Source: Desulfovibrio sp. DV (GTDB lineage: Bacteria; Desulfobacterota; Desulfovibrionia; Desulfovibrionales; Desulfovibrionaceae). Taken from it: DNA of 64,000 nt. The stretch's first letter is position 1. The number at the start of each line of letters is the position of its first letter. Where the stretch lies: the NCBI RefSeq assembly GCF_001936595.1, contig NZ_MLBG01000009.1, positions 1 to 64,000 of the forward strand. Direction: 5' to 3'. Below are positions 1-64,000 of this stretch, piece after piece. Below the pieces are notes generated by a model that had not been told where the DNA came from, made no database searches, and saw only the letters and a program-made list of their open reading frames with translations. Both the position numbers and the translations under genes were made by a program.

Positions 1-2216
1 CCGCGCCCCTGTCCATCTTCGACGGCGAACGGATCGTCAGCCATCCGGCCGGGGCCCGCCGGGCCGGGGAGATCGCCCCGGACATCGCCTGGCGCTGGGT
101 GCGCGACGAGCTTGACACCCTGTCCACCCGCCCCCAGGACCCCTACGCCATCCGCGAGGAAGACAAGCAGACCCTTCGCGACGAGATCTTCCCCTTCTGG
201 CAGGGCCGGTCCGTGGACGAGATCGCCGAGACCCAGTTGCGCCAGGCCGGCCTGTGGGCCTTTACCAGCGAGAGCTTCATCTGCGACGTGTCGGTCAAGA
301 CCCAAAACGGCGGCGGCGACACCTGTCCGGGCTACGACAACATCCTGCTCGTCAAAGGCTTTGCCGGCATCATGGCCGAGGCCAGGGCCAGCCTGGAAAG
401 CCTGTCCATGGGCAACAGGGACGACATCGACAAGATCCACTTCTACACCGGCACGGTGCTGACCTGCCAGGGCGTCATCGCCTACGCCGAACGCTACGCC
501 CGGCTGGCCGAGACGCTGTCCCGGCTGGAGCCGGCTCCGGGACGCAAGGCCGAGCTGGCCCGCATCGCCGCCGTGTGCCGCCGGGTGCCGGCCCTGCCGC
601 CGCGCACCTTCGAGGAAGCCCTGCAATCGGTCTGGTTCGCCCAGTCGCTGTTTACCCTGGAGGAGAACCAGACCGGCATTTCCCTGGGCCGGGCCGACCA
701 GTACCTCTACCCGTTTTACCGGGCCGACATCGACTCCGGCCGCCTGACCGAGGCCGGGGCCAGGGAACTGGTCTGCTGCTGGCTGATCAAGATGGCTGAA
801 CTCATGTGGCTGATCAGCAAGGAATCGGCCATGTACTTCGCCGGCTACCAGCCCTTCATCAATCTGGTGGTGGGCGGCCAGAAGCGCCGGGGCGGCGACG
901 CCACCAACGAACTGACCTATCTTTTCATGGACTGCTCCAAGACCCTGGGCCTCTACCAGCCCTCCCTGGCCGTGCGCATCCACAACACCACGCCCCGGGC
1001 GTTGCTCAAACAGGTCGTGGACGTCATCCGCTCGGGCATCGGCTTTCCAGCCTGCCATTTCGACGACGCCCACATCAAGATGATGCTGCGCAAGGGCTTT
1101 GATTACGAGGACGCCCGCGACTACTGCCTCATGGGCTGCGTTGAGCCGCAAAAATCCGGGCGCATCTACCAGTGGACCTCGGTGGGCTATACCAACTGGC
1201 CCGTGGCCATTGAATTCGCCCTAAACGACGGCGTGTTTCCCTACGACGGCCAGCGCCACGGCCTGCCAACCGGCACGCCCGACACCTTTGCCGATTACGA
1301 AGCCTTTGAGGCCGCCGTCAAACGGCAGATCGTCCACATCACCGAACAGGCCGCAAAGGCCACGCTCATCCTGCAACGCATCCACCGCGACCACGCCCCC
1401 AAACCCCTCATCTCCTGTCTGGTGGAAGGCTGCCTGGAGTCGGGCAGAAACGTCATGGACGGCGGGGCCGTGGTCAACAACGGCCCGGGCCTTATCTGGA
1501 CCGGGTTGGCCGATTACGCCAATTCCATGGCTGCGGTGAAAAAACTGGTGTTTACGGACGGCAAATACACCCTGGCCGAACTGGCCAGGGCCCTGGCTGC
1601 CAATTTTGAAGGCTACGAAACCCTGCGCCGGGATTGTCTGGCCGTGGCCAAGTACGGCAACGATGCGGACAGCGTGGACCTCATTGCCAAGGATCTGGTG
1701 GATTTTACCGAACAGTGCCACAAGTCCCGGGCCATGCTCTACGGCCCCATGAGCCACGGCACCCTGTCGATCTCCAACAACACGCCCCAGGGCAGCATCA
1801 TCGGCGCGCTGCCAAGCGGCCGGCTGGCCGGGACCCCCCTGGCCGACGGCATCAGCCCGGCCCAGCAAAGCGACCGGAGCGGCCCCACCGCCGTAATCAA
1901 ATCCATCAGCAAGCTCAATGTCGAGGCCATGGAGATCGGGCAGGTCCACAATTTAAAGCTCATGGCCGGCCTGCTCGACACCCCCCAAGCCGAGGCGGCC
2001 CTTATAAGCCTGTTGCAGACAGCCAGCATCCTCGGCAACGCCCAGATGCAGTTCAGCTACGTGGACAACGAGACCCTGCGTCAGGCCCAGCAGAACCCGG
2101 ACAACTACCGGGGGCTGCTTATCCGGGTGGCCGGGTACAGCGCCTTTTTCGTGGAGCTGTGCCGCGAGGTCCAGGACGAGATTATAAGCCGCACCACCAT
2201 GACGGCCTTTGCCTGA
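1..2216 (+). CDS. Glycyl-radical enzyme, sulfonate (isethionate/DHPS) sulfo-lyase type; 5' end outside window
   Basis: Open from base 3 without a stop, so the N-terminus lies left of the window; about 737 residues are visible against roughly 830 for full-length relatives. The active-site motif GCVEP (Cys at 1137-1139) is followed by QKSGRIYQWTS, and the C-terminal glycyl-radical motif RVAGYS places the radical Gly at 2133-2135. These show a glycyl-radical C-S, C-N or C-O lyase. The context after GCVEP resembles, from memory, IslA/HpsG-type lyases that split isethionate or dihydroxypropanesulfonate to sulfite plus an aldehyde or ketone, which suits a sulfite-respiring anaerobe. A diol dehydratase or choline lyase is less likely but not excluded. 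The activase follows directly. The family call is firm; the substrate is inference. Confidence 0.85.
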   Translation, partial: APLSIFDGERIVSHPAGARRAGEIAPDIAWRWVRDELDTLSTRPQDPYAIREEDKQTLRDEIFPFWQGRSVDEIAETQLRQAGLWAFTSESFICDVSVKTQNGGGDTCPGYDNILLVKGFAGIMAEARASLESLSMGNRDDIDKIHFYTGTVLTCQGVIAYAERYARLAETLSRLEPAPGRKAELARIAAVCRRVPALPPRTFEEALQSVWFAQSLFTLEENQTGISLGRADQYLYPFYRADIDSGRLTEAGARELVCCWLIKMAELMWLISKESAMYFAGYQPFINLVVGGQKRRGGDATNELTYLFMDCSKTLGLYQPSLAVRIHNTTPRALLKQVVDVIRSGIGFPACHFDDAHIKMMLRKGFDYEDARDYCLMGCVEPQKSGRIYQWTSVGYTNWPVAIEFALNDGVFPYDGQRHGLPTGTPDTFADYEAFEAAVKRQIVHITEQAAKATLILQRIHRDHAPKPLISCLVEGCLESGRNVMDGGAVVNNGPGLIWTGLADYANSMAAVKKLVFTDGKYTLAELARALAANFEGYETLRRDCLAVAKYGNDADSVDLIAKDLVDFTEQCHKSRAMLYGPMSHGTLSISNNTPQGSIIGALPSGRLAGTPLADGISPAQQSDRSGPTAVIKSISKLNVEAMEIGQVHNLKLMAGLLDTPQAEAALISLLQTASILGNAQMQFSYVDNETLRQAQQNPDNYRGLLIRVAGYSAFFVELCREVQDEIISRTTMTAFA

Positions 2217-2227
2217 AAAACGACGCG

Positions 2228-2260
2228 CGGCGCAGCCGGGTCCAAGGCCCGGCTGCGCCG
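2228..2260 (+). promoter_or_regulatory. Strong hairpin between lyase and activase
   Basis: A perfect 13-bp inverted repeat (2228-2240 with 2248-2260, loop 7 nt) lies 11 bases after the lyase stop and ends 4 bases before the Shine-Dalgarno of the activase. It is followed only by TTT, so full rho-independent termination is doubtful. It could lower activase expression relative to the enzyme or protect the 3' end of the lyase mRNA. Confidence 0.7.
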
Positions 2261-2274
2261 TTTCGAGGTATTGC

Positions 2275-3234
2275 GTGCCCACCGCTGCGGCCGGGACCGG
2301 CCTTGTTTTCAATATCCAGAAGTATTCCCTGCACGACGGTCCGGGCATCCGCACCATCGTCTTTCTCAAGGGCTGCCCCCTGCGCTGCCTGTGGTGCGCC
2401 AATCCCGAAGGCCTGCTCCCGGTCCCCCAGACCGGCCGGGACAACCGGGCTTGTCTGGGCTGCGGGGCCTGTGCGGCAGCCTGCCCGGCCGGGTTGCACC
2501 GCATGAGGCCCGGCCCGGATGGAATCGGGCCACACCGGGGCGACCGGGCCGGAGCCTGCCTGGGCTGCGGGGCCTGTGTGGCAGCCTGCCCGGCCGGGGC
2601 CCTGACCCTCTGGGGCCGGCCCATGACCGTGGCCGAGGTCCTCGACGTGGTCAGCCAGGACGAGGCCTTTTATCGCACCTCCGGCGGCGGGGTGACCCTT
2701 GGCGGCGGCGAGGCCGGCCTGCAACCGGCCTTTGCCGGGGCGCTTCTGGCCGCCTGCCGGGACCAGGGCTTTCACACGGCCCTTGAAACCTGCGGCTGCC
2801 TGCCCTGGCCGACCCTGGCCGCCCTGGCCGGTCGGGCCGACCTGACCCTGTATGACCTCAAGCACGCAAACGACGCGGCCCATACGCGCCTGACCGGCCG
2901 GTCCAATGCCACCATTCTGGATAACCTGGGCCGTCTGGCCCGGACCGGGGCCGCTTTGTTGGTCCGCCTCCCCCTGGTGCCGGGGTACAACGACGATCCG
3001 GCCGCCCTGACCGCGGCCCTGGACCGCATCCGCGGGCTGTGCGGGCAAGCACCGGGCTTTCAGGGCGTGGAGCTCCTGCCCTACCATGCCTTTGGCGCAG
3101 GCAAGTACGACCGGCTGGGGCTGGCCTATCCCCTGGCCGGGCTTCGGTCCCATACGCCGGCTGCCCTGGCCGCCTTGGAAACGCTGGCCCGGGCCAGCGA
3201 CCTGCCGGTCACCCTGGTCCGGCCCCAGGCCTAA
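2275..3234 (+). CDS. Radical SAM glycyl-radical-enzyme activase with two 4Fe-4S ferredoxin motifs
   Basis: This enzyme installs the Gly radical on the upstream lyase using S-adenosylmethionine. Near the N-terminus is CPLRCLWC, the CX3CX2C radical SAM cluster motif. It is followed by two CLGCGAC..CP ferredoxin-type clusters, as in activases of the IslB/HpsH/CutD group, and by GGGEAGLQ, the usual GGEP-like motif. The GTG at 2275 is chosen because GAGG (2265-2268) sits 6 bases upstream; the frame is open earlier, but an earlier start would overlap the lyase and lie before the hairpin. Its stop overlaps the stop of the convergent SulP gene by two bases. Confidence 0.9.
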   Translation: MPTAAAGTGLVFNIQKYSLHDGPGIRTIVFLKGCPLRCLWCANPEGLLPVPQTGRDNRACLGCGACAAACPAGLHRMRPGPDGIGPHRGDRAGACLGCGACVAACPAGALTLWGRPMTVAEVLDVVSQDEAFYRTSGGGVTLGGGEAGLQPAFAGALLAACRDQGFHTALETCGCLPWPTLAALAGRADLTLYDLKHANDAAHTRLTGRSNATILDNLGRLARTGAALLVRLPLVPGYNDDPAALTAALDRIRGLCGQAPGFQGVELLPYHAFGAGKYDRLGLAYPLAGLRSHTPAALAALETLARASDLPVTLVRPQA

Positions 3235-4919
3235 GGCCGGGGAGTCCCCGGGGCCAGGGCGGCAACCGCCTCCGCGATACCGGGGTAGACGTGGGCCTCG
3301 CCAACCAGAGCCAACAGGCCGCTGGCCCGCAGGATGCGAAGGGTTTCCGGGGCTGGATCGACAAAGGCCAGTTCCACCCGGGCCGCGCGCAACTCCCTGG
3401 CCACGGCGAGCAGCATGTCCGTCGCGGTGATGCACAGACGCGGGTTGGCCGGGAGATGCAAGACCAGGGCGCGGGGGCTGGGCTGTTGCCGGCACAGTTG
3501 GGTGACGACGGCATGGAATTTTCCGGCGTTGGCGAAAAAAAGCGGCATATTGAGGCGCAGGACCCGGATGCCGGCGGTTTCCCTGGCCTGGGGATACTGG
3601 CCCGTGTCCACCCAGACCGGAGCGCAGCCGTCAAGCTGGCCCAGGATGGAAAGGTTCACATTGCCGGCATAGAAAATCAGGCGCAGCAGCGAGGCGGCCA
3701 CCGCCAGGACGAGTCCGGGCAGGATGTCGAGCACCACGACCCCCAACAGGGCAACCATGGCCAGAGAGAACTCGATGCGGTTGAGGCGGTAGTAGCGCCG
3801 CATCTCCGCGACCTTCATGAGCCCCAGCACGGCATGAAGCACCACCGCGCCCAGGATGGCCTCGGGCAGCCCCTTGAGGGCGGGGGTGAAAAAGCACAGC
3901 GTGAGTACGACCATAAACGCCGTCACCAGGGTGGAAAACCGGGTCCTGGCCCCGGCTGCGACATTGACGGCGGTCGAGGACATGCTGCCGCCGGCCAGCA
4001 AACCGCCCAGGAGCGAGGAACCGAGGTTGGCCAGCCCCAGGGCCTTGAGTTCCCGGTCGGCCTCGACGGGTTGGCCGGACTTGCCGGCATAGCCCGCAAC
4101 CGCGCCCAGGGCCTGGGAGAAGGCCACCAGGGCCAGCCCCAGCGACGCGGGGGCCAGGGCCAACAGGTCCTGCCGGTTGATATGTGGCCAGACGATCCCG
4201 GGCAGGCCGGCCGGAAAGGCCGCAACGGTCGCAACGCCATGGTCCGGCCCCAGGTTGAAGAACCTGGACAGGCAGATGCCCAGGGCCATGATGACCAGAC
4301 CGGCCGGAAGGCGCGGCAGGGTGCGTTCGAGCAGGAGAACCAGGGCCAGGGCGCCGCCGCCGACGGCGACCGTGGCCGGGTTGCACTGGTCGAGGTGGCC
4401 GGCCAGATGGGCGAGCTGGGCCGGGATGTCGCCGTGGCCGCGGGGCAGCCCGAGAATTTTGTGCAGCTGGTTGGCCGCGATGGAGATCGCCAGACCAAAG
4501 ATGAAACCGGTCATGACGGGCTTGGACAGGAAAGCCGAGACGCGGCCAAGCCGCAACAGACCCGCTGCGAGGAAGATCGTGCCGGTCAGCAGCACCAGCA
4601 GGCCGGCCAGAACGGCGTAGCGAACCGGATCAGCACCGGCCAGGGGGGCCACGATGGCCGCCAGCATGATGGATTCGGCGGAGGTGGCGGCGCAGACCAG
4701 GACCGGGCTGCGGCCCAGCAGAAAATACAACGGCAGCGAGGCGACCAGGGTATAGAGCCCCACCTGGACGGGCAGGCCCGCCATGCCCGCGTAGGCCAGC
4801 CCCTCCGGGACGAGCACGCCCCACAGGGTCAGGCCGGCCAGGATGTCTGTCCGGAGAAAGGACCGCGAAAAGGCATCGGGGCCGATCCATCCGCCTGCTG
4901 CGTTGCCGGTTGCGTTCAC
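3231..4919 (-). CDS. SulP-family anion (sulfate) transporter with STAS domain
   Basis: A 562-residue inner-membrane transporter. The first helix region carries the SulP signature (GLTLWGVLVPEGLAYAGMAG), about ten further hydrophobic segments follow, and a STAS domain fills roughly the last 110 residues. SulP proteins carry sulfate, bicarbonate or other anions, usually with H+ or Na+. The GTG at 4919 has GGAG 10 bases upstream and gives a short 26-residue lead into helix 1; the frame is open to 5210, but that would overlap the upstream gene. Its position between a sulfonate lyase and a sulfatase suggests a sulfur oxyanion, which is inference. Confidence 0.9.
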   Translation of the reverse strand: MNATGNAAGGWIGPDAFSRSFLRTDILAGLTLWGVLVPEGLAYAGMAGLPVQVGLYTLVASLPLYFLLGRSPVLVCAATSAESIMLAAIVAPLAGADPVRYAVLAGLLVLLTGTIFLAAGLLRLGRVSAFLSKPVMTGFIFGLAISIAANQLHKILGLPRGHGDIPAQLAHLAGHLDQCNPATVAVGGGALALVLLLERTLPRLPAGLVIMALGICLSRFFNLGPDHGVATVAAFPAGLPGIVWPHINRQDLLALAPASLGLALVAFSQALGAVAGYAGKSGQPVEADRELKALGLANLGSSLLGGLLAGGSMSSTAVNVAAGARTRFSTLVTAFMVVLTLCFFTPALKGLPEAILGAVVLHAVLGLMKVAEMRRYYRLNRIEFSLAMVALLGVVVLDILPGLVLAVAASLLRLIFYAGNVNLSILGQLDGCAPVWVDTGQYPQARETAGIRVLRLNMPLFFANAGKFHAVVTQLCRQQPSPRALVLHLPANPRLCITATDMLLAVARELRAARVELAFVDPAPETLRILRASGLLALVGEAHVYPGIAEAVAALAPGTPRP

Positions 4920-5061
4920 GCGCTTGCCACTCCGGGGGCAAGGGGCGCCCCTGCGGCCCCGGGGAGCGGCCGGCTGTTGCTGCGGGGCCGCCCCGTTGCG
5001 ACCGGGCTGTCGGCCGAATGGCGGCCCCCCTGCCCGGCCGCTGCGGCAAAGTCTCGCGGCA

Positions 5062-5940
5062 CTAGAACAGATTTTTGATGATCGGGGTGAAATTGAGACG
5101 GAACGTCCATTCGTTCCCTGGCCCGTTGCGCGGGTGGATGACCGCGTAGTCTGCCTCGAAGGAGAGCTTGATGGGCAGCTTGCCCAGGCGGAACATCTTG
5201 GAAACGCCAAGGCCGATGGGCAAGGTCAGACGATCCTCGGGTTTCTCCTGGAGCCAGTCGATGGTCACGTTCGGGCTCATGCCGATCTGCCAGGTCGGGG
5301 CCGGGCTGTACCAGAGAAAATACTGGATATTGGCGTAGCTCACGTTGTTGCGGCTGGAGTCGCCGGCAAAGGACCACCACTGCTGCGGATAGACGCCGAC
5401 AACCCACTTTTCCGAGAGATAGAGTGCGGCGACGGCCGGGCCAAGCTGCCACTTGCCCTTGCCGAGGTAGTTGTTGGCGGCGGTGGGCATGATCAGACTC
5501 GGGCCAACGCCCCACATGAAGCCGGTCAGGGCGTTGGTGTTGGGTGCAAGCAGGGCCTGGAATCCGATGTCCCCAATGCCGGAGGTATAATTCAGGTCCC
5601 GGGGGCCGGCAATATAGGGGGAATTCATGAAGGGGATCACCGGACGGACGATGACCCGCACGCTCTCGGAAAGGCCGATGGGCATGACCGGCTGAAAATT
5701 CCAGATGAACTGGTTCTGTTGGCCCTTGAACAGCTTGATGGTGTCGCTTTTGAGCACATTGAGGTTGAACTGGTTGGCGACCATCCACAGCTGGCCGACC
5801 GGGTTGCTGGCCTCTTGCGACAGCTTTTGCAGTTCCTCCTGGGTGGCTGCGTGATCCTCGGCACGCGCGATTGTGGCGAGAAACAAGACCAAAAAACCGA
5901 TCAAGACGATGACAGATGGCCGCTTACTCCGACGCAACAT
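5062..5940 (-). CDS. Outer-membrane beta-barrel protein (putative porin/transporter)
   Basis: 292 residues with a clear signal peptide (hydrophobic stretch ending ATIARA). The rest has alternating aromatic/hydrophobic strands (YLSEKWVVGVYPQQWW, FRLNFTPIIKNLF) and a C-terminal Phe, typical of barrels inserted by BamA. It resembles the MetA-like/neuromedin-U-type outer-membrane family of unknown substrate. The ATG at 5940 is preceded by AGGAGG at ideal spacing. It lies upstream of and in the same direction as the SulP gene, so it may be the outer-membrane partner for uptake of a sulfur compound; that role is inference. Confidence 0.75.
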   Translation of the reverse strand: MLRRSKRPSVIVLIGFLVLFLATIARAEDHAATQEELQKLSQEASNPVGQLWMVANQFNLNVLKSDTIKLFKGQQNQFIWNFQPVMPIGLSESVRVIVRPVIPFMNSPYIAGPRDLNYTSGIGDIGFQALLAPNTNALTGFMWGVGPSLIMPTAANNYLGKGKWQLGPAVAALYLSEKWVVGVYPQQWWSFAGDSSRNNVSYANIQYFLWYSPAPTWQIGMSPNVTIDWLQEKPEDRLTLPIGLGVSKMFRLGKLPIKLSFEADYAVIHPRNGPGNEWTFRLNFTPIIKNLF

Positions 5941-6062
5941 GACTTCCTCCTTTTGGTAAACCAGAGTGCTGTTTCTCCGCCAGCGAACCGCAAGGGGGCT
6001 GCCGCAGCGTCGGCCCGGCACACCAGTCCGGGAGCGGACCGGTCCCGAGCCGCCCGGGCCGG

Positions 6063-8255
6063 TTACTGCCGCCCGGCCTCGGGTGCCCCCGCACCCGGGG
6101 CCGGCTGTTGCGCGGCCTTGACATACTTTGGATTGTCCGGCCGCAAGGCGGCCGCTTGTCGCAGCGCGTCCCGAGCCTGGCCGGGATCGGTGGCCAGCAG
6201 GAGCAGGCCGAGGTTGTAGGCCGCTTCAGCCAGGGTCGGATCGAGGGTTATTGCCGCCCGCAGCGCCCCGGCCGCTTCCCCGGTCTGCCCCCCTTCGGCG
6301 AGGACCAGCCCCAGGTTGTAGGCGATGGCCGCGTTTTGGGGATCGAGCCCCCGGGCCTTGCGCAAGGCGGCCTCGGCTCCGGCCAGGTCGCCCTGCCGGG
6401 CCTTGGCCATGGCGGTGTTGACGAGGGGGGCGGCCGCGTCGGGGCGCAACCGGGCGGCTGTCCCGTAGGCCTCGATGGCCCCGGCCGGATCGCCCGAGCG
6501 CAACAGGAAATTGCCCCGGTTGTAGCTTCCCGTCCAATCGTCGGCCCGGACGGAAAACGCGGCCGCCAGTTCGGCGGTGGCGTCGGCCACGGCCCGCCGG
6601 CCCTCCGGCGGCAGGGCCTGGGGGAGTACGCCGGCCAGGGCTTCGGCCGCCCGGATGCGCACCAGACGCGAGGGGTCGGCGCAGGCCCCGGCCAGGGCGG
6701 CCAGGGTCGCCGGTTCCCGGTTTTCCCCCAGACTGGCGGCGGCCGAGGCCCGTACCAGCGGGGACGCATCGCCAAGAGCCGCCCGCAAGGCCGGCCACTT
6801 GCGCGGGTCGGGACAGACGCGCAGCAGACGGGCCAGCGAGGCGGCGAACACCACGTCATGGTCCGGCGCGGCCAGAGCGTCGAGCATCGCCGGCAAGGCG
6901 GTGAAATCGCGCCGGCGGGCCTGGTCGATCAAGGCCGCCCGGGCCAGGACCGGAGCCTGGTAGTCCCGGGCGCGCCACTGCCGGACCTGGTCGTTGGCCC
7001 AGGCCGCGTCCTTGTCGGCGTGGCAGCCCTGGCAGGCGTTGGGCGAGCCGAAACGGGCCGTGGCCGCCGGAGCCGGCGGCAGCATGGAGTGGTCGCTGCG
7101 GACCATGCGGGCAAAGCGCGTCTTGGGCATGTGGCAACCGATGCAGCGTGAGCCGGGGCTGTCGGCCTTGTGGCGGGTGTGCTGGTCCAGACCGGCCGCC
7201 TTGTCCTGATGGCAGGGCAGGCAGGCCCGGTCCGGATCGGCGGCCTGACGGAACCGGCCGCTGGAGGTGTGGCAAAAGATGCAGTCCAGCCGGCCCGAAT
7301 TGGCGCAGGGCGAGGACAGCCAGGAGGTGAGGGTGAAATTTTCGCCGAGATCCCGGCCATCCGGATAGTAGTCGGAATTTTCGAGCAGGATCAGGTCGAA
7401 GTGGTCGAAGAACCGCTCGCCCGGGGCGAAACCGGACGTGATGGGAGCCATCTTGGCATGGCAGGCGGCGCAGGCGTCGTTGCGCTGGGCCGTGGTGAAA
7501 TCCTTGCCGATCCGCAGGATCCTGAGGTCTTCGGGCACGGTGCCCTTGGGCGCTGCGGCACAGACCGCGTTGTGGGCATCGCAGGGACCGTGGCAGGTCT
7601 CACAGTTGATGCCGGGCTCCCGCCAGGTGGTGTGGTAGGTGTCTGTGGCCGGATCGTAGTTGGTGGACAGCTGGCTGACGTGGCAGTCATGGCAGGCGGT
7701 GTTGAAGGTATAGGCCGGGTCGCGCCAGTCGAGGGACTCGCTGCGGCCGGCATCGGTCCCTGGGCCGTGGGGCCCTTGGCGCCGGCCGCTGGCCACGGTG
7801 TCAAACCAGACCCTGGCCCCCACGTCATAGGCCACGGGCAGCGTCTGCAACCGGCCGCGCTCCAGGGGCGTGAGGAAATAGCAGACGTTTTTCCCGCCCA
7901 GAACCTGGGCCATGGGATAGTCCCGCACCTCGCCGGCCGGACCGGTTTCCCGGACAAACCCCTGGCCCGGACCGAGAAAGGCCCGGTAGCGGCGGTCGCC
8001 GGCCACGAGGTCCTCGGCCTGGGGGGAAAGCAGGCCCGCGCCCAGGGCGTCGGTGTAGGGCTGCATGGCCAGACCGTGGCGCGAGGTGGACCACAGGCCA
8101 TAAAACTTCTCATGGCAGGACCGGCAACTGGGGGACCCGGCAAACCCCGGGGCTTGCCCCGCAACCGCCGGCCCTGAAATCCCGAGTCCCAGCCAAGCCA
8201 GGGCCAGCCCCAGCAAGGGAACCAGCCCCGGCCTCCGTGTCGTCCCCGGCCACAT
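6063..8255 (-). CDS. Octaheme c-type cytochrome with HEAT and TPR repeats
   Basis: 730 residues. A signal peptide (ending near AVAG) is followed by eight CXXCH haem motifs: CRSCH, CHDCH, CETCH, CAACH, CIFCH, CLPCH, CIGCH and CQGCH. After the haem part come alanine-rich HEAT-like repeats and then TPR repeats (NRGNFLLRSG, AYNLGLVLAE, AYNLGLLLLA). It should be a periplasmic multihaem electron carrier or enzyme with a protein-docking tail. The ATG at 8255 lies 5 bases after the stop of the sulfatase, which suggests one operon. Similar haem-TPR fusions occur in anaerobes without assigned function. Redox partner and substrate are unknown. Confidence 0.9.
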   Translation of the reverse strand: MWPGTTRRPGLVPLLGLALAWLGLGISGPAVAGQAPGFAGSPSCRSCHEKFYGLWSTSRHGLAMQPYTDALGAGLLSPQAEDLVAGDRRYRAFLGPGQGFVRETGPAGEVRDYPMAQVLGGKNVCYFLTPLERGRLQTLPVAYDVGARVWFDTVASGRRQGPHGPGTDAGRSESLDWRDPAYTFNTACHDCHVSQLSTNYDPATDTYHTTWREPGINCETCHGPCDAHNAVCAAAPKGTVPEDLRILRIGKDFTTAQRNDACAACHAKMAPITSGFAPGERFFDHFDLILLENSDYYPDGRDLGENFTLTSWLSSPCANSGRLDCIFCHTSSGRFRQAADPDRACLPCHQDKAAGLDQHTRHKADSPGSRCIGCHMPKTRFARMVRSDHSMLPPAPAATARFGSPNACQGCHADKDAAWANDQVRQWRARDYQAPVLARAALIDQARRRDFTALPAMLDALAAPDHDVVFAASLARLLRVCPDPRKWPALRAALGDASPLVRASAAASLGENREPATLAALAGACADPSRLVRIRAAEALAGVLPQALPPEGRRAVADATAELAAAFSVRADDWTGSYNRGNFLLRSGDPAGAIEAYGTAARLRPDAAAPLVNTAMAKARQGDLAGAEAALRKARGLDPQNAAIAYNLGLVLAEGGQTGEAAGALRAAITLDPTLAEAAYNLGLLLLATDPGQARDALRQAAALRPDNPKYVKAAQQPAPGAGAPEAGRQ

Positions 8256-8260
8256 GCGGT

Positions 8261-9946
8261 TTAATATCCGCCGGGCAACTTGAAGTTCGGCTTGAACTTC
8301 TGCAACACACCCTGATAACGCGAAAATTCCATACTGACCAGATTCCACATCGGAATGTGGCGAATGCCGATGGAGTCGTCTTCCTGGGGATTGGTGTAGA
8401 GGTTGAACATGACCAGACCTCCGGTCTTGTCCACGATGCCGCCGCTGAAGCCGGCGTTATAGCCCTTCTTCGTGATCAGGTCCGTGATCTGCACGGCCCG
8501 GTGGACCTTGAACTCGTCCACGCGCACGGCCGCGAAGTTCGAACCCATCCAGTACAGAACGCTTTTGCGGTTGGAGTTGCCGCCGTCGGCCAGCAGGTAC
8601 GAAGTCTGGTCGATGCCGTCCACGTAGCGATCGGCCGGCAGAAGCCTGGCCAGTTCCGCACCGGGCTTGCCGGCCAGGGACAGGGCGGTTGGGAGGATGT
8701 CGGCCAGATCGAACAAGCCCTCGGACTTGCGCGGGGCGATCACGCCCTTGAAGTAGGCAAAGGTTGGCACGCGCACCCCGCCTTCCCAGGTCGTGCCCTT
8801 GTAGCCCCGAAACGGCGAGCGGCCATAGGGCGCGACTTCGCCTTCGGGTCCGTTGTCGGAGGAGAAAAGGATCAGGGTGTTCTCGAGCTGGCCTGAGGCC
8901 TCAAGCGCCTTCATGATCCGGCCGAACACGTCGTCCATCTCCACGATACAATCGGAGTAGTTGGTGCGGGCCCTGGACTTTCCGGCAAACTTGTCGTTGG
9001 GATAGTTGTCGAAATGGCAGCCCCGGGTGCCGTAGTACAGGAAGAACGGCTTCTTGGCCCCGGCCTGGGCCTGGATGAACTGTTCGCCGTAGGCCGCCCA
9101 GTCCTGGTCGAGCACCTTGATCACGTCCAGATCGATTTCCCGCAATTCCTTGCAGGCCTTCTCCCCCTTGACGCAGCGCACCTCGCTGCGGCTGAAGGGC
9201 ATCTTCTCCATGAGGGCGAAACGCTCGGGGCTCAGGGCGATTTCAGGGTTGACCGACATGTCGCGCCATTCGGTGTACTCGTCGGAGACCGTAAGAAAAC
9301 CGCGGAAGTCGTCGAAGCCGACATTGTTGGGCATCGAGCCCTCGTTCTCGCCCATATGCCACTTGCCGATGCCCTGGGTCACATAGCCCTGGTTGGACAG
9401 GAGCCTGGCAATGGTGATGGAACCCTCAAGGCCCCCGGGCTGGCCGTACATGGGCGGGTATTGCAGGCCGTGGTGCACCGGCAACTGTCCGGTCATGATG
9501 GTGGCTCGGGTGGGGGTGCAACTCGGCTGGGAATAGGCCGAGGTCATGATCAGGCCGTCGGCGGCGAACTTGTCGAGGTTGGGGGTGTCATTGCCAACGG
9601 CAATGCCGCCGCCGTTGAATCCGACATCCATCCAGCCGACATCATCGAGCAGGAAGACCACGATGTTGGGTTTCTTGCCGAATTTCTGTTCCAGGGCGGC
9701 GAGTTTTTCGCGCGCGGCCTTGTCCTGGTCCGGATGGGGGATGACCGGTTCGAAATTGTCGGCGATATTGACCGCTGGCAGGTGTAAATACTGATCCGGG
9801 TGGGAATAGCCCTTGGCAGTGGTGGGGCCGGTGCTGGTCCCCCTCCTGTTCTCGGCCAGGGCCGCGCCGCTGGCCAGCAACAGACAGACCAGGACAGAGC
9901 CGACGACAACCATTGATCCCAGGGAAAATGCCAAGCGTCGAGGCAT
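8261..9946 (-). CDS. Periplasmic arylsulfatase (formylglycine type)
   Basis: 561 residues with a signal peptide (ending ASGAALA). The sulfatase signature SCTPTR places the Cys to be converted to formylglycine at residue 143 (9518-9520); the N-terminal metal-binding DD of FLLDDVGW, the GKWHMG motif and a late SSDNGP metal site are all present. It hydrolyses sulfate esters in the periplasm. The start at 9946 has AGGAGG 5 bases upstream. No formylglycine-generating or anSME maturase is encoded next to it in this window. With the SulP gene and sulfonate lyase it completes a possible set for scavenging organic sulfur as electron acceptor. Confidence 0.93.
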   Translation of the reverse strand: MPRRLAFSLGSMVVVGSVLVCLLLASGAALAENRRGTSTGPTTAKGYSHPDQYLHLPAVNIADNFEPVIPHPDQDKAAREKLAALEQKFGKKPNIVVFLLDDVGWMDVGFNGGGIAVGNDTPNLDKFAADGLIMTSAYSQPSCTPTRATIMTGQLPVHHGLQYPPMYGQPGGLEGSITIARLLSNQGYVTQGIGKWHMGENEGSMPNNVGFDDFRGFLTVSDEYTEWRDMSVNPEIALSPERFALMEKMPFSRSEVRCVKGEKACKELREIDLDVIKVLDQDWAAYGEQFIQAQAGAKKPFFLYYGTRGCHFDNYPNDKFAGKSRARTNYSDCIVEMDDVFGRIMKALEASGQLENTLILFSSDNGPEGEVAPYGRSPFRGYKGTTWEGGVRVPTFAYFKGVIAPRKSEGLFDLADILPTALSLAGKPGAELARLLPADRYVDGIDQTSYLLADGGNSNRKSVLYWMGSNFAAVRVDEFKVHRAVQITDLITKKGYNAGFSGGIVDKTGGLVMFNLYTNPQEDDSIGIRHIPMWNLVSMEFSRYQGVLQKFKPNFKLPGGY

Positions 9947-10408
9947 GTCTTCCTCCTGCTGTTCGGGATAGTCGTCAAAGCGCAACAAAAGAGGGGCCGT
10001 CATTGAGACGTATATCTATCAGAATCAAAAGAAGTCTCTGTTTGTCAATAGTGAGTTGGCATGGCTCCCCGCCATATCTGCCGGACGGAGCCATCCAGAC
10101 CGTATCGTGCCCGGCCCTGGCGATGACGACGCAGCGGGCTGCATGGGCCAGTCCCAGGCGAAGTTCGTTTCATTATACCGTCATTTCATACTCAAATACG
10201 ATGAAACTGATGCATGGTGACTTGAATAAACCGTTTGCCAGTCAACTGCAGCCAGCTTCTGATGGGTGGAGTACGGATTGAAACAAGCTTGGTGAAGCGG
10301 ATTGCTGCGGGTGCCCCATCGCCCCTTGCACAGGAGCGGAACAATGAGCGCCTTTCCGGGCTGCGCATATTATTTTCAATTTCGGGAAAGTACGTTGGGA
10401 ATAGCGTT
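9947..10408. other. Intergenic region, no gene supported
   Basis: Only the upstream region of the sulfatase and then low-information sequence are seen. Reading frames here lack Shine-Dalgarno sites and family features. A TTGACA hexamer on the minus strand (10043-10048) could be the -35 box of the sulfatase promoter, but no convincing -10 box was found at normal spacing. Confidence 0.5.
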
Positions 10409-10418
10409 GACAACAAAA

Positions 10419-10452
10419 AAAGAGCTTCCAGCTGTTTTGCTGGAAGCTCTTT
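10419..10452 (-). terminator. Rho-independent terminator of the tRNA-Glu gene
   Basis: A perfect 14-bp stem (10419-10432 with 10439-10452, loop of 6) is followed on the minus strand by a run of T. It lies just downstream of the tRNA 3' end, as expected for the native chromosomal terminator, and so marks the host side of the junction. Confidence 0.9.
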
Positions 10453-10461
10453 GAATTTGCT

Positions 10462-10509
10462 TGGCGTCCCCAAGGGGATTTGAACCCCTGTTACCGGCGT
10501 GAAAGGCCG
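10462..10509 (-). other. tRNA-Glu 3' fragment: attachment site (attL/attR) of the element
   Basis: On the minus strand 48 bases match the 3' half of a tRNA-Glu(UUC): anticodon loop CTTTCAC, the 3' anticodon arm, variable loop, T arm GGGTTCAAATCCC, the 3' acceptor strand TGGGGAC and an encoded CCA at 10462-10464. Beyond 10509 the match stops; no D arm and no matching 5' acceptor strand GTCCCC are present, so this is not a working tRNA. The adjacent integrase makes this an integration junction. The complete tRNA should be at the other end of the element, past the right edge. Confidence 0.88.
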
Positions 10510-10591
10510 ATTCGTCAAGACAACCCCTTTTAATTCTTCGCTTTTTTGGCCATACAGTCCTTCTCCAAACGTTTTTTCAAGGAGAGACTTA

Positions 10592-11494
10592 ATGGCGACC
10601 ATTTCTGATGCGTGGGACTTGTATTCCAAACTGATTTTGGCCTCAACGTCAAGTCGGTCAATCCTTACTGAGACTGGAAGATGGCAAAAACATGTCGTCA
10701 AATACTTTGGGCAAGAGTTCAAAGTTGCAGAAATAACAAACAAAAAAATTCTACTTTTCCGAACGAACCTTATCAAAAAAGGGCTTAGTCCTCAAACTGT
10801 AGCCCACTGTCTATCACTATTACGCCGTGTACTCCATCGCGCACAGCAGTGGGACATTTTTACTGGCAAGTTACCTAGTTTTGACATGCCAAAGTTTGAC
10901 AACAAGAGAGTTCGCTTCTTGACAAAAACTGAAGCCAACCTTCTTCTTCAAGAACTTTCTCTTAAATCTCCACTCTGGCACGACATCAGTTTGTTGGCTC
11001 TTCATACGGGGTTGAGAGCTGGAGAAATATTCGATTTGCGACCCAGCCATTTCGACAGAAACAATTCGGCATTATATATTTTCGACACGAAATCGAATAA
11101 CCGAACAGTCCCCTTAAACGCTGCGTCTCTAGCAGTGTTAGAACGAAACTGTCGCAGCAGCGATTTCATTTTCAAAGAGCGCGAGCAGCAGATATACCAA
11201 GTAAGCCGAATCTTCAGAGATGCAGTTGCTTTTTGTGGCTTAAATATAAAAATCAAAGATCGCCGTCAAAAAGTCGTATTCCATACATTACGCCATACCT
11301 TCGCAAGCTGGCTGGTGCAATCTGGAACCCCACTGGTCGTAGTAGGCCAACTTCTAGGTCACAAAACGCTTCAAATCACAATGCGCTACGCGCATCTAGC
11401 CCCATCCCAGGGAGCATCTGCGGTAAAAATCTTAGAACAGTTTTCGAGTTATGTCAACGTAGACACCCCAATCCCAAAGCAGCCAAAAACATAG
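10592..11494 (+). CDS. int: Tyrosine recombinase (integrase of the element)
   Basis: 300 residues. An N-terminal SAM-like core-binding domain is followed by a catalytic domain with all expected residues: R in TGLRAGEI, K in the beta hairpin near TKSNNR, HTLRHTFAS (H and R), GHK, and the nucleophile Y in MRYAHL. It cuts and joins DNA at the tRNA-Glu attachment site about 80 bases upstream. The ATG at 10592 is preceded by AAGGAGA at 8 bases; earlier in-frame starts would run into the att site. Base composition is clearly AT-richer than the left flank, in keeping with transfer. Confidence 0.93.
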   Translation: MATISDAWDLYSKLILASTSSRSILTETGRWQKHVVKYFGQEFKVAEITNKKILLFRTNLIKKGLSPQTVAHCLSLLRRVLHRAQQWDIFTGKLPSFDMPKFDNKRVRFLTKTEANLLLQELSLKSPLWHDISLLALHTGLRAGEIFDLRPSHFDRNNSALYIFDTKSNNRTVPLNAASLAVLERNCRSSDFIFKEREQQIYQVSRIFRDAVAFCGLNIKIKDRRQKVVFHTLRHTFASWLVQSGTPLVVVGQLLGHKTLQITMRYAHLAPSQGASAVKILEQFSSYVNVDTPIPKQPKT

Positions 11495-11571
11495 CCTGAA
11501 AGCCCCCTCCTGCCTGAACTCAGGCGGAGGGGCACCACTCCCCCTGCAAATTCAGCCACAACGCCCAACAA

Positions 11572-11943
11572 TCACCCCCAGTGCTTCGCTTTATTCTTAA
11601 TGTAACGACGGAAATCTTTGTCGCTAATACGACCATCACGTCGCAAAAGACGCATAGCTATTTCTTCATCAACACTTTCATGTACTTTAGCAAAAACGAC
11701 AAACAATCTCCAAGGCCAAGCATTCAATCGACGCGTAATAGAAGTCATCGCGATAGATAGCCCAAAGAGGACATAGCCTCCACGCCCGAACAAAGGCCAT
11801 CCGTCGAGATTAACGCCACAATATTCTTTAAGAAGAAGCGCAACAATCCACAAGATGGTCACATATAACGAAAAAAGCATAAATCTCGGACTTTCAAAAC
11901 CAAATCCAACAAACATGAAAAACAATCCCACACAAATCACCAA
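11572..11943 (-). CDS. Small membrane protein of unknown function
   Basis: About 123 residues with two or three hydrophobic segments in the first 75 residues and a charged C-terminal tail (HESVDEEIAMRLLRRDGRISDKDFRRYI). That tail resembles a short SHOCT-like helix pair, but too weakly to name. The start is uncertain: TTG at 11943, GTG at 11940 and ATG at 11916 are all possible and none has a strong Shine-Dalgarno. It lies convergent to the integrase. No function can be given. Confidence 0.45.
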   Translation of the reverse strand: MVICVGLFFMFVGFGFESPRFMLFSLYVTILWIVALLLKEYCGVNLDGWPLFGRGGYVLFGLSIAMTSITRRLNAWPWRLFVVFAKVHESVDEEIAMRLLRRDGRISDKDFRRYIKNKAKHWG

Positions 11944-12148
11944 AACTATATCAACTCATACCATCCCAAGCCTTGAAATAAAGTAGAGAATGGTGCCAAC
12001 AATTAGAAACTTAAAGACAGACTCGACCGCCGAAAAGAGATTAATCACAAACAACACTGGGCACCTCCCTCGTCCTGAGATTTTTCACCTTGGCGTAAAA
12101 TATCCTTGAGCCATTTTCCACCTTGTGCGACCTACAATAGATGCACCA

Positions 12149-12265
12149 TGTCACTATATGTCACTATATGTCAACAGTTTTCTCCTGTTAAACCACACCA
12201 TTGGCCATAATTTACCTGGGAAACACGCTTGACGTTATGTCACTATAGCAGCAAGTTTTGTCAAC
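12149..12265. repeat. TGTCACTATA direct repeats upstream of oriT
   Basis: TGTCACTATA occurs at 12149-12158, again directly adjoining at 12159-12168, and at 12238-12247. The related TGTCAAC occurs at 12169 and 12258. Spacing and closeness to oriT suggest sites for a relaxosome accessory protein or a repressor of the mobilisation genes. Confidence 0.6.
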
Positions 12266-12322
12266 GTATGGAAATTATCGTACCTTGACATTAAATCATC
12301 AAAGAATGACAGAGGCAGCGGA

Positions 12323-12360
12323 GGCAGGACAGGTAAGGTACAAGTACCTTACGTCCTGCC
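12323..12360. other. oriT: Origin of transfer (oriT), RP4-like nic region
   Basis: An almost perfect palindrome: GGCAGGAC (12323-12330), AG, GTAAGGTAC (12333-12341), AA, GTACCTTAC (12344-12352), GTCCTGCC (12353-12360). On the minus strand it reads ACCTGTCCTGCC, matching the RP4 nic core ACCTATCCTG/CC, which puts the nick between 12325 and 12324 on the minus strand. A nick there would send the integrase side in first and the relaxase gene last, as in RP4. The TraJ/MobC-like gene and relaxase follow at once, as in IncP systems. Confidence 0.72.
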
Positions 12361-12413
12361 CTGCGGGGCTAGCTTATTCGCCTATCGGCTCAACGCTAAC
12401 AGCCAAAGCCAAA

Positions 12414-12743
12414 ATGCCATCAAAAAAACCTGTCCTCTGGACCTACGTAACTGCCAATGAGCATGCCGAGATCCAGGCAAATGCCAAACGCGCTGGACTA
12501 TCGTGCTCAACCTACATGAAACGCGTTTGCCTGGGGTTGCCGACGCCCAGCCTTGAGAAGCAGCAATGCCGAATTGAACTGCTCAAGATTAACGCTGACC
12601 TCGGCCGGCTGGGAGGCCTTTTCAAGCTGTGTCTGTCCGAGAAAGAAACCCCTCTCCAGACATTGCATCCTCAGGTGCGCCGCGTGCTTCGAGAGATCGA
12701 GGCAAGGCAGCTCGAAATGAAAACACTCATTTCGAAAATCTGA
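12414..12743 (+). CDS. Relaxosome accessory protein, TraJ/MobC-like (ribbon-helix-helix)
   Basis: 109 residues. The start VLWTYVTANEHAEIQANAKRAGLS followed by TYMKRVCLG is the usual ribbon-helix-helix pattern of TraJ/MobC proteins, which bind the oriT inverted repeat and bring in the relaxase. The C-terminal half is helical and charged (LEIEARQLEMKTLI-like end). The ATG at 12414 is chosen because the open frame before it covers the oriT palindrome; no good Shine-Dalgarno is seen. The stop is 18 bases before the relaxase start, so the two are probably one operon. Confidence 0.75.
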   Translation: MPSKKPVLWTYVTANEHAEIQANAKRAGLSCSTYMKRVCLGLPTPSLEKQQCRIELLKINADLGRLGGLFKLCLSEKETPLQTLHPQVRRVLREIEARQLEMKTLISKI

Positions 12744-12761
12744 TCAAAACACATCAACTCT

Positions 12762-14393
12762 ATGATTAGTCGGCGAATATCACGGAAGGTTGAAAACGAC
12801 GATTATCGACGGCTGGCCAGGTATATTCGGGCTGCCGACCATGAAGATGAGAAATCTCTCATGAGCTGGTGCGCTGGATGTTGGGCCGGCGACGACTTCG
12901 AGTTGGCCATCCGCGAAGTCGCCGACACCCAGGCGCTCAACACCAGGACCACCCGGGAGAAAACCTACCATCTCATTGTGAGCTTCCGACCCGAGGACGA
13001 GGCCAAGCTCACGCCGGAGATGCTCAAGGAAATCGAACTGGAGTTTGCCAAGGCCTTGGGATTCGAGGAGCACCAACGGCATTGCGGGGTCCACAAAAAC
13101 ACCAACAACCTGCACATGCACGTGGCCTACAACATGATCCACCCGGAGAAGCTGTCTCGGCATGAGCCCTTCCGTGATTACCACATCCGGGATCGCGTTT
13201 GCCGTGAGCTGGAAAGACGTTTTGGCCTGACCATCGACAATGGCCGTTCCGTGGAGAGCACGGAGCCGAAGCTGATACCAGTAGCGGCCACAGTTGAGGC
13301 CCAGACGGGTCAGCAATCCTTTGATGGCTATGTCAAGGAGCGGCGGGGGGCAATCCTTGAAGCCCTGGGGCAGGCCGCCGAATGGCAGCAGGTACATACC
13401 GCCTTCGCTCGGTACGGCCTTGAGATCAGGCCGCACGGCAATGGCCTGGTCATCAAGGACCGCAACGGCAAACATGCCATCAAAGCCAGCTCGCTGGACC
13501 GATCCTTGTCCATGGGGAACCTGGTCCGCCGGTTTGGGGCCTACGTCCCGCCTGGTCAGGCGAAAGAACACTATCCCGAGGATGAGCGGTACACGGCCAA
13601 GCCCGTACAGCGCGAGCCCAATCGCGGTGCCCTCTATGAAGAATATCAAGCCGGGATCGCTACTCGGAAAACGGCCCTGGAGGACCTCAATACCCGTGCC
13701 CAGGCAAAGCTTGAAGTCGTCCGGATCAGGTGGGAGCTGGAGCGCCAAAATATTTCCCGAGAGTTTTTCGGGCGTCATCGCTTTGAGCTGCTCAAGATTG
13801 CGCGCCTGCATGAAGCGGAGAACCGGCTCCAGGTTCAAAAACGAATCCATGTCGAACGAGAGAAGGTCAGGCAGGAGACACCCTATGCGAGCTGGACGGA
13901 TTTTTTGAGGTGGAAAGCTGATCAGGGCAACGAAACGGCCCTGGCCATCCTTCGGTCAAAAGGCCGACTCATCAAACAGGAGAGGGTACTTTCTCAACGG
14001 GGTCAACGGGAGAACATCCAGGAGAAGTGGCTCAAGGAACAACTGAAAATAGCGACTTCCGCTGGCGTGAGTTCGCAGGCTCGCCGAGGCCTCTTGGCCG
14101 TGGCCAAGGCCAGCGAGCTTGCCGAACTGGAGACCTCGGCCCCCGATGGAAGACGGCTATTTTCGGGATTCTCAAGCTCAATTGACACCAAGGGAACAGT
14201 TTTTATCAGGCTGGCTAGCGGCGGATCGATCCGCGACACAGGAAAGCAGATTATTTTTTCAGCTGATGAAGTTACCCGCGAAGCAGCGTTACTTTACGCA
14301 AAGGCCAAATGGGGAAAGGCCATCAAGCTAAAGGATAATGTCCTTAGCCCGCCAGGGAGAAATCAAAAACAACTCCTTGAGATCAATTGTTAA
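12762..14393 (+). CDS. MOBP-family relaxase (TraI/MobA-like)
   Basis: 543 residues. It nicks oriT, stays covalently bound to the 5' end and is carried with the DNA into the recipient. The likely catalytic Tyr is Y21 in RLARYI. The metal motif is NNLHMHVAYNMIHP, with H118 and H120 (13113-13121), typical of MOBP enzymes. The C-terminal part is helical and coiled (ERQNISREFFGRHRFELLKI) and ends in a domain like the LPD7 segments found in conjugative relaxases. It shares an operon with the TraJ-like protein and lies right beside the nic site. No primase or helicase domain was recognised. Confidence 0.9.
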   Translation: MISRRISRKVENDDYRRLARYIRAADHEDEKSLMSWCAGCWAGDDFELAIREVADTQALNTRTTREKTYHLIVSFRPEDEAKLTPEMLKEIELEFAKALGFEEHQRHCGVHKNTNNLHMHVAYNMIHPEKLSRHEPFRDYHIRDRVCRELERRFGLTIDNGRSVESTEPKLIPVAATVEAQTGQQSFDGYVKERRGAILEALGQAAEWQQVHTAFARYGLEIRPHGNGLVIKDRNGKHAIKASSLDRSLSMGNLVRRFGAYVPPGQAKEHYPEDERYTAKPVQREPNRGALYEEYQAGIATRKTALEDLNTRAQAKLEVVRIRWELERQNISREFFGRHRFELLKIARLHEAENRLQVQKRIHVEREKVRQETPYASWTDFLRWKADQGNETALAILRSKGRLIKQERVLSQRGQRENIQEKWLKEQLKIATSAGVSSQARRGLLAVAKASELAELETSAPDGRRLFSGFSSSIDTKGTVFIRLASGGSIRDTGKQIIFSADEVTREAALLYAKAKWGKAIKLKDNVLSPPGRNQKQLLEINC

Positions 14394-14700
14394 TGTCAAA
14401 CAAACGCCACGTCTATGGCAACCCCGGTCTGGCCACTTGGACGCTGGAACGAGCACCAGGTTGGATCAGTTCAGCGCTTCGAAGCTGGCGAGAAAGGACC
14501 AGTGGCCAGAAGAGCTAAGGGCACGGGCAGGATCGGAAAGATGAGCCGGACAAGGAGCGTTGCAATGGCCACCCTGGTTCTTCTAACATCCCCCCAGAGC
14601 TTCCCTGGCAAGGCCCAAAGCCCACGCTTGGGTCGGGCTCCAACAGCTAACACCCTCCCCCCGGGGGCCATCTTGCCCGACAAAACTCTCATGCAATCCG
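14394..14700. other. Intergenic region, no gene supported
   Basis: This stretch lies between the relaxase and the convergent ZraR-like gene. Frames open here have no Shine-Dalgarno and no recognisable family. CCCCCCGGGGG at about 14657 forms only a short hairpin. Nothing further is seen. Confidence 0.5.
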
Positions 14701-16071
14701 CTATCGCTGCAATTTCGCCAACAAGGTCTTCCTGGTGATGCCAAGTTGCTTGGCGGCTTCGGTCTTGTTGCCGCCTGTCGCCTCCAGCGCCGCCAGTATG
14801 GCCTCGCGCTCCACCTCCTCCAAGGGCAAAATCTCCCCTGCCCCCCGGTGCGTCGGCTGCTCTGAAGGCTGCCCCTCCGGGGCTCGCGCCTGGCTGATGC
14901 TCAAGGGCAGTTCCTTTTCGGTGACGAAATCCCCCGGCATGAGCACGACCGCACGTTCCACGGCGTTTTCCAATTCGCGGACATTGCCTGGCCAATCATA
15001 TTTAAGAAACATGTCCATGGCCTGGGGGGTAAATCCCTTGGCGACCTTCCGGTTCGCCTCGGCGAACTTATGCAGGAAATACGCGGCCAGAAGCGGGACA
15101 TCCTCCCTGCGCTCCCGAAGCGGTGGGACAGCTATGGTCATGACGTTGAGACGGTAATAGAGGTCCTCACGGAACCTTCCCCCCCCAACCTCCGCCTTCA
15201 GGTCCCGGTTGGTCGCCGCCACGATGCGTACGTCCACCCGAAGGGCATTGTCGCTTCCCACCCGCTGAATTTCCCGCTCTTGGATCACCCGGAGGAGTTT
15301 CGCCTGCATAGCGGCGGATATTTCCCCGATTTCGTCGAGAAAAATCGTCCCCTTGTTGGCCTGCATGAACCGACCTTCACGCCGCTTGTCGGCACCCGTG
15401 AAGGCTCCTTTCTCATGGCCGAACAGTTCCGATTCAAGAAGCGTTTCGCTTAAGGCCGCGCAATTGACGGTGACGAGCGGACCGCTTTTACGGGAACTGT
15501 TGAAGTGGATGGCTTTGGCGATGAGTTCCTTACCCGTGCCAGACGAACCGGTGATGAGCACCGTGGCCTCGGAGGGGGCGACCATGGCCACCATCTCCAT
15601 GAGCCGGCGCATGGCTTCGCTACGGCCAACGATGTTCCGTGGGTCAAAGGAGGAGACAAGACGTTCCCGGAGTTCCTGGTTCTCGGCCTTGAGCGAGACA
15701 TGCTCCAAGGCTCGCTCCATGGTCATCCGGAGCAGGTCGAAGTCCAGCGGCTTGGTCAGGTAGTCGTATGCCCCAGCCTTGATCGCCTCCACCGCCGATT
15801 CAACATTCGAATAGGCGGTCATGATGAGGATGGGGATGGAGGGGTTGTACGCCTTGATTTCCTTCAGCGCCTCGATGCCGCTCATGACCGCCATGCGCAC
15901 GTCCATGAGAATGAGATCGAAGGGCTTTTCCCTGGCCAGCGTAACGGCCTTTGCCCCGTCGTCGGCCCCTGCCGCCTTGTATCCCCAGCCATTGATGAGG
16001 GCCAAGAGAATGGTGCGGTGCCCCTGGTCGTCGTCAACGACCAGAACGTTCGCTTTATGCTTTTCGGTCAT
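14701..16071 (-). CDS. zraR: Sigma-54-dependent response regulator, ZraR (HydG)-like
   Basis: 456 residues in three parts. A receiver domain carries phospho-acceptor D57 (LILMDVRM). The AAA+ sigma-54 activator domain has Walker A GSSGTGKE (175-182) and the sigma-54 contact motif GAFTGA (222-227). A C-terminal Fis-type helix-turn-helix (GNKTEAAKQLGITRKTLLAK) follows. Phosphorylated by the partner kinase it should open sigma-54 promoters. It overlaps the kinase gene by 17 bases, showing translational coupling. Two candidate target promoters with matching activator sites are in this window (near 18.0 and 35.5 kb). In Enterobacteria the system answers zinc and envelope stress; the signal here is inferred. 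Confidence 0.92.
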   Translation of the reverse strand: MTEKHKANVLVVDDDQGHRTILLALINGWGYKAAGADDGAKAVTLAREKPFDLILMDVRMAVMSGIEALKEIKAYNPSIPILIMTAYSNVESAVEAIKAGAYDYLTKPLDFDLLRMTMERALEHVSLKAENQELRERLVSSFDPRNIVGRSEAMRRLMEMVAMVAPSEATVLITGSSGTGKELIAKAIHFNSSRKSGPLVTVNCAALSETLLESELFGHEKGAFTGADKRREGRFMQANKGTIFLDEIGEISAAMQAKLLRVIQEREIQRVGSDNALRVDVRIVAATNRDLKAEVGGGRFREDLYYRLNVMTIAVPPLRERREDVPLLAAYFLHKFAEANRKVAKGFTPQAMDMFLKYDWPGNVRELENAVERAVVLMPGDFVTEKELPLSISQARAPEGQPSEQPTHRGAGEILPLEEVEREAILAALEATGGNKTEAAKQLGITRKTLLAKLQR

Positions 16072-17839
16072 GAAACCCTCCTTCCGGCCGGTCTACGGGC
16101 AGGAGGATGTTGAAGGTGGTGCCCCGGTCGGGCGTGCTCTTGACCTTGACCTCTCCCCGGTGGGCCTCAATGATCTTTTGCACAATGGCTAAGCCAAGAC
16201 CGGTGCCGGAGGATTTTGTGGTAAAATAGGGGTTAAAGATGTTCGAAAGGCTCTCGGGCGCAATCCCCTTGCCCGAGTCTTCGACCTCGATCCGAATACC
16301 CCCCCGGCCGTCGGCTGACGCCCTGACGGAAAGCGCCCCGCCGCCTTCCATGGCCTGGATGGCGTTGAGGTAGAGGTTGAGCAGCGCCTGGGTGAGGCGA
16401 TCGGGGTCGATGGCGACGAGGGGCAGGCTCTCGTCCCGGTGGAAGGCGACTGTAATCATTTTCCCTTCGGCGTCCTGGCGGACCAGGCGCAGGGAATGCT
16501 CGATGAGACCGCCCACGTCCGTCAACCGCGTCTTCAGGTCCGATGGCCGGGCAAAGTCCAGGAGTTCCGTGATGACGCGGTTCAGCCTGTCCACCTCCTG
16601 GGCCATGACGGCGGCAAGCTCCCGCCCCTGACTACCCTCGGCGCACTGCCCCTCGAAGTATTTGGCGATGCCTTTGATCGAGGAAAGCGGGTTTCTGATC
16701 TCGTGGGCGACGCCGGCGGCCAGGCTGCCTAGGGCGGCGAGCTTTTCCTTGCGGCGTACCTCTTCCTGGAGCCTTCTCACCTCCCCCAGGTCGCGGAAGA
16801 TAAAGAGGTTGCCGAGGTAACTTCCTTCCTCGTTGAGGATCTTCGAGGCGCTTAGGCTCAATGGAAGATTCATTTCTCCGTCAAAGGAACACTCCGTCTC
16901 GTGCTCCATGACAGGTTTTCCCTGGCCGATGACATCCTTGAGGCTGCACCAGACTGCGGGCAGAACATCCTCGGGGAACTTGCCGACAATGTCGGCTGCC
17001 TTAAGCCCCGAAATCCTCTCGGCCGCGCCGTTGACCACGGCCAGCTTGCCATCGCTGTCCGTGGTGATGAGCCCTACGGGAAGGTTACTTACGATCTCCG
17101 AGGCAAAGGCCCTCGTGTCCTTAAGTTGCCGCTTAGAGAAGCGGTAACTTTGCGCCCAAAACAGGGTCATGACGCCGCCCACGCCAAGCAGGAGAAGGAT
17201 GGCGGACAAAATGACTGTGTTGCGCATATCCTCAGCCAGGGCCGCATCAAAGGGTTCGACATCAAACGCGATGAAGATGACCTGCCTTCCGGTCCCTCCC
17301 GAGGAACCCAGCCCGCTCCAGGGGCACGAATCCAGCCACCCCTGTTCCTCGCAAGCATCCGTTGCATTGCGGCTGACCAATGGCTCGAAGGAGCGGTAGA
17401 CCTCAAAGGCCTTCCGCCCATCCGCTAGGTTTGTGATCCGCCATTTTTCCTTCGCCCCGATGGCGAGCGCCTTCATTTCCTCGGGGCCGTGAAGCCTTGA
17501 GCCGATCTTGCCTTTGTCGCTATCGGCCAGGATCAGGCCATCCTCACCCGTTACGGCCAGATAGAAGATACCGGGCTGGTTCGCCATCTCCTCTAGGAGC
17601 ACCTGGAACTGGTCACCCCTCCAGTGCATCCCCATGCCGGTTCGCGCTCCCGACTCAAAGGCCTTGATAAGGGCCGCTCCCTTTTCAAGAAGCGTCTGAG
17701 CGGCGAGGCTTTTCTCTCGATGGGTGTTCCTCATGGCCATGACGACGACGATTCCAACCAAAATAAGAACCGAACCGAGGTAGAGCCAGGGAGGAACGTT
17801 CGCCACGACCTTGCGCCACACCTTTGGTCTTTTTTGCAT
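16055..17839 (-). CDS. zraS: Membrane sensor histidine kinase, ZraS-like
   Basis: 594 residues. A first transmembrane helix (about 18-38), a periplasmic sensor domain of about 170 residues and a second helix (about 215-235) are followed by a PAS domain, the dimerisation box GVAHEIRNPL with H379, and an ATPase domain with DSGKGI and GTGLGLAI. The periplasmic part holds two Cys within DACEEQGWLDSC, possibly a metal site or disulfide. The ATG at 17839 has AGAGG 5 bases before it; a GTG two codons earlier is possible. It lies divergent from the small-protein module that its partner regulator probably controls. Confidence 0.92.
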   Translation of the reverse strand: MQKRPKVWRKVVANVPPWLYLGSVLILVGIVVVMAMRNTHREKSLAAQTLLEKGAALIKAFESGARTGMGMHWRGDQFQVLLEEMANQPGIFYLAVTGEDGLILADSDKGKIGSRLHGPEEMKALAIGAKEKWRITNLADGRKAFEVYRSFEPLVSRNATDACEEQGWLDSCPWSGLGSSGGTGRQVIFIAFDVEPFDAALAEDMRNTVILSAILLLLGVGGVMTLFWAQSYRFSKRQLKDTRAFASEIVSNLPVGLITTDSDGKLAVVNGAAERISGLKAADIVGKFPEDVLPAVWCSLKDVIGQGKPVMEHETECSFDGEMNLPLSLSASKILNEEGSYLGNLFIFRDLGEVRRLQEEVRRKEKLAALGSLAAGVAHEIRNPLSSIKGIAKYFEGQCAEGSQGRELAAVMAQEVDRLNRVITELLDFARPSDLKTRLTDVGGLIEHSLRLVRQDAEGKMITVAFHRDESLPLVAIDPDRLTQALLNLYLNAIQAMEGGGALSVRASADGRGGIRIEVEDSGKGIAPESLSNIFNPYFTTKSSGTGLGLAIVQKIIEAHRGEVKVKSTPDRGTTFNILLPVDRPEGGFHDRKA

Positions 17840-17902
17840 AGTCACCTCTCTCCAAACAAACCGGCCAATAGCCGTCGGCTAGAAAAATATGAAGCTTTCC
17901 GA

Positions 17903-17950
17903 GTAAAAAGTAAACGGACAGAGAGAAGAGATGCGAGTGAATTTTACTCG
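17903..17950 (+). promoter_or_regulatory. ZraR-type upstream activator sites
   Basis: Site 1 is GTAAAAAGTAAAC (17903-17915). Site 2 is the inverted repeat CGAGT-N7-ACTCG (17934-17950). Site 2 resembles the E. coli ZraR site (GAGT...ACTC). Its centre lies 95 bases before the -24 element at 18037, a normal distance for a sigma-54 enhancer. The same two sites with the same spacing occur at the promoter near 35.5 kb. Confidence 0.75.
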
Positions 17951-18035
17951 TATCTGCATCACGCCAGTCAGCACTTCCTGACATAATCAAAATATAATCA
18001 TTTAATTTCAGCATATTATATAAATCTAAGCGCTT

Positions 18036-18051
18036 TGGCACGTCACTTGCT
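18036..18051 (+). promoter_or_regulatory. Sigma-54 promoter of the small secreted protein module
   Basis: TGGCAC (18036-18041), five bases, then TTGCT (18047-18051) match the -24/-12 consensus TGGCAC-N5-TTGCW exactly. The predicted start of transcription is about 18062, some 55 bases before the SHOCT gene. Confidence 0.88.
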
Positions 18052-18116
18052 TTAAGGGAATCAACCGAGGCGTTTTGAAAGATGACAACATCCCACGCCA
18101 AGCCAGGAGGTCGTCC

Positions 18117-18362
18117 ATGATGTGGGACTGCGGATTCCCCCTCTTCTCTCCCTGGATGGGGGGCATCACCTTCTGGGGACTGGGAGCGATTCTGTTGCTG
18201 ACCGCGCTCTTGGGTTTTTTCCTCTTCGGCTCAAGGAGAGCCGACAAAACCCGCACCGCCGACCGGGAAGATTCCCTGGGAATCATCAAGATGCGGCTGG
18301 CAAGGGGGGAATTGAGCCAAGAGGATTACCAGGAAATAAAGAAGGTCTTGGAACAGGCGTAA
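18117..18362 (+). CDS. SHOCT-domain membrane protein
   Basis: 81 residues. A Trp-rich start (MMWDCGFPLFSPW) leads into one transmembrane helix (about 13-36), a basic linker, and a C-terminal SHOCT motif (SLGIIKMRLARGELSQEDYQEIKKVL), a short helical domain often found at the end of membrane proteins. AGGAGG lies 6 bases before the ATG at 18117; a second ATG follows directly. It is the first gene after the sigma-54 promoter. A broken paralogue with the same leader lies at 35163-35411 behind the second such promoter. The role within the stress regulon is not known. Confidence 0.82.
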   Translation: MMWDCGFPLFSPWMGGITFWGLGAILLLTALLGFFLFGSRRADKTRTADREDSLGIIKMRLARGELSQEDYQEIKKVLEQA

Positions 18363-18404
18363 AATAACGGGCTTAAGCCCACAAAAGCAACCGAGGAGTC
18401 CACC

Positions 18405-18734
18405 ATGTTCAAGCAAATCACGTGTCGTCTGTCCGTCGGCCTGGCTGCCGCGCTCGTCGTCGGCTCCTTGACCCTTATCGGTGCCGACACCGCCCGCGCC
18501 CAGGGCACCAACCCGAACCAGGCCGCGAACCAGACAAACACTTCGGCCGTTTATGGCCAGCCTGGCTATTACGGCAACGGCTATGGCTCCCCCTGCCCCT
18601 GGATGACCGGTGCCGGGTACGTCCAGTCTGGCCAGCCGGGCTACCGGCAGGCGGCACCTGGCTATGCCAACGCCCCCGGGCGCTATTACGGGAATCGGTA
18701 TCCCGGCCGCTCTTACGGCTACCCCTGTTGGTAA
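18405..18734 (+). CDS. Small secreted Tyr/Gly/Pro-rich protein
   Basis: 109 residues with a good signal peptide (cleavage near ADTARA-Q). The mature part is low in complexity, with repeated GY and PGY units (QPGYYGNGYG, QPGYRQAAPGY, NRYPGRSYGYPCW) and two Cys. GAGGAG lies 6 bases before the ATG. It sits second in the sigma-54 module that ends with zraP. Such proteins can form hydrated or adhesive envelope material, or bind metal through Tyr and Cys, but no family was recognised and no function is claimed. Confidence 0.75.
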   Translation: MFKQITCRLSVGLAAALVVGSLTLIGADTARAQGTNPNQAANQTNTSAVYGQPGYYGNGYGSPCPWMTGAGYVQSGQPGYRQAAPGYANAPGRYYGNRYPGRSYGYPCW

Positions 18735-18817
18735 CAACCCTAGCGTCGGCGCGGCTGACCTGACATGCCGACCTGTTTCACCAACGCCAACAACAATCAA
18801 ATATGGGGAGTAACATC

Positions 18818-19090
18818 ATGAGAATTCTGAAGAAGACCTCGATCCTTGCGGTCTCGGCCGTGCTCGGCCTCACCCTGCTGGCCGGGATCAGCGCCCAGGC
18901 CCAGACCACCAACCAGGGCATGCCCACGGGGCAAACGGCGCAGGCGACGCAACCGAACACGTACACCTCCGGGGGGGCTTGGGGCAACATGATGGGCTGG
19001 ACGCCCCCGACGACCAGCGCCACCCCGGCCACCGGCTACGGCTCGTCCTACGGCTACGGCGACGGTTGGGGCTGCTGGGGCTGGTGGTAG
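18818..19090 (+). CDS. Small secreted Gly/Trp-rich protein
   Basis: 90 residues with a signal peptide (MRILKKTSIL to GISAQAQ). The mature part is Thr/Gln/Gly-rich and ends GSSYGYGDGWGCWGWW, a tail dense in aromatics with one Cys. GGGAG is 7 bases before the ATG at 18818; an earlier in-frame ATG at 18803 would swallow that site. It resembles its upstream neighbour in make-up but not in alignable sequence. It is part of the same sigma-54 transcription unit. Function unknown. Confidence 0.72.
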   Translation: MRILKKTSILAVSAVLGLTLLAGISAQAQTTNQGMPTGQTAQATQPNTYTSGGAWGNMMGWTPPTTSATPATGYGSSYGYGDGWGCWGWW

Positions 19091-19120
19091 GAGCCTAAAC
19101 CCTGTCCTTGAGGAGGCAAC

Positions 19121-19291
19121 ATGACCAAGATGGTACTGGCTCTTCTGGTCTTGCTGCTCGTGGCCGCCTGCGCCCCGTACCCCGGCCCAGGAGGGTATGC
19201 CGGCTGGAATTGCGGGGGCGGTTATTGGGGACCGTCACCAGCGAGCATGAACACGAATCAATACGCCGGCCCTATGGGGTACTGGCGGTAA
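19121..19291 (+). CDS. Tiny Gly/Tyr-rich lipoprotein
   Basis: 56 residues. The hydrophobic start MTKMVLALLVLLLVAAC is a lipoprotein signal with lipobox LVAAC, followed by a short Gly/Pro/Tyr/Trp-rich body (PYPGPGGYAG, GGGYWGPSP, GPMGYWR). AGGAGG lies 4 bases before the ATG. Spacing and direction match the neighbours, so it is the fourth gene of the sigma-54 module. It is probably anchored in the inner or outer membrane facing the periplasm. No known family. Confidence 0.72.
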   Translation: MTKMVLALLVLLLVAACAPYPGPGGYAGWNCGGGYWGPSPASMNTNQYAGPMGYWR

Positions 19292-19322
19292 CGAATCAAC
19301 CTAAAATCAAGGAGACACAGTG

Positions 19323-19808
19323 ATGAAGACTAAGCGTTCGTTCACGGCAAGGCACTCTATGGTCGCCGCCCTCGCTCTGGTGGCCTTTCTCGGCCTGAGC
19401 GGTCTGGCCAATGCCCAGATGATGGGTTCCGGCATGATGGGCGGGCAAGGCATGATGCATGGCAACATGATGACGGGCTTGAGCCCGGAAAAGCAAGCGG
19501 CCGTTCAGAAGATCTACGCCGATTTCAATGCGGCCACGGCCTCCCTGCAGCAGCAATTCACCTCCAAGCAGTACGAACTGGATGCGCAACTCTACAGCGC
19601 CACGCCGGACGACAAGAAGGTCCTGACCCTGACCAAGGAGGTCTCCGACCTTCGCGCCAAGCTCTTCGAGGCCCAGGTAAACCTCCAGAGTCGACTGACC
19701 AAGGAAGGCGTCCCCTCCAGCAATATGGGCGGTATGGGCATGGGTGGCATGGGCTGCTGCGGCATGATGGGTGGCGGCATGGGCATGCACCACGGCATGG
19801 GGTACTAA
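19323..19808 (+). CDS. zraP: ZraP-like periplasmic zinc/stress chaperone
   Basis: About 161 residues. The signal peptide ends near GLANA. A Met-rich stretch (MMGSGMMGGQGMMHGNMM) is followed by the helical CpxP/ZraP core (LSPEKQAAVQKIYADFNAATASLQQQ, DDKKVLTLTKEVSDLRAKLFEAQV) and a Met/His/Cys/Gly-rich tail that should bind metal. In other bacteria ZraP is an octameric zinc-binding periplasmic chaperone that feeds back on ZraSR. GGAG at 19311 serves either GTG 19320 or ATG 19323. It is the last gene of the module, followed by a terminator. A fragment of a second copy lies at 34979-35159. Confidence 0.9.
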   Translation: MKTKRSFTARHSMVAALALVAFLGLSGLANAQMMGSGMMGGQGMMHGNMMTGLSPEKQAAVQKIYADFNAATASLQQQFTSKQYELDAQLYSATPDDKKVLTLTKEVSDLRAKLFEAQVNLQSRLTKEGVPSSNMGGMGMGGMGCCGMMGGGMGMHHGMGY

Positions 19809-19830
19809 GCCAAACAGCCTGATGCTGCAT

Positions 19831-19856
19831 GGGGCGGAGCAAGAAAGCTCCGCCCC
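19831..19856 (+). terminator. Terminator-like hairpin after zraP
   Basis: A perfect 10-bp GC-rich stem (19831-19840 with 19847-19856, loop AAGAAA) lies 22 bases past the zraP stop. The T-run behind it is weak. A related hairpin follows the zraP remnant at 34932-34955. Confidence 0.7.
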
Positions 19857-20009
19857 ATAATGTTCATATCGCCTCTTCCTATCTGTCGGGTTCGATGCCG
19901 TAACCAACTTCCATACTCAGGAACAGGAAGTAAGCCACGCTGCCCCACCAAAGGTCGATGCCCTTTAGCCTAGTAGCTTTCAACGAGCAGTTGCCTCAAG
20001 AGGGTGACC

Positions 20010-20270
20010 ATGGGCTACCGCCGTCACAGTTACAGTAGGCACAAGATCAAGTATCACTTTATGGGGGCAACAATATCTTGCCGTAAGATTCTTCAGGACT
20101 ATTTGGCCTTGCGAGTCCACGAACTTGTGCGAAAAACTTGCAAGCTACCAAGTATTCTAATATTATGGCAAGTTGTAAACAAATACCATATTTAGCTTTT
20201 GATACCCGCTCCGCCTAAACTCTCACCCTTTGAGACCATGCCCTGCTTTAAGCACAAAACGTTCGTCATA
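20010..20270 (+). pseudogene. IS200/IS605-family TnpA remnant
   Basis: Beginning at the ATG at 20010, MGYRRHSYSRHKIKYHF matches the N-terminus of IS200-type Y1 transposases. The next pieces (LALRVHELVRKTCKLPSILILW, then APPKLSPFE in a shifted frame) match later parts of the same family, but stops and frameshifts interrupt it and the catalytic Tyr helix is not found. It is a dead fragment in an AT-rich stretch. Confidence 0.6.
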
Positions 20271-20271
20271 G

Positions 20272-20487
20272 TATTTTAGATCTTACGCTGGCGAACAAGA
20301 ATCACTGCAGATAATATTCCCTGGTGAATTGGCGCTTCCGCGCGAGCTGCCTAGCTTAACAAAGGAATACCTGGAACTTTATTCTGAGCATGGCCACAAT
20401 GAATGCTTCAATGTTGAACAACCAGCTGTGACTTTGCCTGTTCGCAGCCGATATCTTGACAAACGCATTACAACTAATTTTCTTTAG
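20272..20487 (+). other. Open fragment without start, unrecognised
   Basis: A stop-free frame of about 70 codons without a plausible start (reading ...AGEQESLQIIFPGELALP...RSRYLDKRITTNFL). Base composition is that of the surrounding decayed region. It is probably the 3' end of a gene cut off by rearrangement; no family was recognised. Confidence 0.3.
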
Positions 20488-20577
20488 CTGAAAAGTGTTA
20501 AGTCTATGAATTTAGCCCAACGCGAACTACCCATGATGTTCCTTAATCACAGCCAAGCAATACAATAGGAGTCATCA

Positions 20578-21442
20578 ATGCTAGTAATGATTGGCGCATT
20601 TATCGTTATAGGCTGCCTATTAGCCGGATTTTTGCTAGAGAACGGAAATTTTGGTATAATAATTTCAGCTGCACCTGCAGAACTACTCATGATTGTTGGT
20701 GGTGCATTCGGCGCTCTGGTCATCAGTTGTCCAAAAAAATATTGAAAATTACATTCAAGGGCTCACTTTCTGTATTTGGCAGCATGAAGACCACCAAGGC
20801 CTATTACACAGAGCTATTGGTCACTCTTTCAGGATTGTACATGAAGATTCGTCGCGAAGGGTTAGTAGCCATTGAAAAGGATGTTGAAAGACCTGCAGAA
20901 AGCCTTATTTTCGGCAACTTCGCAAAGAACAAAAAAATCATGAGGTAATGACATTTATCTGCGACACGATGCGGATTTTTGCCACAGTCAACGTTGAGGC
21001 ACATGAATTTGAGGCCGTCATGGACGCCGATATCGAGGCCACCGTGCATGAGGCCCTAGTGCCGGCCCACAGCGTTGCCAAGGTAGCCGATGCTTTGCCA
21101 GGCCTTGGCATTGTGGTCTGTGTATTGGGCGTTGTCCTTACCATGTCAAAAATTAACGAACCGCCGGCAGTTCTCGGCCACAGCATTGGCGCGGCACTAG
21201 TCGGCACGTTTATGGGGGTTTTGCTGGCCTATGGCTTTGTTGGCCCTGTTGCCACCAATATTGAACATCGTGCCAAAGAAATAGAAGCTGTTTTACTGGT
21301 TGCCAAAGCGTCGCTGACCGCTTTTGTGGGTGGCACCCCACCCCCCATGGCCCTGGAAGCCGGCAGGCGGGCTGTCCCCCCTGACGAACGTCCTACGTTC
21401 GTGGAACTCGAAGAAGCCATAAAGGCTGCCAAGGGCAAGTAA
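20578..21442 (+). pseudogene. motA: motA-like flagellar stator gene split by two A7 frameshifts
   Basis: Three consecutive frames together give a near-complete MotA: MLVMIGAFIVIGCLLAGFLL at 20578, then KTTKAYYTELLVTLSGLYMKIRREGLVAIE, then FICDTMRIFATVNVEAHEFEAVMDADIE up to FVELEEAIKAAKGK. Each switch is a -1 step at a run of seven A (about 20731-20738 and 20931-20937). The gene is either inactive, rescued by slippage, or misread in homopolymers. It is AT-richer than its neighbours and no motB follows, which is unusual because the two are normally paired. Confidence 0.8.
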
Positions 21443-21703
21443 AACGTACTCTTCGCACCTACCGTTATGAAGTTCCCCTCCTTGGGTAGCCAACGCCGAC
21501 AGGCTAAAAGGGGACGAAAGGGAACTGAGCAACCTTATGCATGCATTGCTGATCCTAGACCTGGGAGACAGCGGTTTTGCGCCCCTCAATAACTCGACCT
21601 TGTTAGTATGATTTTCGTTGACTCAAGAAGACTCCTCGGGTATTGGCCAAACCCAGCGCAGTGATGATGGCTTTCAATATCAATTGATGCGAAGGGGTTT
21701 GTG

Positions 21704-21946
21704 ATGACAGGACATCTTTGTCTGCGGCGTATGCCGCTTAAGGGGAAAGGGCGCATCGTATCGGTTGCAGCCGAAGGCGAGCTGGGGCGCAGGATTCGGG
21801 ATATGGGCTTGGTTCCCGGCGTTGAGGTCGAACTGACGGGCAGGGCACCGCTCAAGGATCCGGTTGCTCTCAGGCTCAGGGATTTTACGCTCACCTTGCG
21901 AAACAACGAGGCCGACTACATTACGGTCGAGATGGGAGGTATATAA
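21704..21946 (+). CDS. feoA: FeoA, cytosolic partner of the Fe(II) transporter
   Basis: 80 residues with the small SH3-like FeoA fold: LKGKGRIVSVAAEGELGRRIRDMGLVPGVEVEL and the C-terminal LRNNEADYITVEM. It supports FeoB-driven uptake of ferrous iron. The ATG at 21704 follows AAGGGG; a GTG one codon earlier is also possible. One base separates its stop from the feoB start, so both are translated together. No Fur or FeoC-type regulator site was recognised upstream. Confidence 0.92.
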   Translation: MTGHLCLRRMPLKGKGRIVSVAAEGELGRRIRDMGLVPGVEVELTGRAPLKDPVALRLRDFTLTLRNNEADYITVEMGGI

Positions 21947-21947
21947 C

Positions 21948-24137
21948 ATGCGACAGATTGCCATCGCCTTGGCTGGCAACCCAAACTCCGGAAAGACCAC
22001 GATGTTCAACGCCCTTACCGGTGCGCGTCAACGCGTTGGAAACTATCCTGGGATTACCGTGGAGAAGAAGGAAGGAGTCTTGGAAATTGAGGATGGTAAG
22101 TCGGTGCGTGTCATTGACTTGCCAGGTACGTATTCCCTGACTGCCTATTCGCAAGAAGAACTGGTCGCGCGCAATTTCATCGTGGACCAACGGCCGAACG
22201 TGGTCGTGGATATCATCAACACTGGGGCGCTTGAGCGCAACCTCTATCTCGCCGTCCAGTTTATGGAACTGGGAGTCCCGGTCATCCTCGCGCTCAACAT
22301 GATCGATGAAGTGCGCAAAAGAAACATCACAATCGACAGTGCGCGTCTGGCCAAGCTCATGAACGTGCCGGTCATCGAAACCGTGGCCAGAACCGGCGCG
22401 GGGAAAAAGGAACTCCTCGGGAAAGCGGTCGCAGTGGCGGAAAAACAGCGTGAGTGGCGTCCGCTGGCCCTCTCCTACGGCCCCGTCCTTGATCCCGCCC
22501 TGGAGGAAATGAGCGCCCTGATCGAACGAGAAGCCCTGCTGACGGATCGTTACCCGGCCAGATGGGTCGCGCTTAAGTACCTTGAGGGGGATGAGGAAGT
22601 CCAACGTCTGGGGCGTTCGGCGAGCCCGGCCGCTTCCAAGCTCGAAGAGCTGGCGGCCAGGGTGACCGGACACTGTAAAACAATGCTGAATACCTACCCC
22701 GAGGCGGTCATCACCGACCATCGTTACCAGTATATCACGTCAGCATTGAACAATGGTGTTGTCACGCGGGAAAAGGCGAACGAAGGAATTCAGGCTTCTG
22801 ACCGTCTGGATCGTGTGCTTACCCATCCCTATGTCGGTCCGCCGCTCATGGCCCTCATCCTGTACACTGTCTACAAGATAACCTTTGGGCTGGGGAAAAC
22901 ACCCTTGACCTGGGTTCAGGATGGCTTTGACGCCCTGGGACAATTCGCGGGGGCGGTGATCCCGGAAGGGCTTCTCAAGTCCCTGGTTGTTTCCGGCGTG
23001 ATCCATGGTGTGGGCGGCATCATGGTCTTTGTGCCACTCATCATGATAATGTTCTTCCTCCTTTCTTTTTTGGAAGATTCAGGCTACATGGCAAGAATGG
23101 CCTATATGCTCGACCGGGTACTCCGCATATTCGGCCTGCACGGCAGTTCGGTCATGCCCTACGTTGTTTCCGGTGGAATCGCCGGGGGATGCGCCGTGCC
23201 TGGCATTATGTCCACCCGCACGCTTCGGAGCCCCAAGGAGAAACTCGCCACCATCCTCACTTCCACGCTCATGGCCTGCGGGGCCAAGCTCCCTGTCTTC
23301 ATCCTGCTCGTTGCGGCGTTTTTCCCCGATGATTCGGCCATGGCCATGTTCCTTATCACCATGCTCGGCTGGATCATGGCCCTCCTCGTGGCCAAAGCAC
23401 TGCGTTCAACGATCATAAAAGGACCGGCCACCCCTTTCGTGATGGAGCTTCCCCCGTATCGGATACCCACACTGCGCAGCATGTGCATTCACACCTGGGA
23501 AAAAACCTCGCAATACCTGCGCAAGGCTGGCACCATCATCCTGGCCATCTCAATCCTTCTCTGGGCGGCAATGACCTTCCCGACGCTGCCGGGCGAAACG
23601 CTTCAGGGATTTGAAGCCGACAAGGCGGCGATTGAGGAACGAATTGCTTCGCACAAGGCGGGCAGCGACAGCGAATCGGGGGAAATCAAGGCCCTTGAGG
23701 AGAAGGCGACGGGCATCGAGAACGAGCAGGCTCAGGCGGCGTTGCGGCATTCCCTGGCCGGCCGGTTCGGCATCGCTCTTGAGCCTGTTTCCAAGCTCGC
23801 GGGCTTTGACTGGCGCACGAACATTGCCCTTATCGGCGGTTTCGCGGCGAAAGAGGTCGTGGTGGCCACCCTTGGCACGGCCTATTCCCTGGGCGAGGTG
23901 AAGTCCGACGAACCGGAACCCCTGTCAGAGAAGCTTGCCTCAGACCCGGCTTGGTCGCCGCTGGTGGCCGCGAGCCTGATCGTCTTCGTCCTCCTGTACT
24001 CGCCGTGCTTGGTTTCCGTTGTGACCATGGCCCGGGAGACCTCCTGGAAGTGGGCGGCCTTTGCCATGACTTTCGATACGGTCATGGCTTTTGGATTGGC
24101 GGTCGCCGTGTTTCAGGTTGGAAAGACTTTCTTGTAG
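21948..24137 (+). CDS. feoB: FeoB ferrous iron transporter
   Basis: 729 residues. An N-terminal G domain carries G1 GNPNSGKTT, G3 DLPGTYS and G4 NMIDE, followed by a helical GDI-like part and the membrane domain with two Gate repeats (GGIAGGCAVPGIMSTRT and the later AAKEVVVATLGT region). The ATG at 21948 has GGGAGG 8 bases upstream. It imports Fe(II) across the inner membrane. A Cys-rich small membrane protein follows. Iron uptake as cargo fits a haem- and FeS-dependent sulfate reducer. Confidence 0.95.
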   Translation: MRQIAIALAGNPNSGKTTMFNALTGARQRVGNYPGITVEKKEGVLEIEDGKSVRVIDLPGTYSLTAYSQEELVARNFIVDQRPNVVVDIINTGALERNLYLAVQFMELGVPVILALNMIDEVRKRNITIDSARLAKLMNVPVIETVARTGAGKKELLGKAVAVAEKQREWRPLALSYGPVLDPALEEMSALIEREALLTDRYPARWVALKYLEGDEEVQRLGRSASPAASKLEELAARVTGHCKTMLNTYPEAVITDHRYQYITSALNNGVVTREKANEGIQASDRLDRVLTHPYVGPPLMALILYTVYKITFGLGKTPLTWVQDGFDALGQFAGAVIPEGLLKSLVVSGVIHGVGGIMVFVPLIMIMFFLLSFLEDSGYMARMAYMLDRVLRIFGLHGSSVMPYVVSGGIAGGCAVPGIMSTRTLRSPKEKLATILTSTLMACGAKLPVFILLVAAFFPDDSAMAMFLITMLGWIMALLVAKALRSTIIKGPATPFVMELPPYRIPTLRSMCIHTWEKTSQYLRKAGTIILAISILLWAAMTFPTLPGETLQGFEADKAAIEERIASHKAGSDSESGEIKALEEKATGIENEQAQAALRHSLAGRFGIALEPVSKLAGFDWRTNIALIGGFAAKEVVVATLGTAYSLGEVKSDEPEPLSEKLASDPAWSPLVAASLIVFVLLYSPCLVSVVTMARETSWKWAAFAMTFDTVMAFGLAVAVFQVGKTFL

Positions 24138-24146
24138 AAGGAAGGG

Positions 24147-24305
24147 ATGGGAATGCTTGAGTATTTCATCGTGACGGTTATCATCGTCTGGTCGCTGTAC
24201 ATGGTTTACAGACGCATCGCTTCTAGGCGGGGGTGTTGCAGCGATAGTTGCCTCTGCGACAGCATCGGGAAGCGCCGGCACCAAAAAGTCATGCTGAAAC
24301 GCTGA
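24147..24305 (+). CDS. FeoB-associated Cys-rich small membrane protein
   Basis: 52 residues, starting 9 bases after feoB with GAAGG just ahead. One N-terminal transmembrane helix (EYFIVTVIIVWSLYMVYRRI) is followed by a Cys cluster GCCSDSCLC in the cytosolic tail. Small proteins of this build commonly follow feoB and may serve in place of FeoC, perhaps sensing iron or redox state. Confidence 0.78.
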   Translation: MGMLEYFIVTVIIVWSLYMVYRRIASRRGCCSDSCLCDSIGKRRHQKVMLKR

Positions 24306-24361
24306 ATCTGCTCAATGGGGGGAGGCTTGGACGGCTGCCTCATTTGGCAAAGCAAGCAAGG

Positions 24362-24555
24362 AGGGGGTTGCGGCTGGATAAATTAGAACTCCGTATCAAC
24401 GACATGGATTGCGCCGAAGAGGCCGCTATCCTCAAGCGCGTCCTGCTGCCCCTTGTGGCCAGGAATCACGACTAGGCTTTGATTTTCTACAGCGCAAGCA
24501 GAGCCTGGACCTGTCCGGTGTGTCCGTCAGCGCGCAGCAGGTCGTCGATGGCATC
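24362..24555 (+). pseudogene. HMA domain fragment of a heavy-metal P-type ATPase
   Basis: DKLELRINDMDCAEEAAILKRVLLPLV matches the N-terminal HMA domain of ZntA/CadA-type pumps (metal motif MDCAEE). A one-base loss after RNHD shifts the frame; the next frame continues LGFDFLQRK..LDLSGVSVSAQQVVDGI, which also belongs to that domain. The text then runs straight into an unrelated M23 peptidase fragment, so the pump gene was cut at the GI end of the domain. No ATPase body remains. Confidence 0.65.
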
Positions 24556-24977
24556 ACGAAAAAATCATCAAGAAAAAAGAAGGCCAGCGAACGGGTTCCC
24601 TCGGGTTTCGGCATGCGGCGCGATCCGATCGATAAGCTCAAGAACTTTCACAAGGGGATAGATGTATCCGGCCCCGCAGGAGGCCCACAAGGAGGGAATC
24701 GTCGTTTTCTCCGGATGGATGGGGGCCTACGGCCGCACGGTGGACATCGACCATGGGGATGGCCTAAAGACACGATATGCCCATCTCAAGTCAATTCGTG
24801 TCAAGCCGGGGGACCGTGGTGGGCAAGGATCATGCTGTCGGCCTGCTGGGACGTACCGGCCGCATCACCGGCAACAACGTGCACTTTGAAGTGATGGTGA
24901 ACGGTGAACCCTCGGCCCCTCACTAACGCGTCACTGACGCGAGCGCCCTGCTGCGAAAGGACACGAAGAGCAGTTGA
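24556..24977 (+). pseudogene. Broken M23 peptidase, paralogue of the gene at 29.4-30.0 kb
   Basis: In several frames it reads KKASERVPSGFGMRRDPIDKLKNFHKG, then EGIVVFSGWMGAYGRTVDIDHGDG, then GRTGRITGNNVHFEVMVNGEP, and ends near LLRKDTKSS. This matches the intact peptidase encoded on the other strand at 29445-30011 along its length. At least two frameshifts are present and no start or signal peptide. It is a decayed inverted duplicate. Confidence 0.75.
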
Positions 24978-25108
24978 GATGTACCGCAGAGTATTTCTCG
25001 GATTCACGATGGGAGTCGTAGGGGCTTGCCATGGCTGTCCCACACGATCTTCGGAGTAGCAACGGCTGGATCACTTGAGTCAACAATTCGCTGGTCTATG
25101 GAGGCAAC

Positions 25109-26122
25109 ATGAATCTGAAGACGCTCATGATCGTGGGCCTCATCGTCATGGTCACGGCCCTGCACTACGGCGTCGCCCCCAGCCATCCCGCCTTGCATTT
25201 GCTGCACCGCGAACTCTATTTCATCCCTATTCTGCTGGCTGGATTTTGGTTCGGCTTGCGCGTGGCCATGCTCACCTCCCTGGTCATCACAGGGCTCTAC
25301 CTCCCGCCGATTTTGGCCGGGAAGATGCTCCACGACACGCCCTCCACGGTGGTAGCGCAGCTTATCATGTTCAACGTGGTGGCCCTGCTCGTGGGGCTAT
25401 TGGAGGATCGCAGGGCCAGGGAGCAGGAGCGGCTACTCGGAGCCGAGAAGATGGCCCTTCTCGGCCGGGCCGCCGCAGCCATTGGTCTGGAAGTCCAGGA
25501 CGTCGTCGTGGCCTTGCGCCGCTTGGTACGCGAGGGGGGCGGGTTCCGCAATCCCGGTGTAGAGCCCGATGTCCAGGGTGAGATCGACCGTCTGGATCAT
25601 CTCCTGTATGCCCTGATGCGCTTTATTCCATCCCATCAGTTTTCCGCCATATCCCTCGACGTCAACGACTTGGTAATCGCCAGCGCCGCTCGGCTCCAGG
25701 GTTTGGCCCACAAGGCCGGGGTCAAGCTGGTGGTGGAGAACGATCCTGCAGGTTGCCGCACCAGGGCCATCGCCGAGGACTTCGGCAGCATCATCGACGC
25801 GGTGGTGAAAAACGCTGTGGAGGCTTCGCCCGCCGGGACCGCCGTCATCATCAGCTCCAGGCGACAGGGACAGGCCTGCCTGGTCACGGTGTCAGACAGT
25901 GGGCCGGGCATCCACCCGGAACACATGGATAAAATTTTCCTGCCTTTTTTCAGCACCAAGCCGGGCGGACATGGTTTGACCCTTGCCTCGACCAAGAAAT
26001 TCCTCAAGGATATCGGCGGAAATATGACCGTGGAGAGCGAGCCCGGCAAGGGGGCCGCCTTCCACATGCACATTCCCCGGGAACGGGCGGGCGATGAACC
26101 TCTCAAAGGGTTTGCGGCCTGA
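25109..26122 (+). CDS. Histidine-kinase-like ATPase without phospho-acceptor His
   Basis: 337 residues. Three or four hydrophobic segments fill the first 95 residues. A dimerisation-like helix reads EKMALLGRAAAAIGLEVQDVVVALRRL, where the usual H-E-(I/L)-(R/N)-N-P is replaced by LEVQDV. The ATPase part looks intact: N box DAVVKNAVEAS, G1 DSGPGI, F box FLPFFSTK and G2 GGHGLTLA. GGAGG lies 5 bases upstream. It could bind ATP as a decoy or regulatory kinase, or phosphorylate a Ser/Thr protein as BCK/SpoIIAB-type enzymes do. It stands directly before a Ser/Thr kinase and a PP2C phosphatase. Confidence 0.75.
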   Translation: MNLKTLMIVGLIVMVTALHYGVAPSHPALHLLHRELYFIPILLAGFWFGLRVAMLTSLVITGLYLPPILAGKMLHDTPSTVVAQLIMFNVVALLVGLLEDRRAREQERLLGAEKMALLGRAAAAIGLEVQDVVVALRRLVREGGGFRNPGVEPDVQGEIDRLDHLLYALMRFIPSHQFSAISLDVNDLVIASAARLQGLAHKAGVKLVVENDPAGCRTRAIAEDFGSIIDAVVKNAVEASPAGTAVIISSRRQGQACLVTVSDSGPGIHPEHMDKIFLPFFSTKPGGHGLTLASTKKFLKDIGGNMTVESEPGKGAAFHMHIPRERAGDEPLKGFAA

Positions 26123-26193
26123 TGCGATTCGCCTGGAAGAACCAGTCCTTCAGCTTGGCGTGGTAACCCGACAGGACCGTCCGGGAGGTTTGG

Positions 26194-28158
26194 ATGGCCG
26201 AGGACGAGAAAAAGCCCCTCCTCACAGAGGGGGCCGTAATCAACGGCAAGTGGACGATCTTGGATCATATCGCCACCGGCGGTAAAGGCGAGGTATACCT
26301 TGCCAAGCAGCGTGACCTGGAGCGCCGGGTTGCCCTGAAGATCATATCCCGGGCCTTTCTGGAAAGCCTGGCGGACGACGAGTCCGAAGTGGCGGTGGAG
26401 CTGGAACGGTTTCGCCGGGAAGTGCAGGTCATGGCCCGGCTGCGCCACCCCAACATCCTCCAGGTGTTTGACTACGACCAGGTGAATATCGACGGTTCCC
26501 CCCTGAACTATCTCGTCATGGAATACGTGCCCGGCCCGACCCTGGCCCTGACCATGCCTGAAGAGGGCCTTGGAAACAACGAGGAGACCGTTAAAAGTTG
26601 GATTCGGCAATACTTCCTGCCCGTCTGCAACGGCATGGAGGCCGTGCATGCCCAGGGCGTCATCCACCGCGACGTCAAACCCGCCAATGTACTCATCGAC
26701 GACGGGACGCCCAAGATCGCCGACTTCGGTCTGGCCGGGGGCAATGTGCGCGACTGCGTGACTCGGGACCACCATATCCTCGGCACGTTGCCCTACATGG
26801 CCGAGGAACAGTTCCTGGACTTGAACCTGGCCGACACCAGGGCTGACGTATTCTCCCTAGGCCGGGTATTGTTCGAGGCCACGGTCGGAAAAAAAGCCCT
26901 GAAAAAAGCCAAGCCGTTTGAAACGGTAGGGCTGGAGCATCCGGCTTCCGCCTTCCAAAAGCGCCTGGACCGGATCATCCGGCAGGCCTCGGCCAAAAAT
27001 GTGGCCAAGCGCTTGCCGTCGGTCAGAACCCTGCGCCAAGCCCTGGAAGAACTTGTGGCCGAAGCTCCGACAAAAGAGCCTCAAAAGGCCTCCACGCACC
27101 ACACGCTCTGGCTTGTCGCCGCTGTCATCCTGGCTGTCCTTTCTGGAGCGGGCTTGCTCTACCACTTCCTCTGGCAAATACCGTCGCGGCAGGATGGACC
27201 GGTAGCGGCGAAGGCGGAGAAGGCTCCGTCGCCTCCTGCGGCCTCCGTCGCGCCGCAAGCATCGCCAACAGCGGAGCCCCCGGCCGGGCATCATGAGGGT
27301 GAAACCACTCCCCAGCCTTCCCTGGCCCCGGGCGAGACGCCGCCTCCACGCTTTTCGGCGCGAGACGGCTCGACATTTATCCTAATTTCGGGCGGCAAGA
27401 CTTCCCCTGGGGTCGATGGAGCGCCGGAAACGGTGCGTGTGCCGTCCTTTTATATGCAGGAAACCCAGGTGACCAATCACCAGTTCGTCATGTTCCTGAA
27501 CCTGGTGCGCGACCGCGTCACGGTCGAGAAAGGCGCGGTTTCTGGCGCTGATGGCATATGGCTGCTGTTGGGGGAGGCTACCCCTTGGTATGAGCCCATT
27601 ACCTATCGGCAGGGCATGTTCGTCATGGACCCGGCCGCGTCCATGAACCCCGTGGTCAGGGTTTCCGTCAAGGGAGCACGGGCTTTCGCCGAGTACTACG
27701 GTTTCCGCCTACCCACTGTGGCCGAATGGCGGTTGGCGCAGCGGTTGGGGGAAGAGGCCGGGAAGGTCAACTCCCTTTCACCCTCCCCGATCCCTATCGT
27801 GCTTGCCCAGGGCATGGAAATGGACGGATGGTGGCAAGAGAGAACCCCGCCCAAGCAGAAACAGGTCAAGCCAGCCGTTCCGGCCAAACCCAAACAGGTT
27901 AAACCGGACATTCAGGAACGCAAGATTATTTCGGTGGCCGAAGCGCCGGCCAACCGGCTTGGCATCAGGGGGCTTGGGACCAGCATCAACGAGTGGAGCA
28001 CCATGGAGATCGGCACGGAGACGCATTACTTTGTCACCGGTGGCCCGCCGAGTGGCCCATTCCTCATCGAGCCGCTCAGGCGGCAGGCCTGGGAAGGTTT
28101 CGCTGACGTGGGTTTTCGCACGGTCATACCCTTGCCCCAACTCAAACCCTCCTTGTGA
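26194..28158 (+). CDS. Membrane Ser/Thr protein kinase with FGE/SUMF1-like sensor domain
   Basis: 654 residues. A Hanks kinase domain (about 22-290) has the ATP Lys in RVALKII (K49), the catalytic loop HRDVKPANV (D160) and the metal site ADFGLA. One transmembrane helix lies at about 307-330, followed by a Pro/Ala-rich linker and a C-terminal formylglycine-generating-enzyme-like domain outside the membrane (FYMQETQVTNHQFVMFLN, FRLPTVAEWRLA, INEWS, DVGFRTV). The outer domain probably senses rather than oxidises; its catalytic Cys pair was not seen. The PP2C gene starts 13 bases later, giving a kinase/phosphatase pair. Confidence 0.9.
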   Translation: MAEDEKKPLLTEGAVINGKWTILDHIATGGKGEVYLAKQRDLERRVALKIISRAFLESLADDESEVAVELERFRREVQVMARLRHPNILQVFDYDQVNIDGSPLNYLVMEYVPGPTLALTMPEEGLGNNEETVKSWIRQYFLPVCNGMEAVHAQGVIHRDVKPANVLIDDGTPKIADFGLAGGNVRDCVTRDHHILGTLPYMAEEQFLDLNLADTRADVFSLGRVLFEATVGKKALKKAKPFETVGLEHPASAFQKRLDRIIRQASAKNVAKRLPSVRTLRQALEELVAEAPTKEPQKASTHHTLWLVAAVILAVLSGAGLLYHFLWQIPSRQDGPVAAKAEKAPSPPAASVAPQASPTAEPPAGHHEGETTPQPSLAPGETPPPRFSARDGSTFILISGGKTSPGVDGAPETVRVPSFYMQETQVTNHQFVMFLNLVRDRVTVEKGAVSGADGIWLLLGEATPWYEPITYRQGMFVMDPAASMNPVVRVSVKGARAFAEYYGFRLPTVAEWRLAQRLGEEAGKVNSLSPSPIPIVLAQGMEMDGWWQERTPPKQKQVKPAVPAKPKQVKPDIQERKIISVAEAPANRLGIRGLGTSINEWSTMEIGTETHYFVTGGPPSGPFLIEPLRRQAWEGFADVGFRTVIPLPQLKPSL

Positions 28159-28171
28159 ACGAAGGCCAACC

Positions 28172-28921
28172 GTGCAAGCATTCGGAATAAGTGATCAAGG
28201 CCGAGTCAGACGCCAAAACCAAGATCGCTTCCTGGTCAGGCAACTTCCGGACGGTTCCGTACTCCTGGCCGTGGCTGATGGTCTTGGCGGCGCGGCGGCG
28301 GGAGACGTAGCGGCCCAGACGGTGGTAGATGCCCTTACCCGCCTGGAGCCAAGCGACGGCCCGCCCGAGTGGCTATTGGCCTTGGCCGTGAAAACGGCTG
28401 AGAACGATATCCAAAAAAAAATCTTGTCCGACCCGAAGCTGGCCGGCATGGGTTCCACCGCCACCATTGTTTGGGTACAAAACAATTTTGCCGTCTACGC
28501 CCACATCGGCGACAGCCGCCTCTACCTGTGGCGCAACAGCGTTTTGTCCAGGATCACCACGGACCATACCTTTCTCCAGGATTTTTTGGACGATGGCAGT
28601 CTCACGCCAGAGCAAGCCAGGACGCATCCGTTCCGGAACATATTGGACAAGTGCGTGGGCTGCGACGGGTCCGAGCCGGACACTGGAAGCATCGCCTTGC
28701 GCGAGGGCGATGCCCTGCTTTTGTGCACCGACGGGTTATTCAAGGAGCTTCACGAGGTGGCCATCGCCGCTGTCATGGCCTTGGGCGCAACGCCGCAGAA
28801 AACGGCGACCACCTTGCTCAACCAGGCTCTGGCGGCCGGCGGGCGTGACAACATCACCGTTATCGTGATGCAATCTGCTCCGTCATCCAGCCGCAGCAAA
28901 CGGGTTCAGCAAAACCTCTGA
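28172..28921 (+). CDS. PP2C-type Ser/Thr protein phosphatase
   Basis: 249 residues with the full set of PP2C metal motifs: SDQGRVRRQNQDRF, VADGLGG, IGDSRLYL, CTDGLF and GGRDNITV. It is soluble, with no membrane segment. The GTG at 28172 is weakly supported by GAAGG about 7 bases before; it is the only start that keeps the first metal motif and avoids overlapping the kinase. It most likely reverses the action of the upstream Ser/Thr kinase. Confidence 0.9.
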   Translation: MQAFGISDQGRVRRQNQDRFLVRQLPDGSVLLAVADGLGGAAAGDVAAQTVVDALTRLEPSDGPPEWLLALAVKTAENDIQKKILSDPKLAGMGSTATIVWVQNNFAVYAHIGDSRLYLWRNSVLSRITTDHTFLQDFLDDGSLTPEQARTHPFRNILDKCVGCDGSEPDTGSIALREGDALLLCTDGLFKELHEVAIAAVMALGATPQKTATTLLNQALAAGGRDNITVIVMQSAPSSSRSKRVQQNL

Positions 28922-29029
28922 GTCCCACTTCGAACAAGCAACGACCGAACGGCCTGCCTCACCAACACAAGATCTCTGGACGATGCCCATGGTCGATGCT
29001 CTGCTCCAAAATCCGCACTCGACACCACT

Positions 29030-29285
29030 TCAGCAGCCGGTTCCTTGGTCTTTCATGTTTTTGTCGCATTGGCCGACTTTGAGCACTGCCTTATAGCCGA
29101 GCGTGCTCGTGATGGCCTGGCCGTGACCAGAGTCAAAGGGCAATATACCTGGTAGGCCCAAGATCGACGAAGCCAAGATCAAGCTTGCTCAACGCCTCCT
29201 AGCTGAAGGGCATCCCAAGGCAGAAGCGGCCTGGGCCGCAGGCACCAGCCGAGCCACCTTCCTTCGTCGTCTCGCGCGACTCTAG
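29030..29285 (+). pseudogene. Serine resolvase C-terminal remnant
   Basis: Reads SLVFHVFVALADFEHCLIAERARDGLAV and, after a frameshift, PKIDEAKIKLAQRLLAEGHPKAEAAWAAGTSRATFLRRL, matching the last half of the intact resolvase at 37525-38079. The catalytic N-terminal domain is missing. The rest of the gap 28922-29440 holds no other gene. Confidence 0.75.
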
Positions 29286-29373
29286 AATCCCATGGTCAGA
29301 GTAAAGCCGGGGGTTTACCCGTTATTATTACCCAGCTTTTGGGAAAGTGAGTAAGATGAGAACCTGATATGAT

Positions 29374-29397
29374 TTCCGGGGGAGCTGGCCCCCGGAA
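29374..29397. terminator. Strong symmetric hairpin, possible terminator
   Basis: A perfect 9-bp stem TTCCGGGGG / CCCCCGGAA (29374-29382 with 29389-29397). It lies 48 bases past the stop of the minus-strand peptidase gene. No clear T-run follows on either strand, so the role as terminator of the cargo operon is tentative. Confidence 0.5.
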
Positions 29398-29444
29398 CTC
29401 ATATCTCAGAGGGAAGATAATGCACTGAGCAAAATGCGTATTGC

Positions 29445-30011
29445 TCAGCCGCCCCGGCTTCCCTTACGCAGCAAGGCCCCGGCATCGGTGAGGTGGCTGT
29501 CAGGGTCGACCGGCTTGCCGTTGATCCGCATCTCAAAGTGCAGGTTGTTGCCCGTGGCGCGTCCGGTCCGCCCCAACTGGCCGACAACGAAGCCCTTCCC
29601 TACACGCTCTCCGCGTTTGACGGCGATGGCCTGCAGGTGGGCGTAACGCGACTTGACGCCCTGGCCGTGGTCGATGTCCACCACGCGGCCGTAGGCTCCC
29701 TTCCAACCGGCGAACACCACGGTTCCTTCCCGGTAGGAAAGCACAGGCAGGCCGGCCTGGCCGGTGATGTCCAGGCCTTTGTGGAACCGCTTGGCCTTGC
29801 CCAAGGGGTCGCTTCGCGTGCCGAAACCCGAGGAAACGCGTTTATGTGGTTTCTTGGCTTTGGTGGCCTTGGCGGCAGCCATGGACGGCCCCGGCTTGCC
29901 GGCATCGGCCGGGGCGGCTAAGCCCAGGGCCAGCGCCGCCAGGCACAGGCCAACGGCGCACCGCCCCAAGGACTTGGCCAGGAGCGAAGTTGTCCGCTTT
30001 CCTTGCCGCAT
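29445..30011 (-). CDS. Secreted M23 (LytM/NlpD-like) peptidase, possibly non-catalytic
   Basis: 188 residues. A signal peptide (ALALGLAAPADA) is followed by a short basic region and a LytM domain: FHKGLDI (zinc His and Asp), GTVVFAGWKGAYGRVVDIDHG, SRYAHL and GRATGNNLHFE. The usual H-x-H near the end reads N-L-H, so the first (catalytic) His is Asn, as also in the broken paralogue at 24.6-25.0 kb. It may therefore bind peptidoglycan or activate an amidase like EnvC/NlpD. The second of two ATGs (30011) fits the AGGAGG, which lies 4 bases upstream. It is the last gene of the sigma-54-driven minus-strand unit. Confidence 0.82.
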   Translation of the reverse strand: MRQGKRTTSLLAKSLGRCAVGLCLAALALGLAAPADAGKPGPSMAAAKATKAKKPHKRVSSGFGTRSDPLGKAKRFHKGLDITGQAGLPVLSYREGTVVFAGWKGAYGRVVDIDHGQGVKSRYAHLQAIAVKRGERVGKGFVVGQLGRTGRATGNNLHFEMRINGKPVDPDSHLTDAGALLRKGSRGG

Positions 30012-30027
30012 CATGCCTCCTTTCGCT

Positions 30028-30599
30028 TCACGGTTGCAGATTCTCCAGTTCCTTTTGCGTTTCGGCGGCCAGTTCCTTGCCCTTGGGCGCAAGGGCTAGG
30101 GCCTTTTCCAAATGCTCCTTGGCAGACTGTGGATCTTTGAGTTCATACTTGGAGAGCATGCCGATGTAGTAATGGGCTTCGGCCGCGTCGGGCTTGAGAG
30201 CGAGCACGGCCTTAAAATCCCCGACCGCCTCGGGGAAGCGCGCCTGCTCCAGGTTGACGATGGCGCGGTGGAACAAGGCTCCCAGATTCTTGGGATCAAT
30301 CTTGAGAGCCTCGCCGTAGAAGTGCTCGGCCCGCTGCCAGTCTTTGCCGCGCATGAAGGCGTCAGCCAGCTTCAGAATGGTTTCCTCGTCATTGGGGTTC
30401 TGTTGGAGCTTGGCCATGAGTTCCGGCACGACGGCCATGGGACCTTTGCTTTTAGCCTGGGTACGGGCCGTTCTGGTCCCTTGGACCATGGTGCGGTCGA
30501 GAAATGAGGTCAGAAACAGGGCGGCAAGGGCCGTAGCCATCACGGCCAGGATGAGCTTACGCAAGGGATGGTCAAGAACGGCGTTTGTGGGCTTGCGTG

Positions 30600-30603
<4 letters not shown>
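30028..30603 (-). CDS. Membrane-anchored TPR protein, CcmI/NrfG-like
   Basis: 191 residues. One N-terminal transmembrane helix (LILAVMATALAALFLTSFL) is followed by TPR repeats (DEETILKLADAFMRGKDWQRAEHFYGEAL, AEAHYYIGMLSKY). It overlaps the end of ccmF by four bases (ATGA), so the pair is translationally coupled. In cytochrome c maturation the CcmI/NrfG part holds apocytochrome c for the CcmF lyase, and that role is the best guess here. Confidence 0.78.
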
Positions 30604-32510
<1,907 letters not shown>

Positions 32511-32537
32511 CATTCCTCCAAGGTGACGTTGGTTGTT

Positions 32538-34547
32538 TTATGCGGCGGCCGGGACGCCCGCCTGGGCCAGTTCCTTGAGATCGCGGGCCATGGCCGCCAG
32601 GGCGGCCGAGGCCTGTTTTGAGCCTTCCACGCCCGAGGCTGTTTCGCGCGACACGGCATCGACGTCGCGGATGTGTTTGTTAATGGCCGCGTTAGCCGTG
32701 CTTTGTTCCTCGGCCGCCAGGGCGATGCGCTCCACCTGGCGTGAGGTCTCCTCGACCAGGGGGACGATGCCTTCCAAGGCTAGGCCGGAAAGGGCAGCCA
32801 GTCCGGCGGCGTGGCGCACAGCCGAGGAGGCCTCATCCATGCCGCTTATGCTTGTGTCGACGCCCGACTGAATACGCTCCACGGCTTGGCCGACCTCCTT
32901 TGTGGCGGCCATGGTCTTCTCGGCAAGCTTGCGGACCTCGTCGGCCACGACGGCGAAACCGCGTCCGGCCTCGCCTGCCCTGGCCGCCTCGATGGCGGCG
33001 TTGAGCGCGAGCAGGTTGGTTTGGTCGGCGATGTCAGAGATGACGCCCATAATCCGTCCGATCGCTTCAGCCTGTCCGCCAAGATGCCCCAGGCTTTCCT
33101 TGAGGACCTCGGACAGTTCCTGGACCGTGCCAATGGCGGCCACGGAGTCCGCGACCACCGACGCGCCGTCGCGGGCTTTTTCTCGGGCGTCGCCGGCCAG
33201 CCGGGCGGCCTTGGCGGCGTTGGTCGCCACCTCCTCAATACTGGCGCTGACCTGGCCCATGGAAACCACGGCCTCGCCAACGCGTTCTGTCTGGACTACG
33301 GCTCCGGCTGCGACTTGTTCCATCTGGCAGGCGATGCTGTCCGTAGCCTCGGCAATATGCCAAGCGGCCTGGTCCACTGCGGCGCTGACTTGCTCAAGCT
33401 GTTCCATATGGCGGATGGTTTCACGTTCCTTGCGGGCCATGGCCGTGACGTCTCGGGCGAGTTCCAGGTAGCCGAGGGCGTTGCCCTGGTCGTCCAGGAC
33501 GGGAATGGCACTGGGTTGCAGGACGAGCGTGCCGGCCGAAGTCGCGTATTCAATGAGCCCGATATCCTGGCCGCATTGGCGCGCCGGGCGCAGGGCCGTG
33601 CCGCAAAGCCCCGGCTTGACAACCTGTGTGCAGGGCTGCCCCGTGAGTTCCTCGCGAGCAATACCGGCCAGTCGTGCGGCGGCGTCATTGGCCAACAGGA
33701 TGATGTCGTCGTCGTCGGTCATGAACACCGGGTCCGGGACGGCTCCGAGTACGGCGGCGTTGAGAGCCAAGCTGCCGGCGATGCGATCAAGCAGGTGGTC
33801 GATGGCTCGGGAGAGTTCGCCGACTTCGTCGGTTTCGGTACGACGCAGGCGCAACCGCAGTTCTCCGTTGGCTATCCGGCCGGCCACGGCTGCGATTTCA
33901 ACCAGGGGTCGCACCACGCCGCGCCGGACCAGCCACATGACAAGCAGGCAAAGGGTCAGGATGACGCCGCCGGTGATCACCATGGTCCAGCGCATCAGGT
34001 CGATGAGGTCGTCCGACGCCGAGCCGGCCGAGTGGGCCAGGGCGGTCTGGGTTTCTTTGACCGCGCCGACTTGCCCTTCCAGGGTCTCCCGTAAGGAGTC
34101 GACCTTAAGCATGGCGGCATGGTTTTGTTCCGCACCCCGGTCGTTGCCTACCCGTGCGGCCGCGAGCCCGGTTTCGATGAAGAAGCGGTACCCGACCTCA
34201 ATGTCACGCATCTGCCGCAGGCCGGCTTGGTTGTCCGCTTGGTTGAACATCGCGGACAAGCGGGTGACGCTGGACGCGAATTCCTCTCGGAGCTTGGCGA
34301 TATTGTCTTCTACGGAGGCACGATCATCGTGCTGCGTCGAGAGGTTGTTTATAAGTTGCTGCGCCCGCAGGAGGTTGTCACCCATCTTATCGGCATGTTG
34401 GGCATTGGGCAGCAACTCGTCCACGAAGCGCATGAGGGTACGGTCTATTTTGCCAAGGAGGATGAAGCCAAGAGTTCCATTGAAAATAAAGAGCAACGCC
34501 ATGACGCCGAAGGCCGCCGAAAGCTTGGCATTAAGTTTCATCTGCAT
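32538..34547 (-). CDS. Methyl-accepting chemotaxis protein with PAS domain
   Basis: About 669 residues. TM1 (about 10-28), a periplasmic four-helix sensor, TM2 (about 190-210) and HAMP ([22 protein letters not shown]) are followed by a PAS-like region ([15 protein letters not shown], with Cys residues QPC and ARQCG) and the signalling domain with the hairpin tip [37 protein letters not shown]. No C-terminal CheR pentapeptide is seen. The start at 34547 is uncertain: no strong Shine-Dalgarno, and an ATG two codons on is possible. It lies in the sigma-54 unit with a zinc-ribbon gene upstream and ccmF downstream. Confidence 0.92.
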
Positions 34548-34614
34548 CGTTTTTACGCCTATCCTGTCTTCTCTGATGGAGCGTTTCGGAAACGTGCCGC
34601 CCTGGGGCCGGCGT

Positions 34615-34893
34615 TTAGTCAAAATCGAACAGTTCTCCGAGGAAAGATTTCTTTTTATGGTAGCTATGCCTGCGCTGTCCGTCGTGATGTCGGGATGCGT
34701 GCACGGGTTGGCCAGCTTGATAATCGTAGGGCCTGGGGCCGGCGTCTTGGGCCGGGGGCAGGCCGGAGCGTTCGATAATCTTGTCCAGCTCGCCTCGGTC
34801 GAGCCAGACGCCGCGACATTGCGGACAGTAGTCGATCTCGATGCCGCATCGCTCCGCCATATGGAGGGGGATGGCGCATTTGGGACATTGCAT
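34615..34893 (-). CDS. Small TFIIB-type zinc-ribbon protein
   Basis: 92 residues. [40 protein letters not shown] is the zf-TFIIB pattern with two CXXC pairs for one zinc. The C-terminal half is His/Arg/Lys-rich and disordered ([27 protein letters not shown]). GAGGAG lies 7 bases before the ATG at 34893. Function in this family is generally unknown. Its place directly behind a zraP remnant suggests a metal-stress role, which is inference. Confidence 0.82.
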
Positions 34894-34931
34894 GGCGGTT
34901 CTCCTCAGTGGGTACTGTTTCTCGGGAAGCG

Positions 34932-34955
34932 GAGCGGAGCCTTGGCGCTCCGCTC
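34932..34955 (-). terminator. Hairpin between zraP remnant and zinc-ribbon gene
   Basis: A perfect 9-bp stem (34932-34940 with 34947-34955, loop of 6) with the same core GCGGAGC/GCTCCGC as the terminator behind the intact zraP. It lacks a T-run, so it may attenuate rather than stop readthrough into the zinc-ribbon, chemoreceptor and ccmF genes. Confidence 0.55.
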
Positions 34956-34978
34956 TGTGTCTTGGACTTAAGTCCGCC

Positions 34979-35159
34979 TTAGAGGGTGTGGTGCATGCCC
35001 ATGCCATCGCCCATCATGCCGCACCCCATAGCGCCGGACGGCAGGCCGAGCTTGGTCAACTGCCCCTGCAGATCGACCTGGGCTTTGAAGAGCTTGGCGC
35101 TCAGGTCGGACACGTCTTTGGTCAGGGGCTGGACCTTCTTGTCATCGGGGGAGCCTGTT
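34979..35159 (-). pseudogene. zraP C-terminal remnant
   Basis: Reads PDDKKVQPLTKDVSDLSAKLFKAQVDLQGQLTKLGLPSGAM and ends GMGMHHTL, closely matching the C-terminal half of the intact ZraP. The signal peptide and Met-rich part are gone: the frame abuts the SHOCT remnant directly, showing a deletion of the genes that lie between the two in the intact module. Confidence 0.85.
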
Positions 35160-35162
35160 GGC

Positions 35163-35411
35163 TTACGTTAGTTCTAGGATCTTTTCCATTTTCAGGTACT
35201 CTTCCTGGTCGATCTCCCCCCCGGCCAGTCGGGCTTTGATGATGCCCAAAGACGTGTCCCTGTCAGCCCGGCGGGTCTTTTAGGCTTTCCTGGAACCGGG
35301 CAGAAAGACTCCCATGAGCGCGGCCGCCAGCAGCATCGTCGCGCCCAGTCCCCAGAAGAGATGCCAGCGTCCCCAGGAAGCGACGGCGGGGACTTCGCAT
35401 TCCCACATCAT
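35163..35411 (-). pseudogene. SHOCT membrane protein gene with in-frame stop
   Basis: Paralogue of the gene at 18117-18362, with the same AGGAGG-6-ATGATG start. It reads MMWECEVPAVASWGRWHLFWGLGATMLLAAALMGVFLPGSRKA, a TAA at codon 44 (35280-35282), then KTRRADRDTSLGIIKARLAGGEIDQEEYLKMEKILEL to the true end. The SHOCT part is therefore lost from the product, though a 43-residue membrane peptide could still be made. Confidence 0.85.
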
Positions 35412-35476
35412 GGACGACCTCCTGGTCGGCGTGGGATAGTCCAGCGTTTACAGCGCTCCGATTGAACTTGACTTAC

Positions 35477-35491
35477 GCAACAGGCGTGCCA
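35477..35491 (-). promoter_or_regulatory. Second sigma-54 promoter
   Basis: On the minus strand TGGCAC (35491-35486), five bases, then TTGC (35480-35477) match the -24/-12 consensus. It drives the remnant SHOCT/zraP and presumably the zinc-ribbon, chemoreceptor, ccmF, TPR and peptidase genes. Confidence 0.85.
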
Positions 35492-35575
35492 AAAACGATG
35501 CCCTAGTTAACAGGCTAATTTTAAAGTATTAAAGTTTAAAGGCGTAGGAGTTGAGTCAATCCAGACAGAGAACTG

Positions 35576-35623
35576 CGAGTAATTTCTACTCGAATCGCCC
35601 CTCTGGATGTGTTTACTTTTTAC
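35576..35623 (-). promoter_or_regulatory. Second set of ZraR-type activator sites
   Basis: CGAGT-N7-ACTCG (35576-35592) and, on the minus strand, GTAAAAAGTAAAC (35623-35611). The distances between the two sites and to the -24 element equal those of the set at 17.9-18.0 kb. Confidence 0.75.
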
Positions 35624-35825
35624 GCAGGTGTTCTATTCTAACCTTCAGGGCGGCCAAACTCCCTCAAATTCGTCCATGAGGAAGGCAGACATGGCGAAGC
35701 CATCCGGGCCAGGACATCAGTTTTTGGCGAACGCCCTCCCTGGCTCTCTCGGTTTCCCTGGTACTTCATACTGCTGGCTTCCAATTCCATTTTCAAAGCG
35801 TCGAGGGGATCAGGTTCGAGGCCTT

Positions 35826-36062
35826 ACCGACGGCATCATGTACAAGGCCGCTCGCAACCGGGAGCTGACTCCCTTGGAAAAAATCGACAACCGTCAAATC
35901 AGCAGCGTCCGCGGGCGAAAGTCGAGCGAGCTTTCGGCACCCTCAAGCGCGGCTATAGATTTGACCGCGCGAGGATCTCGGACGGGCCAAGGTCGAACTG
36001 GAGTTTCTCCTCAACACCATAATTTTCAATCTGAAAAAAGGCGTTCTAAAGGCGGCCTACTG
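35826..36062 (+). pseudogene. IS5-type transposase C-terminal remnant
   Basis: DGIMYKAARNRELTPLEKIDNRQISSVRG, then in other frames FGTLKRGYRFDRAR and VELEFLLNTIIFNLKKGVLKAAY with a stop at 36060. This is the end of an IS5/IS1182-like DDE transposase containing the final catalytic region. At least two frameshifts are present. The sequence before it (35640-35820) was not recognised. Confidence 0.65.
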
Positions 36063-36288
36063 AGGATAAGAGCCTCCTTTGGCGGCAAAAGCTGCCAAAG
36101 GAGGTGGATAATCGCCTAATACCTGTGGAAAGTGCGTAAAACTGGCGATTATACGCTCGAAAAAGACCAGAAAGACGGAATTCAGAAACCTCAAAGAATT
36201 GTGCAGTGGTCTCCTTGATGGAAGGTTGCCGAGGGCAACGGGGCCGGCGAGAAGGCTCGCCCCCCAGGCTGGGTTGAGAATCATCTCC

Positions 36289-36367
36289 CGCATATTCTAG
36301 CCCTCCGAAGTAGTGAGACTCCACGCCACTGCTTATTGTACTAGATGGCCAACGGCTAAAATATGCG
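36289..36367. repeat. res-like inverted repeat, copy 1
   Basis: The 14-base arms CGCATATTCTAGCC (36289-36302) and GGCTAAAATATGCG (36354-36367) are inverted repeats with one mismatch, about 50 bases apart. A diverged direct copy of the whole block, with the GGGGCCGG lead before it, lies at 38135-38209. The two frame the nucleotidyltransferase/resolvase cassette and are candidate resolvase sites. Confidence 0.6.
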
Positions 36368-36565
36368 AAGCATGCATGTCTTCTCCCGCGTCAAAAAGGA
36401 TTGCTGGGATTTTGATGCGAGCGTAGATTTTTGATACGTTTTTGACTCGGCCTCAACCCGCATTCAGAGGTGGTATTGGAGAAAGACCAAAACCGGTCGT
36501 TTTTGAGGCGGTAGGATATAGAGGCAAGAAATAAGGGTTAACGAACCCTGGAGGTTGAAAACAAT

Positions 36566-36763
36566 ATGGAATTTTCCCGGGTCATTGGCCGTCGAAAAAC
36601 TTTGGGGACTACTCCAGGAACCATTTCAATCGACACTATCAAATGGATGGATGATATGAATCAGTACGAAACACGTGTTCCCAAGGGAATATTTCGGTAT
36701 AAAAGCCATGAGGAAGCTAATCGCGATATGGAATATTGGCTTTCTCAAACACTCGCAAAGTAA
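36566..36763 (+). CDS. Small protein upstream of nucleotidyltransferase, putative antitoxin
   Basis: 65 residues: MEFSRVIGRRKTLGTTPGTISIDTIKWMDDMNQY and a C-terminal KSHEEANRDMEYWLSQTL. GGAGG lies about 11 bases upstream. It ends 18 bases before the nucleotidyltransferase gene. Short proteins with such a C-terminal helix often pair with nucleotidyltransferases in two-gene stabilisation systems, so an antitoxin role is possible. No DNA-binding fold is evident. Confidence 0.55.
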   Translation: MEFSRVIGRRKTLGTTPGTISIDTIKWMDDMNQYETRVPKGIFRYKSHEEANRDMEYWLSQTLAK

Positions 36764-36781
36764 AGGCGACAGGCAATCGGC

Positions 36782-37525
36782 ATGACTCAAAACACTGAAT
36801 ATACCCGTCCCGCCACATGGGGCGATGTTGTTCGCATTGTAAAATTATTAAACCAATATGAAGTCGACTTTTTTATTGTTGGCGGTTATGCGCTTGCAGC
36901 ACATGACCTAGTTAGGAACACTCTGGATGTTGACATTGCCGTCTCGCCCAGTCCTGAAAATTCAAAACGCTGGGTACTTGCTTTGTCTCATCTTCCAGAA
37001 GAAGCAACAAAAGAACTTATAGGAGAACACGATCCTTTTGAAGGTGATACATTACACGCAATTAGGATCAACGATGAAATCACGATTGACATCATGCCTT
37101 CAGTGGCGGGAATTCCATTTAATGAACTGAAGGACCACCGCCAATACAAAGAAATACAGGGCGAAATGATTCCCGTTCTCGACCTCCCAGGGCTTTTGAA
37201 AACAAAAAGGACAATGCGCCCGAAGGATCAAGCTGATGCAGTAATAATTGAAGCTGCAATCAAAGAAATTTCAGCAACACATAGCCTTACTCCCAACGAC
37301 AAAGACTTGATTTTCGCTGCAAGGAACTTTCTGGAAAGCCTATCCGAGTGCGGAAACACAAGAAAAGTTCCGCAGGTGGTTGTTAAAAATCTTATGAAAG
37401 CAGTGGATAAGTGTACGCGTCAATCTGGGGAGAGACAACTATTCCATCTTCTTGATAGAGAATTTGGAGATAGATCGCAAAAAATCAAAAAAACTATTCA
37501 AATAGAACAAGACAAGGGCCTTTGA
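36782..37525 (+). CDS. Nucleotidyltransferase-fold protein (toxin-like)
   Basis: 247 residues. The N-terminal VDFFIVGGYALAAHDLVRNTLDVDIAV carries the GG helix and the D-x-D metal pair of the pol-beta nucleotidyltransferase fold, with a further Asp in ITIDIMPSV. The C-terminal half is helical and not recognised. It is related in style to AbiEii/MNT-type proteins that modify tRNA or partner proteins. It shares the TGATGA junction with the resolvase gene. AT-rich composition points to separate ancestry from the transfer genes. Confidence 0.7.
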   Translation: MTQNTEYTRPATWGDVVRIVKLLNQYEVDFFIVGGYALAAHDLVRNTLDVDIAVSPSPENSKRWVLALSHLPEEATKELIGEHDPFEGDTLHAIRINDEITIDIMPSVAGIPFNELKDHRQYKEIQGEMIPVLDLPGLLKTKRTMRPKDQADAVIIEAAIKEISATHSLTPNDKDLIFAARNFLESLSECGNTRKVPQVVVKNLMKAVDKCTRQSGERQLFHLLDREFGDRSQKIKKTIQIEQDKGL

Positions 37526-38079
37526 TGATTCTCGGTTATGCGCGAGTCTCCACTAGCAAACAAGAACTTGAATCCCAAATACAGCGCCTAAAAGATGCTG
37601 GCGCTGATAAAATCTTTTCTGATGTCATAAGCGGGAAGCGCTTTGACCGTCCCGGCCTTTCCGAAATGATGTCCTTCGCGCGCGAGGGCGACACCCTGTG
37701 CGTGGTACGCCTGGATCGCCTCGGGCGATCCAGGAAAGAACTCCTGGAGATCATGGACCATCTCAAAGCACGCCAGGTGGAATTCCGCTCTCTGGAAGAG
37801 CAATTGGATACCACCACAGCGGCGGGCTTCCTGATCTTTCACGTCTTCGCCGCATTGACCGACTTTGAGCGCCGCCTCATAGCTGAACGCACCCGGGACG
37901 GTCTGGCCGTGGCCATGGCCAAGGGCCATATGCCGGGCCGGCCTAAGATCGAAACCGCCAAGATAACGCAAGCACAACTCCTTATTGCCGGCGGCTCTTC
38001 CAAGGCTTCGGCGGCCAGGACTGTGGGTATCAGCCTCTCCTCTCTATCTCGCCATCTCAAGAGTGTCGCATCCGAATAA
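37525..38079 (+). CDS. Serine recombinase (resolvase/invertase)
   Basis: 184 residues. The N-terminal catalytic domain begins MILGYARVSTSKQ (nucleophile Ser9 or Ser11 in RVSTS), with RLDRLGRSRKELLE, the long E-helix TAAGFLIFHVFAALTDFERRLIAERTRDGL, and a C-terminal helix-turn-helix (GGSSKASAARTVGISLSSLSRHL). It recombines DNA at res or inversion sites; the repeats on both sides are candidates. The ATG at 37525 overlaps the stop of the previous gene. The first half is AT-rich and the second GC-rich, suggesting a recombinant gene. Confidence 0.92.
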   Translation: MILGYARVSTSKQELESQIQRLKDAGADKIFSDVISGKRFDRPGLSEMMSFAREGDTLCVVRLDRLGRSRKELLEIMDHLKARQVEFRSLEEQLDTTTAAGFLIFHVFAALTDFERRLIAERTRDGLAVAMAKGHMPGRPKIETAKITQAQLLIAGGSSKASAARTVGISLSSLSRHLKSVASE

Positions 38080-38134
38080 ATGGGGCCGGGGAGAAGGCAC
38101 GTAAGCCCCCGGCTGAGGTAGATAATCTCCTGCC

Positions 38135-38209
38135 CGCATATTTTAGTCCTCCGCATCACTCAGGCCCTAGGCTCCTGCTTATTTTACCAATTGGCATACG
38201 GCTAAAATA
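38135..38209. repeat. res-like inverted repeat, copy 2
   Basis: CGCATATTTTAGTC (38135-38148) and GGCTAAAATA (38200-38209) form the arms. Together with the intervening CCTCCG and TGCTTATT...TGGC blocks it matches copy 1 at 36289-36367. It lies 55 bases past the resolvase stop. Confidence 0.6.
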
Positions 38210-38344
38210 AAAGAGTCCGCGGATTACCTTGTTGGGGAGACAGGCTTCAGCCAGTTCACCTTCCTCCGTCGGCTCAAACAGGCTTATATCCTCGTTCGTC
38301 GGGCCGGCTAGAACGCTGGCAATACCTGGATTCTTTTTTTCGTC

Positions 38345-38395
38345 TTTTCGTGCTTGCGTTCTTTTTTTCTTCGTGCAATAGTGTTTTCGTGCTTG
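38345..38395. repeat. TTCGTGC iterons upstream of the partition genes
   Basis: TTTTCGTGCTTG occurs at 38345-38356 and 38384-38395, and the core TTCGTGC once more at 38370-38376. They lie in a T-rich stretch just before the operon with ParA, so they may be a centromere-like site or the operator of that operon. Confidence 0.55.
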
Positions 38396-38423
38396 AACGA
38401 AAGCACACCCCCCGGAGGCAGAC

Positions 38424-38636
38424 ATGACCGAATACAACATCATGGTCAGCACGAACGGCGAAAAGGCAAAGTTAGGCTATGCCGGGTATAAATCCCTAGC
38501 ATCTGCCAAGCGCATGGCCAAGAGCGTAGCGCCCTGGCAACCAAATCGAGTTCCACATCTTGAGGCGTGGGTGGAGGACGACGAGGGCAAGAGGGTGTCC
38601 AAGGTCTATTCGACCGAAGCTGGAACCAGACCTTAA
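38424..38636 (+). CDS. Small hypothetical protein at the head of the partition operon
   Basis: 70 residues: MTEYNIMVSTNGEKAKLGYAGYKSLASAKRMAKSVAPWQ... LEAWVEDDEGKRVSKVYSTE. CGGAGG lies 5 bases before the ATG. It is basic in the middle and acidic after it, with no membrane segment or known motif. It reads into parA 18 bases later. A role as regulator of the operon is possible; nothing in the sequence proves it. Confidence 0.6.
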   Translation: MTEYNIMVSTNGEKAKLGYAGYKSLASAKRMAKSVAPWQPNRVPHLEAWVEDDEGKRVSKVYSTEAGTRP

Positions 38637-38654
38637 GAAAAGAGGGACGCGACC

Positions 38655-39290
38655 ATGAAAACCATAGTTCTTGCTAGCCAGAAAGGTGGCGCGGGAAAGA
38701 CCACCCTGGCCGCACACCTGGCCGTGATGGCAGAGCGGGCTGGAGACGGCCCATGCGTCCTGATCGACACAGACCCGCAGGCGAGCCTTGCGGCCTGGTG
38801 GAACGGACGCGAAGCGGAAGCGCCTGCCTTCGCACCCACAGCCTTGAAAGAACTTTCGGGCAAACTAGAGGCTTTGGCAAAGGCCAAGTTCCGATACGCC
38901 TTCGTTGACACCCCTCCAGCAATCACCGAGGCGATCCAAGCGGTGGTCTCCTTGGCGGATTTCGTCTTAATCCCGACCAGGCCGAGCCCCCACGATCTAC
39001 GCGCCGTGGGCAGCACTGTTGAATTGGCTTCTGGCTCAGGCCGCCAATTTGCCTTTGCCCTGACTCAGGCCAAGGCTAACTCACGACTGACCGTCCAGGC
39101 CATGGCCGCCTTATCAGAGCATGGGGTGGTCGCCCCTTCGATCATCCATGATCGTGTGGACTTCGCCTCGTCCATGATCGACGGGCGGACAGTCATGGAA
39201 ATCGATCAACGAGGACGTTCAGCTTTGGAGATTGGCGAGCTATGGACTTTCGTTAGAACACGAATGAATGGAAGCAAGAAAACACGATAG
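38655..39290 (+). CDS. parA: ParA-family partition ATPase
   Basis: 211 residues with the deviant Walker A QKGGAGKTT, A' DTDPQAS and Walker B FVDTPPA of small ParA proteins (type Ib-like, without an N-terminal helix-turn-helix). It should help keep the excised circular form of the element in dividing cells. A GAGGGACGCGACC leader with GAGG precedes the ATG. The ribbon-helix-helix protein follows by 15 bases and is the likely partner. Confidence 0.9.
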   Translation: MKTIVLASQKGGAGKTTLAAHLAVMAERAGDGPCVLIDTDPQASLAAWWNGREAEAPAFAPTALKELSGKLEALAKAKFRYAFVDTPPAITEAIQAVVSLADFVLIPTRPSPHDLRAVGSTVELASGSGRQFAFALTQAKANSRLTVQAMAALSEHGVVAPSIIHDRVDFASSMIDGRTVMEIDQRGRSALEIGELWTFVRTRMNGSKKTR

Positions 39291-39305
39291 CAAGAGGATG
39301 CCGCA

Positions 39306-39578
39306 ATGAGCACAAAGAAAAAAACCGCTGCTTTGTCCCCCGGGTTAGTTGCCGTCAAAGGTCAGGCCGGAGTCGACCCCAACGCGCCTGCAAGGCACCT
39401 TGAGAATGAGCCCGCTGGGGTACCTTCCAAGGCCTCTTCTCCATTAAACTTCAAAGTGGATGAGGTATTTCGCCGAAGATTTCGGCTGCGGGCAGCAGAG
39501 GCAGACTTGAAGCTCAACGAGCTGTTACGCCAGTCCTTGGATGCGTGGGAAGAAAAACAGGGCATAAAAACCGAATAA
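39306..39578 (+). CDS. Ribbon-helix-helix partition partner (ParB/ParG-like)
   Basis: 90 residues. A disordered basic N-terminus is followed by LNFKVDEVFRRRFRLRAAEADLKLNELLRQSLDAWEEKQG, a strand then two helices as in ParG/Arc-type DNA binders. AAGAGGATGCCGC with AGAGG precedes the ATG. Its position after parA suggests it binds the centromere, perhaps the TTCGTGC repeats, and stimulates ParA. Confidence 0.78.
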   Translation: MSTKKKTAALSPGLVAVKGQAGVDPNAPARHLENEPAGVPSKASSPLNFKVDEVFRRRFRLRAAEADLKLNELLRQSLDAWEEKQGIKTE

Positions 39579-39608
39579 ATCCGGATTCATGACCGCGAGA
39601 GAACGCCC

Positions 39609-40355
39609 ATGCCTATCCATAAGAATGAGATCGTATTTCATCCCTTTTGCGCAGAATCCTTGCCCAGTGAAGGCCAATTCGTAGTGCTTCGTTTGCAAGG
39701 CGACCTGATACCGCATACGGGAGGGGTAGTGTCGGAAGTAAGCGAAGATCAGAGCGGATTTATTCTTCGGCATGGCAACAAGGGAGACGGCTATTGCGAA
39801 CTATATACTTGTAAAAACGGCCTCGAATGGGCCTATTGGCCTGGTGCTAACTCGATTGCAACGTATTCGATTCTTGTGGAAAAAGCCAACTGGGATTTAG
39901 TTGATCCGCTGTTAGGCACCATGAGCGATTATGCTTTAGCGGAAAAGGCTGGATGTACACACTGCACAATACACCAAAGGCGAGTTAAATTTGGTATTCA
40001 ACCATATCAGGATCGTCCTGAATCAATACAATGGCAAGATTTTGACAAATTACTTGGAACAATGAATGATGGCGATTTGGCTAAAAAAATTGGGTGCGCG
40101 GAAACCGCTGTAAGGCGTAGACGCAAGAAGTTGGGAATTCAACGTGCTCTTGGTGAGTCGCCAAAAGAAGTGCTCAAGACGCTTTGCCGGTGTCCGGGGT
40201 GGGCTTACGGGCGATCACGAGAAGTCGGTTGGGTCTATGGCACCGAATCCAGGACGAGAAAAATATTAGACGGCCTATGCCACAGGGGATTGGTGGAGCT
40301 TCAGGGCGATAAATACTATCCGACCCAGGCCGGTACGGACGCGGCCACGATGTAG
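39609..40355 (+). CDS. Protein with two tandem helix-turn-helix units
   Basis: 248 residues. The N-terminal 95 residues are beta-rich and unrecognised. The middle holds two repeats: LLGTMSDYALAEKAGCTHCTIHQRRVKFGI and LLGTMNDGDLAKKIGCAETAVRRRRKKLGI, each a small helix-turn-helix unit. The C-terminus has a winged-helix-like end (SRTRKILDGLCHRGLVELQGDKYYPTQAG). It is probably a DNA-binding regulator or accessory partition protein. A terminator follows at 40386. Confidence 0.6.
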   Translation: MPIHKNEIVFHPFCAESLPSEGQFVVLRLQGDLIPHTGGVVSEVSEDQSGFILRHGNKGDGYCELYTCKNGLEWAYWPGANSIATYSILVEKANWDLVDPLLGTMSDYALAEKAGCTHCTIHQRRVKFGIQPYQDRPESIQWQDFDKLLGTMNDGDLAKKIGCAETAVRRRRKKLGIQRALGESPKEVLKTLCRCPGWAYGRSREVGWVYGTESRTRKILDGLCHRGLVELQGDKYYPTQAGTDAATM

Positions 40356-40385
40356 CCCCCTGTCGCCCTCCCCCACTCACCTCTC

Positions 40386-40407
40386 AAGCCCCGCCCTCGC
40401 GGGGCTT
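40386..40407 (+). terminator. Terminator of the partition operon
   Basis: AAGCCCCGC / GCGGGGCTT (40386-40394 with 40399-40407, loop CCTC), followed by CGCCTTTT. It lies 30 bases after the preceding stop. A second perfect hairpin, CGCATCTG-N6-CAGATGCG (40442-40463), lies just outside the insertion sequence. Confidence 0.75.
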
Positions 40408-40592
40408 CGCCTTTTCCGCTCCTTTGAAATCAGTTTTGCCACGCATCTGGCCAGGCAGATGCGAAACGCCCCACCTTCCTTTTGGGGTTCTTCGACGCCC
40501 GACGTGGAATTGACCTTGGCGATGTCCAAGCGGTAGTAAACTGATGGGGGCCATCACCCCTCGGCTGAAATCCATTTCCCCAGGGAGCTTGA

Positions 40593-40835
40593 ATGGTGTC
40601 GGAACTAATTTGTTACTGCTTCGGCTACAGTGCGGCTGATATTGAGCGTGATATTCTTAATAATGGAAGATCTACCATCATAGAACGCATTTTGGACGAG
40701 AAAAAAGCTGGTGGCTGCCAATGTAAGGAAATGAATCCTAAAGGTCGTTGATGCCTCTTCGACGTCCGCCAGGTGGTGGACAAGGCGGTGAGTGACAAAG
40801 GTATCACTCCAATCTCTCCTAAAGTGACGCTCTAG
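40593..40835 (+). CDS. Candidate selenoprotein: CopZ-N/BFD-like [2Fe-2S]/Zn-type small protein (UGA at codon 53)
   Basis: Read with the UGA at 40749-40751 as Sec, the gene gives 80 residues. LICYCFGYSAADIERDILNNG, then RSTIIERILDEKKAGGCQC, then NPKGR-U-CLFDVRQVVDKAV match, from memory, the N-terminal domain of the Archaeoglobus CopZ type, where the usual text is PKGRCCLGDV; UGA replaces the first Cys of that pair. A hairpin with loop AGGU begins 12 bases after the UGA. GGGAG lies 6 bases before the ATG and the frame ends at TAG 40833. If the UGA only stops, a 52-residue protein lacking the final Cys pair results. The gene sits between an ISL3 end and its transposase. Confidence 0.65.
40764..40781 (+). 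promoter_or_regulatory. Bacterial SECIS-like hairpin
   Basis: GTCCGCC (40764-40770) pairs fully with GGTGGAC (40775-40781), including one G-U pair; the loop is AGGT. It begins 12 bases after the in-frame UGA and the loop starts 20 bases after it. The E. coli fdhF SECIS has a loop beginning AGGU at nearly the same distance. Confidence 0.6.
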
Positions 40836-40909
40836 TGGTCCTTCGACATCGTCTGTGTAATTGACCGAGCCGAGGAGCGACAGGTAGTCCTCCTTTCGGG
40901 AGGGCTGAC

Positions 40910-42151
40910 ATGCGTACAGAAGACATCTTTGCCTTGGGCCTTGGGCTGGCCCAGCCTTGGAAACTCCTGAACCAGCGGCTCGACACCGAGAAGATTCCTC
41001 ACGAGCTCCATCTGGAGATCGGCGCGGACAGGGGCACCGGCTATCCGTGCCCCCGCTGCGGCAAGACCTGCAAGGCCCATGACTTCCAAGACTTCACCTG
41101 GCGACATCTCAATTTCTTCCAGCATCATTGCTACCTGACCGGTCGGGTGCCCAGGATCGAGTGCCCCGAGCACGGCATCCGCCGAGTCGAGGTGCCCTGG
41201 GCGCGGCCTGGCAGCAACTTCACCCTGCTCTTCGAGCAGGTGGTCATGACGCTTGCCAGGGAGATGCCCGTGGCCACCATCGCTGACTTTGTGGGCACGA
41301 CCGATAAGCGGCTGTGGCGGGTCATCAACCACTACGTGGCCGAGGCCATGCAGCGCCTGGACATCAGCGGGCTTGAGGCGTTCGGCCTGGATGAGACGGC
41401 CTGCAAGCGCGGGCATCGCTACGTGACCATCTTTATCGACCTGGACCGGGAGGAGCGCCCTGTGATCTTCGTCACCGAGGGCAAAGGCAAGGAGACGGTG
41501 CGGCGTTTCCGGGACCACCTCCTGGTCAAGGGCGGCCAGCCGGAGCGGGTGCTGGAGGTCGTAAGCGACATGTCGGGGAGCTTTGTGGCCGCCGTCGGAG
41601 AGCATTTCCCTAAGGCCGAGGTGACCGTGGACTGGTTCCACGTGGTCCAACTCTTCACCAAGGCCGTGGAGGAAGTGCGCAAGGCTGAGGCGAGGGAGCG
41701 GGCGTTGCCCAAGGGGACGCGCTGGGGAGTGCTCAAAGGTAGGGAGACCGCCAAGACGCAAACCCAGGCCGAGGCGTTGCAGGAACTTGAGGGCGAAGCC
41801 TTTGCCACGGGCATCGCCTACCGCATCAAGGAACAACTGCGCTGGATTCGCCGCGCCGAGACGGGCCAGGCCGCCAAGTGGAGGGCCACGAACTTCCTGA
41901 ACTATGCCCGCGAGCAGATCGGCTGCGAGCCGTTGCTCTCACCGATGGCCAAGGCGCTGAGAAGCTTTGAGAAGCACCTCGACCGCATCCTCTTTCGCTG
42001 GCGATCCTGGCATACCAACGCCCGGCTGGAGGGGCTCAACGGGCTCTTTCAGGCGGCCCGCGCCAGGGCGAGGGGATACAGGAACGTCGCCAACTTCATT
42101 ACCATGATCTACCTAATTGCCGCCCCGCTCGGGGACCTCTTCGTCATGTGA
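40910..42151 (+). CDS. ISL3-family transposase
   Basis: 413 residues. An N-terminal zinc-finger region (YPCPRCGKTC...RIECPEHG) is followed by a helix-turn-helix part (MPVATIADFVGTTDKRLWRVI) and a DDE catalytic core: FGLDETACKRGHRYVT, VVSDMSGSF and the final Glu in NARLEGLNGLFQ. GGGAGG lies 6 bases upstream. The stop overlaps the right inverted repeat by one base. All three acidic residues are present, so it should be active. Confidence 0.95.
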   Translation: MRTEDIFALGLGLAQPWKLLNQRLDTEKIPHELHLEIGADRGTGYPCPRCGKTCKAHDFQDFTWRHLNFFQHHCYLTGRVPRIECPEHGIRRVEVPWARPGSNFTLLFEQVVMTLAREMPVATIADFVGTTDKRLWRVINHYVAEAMQRLDISGLEAFGLDETACKRGHRYVTIFIDLDREERPVIFVTEGKGKETVRRFRDHLLVKGGQPERVLEVVSDMSGSFVAAVGEHFPKAEVTVDWFHVVQLFTKAVEEVRKAEARERALPKGTRWGVLKGRETAKTQTQAEALQELEGEAFATGIAYRIKEQLRWIRRAETGQAAKWRATNFLNYAREQIGCEPLLSPMAKALRSFEKHLDRILFRWRSWHTNARLEGLNGLFQAARARARGYRNVANFITMIYLIAAPLGDLFVM

Positions 42152-42214
42152 ATTCCACGTCGGGCGTCGAAGAACCCCTTTTGGACGGTGGGGCATCTCG
42201 CGCTTATGTCGAAC

Positions 42215-43012
42215 CTAGTCCTCAGAGTAGCCAGGCCGGACATGGTCGACAGAAGAAGATTCCCGGTTAAATACAGCGGCATTCCGGGACACATCGTTTG
42301 CAGGAACACCTGGTGGATTGCTCAAGGTAGCGTAATCGACCTCCAGTGTCCCACCACTTCCATCAAAAAATTCAATACCGACCTGCCCTGAAGACATGGT
42401 ATTGTCATCGGTGAAATATACTAAAGTTCCGTTGATGTAAAAATCTAAATGCGATCCTACAAAAACAGCCCGAAGGATATTCCAGTCATTTGGCTTAACA
42501 ACAGAGCTTGCGTTGCCAAAGTATAAATTTGTCCACTTTCCATGATACATGTAACCAATATAAAAATCTCCTGAATTTTGGTATCCAAACCAATACCCTG
42601 AATACCAGTCTTTTGAACTCGAAAGAGATGATGTATCGCCGCGCAAATACAGACCTACATCATTTGCCCCTGTCGTTCGTAGTTTCACATTGTAATCAAA
42701 ATTGTCGTAGGAGCCATTTTTGTATGCAATGCTGTACCACGCTTGCGAAGACGACCCTGCCACATAGGCGCTTCCATTAACGACTGACCATGATCCATAA
42801 GCCTGATTCCAGTTGCTTAAATCAGCCGTAAATTGCTCATTGAACTTAAAGTTACTGTTTCCCTTAGCACAAATAGTAGCTGGAATATCCAAAGTCAAAA
42901 GAGATACACAGCCACCTTGCTGCCCATGTGCCCGTTGAACCAAACACAGCAATATCGAAACAATTAAAAGCATCAACCAAACCACACCAGACGATACACG
43001 CATTATATTCAT
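42215..43012 (-). CDS. Secreted LamG/concanavalin-like beta-sandwich protein
   Basis: 265 residues with a signal peptide (VSILLCLVQRAHGQ). The body is a jelly-roll of the kind found in LamG and DUF1080-type carbohydrate-binding proteins: FTADLSNWNQAYGSWSVVNG, YNVKLRTTGANDVGLYLRG, NILRAVFVGSHLDFYINGTLVYFTDD. It is AT-rich compared with the transfer operon. It is the last gene of the minus-strand run, just after the collar-domain protein and before the insertion sequence. A surface or pilus-tip adhesin is possible; the position suggests it and nothing proves it. Confidence 0.65.
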   Translation of the reverse strand: MNIMRVSSGVVWLMLLIVSILLCLVQRAHGQQGGCVSLLTLDIPATICAKGNSNFKFNEQFTADLSNWNQAYGSWSVVNGSAYVAGSSSQAWYSIAYKNGSYDNFDYNVKLRTTGANDVGLYLRGDTSSLSSSKDWYSGYWFGYQNSGDFYIGYMYHGKWTNLYFGNASSVVKPNDWNILRAVFVGSHLDFYINGTLVYFTDDNTMSSGQVGIEFFDGSGGTLEVDYATLSNPPGVPANDVSRNAAVFNRESSSVDHVRPGYSED

Positions 43013-43046
43013 ACATCTACCCCTTATTACTTATCACTTCTGATCG

Positions 43047-43736
43047 TCATTGGACAGCACGGATTAAATATCGCACCATTGTATGCACTGGGGCAGTCTC
43101 CGTATCACCAAAATACGATCCTGTTTGGCCGGCCACATACGCTGTACCTGTCAAAGCTCCGCTGTTGAGTGAGGCAGAAATGCTGCCGCCACTCGTCGAT
43201 CCGTTGGACCACCCCATATTTGGAGATTGCGTTTGTCCCATATTAGGTGCGCCGTCGACCCACGTAAGAACAGTAGATGACCCAGTAACAGCCTGATAAG
43301 AATAGCTTTGCGGCGAAGCTGATCCTGAAACACCTAATGAGCTTAAGTTTCCACTTACAGGAGCATTCTGTCCTGGTACATTTACTGTATGGGTCTTGAT
43401 GGTATCCGAAAATTTAGTGCCTAAGAAAGTTTTTGACGTAGTCCCTCGTAAAAATTGATTGTTATAGTCAGGAACATTGCTTCCAACGATCGCACGCAGT
43501 TTGTCATATTGCGTTCCGGACGGCACGGCCTGGCCGTTGCACTCCAGCCACCGGCTGGCGTCGGGTGGAAATGACCTAGACGTCCACGGGATGACGGCCC
43601 CTACGGGATAGGTCCCCTGGCTGGTTACCGTGATCGGGGTGGGGTTAAAACTTGTTCCATCAGCGGCCACGCTGTACTGGCCGTGGCCCACGAGGCCCAG
43701 GGCCAGTAAGAAGATGATGCGCAGGATAGCGGTCAC
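43047..43736 (-). CDS. Secreted phage tail-collar-domain protein, possible adhesin
   Basis: 229 residues. A signal peptide (ILRIIFLLALGLVGHGQYSVAA) is followed by a collar domain: YPVGAVIPWTSRSFPPDASRWLECNGQAVPSGTQYDKLRAIVG and VPDYNNQFLRG, then a Ser/Gly-rich fibre part. Tail-collar domains form the tips of phage fibres, and the variable C-termini of PilV adhesins are of similar style. The GTG at 43736 lies one base after the topA stop and has GGAGG 8 bases before it. Cotranscription with the transfer genes suggests a role in recipient recognition. Confidence 0.72.
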   Translation of the reverse strand: MTAILRIIFLLALGLVGHGQYSVAADGTSFNPTPITVTSQGTYPVGAVIPWTSRSFPPDASRWLECNGQAVPSGTQYDKLRAIVGSNVPDYNNQFLRGTTSKTFLGTKFSDTIKTHTVNVPGQNAPVSGNLSSLGVSGSASPQSYSYQAVTGSSTVLTWVDGAPNMGQTQSPNMGWSNGSTSGGSISASLNSGALTGTAYVAGQTGSYFGDTETAPVHTMVRYLIRAVQ

Positions 43737-43737
43737 G

Positions 43738-45744
43738 CTAATTGCCTCCGTTCTTCTTGGCGTCAAAAGTAGGCTGCCCGCCGGCATCCGGAAAGGACTC
43801 TTTGCATTTCGGATATCCCGAGCATCCCCAGAAATTGTAGCCTCCGGCACCATCCTTTATGCGATGGATCAAGGGCTTCTTGCATTTCGGACACAGGTAG
43901 TTGCTAAGAGGAGCCTTTTGACGGGCCTCCAGGCGTTCCCCAGGCTTGCCGCCTGCGTTGGCGAATGTCGCAGAGCAATCCGGATAGCCCGAGCATCCCC
44001 AGAAATCGTAGCCTCGGTCTTTCTTGCCCGCTGGCTTGGTGATCCGGCGCAAAGGCTTGCCGCAGGCCGGACACGCATGGGAGGTGAGGGACACGAAGCC
44101 TTTCAGCTCGCCTTCGAGGCTCGTGTGGAATTGGCGCATGACCTCGACATAGCGAGCTTTACCGGCCGCCAGGGCATCGAGGCTTTCTTCCATGCCCTGG
44201 GTATAGGAGTAGTCCAGAAAGCCGAAGTGGCTGAGTAGCGCATCCACCACGATCTCGCCGGCTTCCGTTGGCACCAAGTTGCGTTTTTCCAGGCACACGT
44301 ACTCCCTGGCCATGATGTTTTCCAAAATGGCGGCATAGGTGGACGGCCGACCGATGCCGCGCTCCTCCAAAGCCTTGACGAGCGACGCCTCGGTATACCG
44401 TGCCGGCGGTTTGGTCCTGTGCACCGTCACAAAGCCGGCTCCCACCGTCAGTTGGCTGCCGACCTGGAGACGGGGCACGAGATTCTCTTTTTCCGGCTCG
44501 CCTTCCATGGCATCATCTTTTTCCAGCACCACCTTCCAGCCCGGCTTGACCAAGGTTCGCCCTTTGGCCTGAAAGACAGGGCCTTGATCCGAAATGACAT
44601 TGCCGGCCAATTGGACCGTGCGTACGGCATAGGTCGCGTCATCGAGCTGGCTGGCCAGAGTACGTCGGCGGATCAGCGTATAGAGGGCCTTCTCTCCATC
44701 GCTCTCTCCAACCTCTTCGACCTCGATGTGGGTGGGGCGGATGGCTTCGTGGGCCTCCTGCGCGCCATCCTTGCTCTTCCACCGCCGGGGCTTGGCCACC
44801 ACCGGCCAATCCCGGCTGCGGCAATACTCCTGGATAGCGGCCACAGCTTCGTCACTGATGTTTGGCGAATCCGTTCGCATGTAGGTGATATGGCCAGCCT
44901 CATAGAGCCGCTGCGCGAGTCCCATGGTTTCCTTCGGGGATATCTTGAGGGCCGCCGAAGCCGCCTGCTGGAGCGTCGATGTGGTGAACGGAGCCGGCGG
45001 CGCGGACCGGCTCTCCGTTTCCTCGCAGCTCAGGACCGTGACTTTACGAGTCTCGGTGGCGACCCGGGTGGCCAGTTCCTTGTCCAGCAAGTAGCTTTGA
45101 CCTGGTTCCAGCCAATCCTTGACCAACCAGGTGGCCACCCAGCCGGGGGTGATGTTTTCGACATGGTCAAAAATGAGATCGACCCCGTAATGTGTCGTGA
45201 CCGTAAACGCTCGAATTTCGCGCTCACGATCCACGACCAGACGCAGAGCCGGGCTCTGGACGCGCCCGGCCGACTTTTTGCCGCCCACAACGCGCGAAAG
45301 GGGGCCGGAGACCTTGTAGCCCACAAGGCGGTCCAGGACGCGCCGACCTTCCTGGGCCGCAACCAAGTTCATGTCCAGGCCACGCGGGCTTGCCAGCGCC
45401 TTTTTGACCGCCTGTTCGGTTATTTCGGCGTAGGTGACGCGCTTCGGGTCTTTGAGCTGCAAGGCGTCGGCCAGATGCCAGGCGATAGCCTCTCCCTCCC
45501 GGTCGGGGTCCGTGGCCAGATACACGGCCTGGGCACCTTGTACGGCCTTGGCCAGTTTGGCGATCACGCCTCTCCCCCGTTCGGTGGGCAGATAGCGCGG
45601 CCGGTAGGAGGTCTCGTTGACGCCGATGTCATCCCTGGGCAGATCGCGCACGTGGCCGACGCTGGCCATGACCTGCCATCCTTCACCCAGGAACCCTTGT
45701 ATTTTTTTGATCTTGCCAGGGGATTCAACAATCAAAAGGTTCAT
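43738..45744 (-). CDS. topA: Type IA DNA topoisomerase
   Basis: 668 residues. A TOPRIM domain (LLIVESPGKIKKIQGFL, ATDPDREGEAIAWHL) is followed by the central ring with active Tyr288 in YMRTDSPNIS and RPSTYA, and two C-terminal zinc ribbons (CPACGKPLRR...CSGYPDCSATF and CPKCKKPL...CSGYPKCKESF). It relaxes negatively supercoiled DNA. Topoisomerases of this class are common in large conjugative elements, where they help transfer or re-circularisation. GAGG lies 6 bases before the ATG. The lytic transglycosylase gene is just upstream. Confidence 0.95.
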   Translation of the reverse strand: MNLLIVESPGKIKKIQGFLGEGWQVMASVGHVRDLPRDDIGVNETSYRPRYLPTERGRGVIAKLAKAVQGAQAVYLATDPDREGEAIAWHLADALQLKDPKRVTYAEITEQAVKKALASPRGLDMNLVAAQEGRRVLDRLVGYKVSGPLSRVVGGKKSAGRVQSPALRLVVDREREIRAFTVTTHYGVDLIFDHVENITPGWVATWLVKDWLEPGQSYLLDKELATRVATETRKVTVLSCEETESRSAPPAPFTTSTLQQAASAALKISPKETMGLAQRLYEAGHITYMRTDSPNISDEAVAAIQEYCRSRDWPVVAKPRRWKSKDGAQEAHEAIRPTHIEVEEVGESDGEKALYTLIRRRTLASQLDDATYAVRTVQLAGNVISDQGPVFQAKGRTLVKPGWKVVLEKDDAMEGEPEKENLVPRLQVGSQLTVGAGFVTVHRTKPPARYTEASLVKALEERGIGRPSTYAAILENIMAREYVCLEKRNLVPTEAGEIVVDALLSHFGFLDYSYTQGMEESLDALAAGKARYVEVMRQFHTSLEGELKGFVSLTSHACPACGKPLRRITKPAGKKDRGYDFWGCSGYPDCSATFANAGGKPGERLEARQKAPLSNYLCPKCKKPLIHRIKDGAGGYNFWGCSGYPKCKESFPDAGGQPTFDAKKNGGN

Positions 45745-45752
45745 GTACTACC

Positions 45753-46373
45753 TCACTTTTCGTTGCTGGCCATTTCGCGACGTTTGACGACCATTGGCGA
45801 AGCTGCCGGTGACACCGTCTGTCGCGGACTCGAAGAGGAAGACGACACCATCGCAGGAGCTTTGCTGCCGAGTCTGGCCAGGACAGCGGCGGCGTAGGCC
45901 CGCCCGCGTTCAGGGTTTCGTTCCAAGGGGGTGTGATAGGTGGCCACGGCCTCCCAGGTCAGGCCATAACGCTTGATGGCTTGGGCCAGTATCCAGACGC
46001 CCACCTGGACGTTGCCGCGAGGCTCGAACACCAGCTCCAGGGGGAGGTGGTAGCGCCGAAGCCACTGCGCATTGATTTGCATGAGGCCGATGTCGAAGGA
46101 GAGCCCGGCGGCAAGCGCGGCCCGGGCCACCGCCAAAGCCTCCTCCTTCGAAGCGTGGAGGATCGGTCGGCCGGCTATGTTCATGACCCATGGCCGTCCG
46201 CCGCTTTCCTGACCAGCGATGGCCAGGGCCAACGGCTTCGGCACGCCGTAGCGTTCGCAGGGACCATCGAAGAGGCTGACCAGGTCTTCGGAAGATTGAG
46301 CCCAGACAGGGGAGCCCGCGGCAAGCAGCACGATCAGGGCCATGCCGGCGCAGACTTGGCGGATCGTGCTCAT
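45753..46373 (-). CDS. Lytic transglycosylase (VirB1/PilT-R64-like)
   Basis: 206 residues with a signal peptide (LLAAGSPVWAQ) and an SLT fold: the catalytic Glu in LAIAGQESGGRPWVMN, then FDIGLMQINAQWLRRY and AVATYHTPLERNPERGRAYAAAV. It opens peptidoglycan for the transfer apparatus. The Ser-rich C-terminus is disordered. Its ATG overlaps the stop of the primase gene (ATGA). In IncI plasmids the gene called pilT has this function. Confidence 0.9.
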   Translation of the reverse strand: MSTIRQVCAGMALIVLLAAGSPVWAQSSEDLVSLFDGPCERYGVPKPLALAIAGQESGGRPWVMNIAGRPILHASKEEALAVARAALAAGLSFDIGLMQINAQWLRRYHLPLELVFEPRGNVQVGVWILAQAIKRYGLTWEAVATYHTPLERNPERGRAYAAAVLARLGSKAPAMVSSSSSSPRQTVSPAASPMVVKRREMASNEK

Positions 46374-48613
46374 CGGGTCATCTCGCAGCTCAGTTCACGA
46401 CCAAGATGCTGGTCGTGGCCCCGGGTCACCCCCCGGGCCTTGGACACTTGCGCGGCCACTTCCTTGAGCCCCCGAGAAAGATGGAGATCGTTGAAATCCT
46501 TTAACCCAACGGCCATTTCCTCTTTGTTGAAGACAGGGACGACGACATTTCCACCAATGCTCTGGGCGGCCTGCTTGGCTTTCTCGACCCCGACGTTGGA
46601 GTTGGGATTTCGATAGTCGTTATCCGCGCAGATCGTGATTTTGGCAGCGGGATACTTTTCACGCAGCGCCTGGGCCACCGGCTCCAGATTGCCGGCGTCA
46701 AACGCCACGGCCACAGGCTTTTCCGTGGCCATGTGCACGCTGGCACCGGTGGCGTAACCTTCGGTCAACAGGATTTCCCCTTGATCAAGCTTCCGTTCAG
46801 GGTCGATCAAGTGGAAGCAGCCTTTTTTCTGCCCACCAGGCTGGAACCGCTTGCTGCCGTCCGGATGGATTTCCTGGACATTGCGCAGTTCCCCGTCCGT
46901 ATTGCAGAGGGGAACGAGCAATAACTCACCTGCCCGTTCGTCAGTCCGGGATTCTTTGATTCCAAGCGGGAGTACGCCCTTTTTCAGGAGATAAGGGTGA
47001 TCGGCGGATGCGAGAGTGCGTTCGGCAAAGGCTTGGCTGCACTGGTGGGCTACTCGATCCTGCTCATGGAGCCGTTCACGCTCCCGGCGCTGACCGCGTT
47101 CCGCCGCTTCCAGCTTGAGAGCAGCCTTCTGATCTTCGGTTAAGGTGTGGCCATGGGCTTTCCACGTGGTTTTTTCACCGGTCACATAGTTTTGGTACCA
47201 GCCGGCGGGATGGCCATCGAGGAAACCTTGGTAGGCTCCATCCAGAGCGTTCGGTCGGCCGGCGATTGGGACCCGGTGAATCTTCCCATCCATGACGGGC
47301 GCGCCCTGAAGCTCCAGGCCGGCTGCACGCAAGGCCTGGGCGAACTCTTCCTTGGGGTCCATGGTTTGGGTCGGACTCGGCTCTTTGGACGGCAGCCAGG
47401 TACCGAGCGTGGTCATGTCTGCTCCCTCGGGCGCATACCAGAGCTTGGCTTTGCCATCCCACTTGGCCCCAGCCGCTTTCGCCCTGTCTTTTTCGCGAAA
47501 CGGCACGGCCAGGAAGGTTTTTTCCTTTGCTGGAGCGGAGGGCGTCTTTTCAACCACACCCTCGCCGCGAAGAAAGGCGGAAAATTCACCATCATTGAGC
47601 CCCAGAAATTCTTTGAGGGATTTGCCGGTCTCATTTTCGTGCCAAAAATGAACACGGTCATCGAGGGCCTCTTTCTTCTCGGCCGGGAAGATGCCGGCAG
47701 CCACTTCCTGAGGGAGATCCTGCTTCTGTTCCATATTGAGCACGTGCTGCTTGATTTTCTCCGCATCGCGGCAGGCGCGGACGATTTCATAGGGGTCCTT
47801 TTCGAGCACCGAAACCCACGAATCCACGTAGGCCAGATGCTGCCCAGGATCATGGCCGATGCCCAAATCCTGGCCGAGCATCCAAGAGGCGATTTCTGCC
47901 CGCAGTTCCTCGCGGGCATAGGGCTCGGAACCGAAGGGACCGAACTCCCGGTCCATCCGGGAAGGATGGCCGGTCCAATGGCCAAGTTCGTGGAGCGCCG
48001 TGACGTAGTAGCCATCAGCAGAGGGGAAATGGTCTTTGGGGGGCAGGCAGATTTCATCGGAGCGCAGGCTGTAATACGCCCGGTTGCGCTGATTGTGTTT
48101 GATGGTCGCGCCCGAGTTTTCGAGGATCGTCTCCGCCTTTTGATTCGGGTCCCAAGCCAAGCTGACCGTGGACGGGTCCAACGGCGGGATGTTCCCCTCC
48201 AACTGGCTGATGTGGAAAACCGAAGAGAAGCGCACAATCGGACGGCTCAGCTCCACCTTTTCCATGACCTGGTTGCCCTCGCCATCAAGCTTCGGCTTCC
48301 CGTCATCGTCCCGGGCCGGCTCCTCCTTGGAGAACTGCCAATAAACGATGGTCTGGGCTTTTTCGCCCTTCCGAACCCGGCAATCCAGGGAGTTGGCCTG
48401 CTTCAACGACATCCAGCGCGGGTCCTCGTACCCTTTGCGGGAGAGCATCACCCGATTGATGCCGCTGTAGACCGTGCCGGAGACCGGATTCAGCGGCGCG
48501 TGCAGTTCCCCGGGCTGCCAAGGCTTTTGCCAAGGAGCTGTGCCCTTTTTGAGGTCCTCAATGAGCTGTGCGGCAAATTCCTCGTGGAAGGGTTTGCGGT
48601 CTTTATGCGCCAC
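46370..48613 (-). CDS. ArdC-type antirestriction domain fused to Toprim primase
   Basis: 747 residues. The N-terminal ArdC part begins KPFHEEFAAQLIEDLKKGTAPWQKPW and has the zincin motif HELGHWTGH. A DUF5710-like strand-rich segment follows (FLAVPFREKDRAKAAGAKWDGKAKLWYAP). The C-terminal TraC/DnaG-like primase domain has LLTEGYATGASVH and ICADNDYRNPN as Toprim motifs. It probably enters with the DNA, blocks restriction and primes the complementary strand. The GTG at 48613 overlaps the end of the small upstream gene and has GAGGAGGG 5 bases before it. Confidence 0.88.
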   Translation of the reverse strand: MAHKDRKPFHEEFAAQLIEDLKKGTAPWQKPWQPGELHAPLNPVSGTVYSGINRVMLSRKGYEDPRWMSLKQANSLDCRVRKGEKAQTIVYWQFSKEEPARDDDGKPKLDGEGNQVMEKVELSRPIVRFSSVFHISQLEGNIPPLDPSTVSLAWDPNQKAETILENSGATIKHNQRNRAYYSLRSDEICLPPKDHFPSADGYYVTALHELGHWTGHPSRMDREFGPFGSEPYAREELRAEIASWMLGQDLGIGHDPGQHLAYVDSWVSVLEKDPYEIVRACRDAEKIKQHVLNMEQKQDLPQEVAAGIFPAEKKEALDDRVHFWHENETGKSLKEFLGLNDGEFSAFLRGEGVVEKTPSAPAKEKTFLAVPFREKDRAKAAGAKWDGKAKLWYAPEGADMTTLGTWLPSKEPSPTQTMDPKEEFAQALRAAGLELQGAPVMDGKIHRVPIAGRPNALDGAYQGFLDGHPAGWYQNYVTGEKTTWKAHGHTLTEDQKAALKLEAAERGQRRERERLHEQDRVAHQCSQAFAERTLASADHPYLLKKGVLPLGIKESRTDERAGELLLVPLCNTDGELRNVQEIHPDGSKRFQPGGQKKGCFHLIDPERKLDQGEILLTEGYATGASVHMATEKPVAVAFDAGNLEPVAQALREKYPAAKITICADNDYRNPNSNVGVEKAKQAAQSIGGNVVVPVFNKEEMAVGLKDFNDLHLSRGLKEVAAQVSKARGVTRGHDQHLGRELSCEMTR

Positions 48614-48788
48614 GGCCGCCCTCCTCGCCCTCTTGAAGTTCGTCCAGATCATCGAGGCCGATGGCCTGTTCCTCAAACGCGCCCAGGAAATCCGCCACCT
48701 CGGGATCGGCCGGGATGCCAAGGCTGGGATTTTCCGAGGCCTGGACGTCCACCGCCCGAGCCGCCGCTTTGAGTGCTTCTCGTTCCAT
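48603..48788 (-). CDS. Small acidic protein between traF and the primase
   Basis: 61 residues, very acidic: MEREALKAAARAVDVQASENP..DPEVADFLGAFEEQAIGLDDLDELQEGEEGG. AGGAGA lies 8 bases before the ATG, and its end overlaps the start of the ArdC-primase gene, so translation of the latter depends on it. A DNA mimic acting with the antirestriction domain is conceivable but unproven; no family was recognised. Confidence 0.65.
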   Translation of the reverse strand: MEREALKAAARAVDVQASENPSLGIPADPEVADFLGAFEEQAIGLDDLDELQEGEEGGRGA

Positions 48789-49322
48789 TCATTTTTCTCC
48801 TGTGTCGAAGAGTTGAACCGGCTTCACCAGTTGAAGCGAAGTGAGGGGGACCAAGCCAAAGTATCGGCCGTCAAAACCGCCTGGATGCCCAGAAGAAAGG
48901 ATCAGGGCCATGCCCTGGGGAATCCGGCCAGAGCGGAGTGCGAGCGGCAGCGGCCTGCCGGAGCTGTCTTGCGAATGAGCCTGGCTCTCCGGCTGGAGCT
49001 GGCCGTTTATTCGGATGCCGTCCGTAGCCAGGCTCACCTCGTCACCAGGGAGCCCCGCTACGACCTTGAGCAATGGCTGGAGCCCACCCGGACATGACCC
49101 GGGCCGCAGGTAACCCCGCTCCAGAGCCAAAGGCGTGAAGGTTGCGTCTTCCAGGCAGAAGCTGACGAGGGCGCCGTGCTCGATCACCACAGCCTGGCCA
49201 GGGACAAGCTGATAAAACCCCCTGGGCATCGAGGCGGTGGCGTTGAACCGAAACCCACCCTCAAAAAGAACGACTCCCGCGCACCCCATGACGCACACGA
49301 GAAAGACGACGCTGGGCCTCAT
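48789..49322 (-). CDS. traF: TraF-type S26 signal peptidase of conjugation
   Basis: 177 residues. An N-terminal membrane anchor (VVFLVCVMGCAGVVLF) is followed by the catalytic Ser in TASMPRGFYQL, the catalytic Lys in LLKVVAGLPGDEVSL, and the late IPQGMALILSS...FDGRYFGLVPL. This is the TraF/S26C class, which trims or circularises the pilin of IncP-like systems. Its ATG overlaps the stop of traG (ATGA). Confidence 0.9.
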   Translation of the reverse strand: MRPSVVFLVCVMGCAGVVLFEGGFRFNATASMPRGFYQLVPGQAVVIEHGALVSFCLEDATFTPLALERGYLRPGSCPGGLQPLLKVVAGLPGDEVSLATDGIRINGQLQPESQAHSQDSSGRPLPLALRSGRIPQGMALILSSGHPGGFDGRYFGLVPLTSLQLVKPVQLFDTGEK

Positions 49323-51337
49323 ACTTGCGCCCCCTGCGCTTTTTTGAGGTAGGCAGCGTAGCCACTTTGCTTCTCAAGGGCGGTTGTGGCCTTAGGATTG
49401 GCTTTAGGGTTGGCGCTGGTGGCCGCACCGAGGGAATCGGATTGGACTGGAGCCGGTATTTTAACCCGTTCGGAAAATGCCGGGTCTCGAAAATACAGGA
49501 TTTGATGGCCGTAGATTGGAGACTGGCCGGCAACGAAAATGAGCATGTCGCCGGGCTTTTTGGCTTTCTCGCCCGTTTTCGTGAGGCCCGGAAGGCGCAT
49601 ACATTCGTCGGGCGTCAGAAGCGGCCGAGCGGTCTCGGAGATGCTGACCGAGGCGTTTTTCAAGTGCCCACTGCGAGAGCCTGACAAGGAAGTTCTTTCG
49701 GTCACGACCGTCGTCTTGCCTGTCATTTCCGAGAGTTCCTTGGCCGTCTCCAGGGTATTCGGTGCGTAGGCGATCCGGACGTGACAGTTGCCCTTGATGC
49801 CATTTTCCTTGCCGTAGGTCTCATTAAGTTGCTCGATGTTTTGAATAACGAGCAGATAGTTGATGCCGTATCCAGCGGCATAGGCGATGGATTTGTTAAT
49901 GACTTCCATCTTGCCGATGGAAGTGAACTCATCCATAAGCATGAGCAAACGGCGAGGCGGTTTCTTTTGCTCACCGTTCTCGAAGTCCATGCGTTCGCAA
50001 ATACGACTGATGATGATGTTGAGGATCAGCCGGAGCAGTGGCCGCACTCGGTTCACATCCGTGGGGCTCACAACGAGATAAAGACTCACCGGCTTTTCAT
50101 GATGAAGAAGATCGCGCACCCGAAAGTCCGAGCGGGCCGTGTTCATGGCCACCACGGGATCGCGGTAAAGCGCCAGGTTGGAAACGGCCGTTCCCACGAC
50201 GCCCGAGCACTCGTTGGCGCTCTTGTTGAGCATCTCCCGGGCCGAGGAGGCGATAAACGTATGAATGTCCTGGCCGCCTATGGCTCCCGAGGGAAAGCAT
50301 TCCGCGACCAGGGCCGCATGATCGGTTTTGAGCATCTCCTCAAAGAGCTCCTCAATCGTGCGGTCCTTGTCGGCAAGCATGTTGCCCAGATCGCTGAGGG
50401 TGGCCGTCCTTTTTGCCTTGTGGCGCACCGTCACCAAGCAATGGAGCAGCGCGCCGGCAATGAAGGCAAAACCCGCTTTGGCCCAATAGTCTTGGAGTCC
50501 CTTGCCCTCGGGGTCCACGATCATGGTGGCGATGTTTTGCACGTCCGGGATGGCCTTGAGCGTATCCAGCCGCACCTCATCCAGGGGGTTGAAGCAGGTG
50601 CCGAGTCTGTCATCGCCAAGGCTGGCATCTGACGGATCAAAGCGCAGGACCTTGTGCCCCTGGGACCGTCGCCACCCCGCAGTCAGCGCCCAGTTTTCCC
50701 CTTTGATGTCCAAGTTGACCGTTGAATCGGGGTAGGAAAGCAACGTCGGCAGGATGACGCCCACGCCTTTGCCGGACCTGGTTGGCGCATAGAGGAGCAC
50801 GTGCTCGGGGCCATCATGGCGCAGATAGCGTTGCGTCTGCGCGCGACGACCCCGTAGCCATTGCCTGACGGCCTGCCACCCATGGAATTTCTTGAGCCAA
50901 CCGCCGACATAGATGCCTTGACCGCCACAAAGACCCATCTCCTTGATCTCATCCTCCGAGGCCCAGTGGGCGGAGCCATGAATATCGGACGTGTCTTTGG
51001 GTTTGCGCATGGACAGCAGAGCAAATCCCAGGATCAGAAATTGGGGGACGATAAAGAGCATCTGCCCATGGAACTCGGCCCGGCGCACGGCCTCGTATTC
51101 GTTGCTCCACTGGTGCCATGAAAGGATCTTCCAGGGCGCGTACCAGACCATGCCGAAGGCCGAGCCCCAGGGGGTGCCCAGAGATTGGTGGTTGCCGAAG
51201 GAAGCCGCCACCTGCTGGGTTGCCAAGGACAAGCTGACCCCGGCCAAGAGCACCATGAAAAGGAGGTACCCCCATCGCAAAAGCTTACGGCGCGTCTTGA
51301 TGCCGCCCAGGCCATGCTGAATGATCTCACTGCTCAC
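49319..51337 (-). CDS. traG: Type IV coupling protein (TraG/VirD4)
   Basis: 672 residues. Two N-terminal transmembrane helices (about 22-42 and 95-112) precede a cytosolic ATPase with Walker A APTRSGKGVG and Walker B LLMLMDEFTSIG, plus the conserved LNLDIKGEN-like and YAPNTLETAKELSEMTG regions. It links the relaxosome to the secretion channel and drives the DNA out. The start is GTG at 51337, overlapping the end of the VirB10 gene by 11 bases. Confidence 0.95.
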   Translation of the reverse strand: MSSEIIQHGLGGIKTRRKLLRWGYLLFMVLLAGVSLSLATQQVAASFGNHQSLGTPWGSAFGMVWYAPWKILSWHQWSNEYEAVRRAEFHGQMLFIVPQFLILGFALLSMRKPKDTSDIHGSAHWASEDEIKEMGLCGGQGIYVGGWLKKFHGWQAVRQWLRGRRAQTQRYLRHDGPEHVLLYAPTRSGKGVGVILPTLLSYPDSTVNLDIKGENWALTAGWRRSQGHKVLRFDPSDASLGDDRLGTCFNPLDEVRLDTLKAIPDVQNIATMIVDPEGKGLQDYWAKAGFAFIAGALLHCLVTVRHKAKRTATLSDLGNMLADKDRTIEELFEEMLKTDHAALVAECFPSGAIGGQDIHTFIASSAREMLNKSANECSGVVGTAVSNLALYRDPVVAMNTARSDFRVRDLLHHEKPVSLYLVVSPTDVNRVRPLLRLILNIIISRICERMDFENGEQKKPPRRLLMLMDEFTSIGKMEVINKSIAYAAGYGINYLLVIQNIEQLNETYGKENGIKGNCHVRIAYAPNTLETAKELSEMTGKTTVVTERTSLSGSRSGHLKNASVSISETARPLLTPDECMRLPGLTKTGEKAKKPGDMLIFVAGQSPIYGHQILYFRDPAFSERVKIPAPVQSDSLGAATSANPKANPKATTALEKQSGYAAYLKKAQGAQV

Positions 51338-52541
51338 GATACGGCTCCTTGAAAACCAGGTCCTTGGTCACGATGACGTTGAACCGGTAGCCAGGCCGGA
51401 TTTCCAGCGTCGGCTTGATGTTCATGTTTTTTTCGAGAAGCTTGGAGGTAGTCTGGCCGAACTGCGTGGCCAGGGCCGAGGCCATTTCCTGCTGGAGCGT
51501 CGGCGTCGAGGAACTGTTTGTGGAATTGGAGCTATTGGATGTCGGGGTCATGCTGTCCACGGCCCAAGAAGTGGTCCCGGTGATGAGCGACATGAGCAGC
51601 GCGCCGCCAAAAGTCCGGAAATAGTGATTGTTCACCTCATCGTTGAAGCCCGAATAGCCGGCGCTGTCCGTGCCGGGCATGGATTCCAGGGTGATGGCCG
51701 AACCGTCGGGAAAGATGATGCGGTTCCAGGCCACGAGCACCCGGGATTGGCCATAGATGATCCGGGAATCATAGACCCCGTACAGCCTGGCTCCTTGAGG
51801 AATGAGCAGGAAGTGGCCATTGGCCGTGTCGAAGACATTCTGGCTGACCTGGGCGATGATTTGGCCGGGCAAATCCGAGTTGATGCCGCCGATCATCACC
51901 GCCGGGATCACGGCACCGGTTTTGACCTCAAACCGCTGCCCCGCCATCCGAGTGTTGGGGGAAATCCACTGCTTATCTGTCTTCTTCGCTCGGTCAAAGA
52001 ACGCTTCCTTGTCTTTGTCCGCCGCCGGGTTGTAGTCCCCCTCCCGGGGCGCTCCCGCGAGCCGCTCAAGTCGGTCAAGATGGTCACCGGTCGACTCTTT
52101 TTCGGGCTTCAGCGGATTGTTCTCACCCGGGAGCCCGATCTTCGCCGTCGAGTCGTCCTTGACCTTGCGAATGACCAGCGGCGAAGAAAGCGCGGTCATG
52201 GCGGCTTGATGCCGCTGCCTGCGCAATTCTTCCAATTCGCGTTTATATTCCGGCGGCTCGTTGCTGGTAACCACTTGCACGATGGGCTTGGGTGGCGTTG
52301 TCGGCGTTGGCGGCGGTGGAGGCGTCGCCATGCCCATCCCGCCAGCGTTGTCACTTACAAGGGGCTTGTCATCCCGAACAACTATCGTCGGTTTTTCTTT
52401 TACATCCTTCTTGGCCTTGCTGGTAAACTCCACAGAGTAGACCAGGACGCCAAGCAAGATGGCTCCGACTACGATAGAAGCATAAAGCGGCCATTTCCGC
52501 ATCCGTTGGGTTTCTATATATTCATTGGGGTCATTTAACAT
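51327..52541 (-). CDS. trbI: VirB10/TrbI conjugal channel protein
   Basis: 404 residues. One transmembrane helix (about 18-36), a Pro-rich periplasmic linker (ATPPPPPTPTTPPKP) and the C-terminal VirB10 core: GAVIPAVMIGGINSDLPGQIIAQVSQNVFDT, LLIPQGARLYGVYDSRIIYGQSRVLVAWNRIIFPDG and the antenna region with MPGTDSAGYSGF. It spans the envelope and forms the outer ring with VirB9. GGAAG lies 6 bases before the ATG. It lies next to traG, its usual functional partner. Confidence 0.94.
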   Translation of the reverse strand: MLNDPNEYIETQRMRKWPLYASIVVGAILLGVLVYSVEFTSKAKKDVKEKPTIVVRDDKPLVSDNAGGMGMATPPPPPTPTTPPKPIVQVVTSNEPPEYKRELEELRRQRHQAAMTALSSPLVIRKVKDDSTAKIGLPGENNPLKPEKESTGDHLDRLERLAGAPREGDYNPAADKDKEAFFDRAKKTDKQWISPNTRMAGQRFEVKTGAVIPAVMIGGINSDLPGQIIAQVSQNVFDTANGHFLLIPQGARLYGVYDSRIIYGQSRVLVAWNRIIFPDGSAITLESMPGTDSAGYSGFNDEVNNHYFRTFGGALLMSLITGTTSWAVDSMTPTSNSSNSTNSSSTPTLQQEMASALATQFGQTTSKLLEKNMNIKPTLEIRPGYRFNVIVTKDLVFKEPYREQ

Positions 52542-52543
52542 GA

Positions 52544-53656
52544 TCAGCTTCCTTTGACGCAGATTGTATAGACCATGACACGACCATAATCAGAAGCAGG
52601 GTTGACCCAGCCCAAGGTGTCGTCTGTGGTCAACAGCCGCAGATGCACCTGCCATTGCCTATCGTTGCGGCTGACCGCCCAGGCTTGAAACGAGGTAATA
52701 GGAGGAGCCTGTGCGCCGGCAGCGACGATGGTTGGAGCCACGAAAATTTGTGGGGTGGTATCGGTGCCAAGCGGGCAGGCCGGTTTATTGATAAGGTCCC
52801 CGTCCTTGGCCAAGGTGGCGTTTTTAAAAAGTGTGCTGTTTCCTGTGTCGGCCAGGATTTCCATGTTGCTGTTCCGGCAAATGTAAAGTCCCTGGGCCGC
52901 ATCGAAAAAGACCTTGCCTTCCGCAGAGGAATCACAGGTTTCACTGCCAAAGGTTCGTTCCGTAAATTGGACCTCATAAAGATTTCGGATCGCGTGATCC
53001 GTCATATCCAGTTCGGTTTGCATCTGATTAAGTTCCGGGTGGCCCGGGACGGACACCCGGTAGAGAAAATCCTGGCCGAGGCTGGAGCTGTCGAACGTGC
53101 TCAGCGCCCCAAGGTGGCCAGGGCCTGGGGATGTGATCCCGACGCTGGCCAGGTTGAGAGTCCACCCGCCGAAAGCTCCGCGTAGCGAACTCGACGGCTG
53201 GTCCGGAATATCCCCAGTGGGAATGAATCCGCCGGCTCCACCTGCCATCGCAGCCGCTGAGGGGACGACCGCAGTAGCGAACCGGACATCCTTGGCTTCC
53301 TGTCCGCGCCCACCCGTAGTCAGCACCACCGCCTGCAACGTGTTCGCTTCGGGTTGCCTGAAATATATTTGATACGTCTGGCCCCAGACGTTGTGTCCCT
53401 GAAAGCCGGCCGCCAAAAAGCCTTCCGTGACCAGCGGAGCGGTGCCGATCATTGGTCCGCTATTGGCCGAGGCCTGCGTCACCAAGTCGGTCTGGTGCTT
53501 GCGAACATAGGCGGAAGCTGCCTTCGTCACCGCAGAGAGCTGGTCAGCGGCTTGCCGTTTTTCGAGTTCATTTGAGCCCAACGTCCACAAGTTCAAAAGA
53601 AGCGGAATCATGATGAAAAGGACCAGCAGCGCGCCAATAGTTTCAACTAGTTTCAT
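52544..53656 (-). CDS. pilV: PilV-like minor pilin/tip adhesin, apparently leaderless
   Basis: 370 residues beginning MKLVETIGALLVLFIMIPLLL, a type IV pilin helix with Glu at position 5 counted from Met1. GGAG lies directly before the ATG, so no room exists for a prepilin leader. The rest is a large beta-rich body with one Cys pair region (ETCDSSAEGKVFFDAAQGLYICRN). In IncI plasmids PilV sits at the tip of the thin pilus and selects recipients. No shufflon repeats or Rci recombinase are seen nearby. Confidence 0.82.
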   Translation of the reverse strand: MKLVETIGALLVLFIMIPLLLNLWTLGSNELEKRQAADQLSAVTKAASAYVRKHQTDLVTQASANSGPMIGTAPLVTEGFLAAGFQGHNVWGQTYQIYFRQPEANTLQAVVLTTGGRGQEAKDVRFATAVVPSAAAMAGGAGGFIPTGDIPDQPSSSLRGAFGGWTLNLASVGITSPGPGHLGALSTFDSSSLGQDFLYRVSVPGHPELNQMQTELDMTDHAIRNLYEVQFTERTFGSETCDSSAEGKVFFDAAQGLYICRNSNMEILADTGNSTLFKNATLAKDGDLINKPACPLGTDTTPQIFVAPTIVAAGAQAPPITSFQAWAVSRNDRQWQVHLRLLTTDDTLGWVNPASDYGRVMVYTICVKGS

Positions 53657-53660
53657 GCGA

Positions 53661-54089
53661 TTACTCCACGCTGACCACGCTTACGATGTCGCCCTCGGAG
53701 ACGAAGGCCGGGACCGGCGTAACGCCGCCGTAGCTGGGGAGGAGCTGGCCAGCAGCCGCGCGGCCGATGGCGTAGCTCCCCCAATATAAATCCCGGACGA
53801 GCGCTATCTCTTCGGGCGAGGCTTCCCCCCAGACATAGAGGCAACCCGCCTCGATGCGGGCGTGCCACGGGCGCAGCATCACCCAACCTGTCGGCAGGCC
53901 CAGGGATGCTGTCGCAATATCTCCAGGCGTTTTGTGGCCGTTGAAAACATACCGATGCACTTCATTCCGGTAGATCGCGAAGTTAGCGGCTATTGACTCT
54001 GCTCGGTGGGTGTCTTGTGAATCCATGCTTCCAAAACGAAACATAGCCAAAACACCTAAAACAAACATGAGGACAGCCAATGCTTTCAT
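53661..54089 (-). CDS. pilM: PilM-like pilus biogenesis protein
   Basis: 142 residues: a single N-terminal transmembrane segment (ALAVLMFVLGVLAMF) then a periplasmic domain (AANFAIYRNEVHRYV, GLPTGWVMLRPWHARIEAGCLYVWGE). Length, topology and position match the short PilM of IncI-type pili, not the ATPase-like PilM of type IVa systems. It overlaps the upstream ATPase gene (ATGA) and precedes pilV. Confidence 0.75.
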   Translation of the reverse strand: MKALAVLMFVLGVLAMFRFGSMDSQDTHRAESIAANFAIYRNEVHRYVFNGHKTPGDIATASLGLPTGWVMLRPWHARIEAGCLYVWGEASPEEIALVRDLYWGSYAIGRAAAGQLLPSYGGVTPVPAFVSEGDIVSVVSVE

Positions 54090-55111
54090 ATCGCTTTGAG
54101 TCCATGGTCTGCTATGCGGTTACGCAAATCTCTCATGTCATCACCAAGCGATTGTAGTTGCCGCTCACGTAATTTCGCTCGAATGCCTTTCACGCGCATC
54201 GCGTTTTCTGGATTGGAAGCAGTAAACGGGAGCAACAGATATTGAGGACACTTCTGCCACTTTGGCTCGCTTTCCAAATCCTGCAACAGAATGGCAAGGA
54301 GGGAATTGGCAAGATTCTCGCAGGCGTTCGCTCCATCGAGTTCCTGCGCCCAATTAATGAGTCGCTCCAAGGCTGCGAGCACATCGAAGCCATGGATGGT
54401 GGCCACCACCAGTTGTTGTCTGGAGCCCAGGGCCACGCGCAGGGCTTCCAACGCCGCGAACTTGGTGTGAATCTCTCCGATGAAGATGACGTTGGGCGAG
54501 GCGTACAGGTGCGCCCGTTCGATTTGCATGGGGAGCTCATGCTCCCCTTGAATCTCCGTCTGAAAGCAGTGGCCGTGCTCTCCCCAACTACCGCCGAGGG
54601 GCAATTCCGCCGGGTTCTCAAACGTCACGGCGTGCCCGCCATGTTGCTGTAGCCGGCTGGCCACCAAAGCACTGGCCGTCGTTGTCTTTCCCGAGGCCTG
54701 CGCGCCGGCCACCAAAACGAGGCCTTGCCGTTGCTCCGCGAGGAGTAGCCATTCGCTGAGATACGGCGGCAGCCCCAATTTCGAGAGCTGAGGCACCTCT
54801 GATGGCAGCCGACGCATGAACCATGTCTGGCCGGCATCGACATCCTGGATTTCGGCCACCCGGTAATACACTCCGTTATGGGAATACCGGATCGTTCGGG
54901 GCTCCACGCGGAGCCCCGTGGCCGGGTCCGTCTGGCGTCTGGCCAAGACGGCATCGATCAGTTTCTTGGGCAGCTCCTTCACCTCGTCCGCGCAATCCGG
55001 CGGGACGGGGATGAGCTGCTGTCCTGACTCGGGGCAGCCTTTGAGCCGCGCAGACCCGTCCGGCAAGATGATCAGGTCTGAAAAGAACAGTTCCGCCAAC
55101 GACACGGTCAT
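54086..55111 (-). CDS. PilT-like AAA+ motor ATPase
   Basis: 341 residues. Walker A is GAQASGKTTT; a second acidic motif lies in VIFIGEIHTKFAALEALRVAL, followed by a His box VVATIHGFD. The N-terminal part is the PAS-like N2 fold (IRYSHNGVYYRVAEIQDVDAGQTWFMRRL). It is shorter than the assembly ATPase and resembles retraction or TraJ-type motors of thin pili. The ATG at 55111 overlaps the pilS stop (ATGA). Confidence 0.85.
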   Translation of the reverse strand: MTVSLAELFFSDLIILPDGSARLKGCPESGQQLIPVPPDCADEVKELPKKLIDAVLARRQTDPATGLRVEPRTIRYSHNGVYYRVAEIQDVDAGQTWFMRRLPSEVPQLSKLGLPPYLSEWLLLAEQRQGLVLVAGAQASGKTTTASALVASRLQQHGGHAVTFENPAELPLGGSWGEHGHCFQTEIQGEHELPMQIERAHLYASPNVIFIGEIHTKFAALEALRVALGSRQQLVVATIHGFDVLAALERLINWAQELDGANACENLANSLLAILLQDLESEPKWQKCPQYLLLPFTASNPENAMRVKGIRAKLRERQLQSLGDDMRDLRNRIADHGLKAI

Positions 55112-55587
55112 CTCGCCGTAAAGATGATGTTGTTGGTGTCGTTGCAATAGGACACGATATCCGTGACAATAGACTCCGAGAGCCGATCCACGGCATGGCC
55201 GTTCACATCAACGGCAAGCCAAGCATCCGTCTGGAATTTTGCCAGCTTAGTGCACTCTTCCTGGGGAATGGTTGTGAGTTCGATGGAAAACGCCGCATCC
55301 GCAGTCACCGGGGCCAAGGTAATATCGCCACCAAAGGCATTTTTGAGCACTTCGCCCTTAATAAATGATTTGGGCACCACCCCGGCTTTCAGAGCCAACG
55401 CGTTGTCCAGGCCAGTGTAATCTGCCGAACCGGAGAACATATGCTGCACCTGCATACGCAGGGTGACGAGATTTTGTTCTGTCTCACCCAGCTTGGACGA
55501 GGAAAATGCTCCGCTGAGACCCAAGGCGGCCCCGGCTAAGACAATCAACCCAACTAAAATAGCGCCAAGAGTTTCAAGAAGCGTCAT
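55108..55587 (-). CDS. pilS: PilS major type IVb pilin, apparently leaderless
   Basis: 159 residues beginning MTLLETLGAILVGLIVLAGAALGL, the pilin helix with Glu5 counted from Met1. GGAGG lies directly upstream, so the usual leader and Gly cleavage site are absent. The globular part has two Cys (IPQEECTKLAK, VSYCNDTNN) near the end, a probable disulfide as in other type IVb pilins. It lies between the membrane protein PilR and the PilT-like ATPase. Confidence 0.85.
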   Translation of the reverse strand: MTLLETLGAILVGLIVLAGAALGLSGAFSSSKLGETEQNLVTLRMQVQHMFSGSADYTGLDNALALKAGVVPKSFIKGEVLKNAFGGDITLAPVTADAAFSIELTTIPQEECTKLAKFQTDAWLAVDVNGHAVDRLSESIVTDIVSYCNDTNNIIFTAR

Positions 55588-55588
55588 C

Positions 55589-56656
55589 CTAGTATCCTCC
55601 AGATTGTAAGAGTTGAGATTGCAAGGAACCTATCGCCATTGCCAAAATGCAAATCAAAACTGTAATCAGGACAATTCCAACCAAATTCATTATCCTGGAT
55701 TGCTGCTTCACCAACTCCACGCCTTCATGCATCCATTCTGTTGCTAATTCGTGCATCTGACGGTGAAATCCCGGAAGAACGGCATAAACACGCAAGTCAT
55801 CAATAAGCTCTTGATCTGGAAAATTCATTCGGCAATCATACATCGAATCGCCAAGGTTTTTTCCATGACCGTTTTCAATGGAGATTGCTAAAATGCGTTC
55901 TCGCAAATAAGGGCTTACTGTCTCAGAGTTGATCATTGATTCCAGAATATGCGAGAGCTGTACGCCAGAATGCATCAATGTGGACAGTGTGTAGAGCCAG
56001 ACCGAGCCCACCGTCAGGCGGTATATTGACCACGGAGGCAAGCTTTCCACATAGAGACGTAACCGACCTGTCCAGATTGGTAGAGTCAGCAGCGCCGTAG
56101 CAATGAGGCCGAGAATAACAAGCAATGTGACCGCACCGGCAAACGAAGCCACAAATGAGGTCATCTTGTAGAATGCCGCCGCCGCGCCATGCCATTTGGC
56201 GGGATCGGAAAGCATGGCGAACTTCGGCATCACCATGACGGAGACGACACCCAAAAGCAGGATACAAATACCAAAGAGAAACACGGGATAAGCCAACGCG
56301 CTCACCACGGCCCCAAGGATCTTCTGACGGGCAGCCAGCAGGCCGGCCGCCAGCTCCAGCCCTTCAGGAAATCGACCCGAGCGCTGACCACTGGAGATGA
56401 GCATGACCTCTTCCGGAGTGACGAAGTCGCTCAGGCTCGCTCCCAAATTGTGTCCCAAACCCAAGTGCTCCAGCACTCGGGCGAACACCAATGCCGCAGG
56501 GGATCGACGACTTGTCGCCCGGAGTTGCATCTGGCGCAGACTTTGGTCCAAGCTCATGCCATGTCGGGCCTGGGCTGCCAGCTTTTTCCAGGTCCGTTGC
56601 CGTACCGAACTGCTGAATGCCAGGCGCGCCAGGAGTTCTGCCAAGTACTCGCGCAT
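55589..56656 (-). CDS. pilR: PilR inner-membrane platform protein (GspF/PilC family)
   Basis: 355 residues. It has two GspF domains with three main transmembrane helices (about 128-150, 165-195 and 325-345). Typical text includes ISSGQRSGRFPEGLELAAGLLAARQKILGAVVSALAYP and TLMHSGVQLSHILE. It anchors the pilus motor. It overlaps the end of pilQ by one base and is followed by pilS after one base. Confidence 0.9.
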   Translation of the reverse strand: MREYLAELLARLAFSSSVRQRTWKKLAAQARHGMSLDQSLRQMQLRATSRRSPAALVFARVLEHLGLGHNLGASLSDFVTPEEVMLISSGQRSGRFPEGLELAAGLLAARQKILGAVVSALAYPVFLFGICILLLGVVSVMVMPKFAMLSDPAKWHGAAAAFYKMTSFVASFAGAVTLLVILGLIATALLTLPIWTGRLRLYVESLPPWSIYRLTVGSVWLYTLSTLMHSGVQLSHILESMINSETVSPYLRERILAISIENGHGKNLGDSMYDCRMNFPDQELIDDLRVYAVLPGFHRQMHELATEWMHEGVELVKQQSRIMNLVGIVLITVLICILAMAIGSLQSQLLQSGGY

Positions 56657-58191
56657 CAGCGTCCACCGGACACGAAAACTTGGTTGAAGTTGAGAGGAAC
56701 ACCAAGCCGCTCCTCCGCGAGGTAAGGATCGACATGGCCCTCTTTGATGAGTTCCACGGCGTGGTCGACGTAGCTGCGTCCCCCTTTTTCCTTGATCCAG
56801 TATTCGTGGGCACGTGGAATATTGCCTTCGCGCAAAAACCCGAGCATTTCCTGGTCAGTGGCCACGATCTCGGCCGCGACGGTCTGCCCGATCAGCCCTC
56901 GCTTTCGGCATTTCTCACAGCCGTTGCCCCGGACGTACACGGATTCCCGGTCATCCAGGACTCGCCGTAACCGGCTGGCAACATCTTCGGGCAAATGCTG
57001 TTGACGCTTCTCGGGTTTGAGGTCCATCAGCCGGATTTTACAACTCGGGCACAGCATGGGCAGTAACCGCTGGTATTCGAGCCCGGCCAAGACGTTATGA
57101 TCGCAAATCTGTTCCAGTGGATTACGATAGTGGGTGGCCAGGATGCTGACCAAGCGAGCGATGATGCCCATGGCGTTGTTCGCATGGATCGTGGCCCAGA
57201 CCGAATGCCCGGTCAGCGCCGCGTCGATGGCAGCGACAGCGGCCTCGACGTACCTGATCTCGCCGATCATGAGCACGTCCGGATCGCTTCTCATGGCCCC
57301 TGCGATGGCGTCACAATACGCACCGGACCGGGTGCTTCTGTCGTTGCTGGAGATAAGGACTTGACGCACCCCCTTGAGAGGATATTCTGGTGGGTCTTCG
57401 ATGCTGAAATAGGCCTTCTCGGGATTGCGCTCCGTCATGGACTCCATGACATGCTTCAAAAAAGTGGATTTTCCGTGCCCCGTGGGGCCTGAAATGATCG
57501 TCAGGCCGGTGCGCCGGGTGAGAAATTGAGCCGTGTCGCATTGGTTCGGCGTGAAGCCAAGCACCGCCATGCGCTCCTGCAAAGAGCCTTTGGCGGACGT
57601 CGCATCATAGAGAAGCCGCAGGGACATGGAGGTGCCCACGCCGGACTGCGCCTGGGCGCACTCAATGGGCTCCGAGTGCACACGCACGGAATGCACGTTG
57701 GGCGGCAGGTAATTCCGTTGAGCGATCCGCCCATCCTGCCGTTCGGTCGGCGAAAAGCAGGTGTCAGCCGACTGGGAAAGTTTTTGGTAAATGCAGGCGA
57801 TCAGGCGCTGACCCAACTCGGCATTGAGCTGCGTGTGGTCCGTCAGCATCCCCAGGCAGCGAAATCTAATAATGGTATAAAGGCCGGAATCCATGAGATG
57901 GATGTCTGACGCTCCTGTATCAAAAGCATCCTTGATGAGGTCGATGGCGTACTGCTGCACCTCATTTTCCGCATGGCCCGTCCTGGCAGCCTGACTGGCA
58001 AAGGTGCTGTCGAATTCTTCCGGCTTGTGAAACTCATAGGTTAAGATGCCGCGACGCCGTAAACTGCCGTAGAAATCAACAATCTGAAGATTATTTTTAA
58101 GTTCCGCCGAGATATGGAGAACACCATTGACGAGCGCCACGCGGCCTCGCAAGGCCGCTGGAATGTTGTCAATAACGCTAACTTGTTCCAT
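56656..58191 (-). CDS. pilQ: PilQ assembly ATPase (GspE/PulE family)
   Basis: 511 residues. Walker A ISGPTGHGKST, Asp box YFSIEDPPEYPL, Walker B DPDVLMIGEIR, His box WATIHANNAMG, and a zinc-binding CPSCKIRL...CEKCRKRGLIGQTVAAEI as in PilB/GspE. It powers pilus assembly. The ATG at 58191 follows AGG at 7 bases; the open frame before it overlaps pilP. Confidence 0.93.
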   Translation of the reverse strand: MEQVSVIDNIPAALRGRVALVNGVLHISAELKNNLQIVDFYGSLRRRGILTYEFHKPEEFDSTFASQAARTGHAENEVQQYAIDLIKDAFDTGASDIHLMDSGLYTIIRFRCLGMLTDHTQLNAELGQRLIACIYQKLSQSADTCFSPTERQDGRIAQRNYLPPNVHSVRVHSEPIECAQAQSGVGTSMSLRLLYDATSAKGSLQERMAVLGFTPNQCDTAQFLTRRTGLTIISGPTGHGKSTFLKHVMESMTERNPEKAYFSIEDPPEYPLKGVRQVLISSNDRSTRSGAYCDAIAGAMRSDPDVLMIGEIRYVEAAVAAIDAALTGHSVWATIHANNAMGIIARLVSILATHYRNPLEQICDHNVLAGLEYQRLLPMLCPSCKIRLMDLKPEKRQQHLPEDVASRLRRVLDDRESVYVRGNGCEKCRKRGLIGQTVAAEIVATDQEMLGFLREGNIPRAHEYWIKEKGGRSYVDHAVELIKEGHVDPYLAEERLGVPLNFNQVFVSGGR

Positions 58192-58198
58192 AAAGGAC

Positions 58199-58846
58199 CT
58201 ACTCAAAAGCCAGTGTAGTTGATGAATTACCGCGCCGGACCAACACACCGGTGCGATTGACAGCGGTGATGACACCACCGCCGAACTTGTCACCGGGGCG
58301 CACAGTCACGAGACTGCCAGAGCTGGACCGGATCGTGGCGCTGGCGTGGCCGTCCACCCCCTGGATGGAGATGACAACCGGGGAAGCCTCTTTCGGCTTA
58401 ACCACCGGTTTGGGAGGTTCAGGCAAAATCACCTGGGGCTGAGGCGCGGGTGTGATTTTTTTGGAAGTCAGCTTTTCCTTTTCCTGCTCAATCGCGACCA
58501 TCACCTTCATTTCTTCGAGATCGGCCCGCAGTTCGGTCATGCGTCCCAAATTCCCGGATTGTGGTACGGTGATGGCACCTGCTTCCTTGACGGCAACAGG
58601 CTGCATTTCGATGCCTGAGGCCTCGCCCTCCTTGCTCTCCTTGGGCGCTGAAGCCGGCACCGCACCGGCTCGCGAGGCAACTTCCTTTGTTTGGATTTTT
58701 GCCGGGGTTTTAGGGGCAGAAGCAGGGGGGGAAGGAAGCTGAGGTTCCTGCCAACTCCGAATTATCAAGACGCCAACAAACACCAGGACCACAGTCGCCG
58801 TAACGCACCCAACTATCCAAAGTTTTCGACTACTTTGCTGCGACAT
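58199..58846 (-). CDS. pilP: PilP pilus biogenesis protein
   Basis: 215 residues. One transmembrane helix (LWIVGCVTATVVLVFVGVLII), a Pro/Ala-rich linker, a coiled stretch (LRADLEEMKVMVAIEQEKEKL) and a C-terminal small beta domain (SIQGVDGHASATIRSSSGSLVTVRPGDKFGGGVITAV), as in PilP/GspC homology-region proteins that touch the secretin. AAGGGG lies 7 bases before the ATG at 58846. The start lies inside the apparent tail of PilO. Confidence 0.88.
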   Translation of the reverse strand: MSQQSSRKLWIVGCVTATVVLVFVGVLIIRSWQEPQLPSPPASAPKTPAKIQTKEVASRAGAVPASAPKESKEGEASGIEMQPVAVKEAGAITVPQSGNLGRMTELRADLEEMKVMVAIEQEKEKLTSKKITPAPQPQVILPEPPKPVVKPKEASPVVISIQGVDGHASATIRSSSGSLVTVRPGDKFGGGVITAVNRTGVLVRRGNSSTTLAFE

Positions 58847-59025
58847 AAACAGCCCCTTTGATGACCCAGACGTTTTTTTCAAACGCAATTGATTCGAGCA
58901 TGATGCCAGGGATGCAGGAAAATACTTTTGGCAGTGCCGCATCTTCGAGCATTGCAGACGGAATCTCACTCACCTCCCACTGGCCACGCATCCAGGGGGC
59001 AGTAATTTCAACATTATCAACACGC
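58830..59025 (-). other. Out-of-frame C-terminal tail of PilO
   Basis: After an A6 tract (59026-59031 on the plus strand as T6) the -1 frame continues RVDNVEITAPWMRGQWEV, SEIPSAMLEDAALPKVF, SCIPGIMLESIAFEKN and VWVIKGAVYVAAK, stopping at 58830-58832. The pattern PG-L-S-I-W-I-G-VY is usual at the end of PilO-type proteins, so the true PilO end appears to lie in this frame. A GTG at 58973 could alternatively start a separate 47-residue peptide. Confidence 0.65.
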
Positions 59026-60085
59026 TTTTTTCTGGATTATTGTACGTGAGCCGCAGATGGGCACCCATGAGTTGCGTACCTTGGTACAACAGGCGGGTGC
59101 ATTCCTCTCGTGGAAGCAACGACTCAACAGGGCGCATCACACGGTGCCCGGAGACCGGGAGGCGAGAAATCGCCTTGTGCGGGGACTCAATTCGAGCTGA
59201 AAGTGGCAAATGCACGTAATCAGCGCCGGGCCTGTGCCCCCAGGTGACAACCACCCCCAGCCCGTCAAAGACCGCGCGTTCCAGGACCCACCCCGAGGCA
59301 GCCATGGGCAATCTCAACAGGGCCGCAACGCCACGCGAAACAAGTTCATCAACGGCCGGGGCCGTGATCCATGGCTGCTGGAAATAACGTTCCGGATGCG
59401 CCAAAAGCTCCTGTTTATGCTGTTCCGTGTTGGCCATGGCGATCCGGGCAGCCTCCATGGCCCGTTTGCCCGCCTGATGATCCAGGAATTTTTTGAACCC
59501 GTAGCCGCCCAGCAGCAGCACTGCCGCCACACCGCACATGGCCGCCAGCTTGCGCCGTTGCCCCGGCAGCGGTTGTAGGGGCTGCAAATAACCGTTGCGG
59601 CCCCGGAAACGGCTGAACGGCCCCGCGCTGATAAGAGGCGTGAGCCAATGAAGGCTTTCGTCCACGGTCTCGCAGGAAACCGTTTCTGCGAAATCGCTGT
59701 CGAGCAGCCCTTTGAGCGACTGAATCCATTCATTGGCCTCAATGCGGGTCGGGAAGACCTGGTCACCCATGCCCACGATCAGCGACTGGGATGTGGCGAA
59801 CACCCACCAGAACTCACCATCCTGATCCGCAAGACAAAAAAGGCCCAGAAAAGACGGTGAGGTAATGCGTACCGCAGCCGCCAAGGCGCGAACCCCAAGC
59901 CAGTCGCGCACTGATCCGCCACTGACAGCGAACCCGTACTGGCGCTGGCGGTAAGCAACCATGTCCAGAGCATGGTCGAGCTTCCCTGCCTCTCGCCGCA
60001 GGTCGGGCTCGCTCTGCTTGGCGTTGCTGGTGAACCATTGGAGACCAACAGCCCAATGGCGTTTATTGATGACAACCCGGCGCAT
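58970..60085 (-). CDS. pilO: PilO pilus biogenesis protein, 3' end frame-shifted
   Basis: 371 residues as read. A cytosolic N-terminal part (VVINKRHWAVGLQW...) is followed by one transmembrane helix (LAAMCGVAAVLLLGGYGFKKFL) and a periplasmic part. The last 20 residues (SVLIMLKLLPPGCVASGR) look unlike the family, whereas the -1 frame from an A6 tract at 59026-59031 gives a fitting end, for about 410 residues in all, close to IncI PilO. Its start overlaps the pilN stop by one base. Confidence 0.85.
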   Translation of the reverse strand: MRRVVINKRHWAVGLQWFTSNAKQSEPDLRREAGKLDHALDMVAYRQRQYGFAVSGGSVRDWLGVRALAAAVRITSPSFLGLFCLADQDGEFWWVFATSQSLIVGMGDQVFPTRIEANEWIQSLKGLLDSDFAETVSCETVDESLHWLTPLISAGPFSRFRGRNGYLQPLQPLPGQRRKLAAMCGVAAVLLLGGYGFKKFLDHQAGKRAMEAARIAMANTEQHKQELLAHPERYFQQPWITAPAVDELVSRGVAALLRLPMAASGWVLERAVFDGLGVVVTWGHRPGADYVHLPLSARIESPHKAISRLPVSGHRVMRPVESLLPREECTRLLYQGTQLMGAHLRLTYNNPEKSVLIMLKLLPPGCVASGR

Positions 60086-61710
60086 TACAGTTCCGCCGAT
60101 TCCACTTCGATGGTAATGACCAGCAACGACCGCCCATAATTCCCGGAATGAGAGGTCTTGGTAATTCCCAAAGCATTATCCGTTGTGGTGGATTCTTTTT
60201 CGAATCCGCAGAGAACGAGAGTTTGTCCCATTTTCATGGCTGACCGCTGGGATAACGCTCGCGTTGAAGTCTGAGGCAATTCGACAGTTACGTCTGATGT
60301 CGTCAGTTCTTTCATCTCATCGAGAGCTGAGATATTGATATTGTATTGCAGTATCACGCGGCGTTGATCCAGTATGTGAGGTATAACGGTCATAGCAAAA
60401 CCCGTAGTGACCTCGCCTGGAGTGATTTCCGTTGTCTGACTGTAGTCATTCGTGGACTTGCCCACGCCAGCCAGATAGGCGCGCCGCTCAATGGCTAAGA
60501 CCGGAACGGGCTGGTTGCTCATCACCAGTCCACCGGCAGACGTGACCTGAGTTGCTTTCCCCCATTGGCGGAGGGCTTTGAGAACAGCCGACGAATCCTT
60601 GAGCCGCCCGGAAACAATGGTTGCCGTGGCCGTGTTGATGCTCCCGATCCCGCTTATGCTGCCGGCCGAGAGGGCCACATCGGAAACATTGGCATTTTGG
60701 AAAAGCGTCTGGATGTTGAAGCCGATTTCGGCGTCGTCGGTCAGTTTGAGAGACCAGACCCGGACCGTCAGAGCCACCTGCCGAGACAGGCGGGTATTGA
60801 GCTCGTCTATGTAGGTACCCACCCGCCGAACGCTCTCTGGAATGTCACGGACGGTGATCGTGCCGGCGGCCTGGTTGACGACCACCACACCCTTGGGAGT
60901 GAGCAAGGCCTTCACAGCTTTTTCCGTGTCCGCCCACACGTCGAAAGTCAGGGTGGTCCCCGATGTTTGCGACGTCTGTGCGCTGGTATCCTCCCGGGAA
61001 ACAGGCTGACTCACCAAGGAATTGCTGATGCCGGGCGAACTGTTTTCCTTGGATTTATTAGTCAGCTTGTTTTCATAGGTCACTTTCCCAGGTGCTCCCA
61101 AAATGGTGTAGGTACGCACGAGCATATGAGCGAAGGTGACACTGTTATTGTTCTCATCGAAATCCCACCCGTACCCCGATAGCGCGGCCACCTGATCGAG
61201 CAGGCCACGCAGAGGACCCTCGTAGGAGACATTGAGAACCTTGCCTCCGCCATACCCAGCGACGGAAACGCCACTTCCACCGTTCCCACCTCCCTTCAGC
61301 AGGGCTTCCAGTTCCAGATTCACACCCTGTTCTCCCGATGGGGCAGCAGGGGCTGAAGCCGGGGGAACAGGAGGATGGTCGGTGGATTTCTTGGCCTCAT
61401 CCTGATCCGCTGCGACCTGGACCGACAGCGAGGAAAGCTCACTGATGGCTGCCGCAATGCTGGTCAGGGTACCCTTACGGCGAAGCATCACCCGTTTATT
61501 GAGAATTGGGTTTGAGGCCGTCGAGCGAAGCATCGTAGCCTTCGCCCCCAGATAGGGGGTCTCCACCACTTCCACGGTGCGCGATCGGCTTTGCTCCCGG
61601 AACTGTTCCCCTTGGCGTTCGACGGGGTCCACTTGAGGGGTCGTTTTAGCGCAGCCGCCAACGGTGAGTGCTAAAACGAAAAGAAGAAAAACATATTTCG
61701 TCTTAAACAT
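60085..61710 (-). CDS. pilN: PilN lipoprotein secretin
   Basis: 541 residues. A lipoprotein signal (FLLFVLALTVGGC) is followed by periplasmic domains and a C-terminal secretin core (VALTVRVWSLKLTDDAEIGFNI, TSAGGLVMSNQPVPVLAIERRAYLAGV, GFAMTVIPHILDQRRVILQYNI, RSAMKMGQTLVLCGFEKES). It forms the outer-membrane pore for the pilus. GGAGG lies 6 bases before the ATG at 61710; the pilL stop lies just before. Confidence 0.93.
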   Translation of the reverse strand: MFKTKYVFLLFVLALTVGGCAKTTPQVDPVERQGEQFREQSRSRTVEVVETPYLGAKATMLRSTASNPILNKRVMLRRKGTLTSIAAAISELSSLSVQVAADQDEAKKSTDHPPVPPASAPAAPSGEQGVNLELEALLKGGGNGGSGVSVAGYGGGKVLNVSYEGPLRGLLDQVAALSGYGWDFDENNNSVTFAHMLVRTYTILGAPGKVTYENKLTNKSKENSSPGISNSLVSQPVSREDTSAQTSQTSGTTLTFDVWADTEKAVKALLTPKGVVVVNQAAGTITVRDIPESVRRVGTYIDELNTRLSRQVALTVRVWSLKLTDDAEIGFNIQTLFQNANVSDVALSAGSISGIGSINTATATIVSGRLKDSSAVLKALRQWGKATQVTSAGGLVMSNQPVPVLAIERRAYLAGVGKSTNDYSQTTEITPGEVTTGFAMTVIPHILDQRRVILQYNINISALDEMKELTTSDVTVELPQTSTRALSQRSAMKMGQTLVLCGFEKESTTTDNALGITKTSHSGNYGRSLLVITIEVESAEL

Positions 61711-61711
61711 C

Positions 61712-63070
61712 TTAATCCTCCGCAACTTCGAGGACATTGTTGCCCCGGTAGAGCGTGACCCGCAGGGCATGGCCACTCCGGTGCAGCCCCGCAAACAGAT
61801 TTTTAATGGCCGTCTCGAAATCCCCTTCGAAACCGGCCCGGGCCTCCAAATCGAAATCATGCTGGGCTTTCCAGATCAGCTGATAATGGGCGCGTATCGC
61901 CCAGTGTTCGAGTTGAGTGCGCAAACTCCCAGGGGCGACATCCCACCTGGGGGTGGGAAGGACCGGCGGCGCTGACGGCTGGCTCACTTGCCCCTGCGCA
62001 GGCTGGGCACCTTGCGTCGAAGCTGGTTGAGCAGCCTGAGGCGGCTCAGGTTGAGCTGCGGGGGCTGGCGCAGGTTGTGCAACAGGTGTCGGCAGAGGTG
62101 CCGACGTAGGCGGGGCTGAAGGGGCCGGCGTAGGCCGGGCAGCAGGTGCAGGCGTAGGCTGAACTGCGGGTGCCGGTGCCGGCTGGCTGACAGGTGCCGG
62201 CGTAGGCGAGGCTGAAGGGGCCGGCGCAGGCTGTGTTGTGGGGGTAACGCTCTTTTGGCCATCAGCAATCAGCCGGGAAACAGGCGTGACGGACGCAGAG
62301 GGCAAGGCAGACCCAGGAACTGGATGAACCTCCGCAGGCTGACTCATCGCATACGGTTGCTTGCCCATCACAGGCTCATGGATCACCACCCGCCGCCCAG
62401 CAGGAATATCCGTGTCCGGGGACACGTTGTTGAGGCGGCAGAACTCATCCACGGAAATCTTGTAGTACTTGGCGAGTCTGGCGGCCGTGCTTTTGCGGTG
62501 CACAATCCGAGTCTTGCGCTCAATTTTGGACGGCATCACCGGTTTCGGCTGAGGGGCCGGCGCAATCGCAGGAGGCACATCATGGAGAGAACGCGGCTCC
62601 GGAGCCGAAGCCGAGGCCGAAGCCATTCTCTCGGAGGGAGTCACTTCTCGCGCGAGTCGTCGGGGTTCACCAGTCAAAACGCGCAGTGTTCCAAAAGCAG
62701 TTCCATCCGATGTCTGGACACGTAAATAGCAGTTGGAAGGCGTCTCATCGCGGATGACATCCAGGGTGTACGCTACGCGCACGCCGGATGCGTCTGGAGC
62801 GGCAATGGGAAAGCCTTGCTCCCGCAAAGCAGATTCCAGGTCCTGGCCGAAGGTGGAATTCGTCTTAACCAACGCCAAGGTGGTTCGTGCCGGCGGATAG
62901 CGATGGGCCATCTCCTCAGCGGCCGAGGCGGCCAAGGCTTGGGCATCACCAGGGAAATCGGCACTTACGCCGTCATAGGCCGTCATGCCGCCGGTATCGA
63001 CGCGCGCCCCGTGCATGGCGCACCCGGGAAGAAGGGCCAGGACAACAAGAAGTAAGAAGGTGCTTCGCAT
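61712..63070 (-). CDS. pilL: PilL-like lipoprotein with LysM and Pro/Ala repeats
   Basis: 452 residues. A lipoprotein signal (FLLLVVLALLPGC) comes first, then a domain with ALALVKTNSTFGQDLESALREQGFP, as in PilL of IncI/SPI-7 pili. Next are a LysM-like unit (HRKSTAARLAKYYKISVDEFCRLNNVSPDTDIPAGRRV), about 100 residues of PAPA/Q repeats and a C-terminal toxin-coregulated-pilus-Q-like domain (TQLEHWAIRAHYQLIWKAQHDFDLEARAGFEGDF). It joins the secretin to the cell wall. GAGG lies 6 bases before the ATG at 63070. Confidence 0.85.
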   Translation of the reverse strand: MRSTFLLLVVLALLPGCAMHGARVDTGGMTAYDGVSADFPGDAQALAASAAEEMAHRYPPARTTLALVKTNSTFGQDLESALREQGFPIAAPDASGVRVAYTLDVIRDETPSNCYLRVQTSDGTAFGTLRVLTGEPRRLAREVTPSERMASASASAPEPRSLHDVPPAIAPAPQPKPVMPSKIERKTRIVHRKSTAARLAKYYKISVDEFCRLNNVSPDTDIPAGRRVVIHEPVMGKQPYAMSQPAEVHPVPGSALPSASVTPVSRLIADGQKSVTPTTQPAPAPSASPTPAPVSQPAPAPAVQPTPAPAARPTPAPSAPPTSAPLPTPVAQPAPAPAAQPEPPQAAQPASTQGAQPAQGQVSQPSAPPVLPTPRWDVAPGSLRTQLEHWAIRAHYQLIWKAQHDFDLEARAGFEGDFETAIKNLFAGLHRSGHALRVTLYRGNNVLEVAED

Positions 63071-63078
63071 CACCAACC

Positions 63079-64000
63079 TCACTTCGCTTTCCGGATGGTG
63101 ACGCGTTGTTGTTTGCTGCCCACGCCGGAGATCAGCTTTGCCTCGGGAAAGACCCCGTCTACGAGCAGGGTCAAGTTTTTCATCCGGAAGTTGGCCAAGG
63201 TGTCCTGGCCGCCGTTTCGGACCAGGACCACCGGGGCATCACTGGATTGGACCGCCGCCGGCAACTTGATGAACATTTGTCGGCCGTCGTCGAACACCTG
63301 CAACGGCTTCCAAGGGGCGTCACCGCTGATCTCGTACCCGAAGTTCAGTTGGCTCATGTCCTTGGTCTGGCCATCGACCTCAGCCGTTTTGAACTCCTTT
63401 TCCTTGGCGTCCTTGGCCTCCTTCTCGCGAAGTCGTGTGACGTTGTCGCCAGGGTAAAGAAAGGCCACCTGAGGGGTATGCCCGGCCTGCTGGCTTTTCA
63501 GTGTGAGATGGTAGGCCCGGCGATCCGTGGTAATCACCGCGCTGGTGGAGAGTCCCGCGTCCACGGGCTTGATAAGGATGTGCGCCGTGTTGCCGGATTT
63601 GGCGATTTCCAGCATCCACCGGGCGGAGTCGCCGACGATCACTTCATTGACTGTCTCGCCTGGCTGGAGTTCGACGTCGCAAATCTGGAGCGGAGCGCCG
63701 ATCACCGTAGGCGAGGACACGCCATAGGTGAACATGATCTTGCCATTGGCCTGAATCGGAGCTGGGGTTGTGCCTTCCCAGTCTTTAACCATTTGGACGG
63801 ATTTTTTATCACGAGTGGAAAGAGGTACATTGGGACTGATGTACTCCAAAGGAGGCAAGGATTTTGGCTTTGTCCCCTCCTCGCCCTTTGTGCCCATCCC
63901 CTCCATTTTATAGTCTTCAGGAATCCATCCCTTGGGTTTTTCCTCAGCGCCGGCCTGCGAGCCAAGGAGCACGGTCAAAAACAGAACCGTGTACAACAAA
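63079..64000 (-). CDS. trbG: VirB9/TrbG conjugal channel protein; 5' end at window edge
   Basis: At least 306 residues. A hydrophobic signal-like start (TVLFLTVLLGSQAGA) is followed by the VirB9 fold: GKIMFTYGVSSPTVIGAPLQICDVELQPGETVNEVIVGDSARWML, HILIKPVDAGLSTSAVITTDRRAYHLTL and the C-terminal PLQVFDDGRQMFIKLPAAVQSSDAPVV. It makes the outer-membrane ring with VirB10. The only start inside the window is a TTG at 63999; the true start probably lies beyond the edge. Confidence 0.92.
   Translation of the reverse strand, partial: LLYTVLFLTVLLGSQAGAEEKPKGWIPEDYKMEGMGTKGEEGTKPKSLPPLEYISPNVPLSTRDKKSVQMVKDWEGTTPAPIQANGKIMFTYGVSSPTVIGAPLQICDVELQPGETVNEVIVGDSARWMLEIAKSGNTAHILIKPVDAGLSTSAVITTDRRAYHLTLKSQQAGHTPQVAFLYPGDNVTRLREKEAKDAKEKEFKTAEVDGQTKDMSQLNFGYEISGDAPWKPLQVFDDGRQMFIKLPAAVQSSDAPVVLVRNGGQDTLANFRMKNLTLLVDGVFPEAKLISGVGSKQQRVTIRKAK

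Follow-up and report, generated by a model that had tools for sequence, protein, structure and literature searches.

The DNA analysed here, hereafter the window, is a stretch of 64,000 nucleotides from the sulfate-reducing bacterium Desulfovibrio sp. DV. At one locus it holds a full-length ISL3-family transposase preceded by two left-hand inverted repeats, and between these repeats a short gene whose frame contains a single UGA codon. The features referred to below are as follows.

40478–40485, no strand: left copy of the 8-bp target-site duplication CCTTTTGG, an exact match to 42177–42184
40486–40513, + strand: outer left terminal inverted repeat, the left end in use; 27 of 28 bases equal to the right repeat, with a degraded copy upstream of the gene in a genome of another genus (G016)
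40514–40592, + strand: leader, with the Shine-Dalgarno sequence GGGAG at 40583–40587; read from the sequence and conserved in G016
40593–40835, + strand: passenger gene for a predicted 80-residue Bfd/CopZ-type [2Fe-2S] selenoprotein, from the frame, domain matches and homologue alignment
40749–40751, + strand: UGA codon 53, predicted to be read as selenocysteine; shared as TGA by 89 distinct homologues, against TGC in two
40764–40781, + strand: candidate SECIS hairpin, 7-bp stem, loop AGGU at 40771–40774; supported by comparing homologues with synonymous recodings and with slid pairings
40837–40864, + strand: inner, decayed left inverted repeat, the presumed original ISL3 left end; 8 of 28 mismatches, standard distance to the transposase, no target duplication
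40910–42151, + strand: ISL3-family transposase, 413 amino acids, full length; Pfam PF01610, PF13542 and PF14690, NF033550 over its cut-off
42149–42176, − strand: right terminal inverted repeat, from the repeat match
42177–42184, no strand: right copy of the duplication CCTTTTGG, an exact match to the left copy

The UGA codon and the hairpin behind it

The frame of the passenger gene opens with ATG at 40593, carries its lone in-frame TGA at 40749–40751 and closes with TAG at 40833, so that the predicted product, with U for selenocysteine, is MVSELICYCFGYSAADIERDILNNGRSTIIERILDEKKAGGCQCKEMNPKGRUCLFDVRQVVDKAVSDKGITPISPKVTL. Gene finders end the gene at the UGA, and standard gene calling loses the last third of the protein there. 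TGA is in frame in 35 of the 36 strong family matches (E <= 1.4e-13; 199 genomes of the family), the single exception (L045) being out of frame through one additional base immediately 5' of TGATG. A wider set was made up of the family matches, named genomes and viral contigs, counted as distinct sequences that keep the motif; here a search for Cys or Sec at position 53, proposed by the earlier note, finds TGA in 89 and TGC in two (L122 and L161). The TGA-bearing homologues span many phyla. The Sec codon aligns with Cys of homologues, the frame downstream of it is conserved, and 14 alignment columns are invariant, among them C7, C9, C44, U53 and C54.

The hairpin GUCCGCC-AGGU-GGUGGAC starts 12 nt after the UGA, with its loop starting 19 nt after it. 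Its folding energy is unremarkable alone (z = -1.54, a single-sequence z-score) and was set aside as SECIS evidence. Some of the hairpin's conservation comes from the protein, since conserved residues are encoded in it as well; this is addressed by a recoding control in which synonymous codons are drawn from the family's own usage. The mean number of stem pairs is 6.58 of 7, against 4.47 in the synonymous recodings (maximum 4.75), and pairings slid by 1–3 bases give 2.2 to 4.5 pairs. All seven pairs are present in 55 of the 89 homologues, compared with a mean of 1.9 and a maximum of 7 after recoding, these counts being taken from related sequences and not from independent events. The codon for Arg59 is CGC in 82 of 83 sequences, while many codons occur at other Arg positions, and the pair C40766–G40779 (window numbering) is changed from C-G to T-A on both sides in eight sequences. 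The two Cys forms keep five and one of the stem pairs. Under the bSECISearch rule, at least one of the two leading bases of a bacterial SECIS loop is a G, and this holds for every loop variant of the 89 sequences. Between the window and G016, synonymous differences are suppressed 3' of the UGA (pS 0.11 after it versus 0.66 before it). Judged from these alignments, the hairpin is conserved well beyond coding need, which points to a constraint at the RNA level. An Rfam scan gave no convincing match, and a promoter scan found none in the leader and one weak match inside the passenger gene.

The host genome (4.85 Mb, 99.8% complete) contains selB, with a score over the cut-off, selA on the same contig (C123), selD, and selC as a tRNA-Sec detected by both Rfam and ARAGORN. 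It also carries, downstream of a radA-like gene, a second UGA-containing gene of the same family. The host selD (L163, G000:C39:9056-9973) has an in-frame TGA and is probably a selenoprotein gene itself.

Because the UGA and the frame behind it are kept in homologues, the hairpin appears to be under RNA-level constraint and the Sec genes are present, we regard the reading of codon 53 as selenocysteine as strongly supported. It would be decoded by SelB with Sec-tRNA by way of the hairpin directly behind the UGA. The alternative is that the UGA is a true stop, the gene specifying a 52-residue protein, being a pseudogene of a Cys form or containing a sequencing error. The gene finders do stop here, and a 52-residue product would keep CxC and CxC; against this, 89 distinct sequences, spread over many phyla, have TGA at this codon (which rules out a sequencing error turning a Cys codon into TGA), the downstream frame is conserved, the hairpin is constrained and the Sec machinery is at hand, and we find a true stop scarcely credible. 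The earlier note, which had proposed a selenoprotein with this frame, Shine-Dalgarno sequence, UGA and TAG, a 7-bp hairpin with loop AGGU 12 bases past the UGA, and which had pointed to selA, selB, selC and selD as a check, is borne out on each of these.

Ends of the element and its history

The transposase matches the Pfam model DDE_Tnp_ISL3 (E = 2e-55) and the NCBIfam model transpos_ISL3 (NF033550; E = 7.8e-85, 285 bits versus a cut-off of 180). Terminal inverted repeats and an 8-bp target duplication, as in ISL3 elements, are both found: the composite unit 40486–42176 is 1691 bp long and has the exact duplication CCTTTTGG on both sides. The passenger gene is located between the outer (40486) and the inner (40837) left end, and the inner repeat differs from the outer one at 8 of 28 positions. 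Measured from the inner end, the unit 40837–42176 is 1340 bp, the standard length. Standard ISL3 relatives are 1339–1358 bp and are without the selenoprotein gene; their ends are GGTTCTTCGACG or GGGTCTTCGACG on both sides, and when ends are assigned by this rule, L052 (1339 bp, CAAATTTT) and L055 (1358 bp, TTATAATA), neither of which has a passenger, also show exact 8-bp duplications.

Because the duplication CCTTTTGG flanks the whole 1691-bp unit, the gene and the transposase most likely moved together, as judged from these ends. A simple chromosomal neighbour of the insertion sequence was set aside, as the target duplication is at the outer repeat. In this explanation an ordinary ISL3 element (40837–42176) would have inserted beside a chromosomal or plasmid selenoprotein gene that had an old solo repeat upstream. 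The standard length of 1340 bp and the standard spacing of the inner repeat would agree with such an insertion, as would G016, in which a solo repeat is found upstream of the gene and no transposase is present; the 8-bp duplication, however, is at the outer and not the inner repeat (GCTCTAGT versus CCTTTTGG), and the right end is matched by the outer repeat and not by the inner one. We consider this explanation unlikely.

Comparison with G016 provides further insight into how the composite may have arisen. The outer repeat, leader and gene align with that genome over 324 bp at 81%; the outer repeat there is degraded and no right inverted repeat is found beside the remnant in the 7.5 kb examined. 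Before the UGA, dS is 1.58 and dN 0.10, values which indicate that the passenger gene is under purifying selection. It could also be imagined that an ISL3 element was already in place and received the gene together with the inner repeat immediately inward of its left end, the duplication dating from an earlier, gene-free insertion. This is compatible with the outer duplication, but it would require the inner repeat to have been placed precisely at the usual distance from the transposase, and G016 already has outer repeat, leader and gene as one colinear unit; it seems to us quite improbable, more so than insertion beside the gene. We favour instead a sequence of events in which an ordinary ISL3 element, consisting of the inner repeat, the transposase and the right repeat, would have joined an adjacent unit of outer repeat, leader and gene, after which the outer repeat would have taken over as the left end and the composite would have inserted at the present site as one unit, duplicating 8 bp. 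The element may still be able to transpose.

Searches of 288 genomes of the family and 348 of the class turned up no further complete composite, and the family search gave no empty site, which would read CACCTTCCTTTTGGACGGTGGGG. A plasmid record collection gave ISL3 transposase similarity only, and a phage record collection gave no match. The earlier note was right to place the gene inside an ISL3-family element, with repeats ending at 40486 and 42176 and CCTTTTGG on both sides. Its statement that the gene travels with the insertion sequence holds in part: the duplication encloses gene and transposase, but one complete element and one remnant are all that we find, and the other intact copies of the ISL3 element, to which it had also looked for the gene, do not contain it.

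Some further observations concern the insertion site and related elements. The site is an imperfect palindrome around TTTT (GCGAAACGCCCCACC...GGTGGGGCATCTCGC; 40461–40485 joined with 42185–42201) situated between two convergent genes. This is possibly a target preference; the arms of the palindrome are inverted and so do not explain the direct duplication CCTTTTGG. In an ISL3 copy of G080 (L053:1333-2805), an additional inverted repeat lies 134 bp beyond the standard right end; about 69 nt of the left end are repeated there in inverted orientation (81%), and neither end has a target duplication. Duplication of an end may recur in this ISL3 group. The surroundings of the element in the window (36782–46373) include a serine resolvase, a ParA-like ATPase, topoisomerase I, a lytic transglycosylase and a weak phage tail-collar match, and look like a mobile element themselves. 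Elsewhere, two species of one genus (L025 and L026; L173 and L174) have an identical family protein and identical neighbour genes on 21-kb contigs, which suggests a recent exchange, perhaps by plasmid.

The protein and its possible function

The 80-residue protein has a CopZ-like Fer2_BFD domain and a GxUC motif, the domain matches being significant but below the curated cut-offs. Pfam Fer2_BFD is matched at E = 4e-4, below cut-off, and NF047645 at E = 6e-14, with 52 bits versus a cut-off of 100 and over model positions 86–137 of 138 only. As the match begins at position 86, the first part, which in CopZ would contain the zinc site, is absent here. The earlier note had recognised a CopZ N-terminal module with both a [2Fe-2S] cluster and zinc; of this the Bfd-like [2Fe-2S] part stands and the zinc part does not. 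The invariant residues C7, C9, C44 and C54 are candidate ligands of the [2Fe-2S] cluster. Searched against the PDB, the family profile finds 2hu9 at E = 0.0015, with its Cys-Cys opposite U53-C54, so that the UGA does replace the first Cys of a final CC pair, as had been proposed and as the Cys of L122 and L161 also indicates. We take 2hu9 to be the N-terminal domain of A. fulgidus CopZ, although the entry is labelled 'Mercuric transport protein periplasmic component'. A phmmer search of the PDB with the single protein gave only chance matches, such as beta-2-microglobulin. The AlphaFold model of the selenoprotein is confident (mean pLDDT 87), and its best fold match, a weak one, is Bfd (E = 0.78).

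Neighbouring genes of relatives were counted at 91 loci, with flanks of 1.5–3 kb (5 kb for viral contigs) that are often ended by contig edges; the values are raw counts with no enrichment statistic. They include ArsP_1 permease (13), TauE (13), ArsR (7), LMWPc of the arsenate reductase type (6), Thioredoxin_3 (6), MerT-HMA (5) and a MerA-like reductase (4), and, with TauE left aside, 20 of the 91 loci have one or more of them. Viral contig L160 carries merR, merT-HMA and merA in that order, followed by the selenoprotein-family gene 24 nt behind merA. This mer operon and gene (L160:2510-5228, IMGVR_UViG_3300036543_000108) adjoin phage baseplate and virion-structural genes, and the contig shares 98.6% identity across 6.2 kb with Ectothiorhodospira shaposhnikovii (L094), a species with selB in its genome.

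These ars and mer neighbourhoods favour a role in the handling of mercury or arsenic, and the likely function of the protein is to handle a soft metal or metalloid by way of its selenol; it would bind or reduce Hg or As through the Sec53-Cys54 pair beside the cluster. A different possibility is that the selenoprotein acts in redox or iron-sulfur trafficking and has no connection with metal or metalloid resistance, the ars and mer neighbours being incidental. Most loci have no ars or mer neighbour in the stretch seen, and neither the IS-borne gene nor the host paralogue has a metal gene beside it there; the weak best fold match, Bfd, is a ferredoxin acting in iron release. Against this, ArsP, ArsR, LMWPc, MerT and MerA recur as neighbours in lineages far apart, and in one case the gene directly follows merA. 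We treat trafficking as a serious but somewhat doubtful candidate.

Taken as a whole, a 1691-bp ISL3 element with a selenoprotein passenger, joined as a unit and then moved, and with a likely role in soft-metal or metalloid handling, is in our judgement a highly probable explanation. That a functional selenoprotein for resistance to soft metals or metalloids is spread by the insertion sequence, with a benefit confined to Sec-decoding hosts, we put forward tentatively, giving it a little less than an even chance.

Comparison with known systems

The earlier note could not say whether the family had been described; it has, and is not new. In excerpts of two reviews (PMC9312934 and PMC13188914) it appears as '(2Fe-2S)-binding protein (copper chaperone CopZ family) form 1', cd10141, credited to Zhang and Gladyshev 2008, and one of the two gives the motif GxUC; the term form 1 is absent from the main text of Zhang and Gladyshev 2008. 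The passenger protein shares with form 1 the CopZ-like Bfd-type [2Fe-2S] domain, with Sec first in the final pair, and the motif G-x-U-C (here G-R-U-C), the example WP_245779778.1 being set beside it by description only. The same excerpts (PMC9312934, PMC13188914) mention neither carriage by an insertion sequence nor a mer or ars neighbourhood for form 1, and give the family only as predicted; the neighbourhoods described above suggest for it a testable role in Hg or As handling. The family of NF045877 CopZ_Nterm_CU (Csac_0668, 'form 2') belongs to the same domain superfamily and also consists of selenoproteins, but has Sec second in the pair (CU) and a model of 161 positions, and is matched at 24 bits versus a cut-off of 190. 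NF047645 CopZ_Nterm_CC and 2hu9 have a CxC ... C ... NPxGRCC pattern that can be aligned with the passenger protein, but differ in having Cys for Sec and an extra N-terminal part of about 85 model positions.

Since a selenoprotein gene is functional only where the host has Sec machinery, its occurrence as cargo of a small insertion sequence, and that of a phage-borne mer relative, bear directly on how selenoproteins spread. No earlier report of a selenoprotein inside an insertion sequence was found in the literature searched, most subscription papers being outside the search. The closest parallel is ISPpu12/ISPpu12a (PMC4133298, PMC4447125), likewise of the ISL3 family and with a metal-related passenger, which carries a lipoprotein signal peptidase, a metal antiporter and tnpR, and differs in these passengers, in its larger size (3372 bp) and in having no selenoprotein. 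The element described here joins a known selenoprotein family to a known kind of passenger-carrying insertion sequence, a combination that is, as far as we have searched, new.
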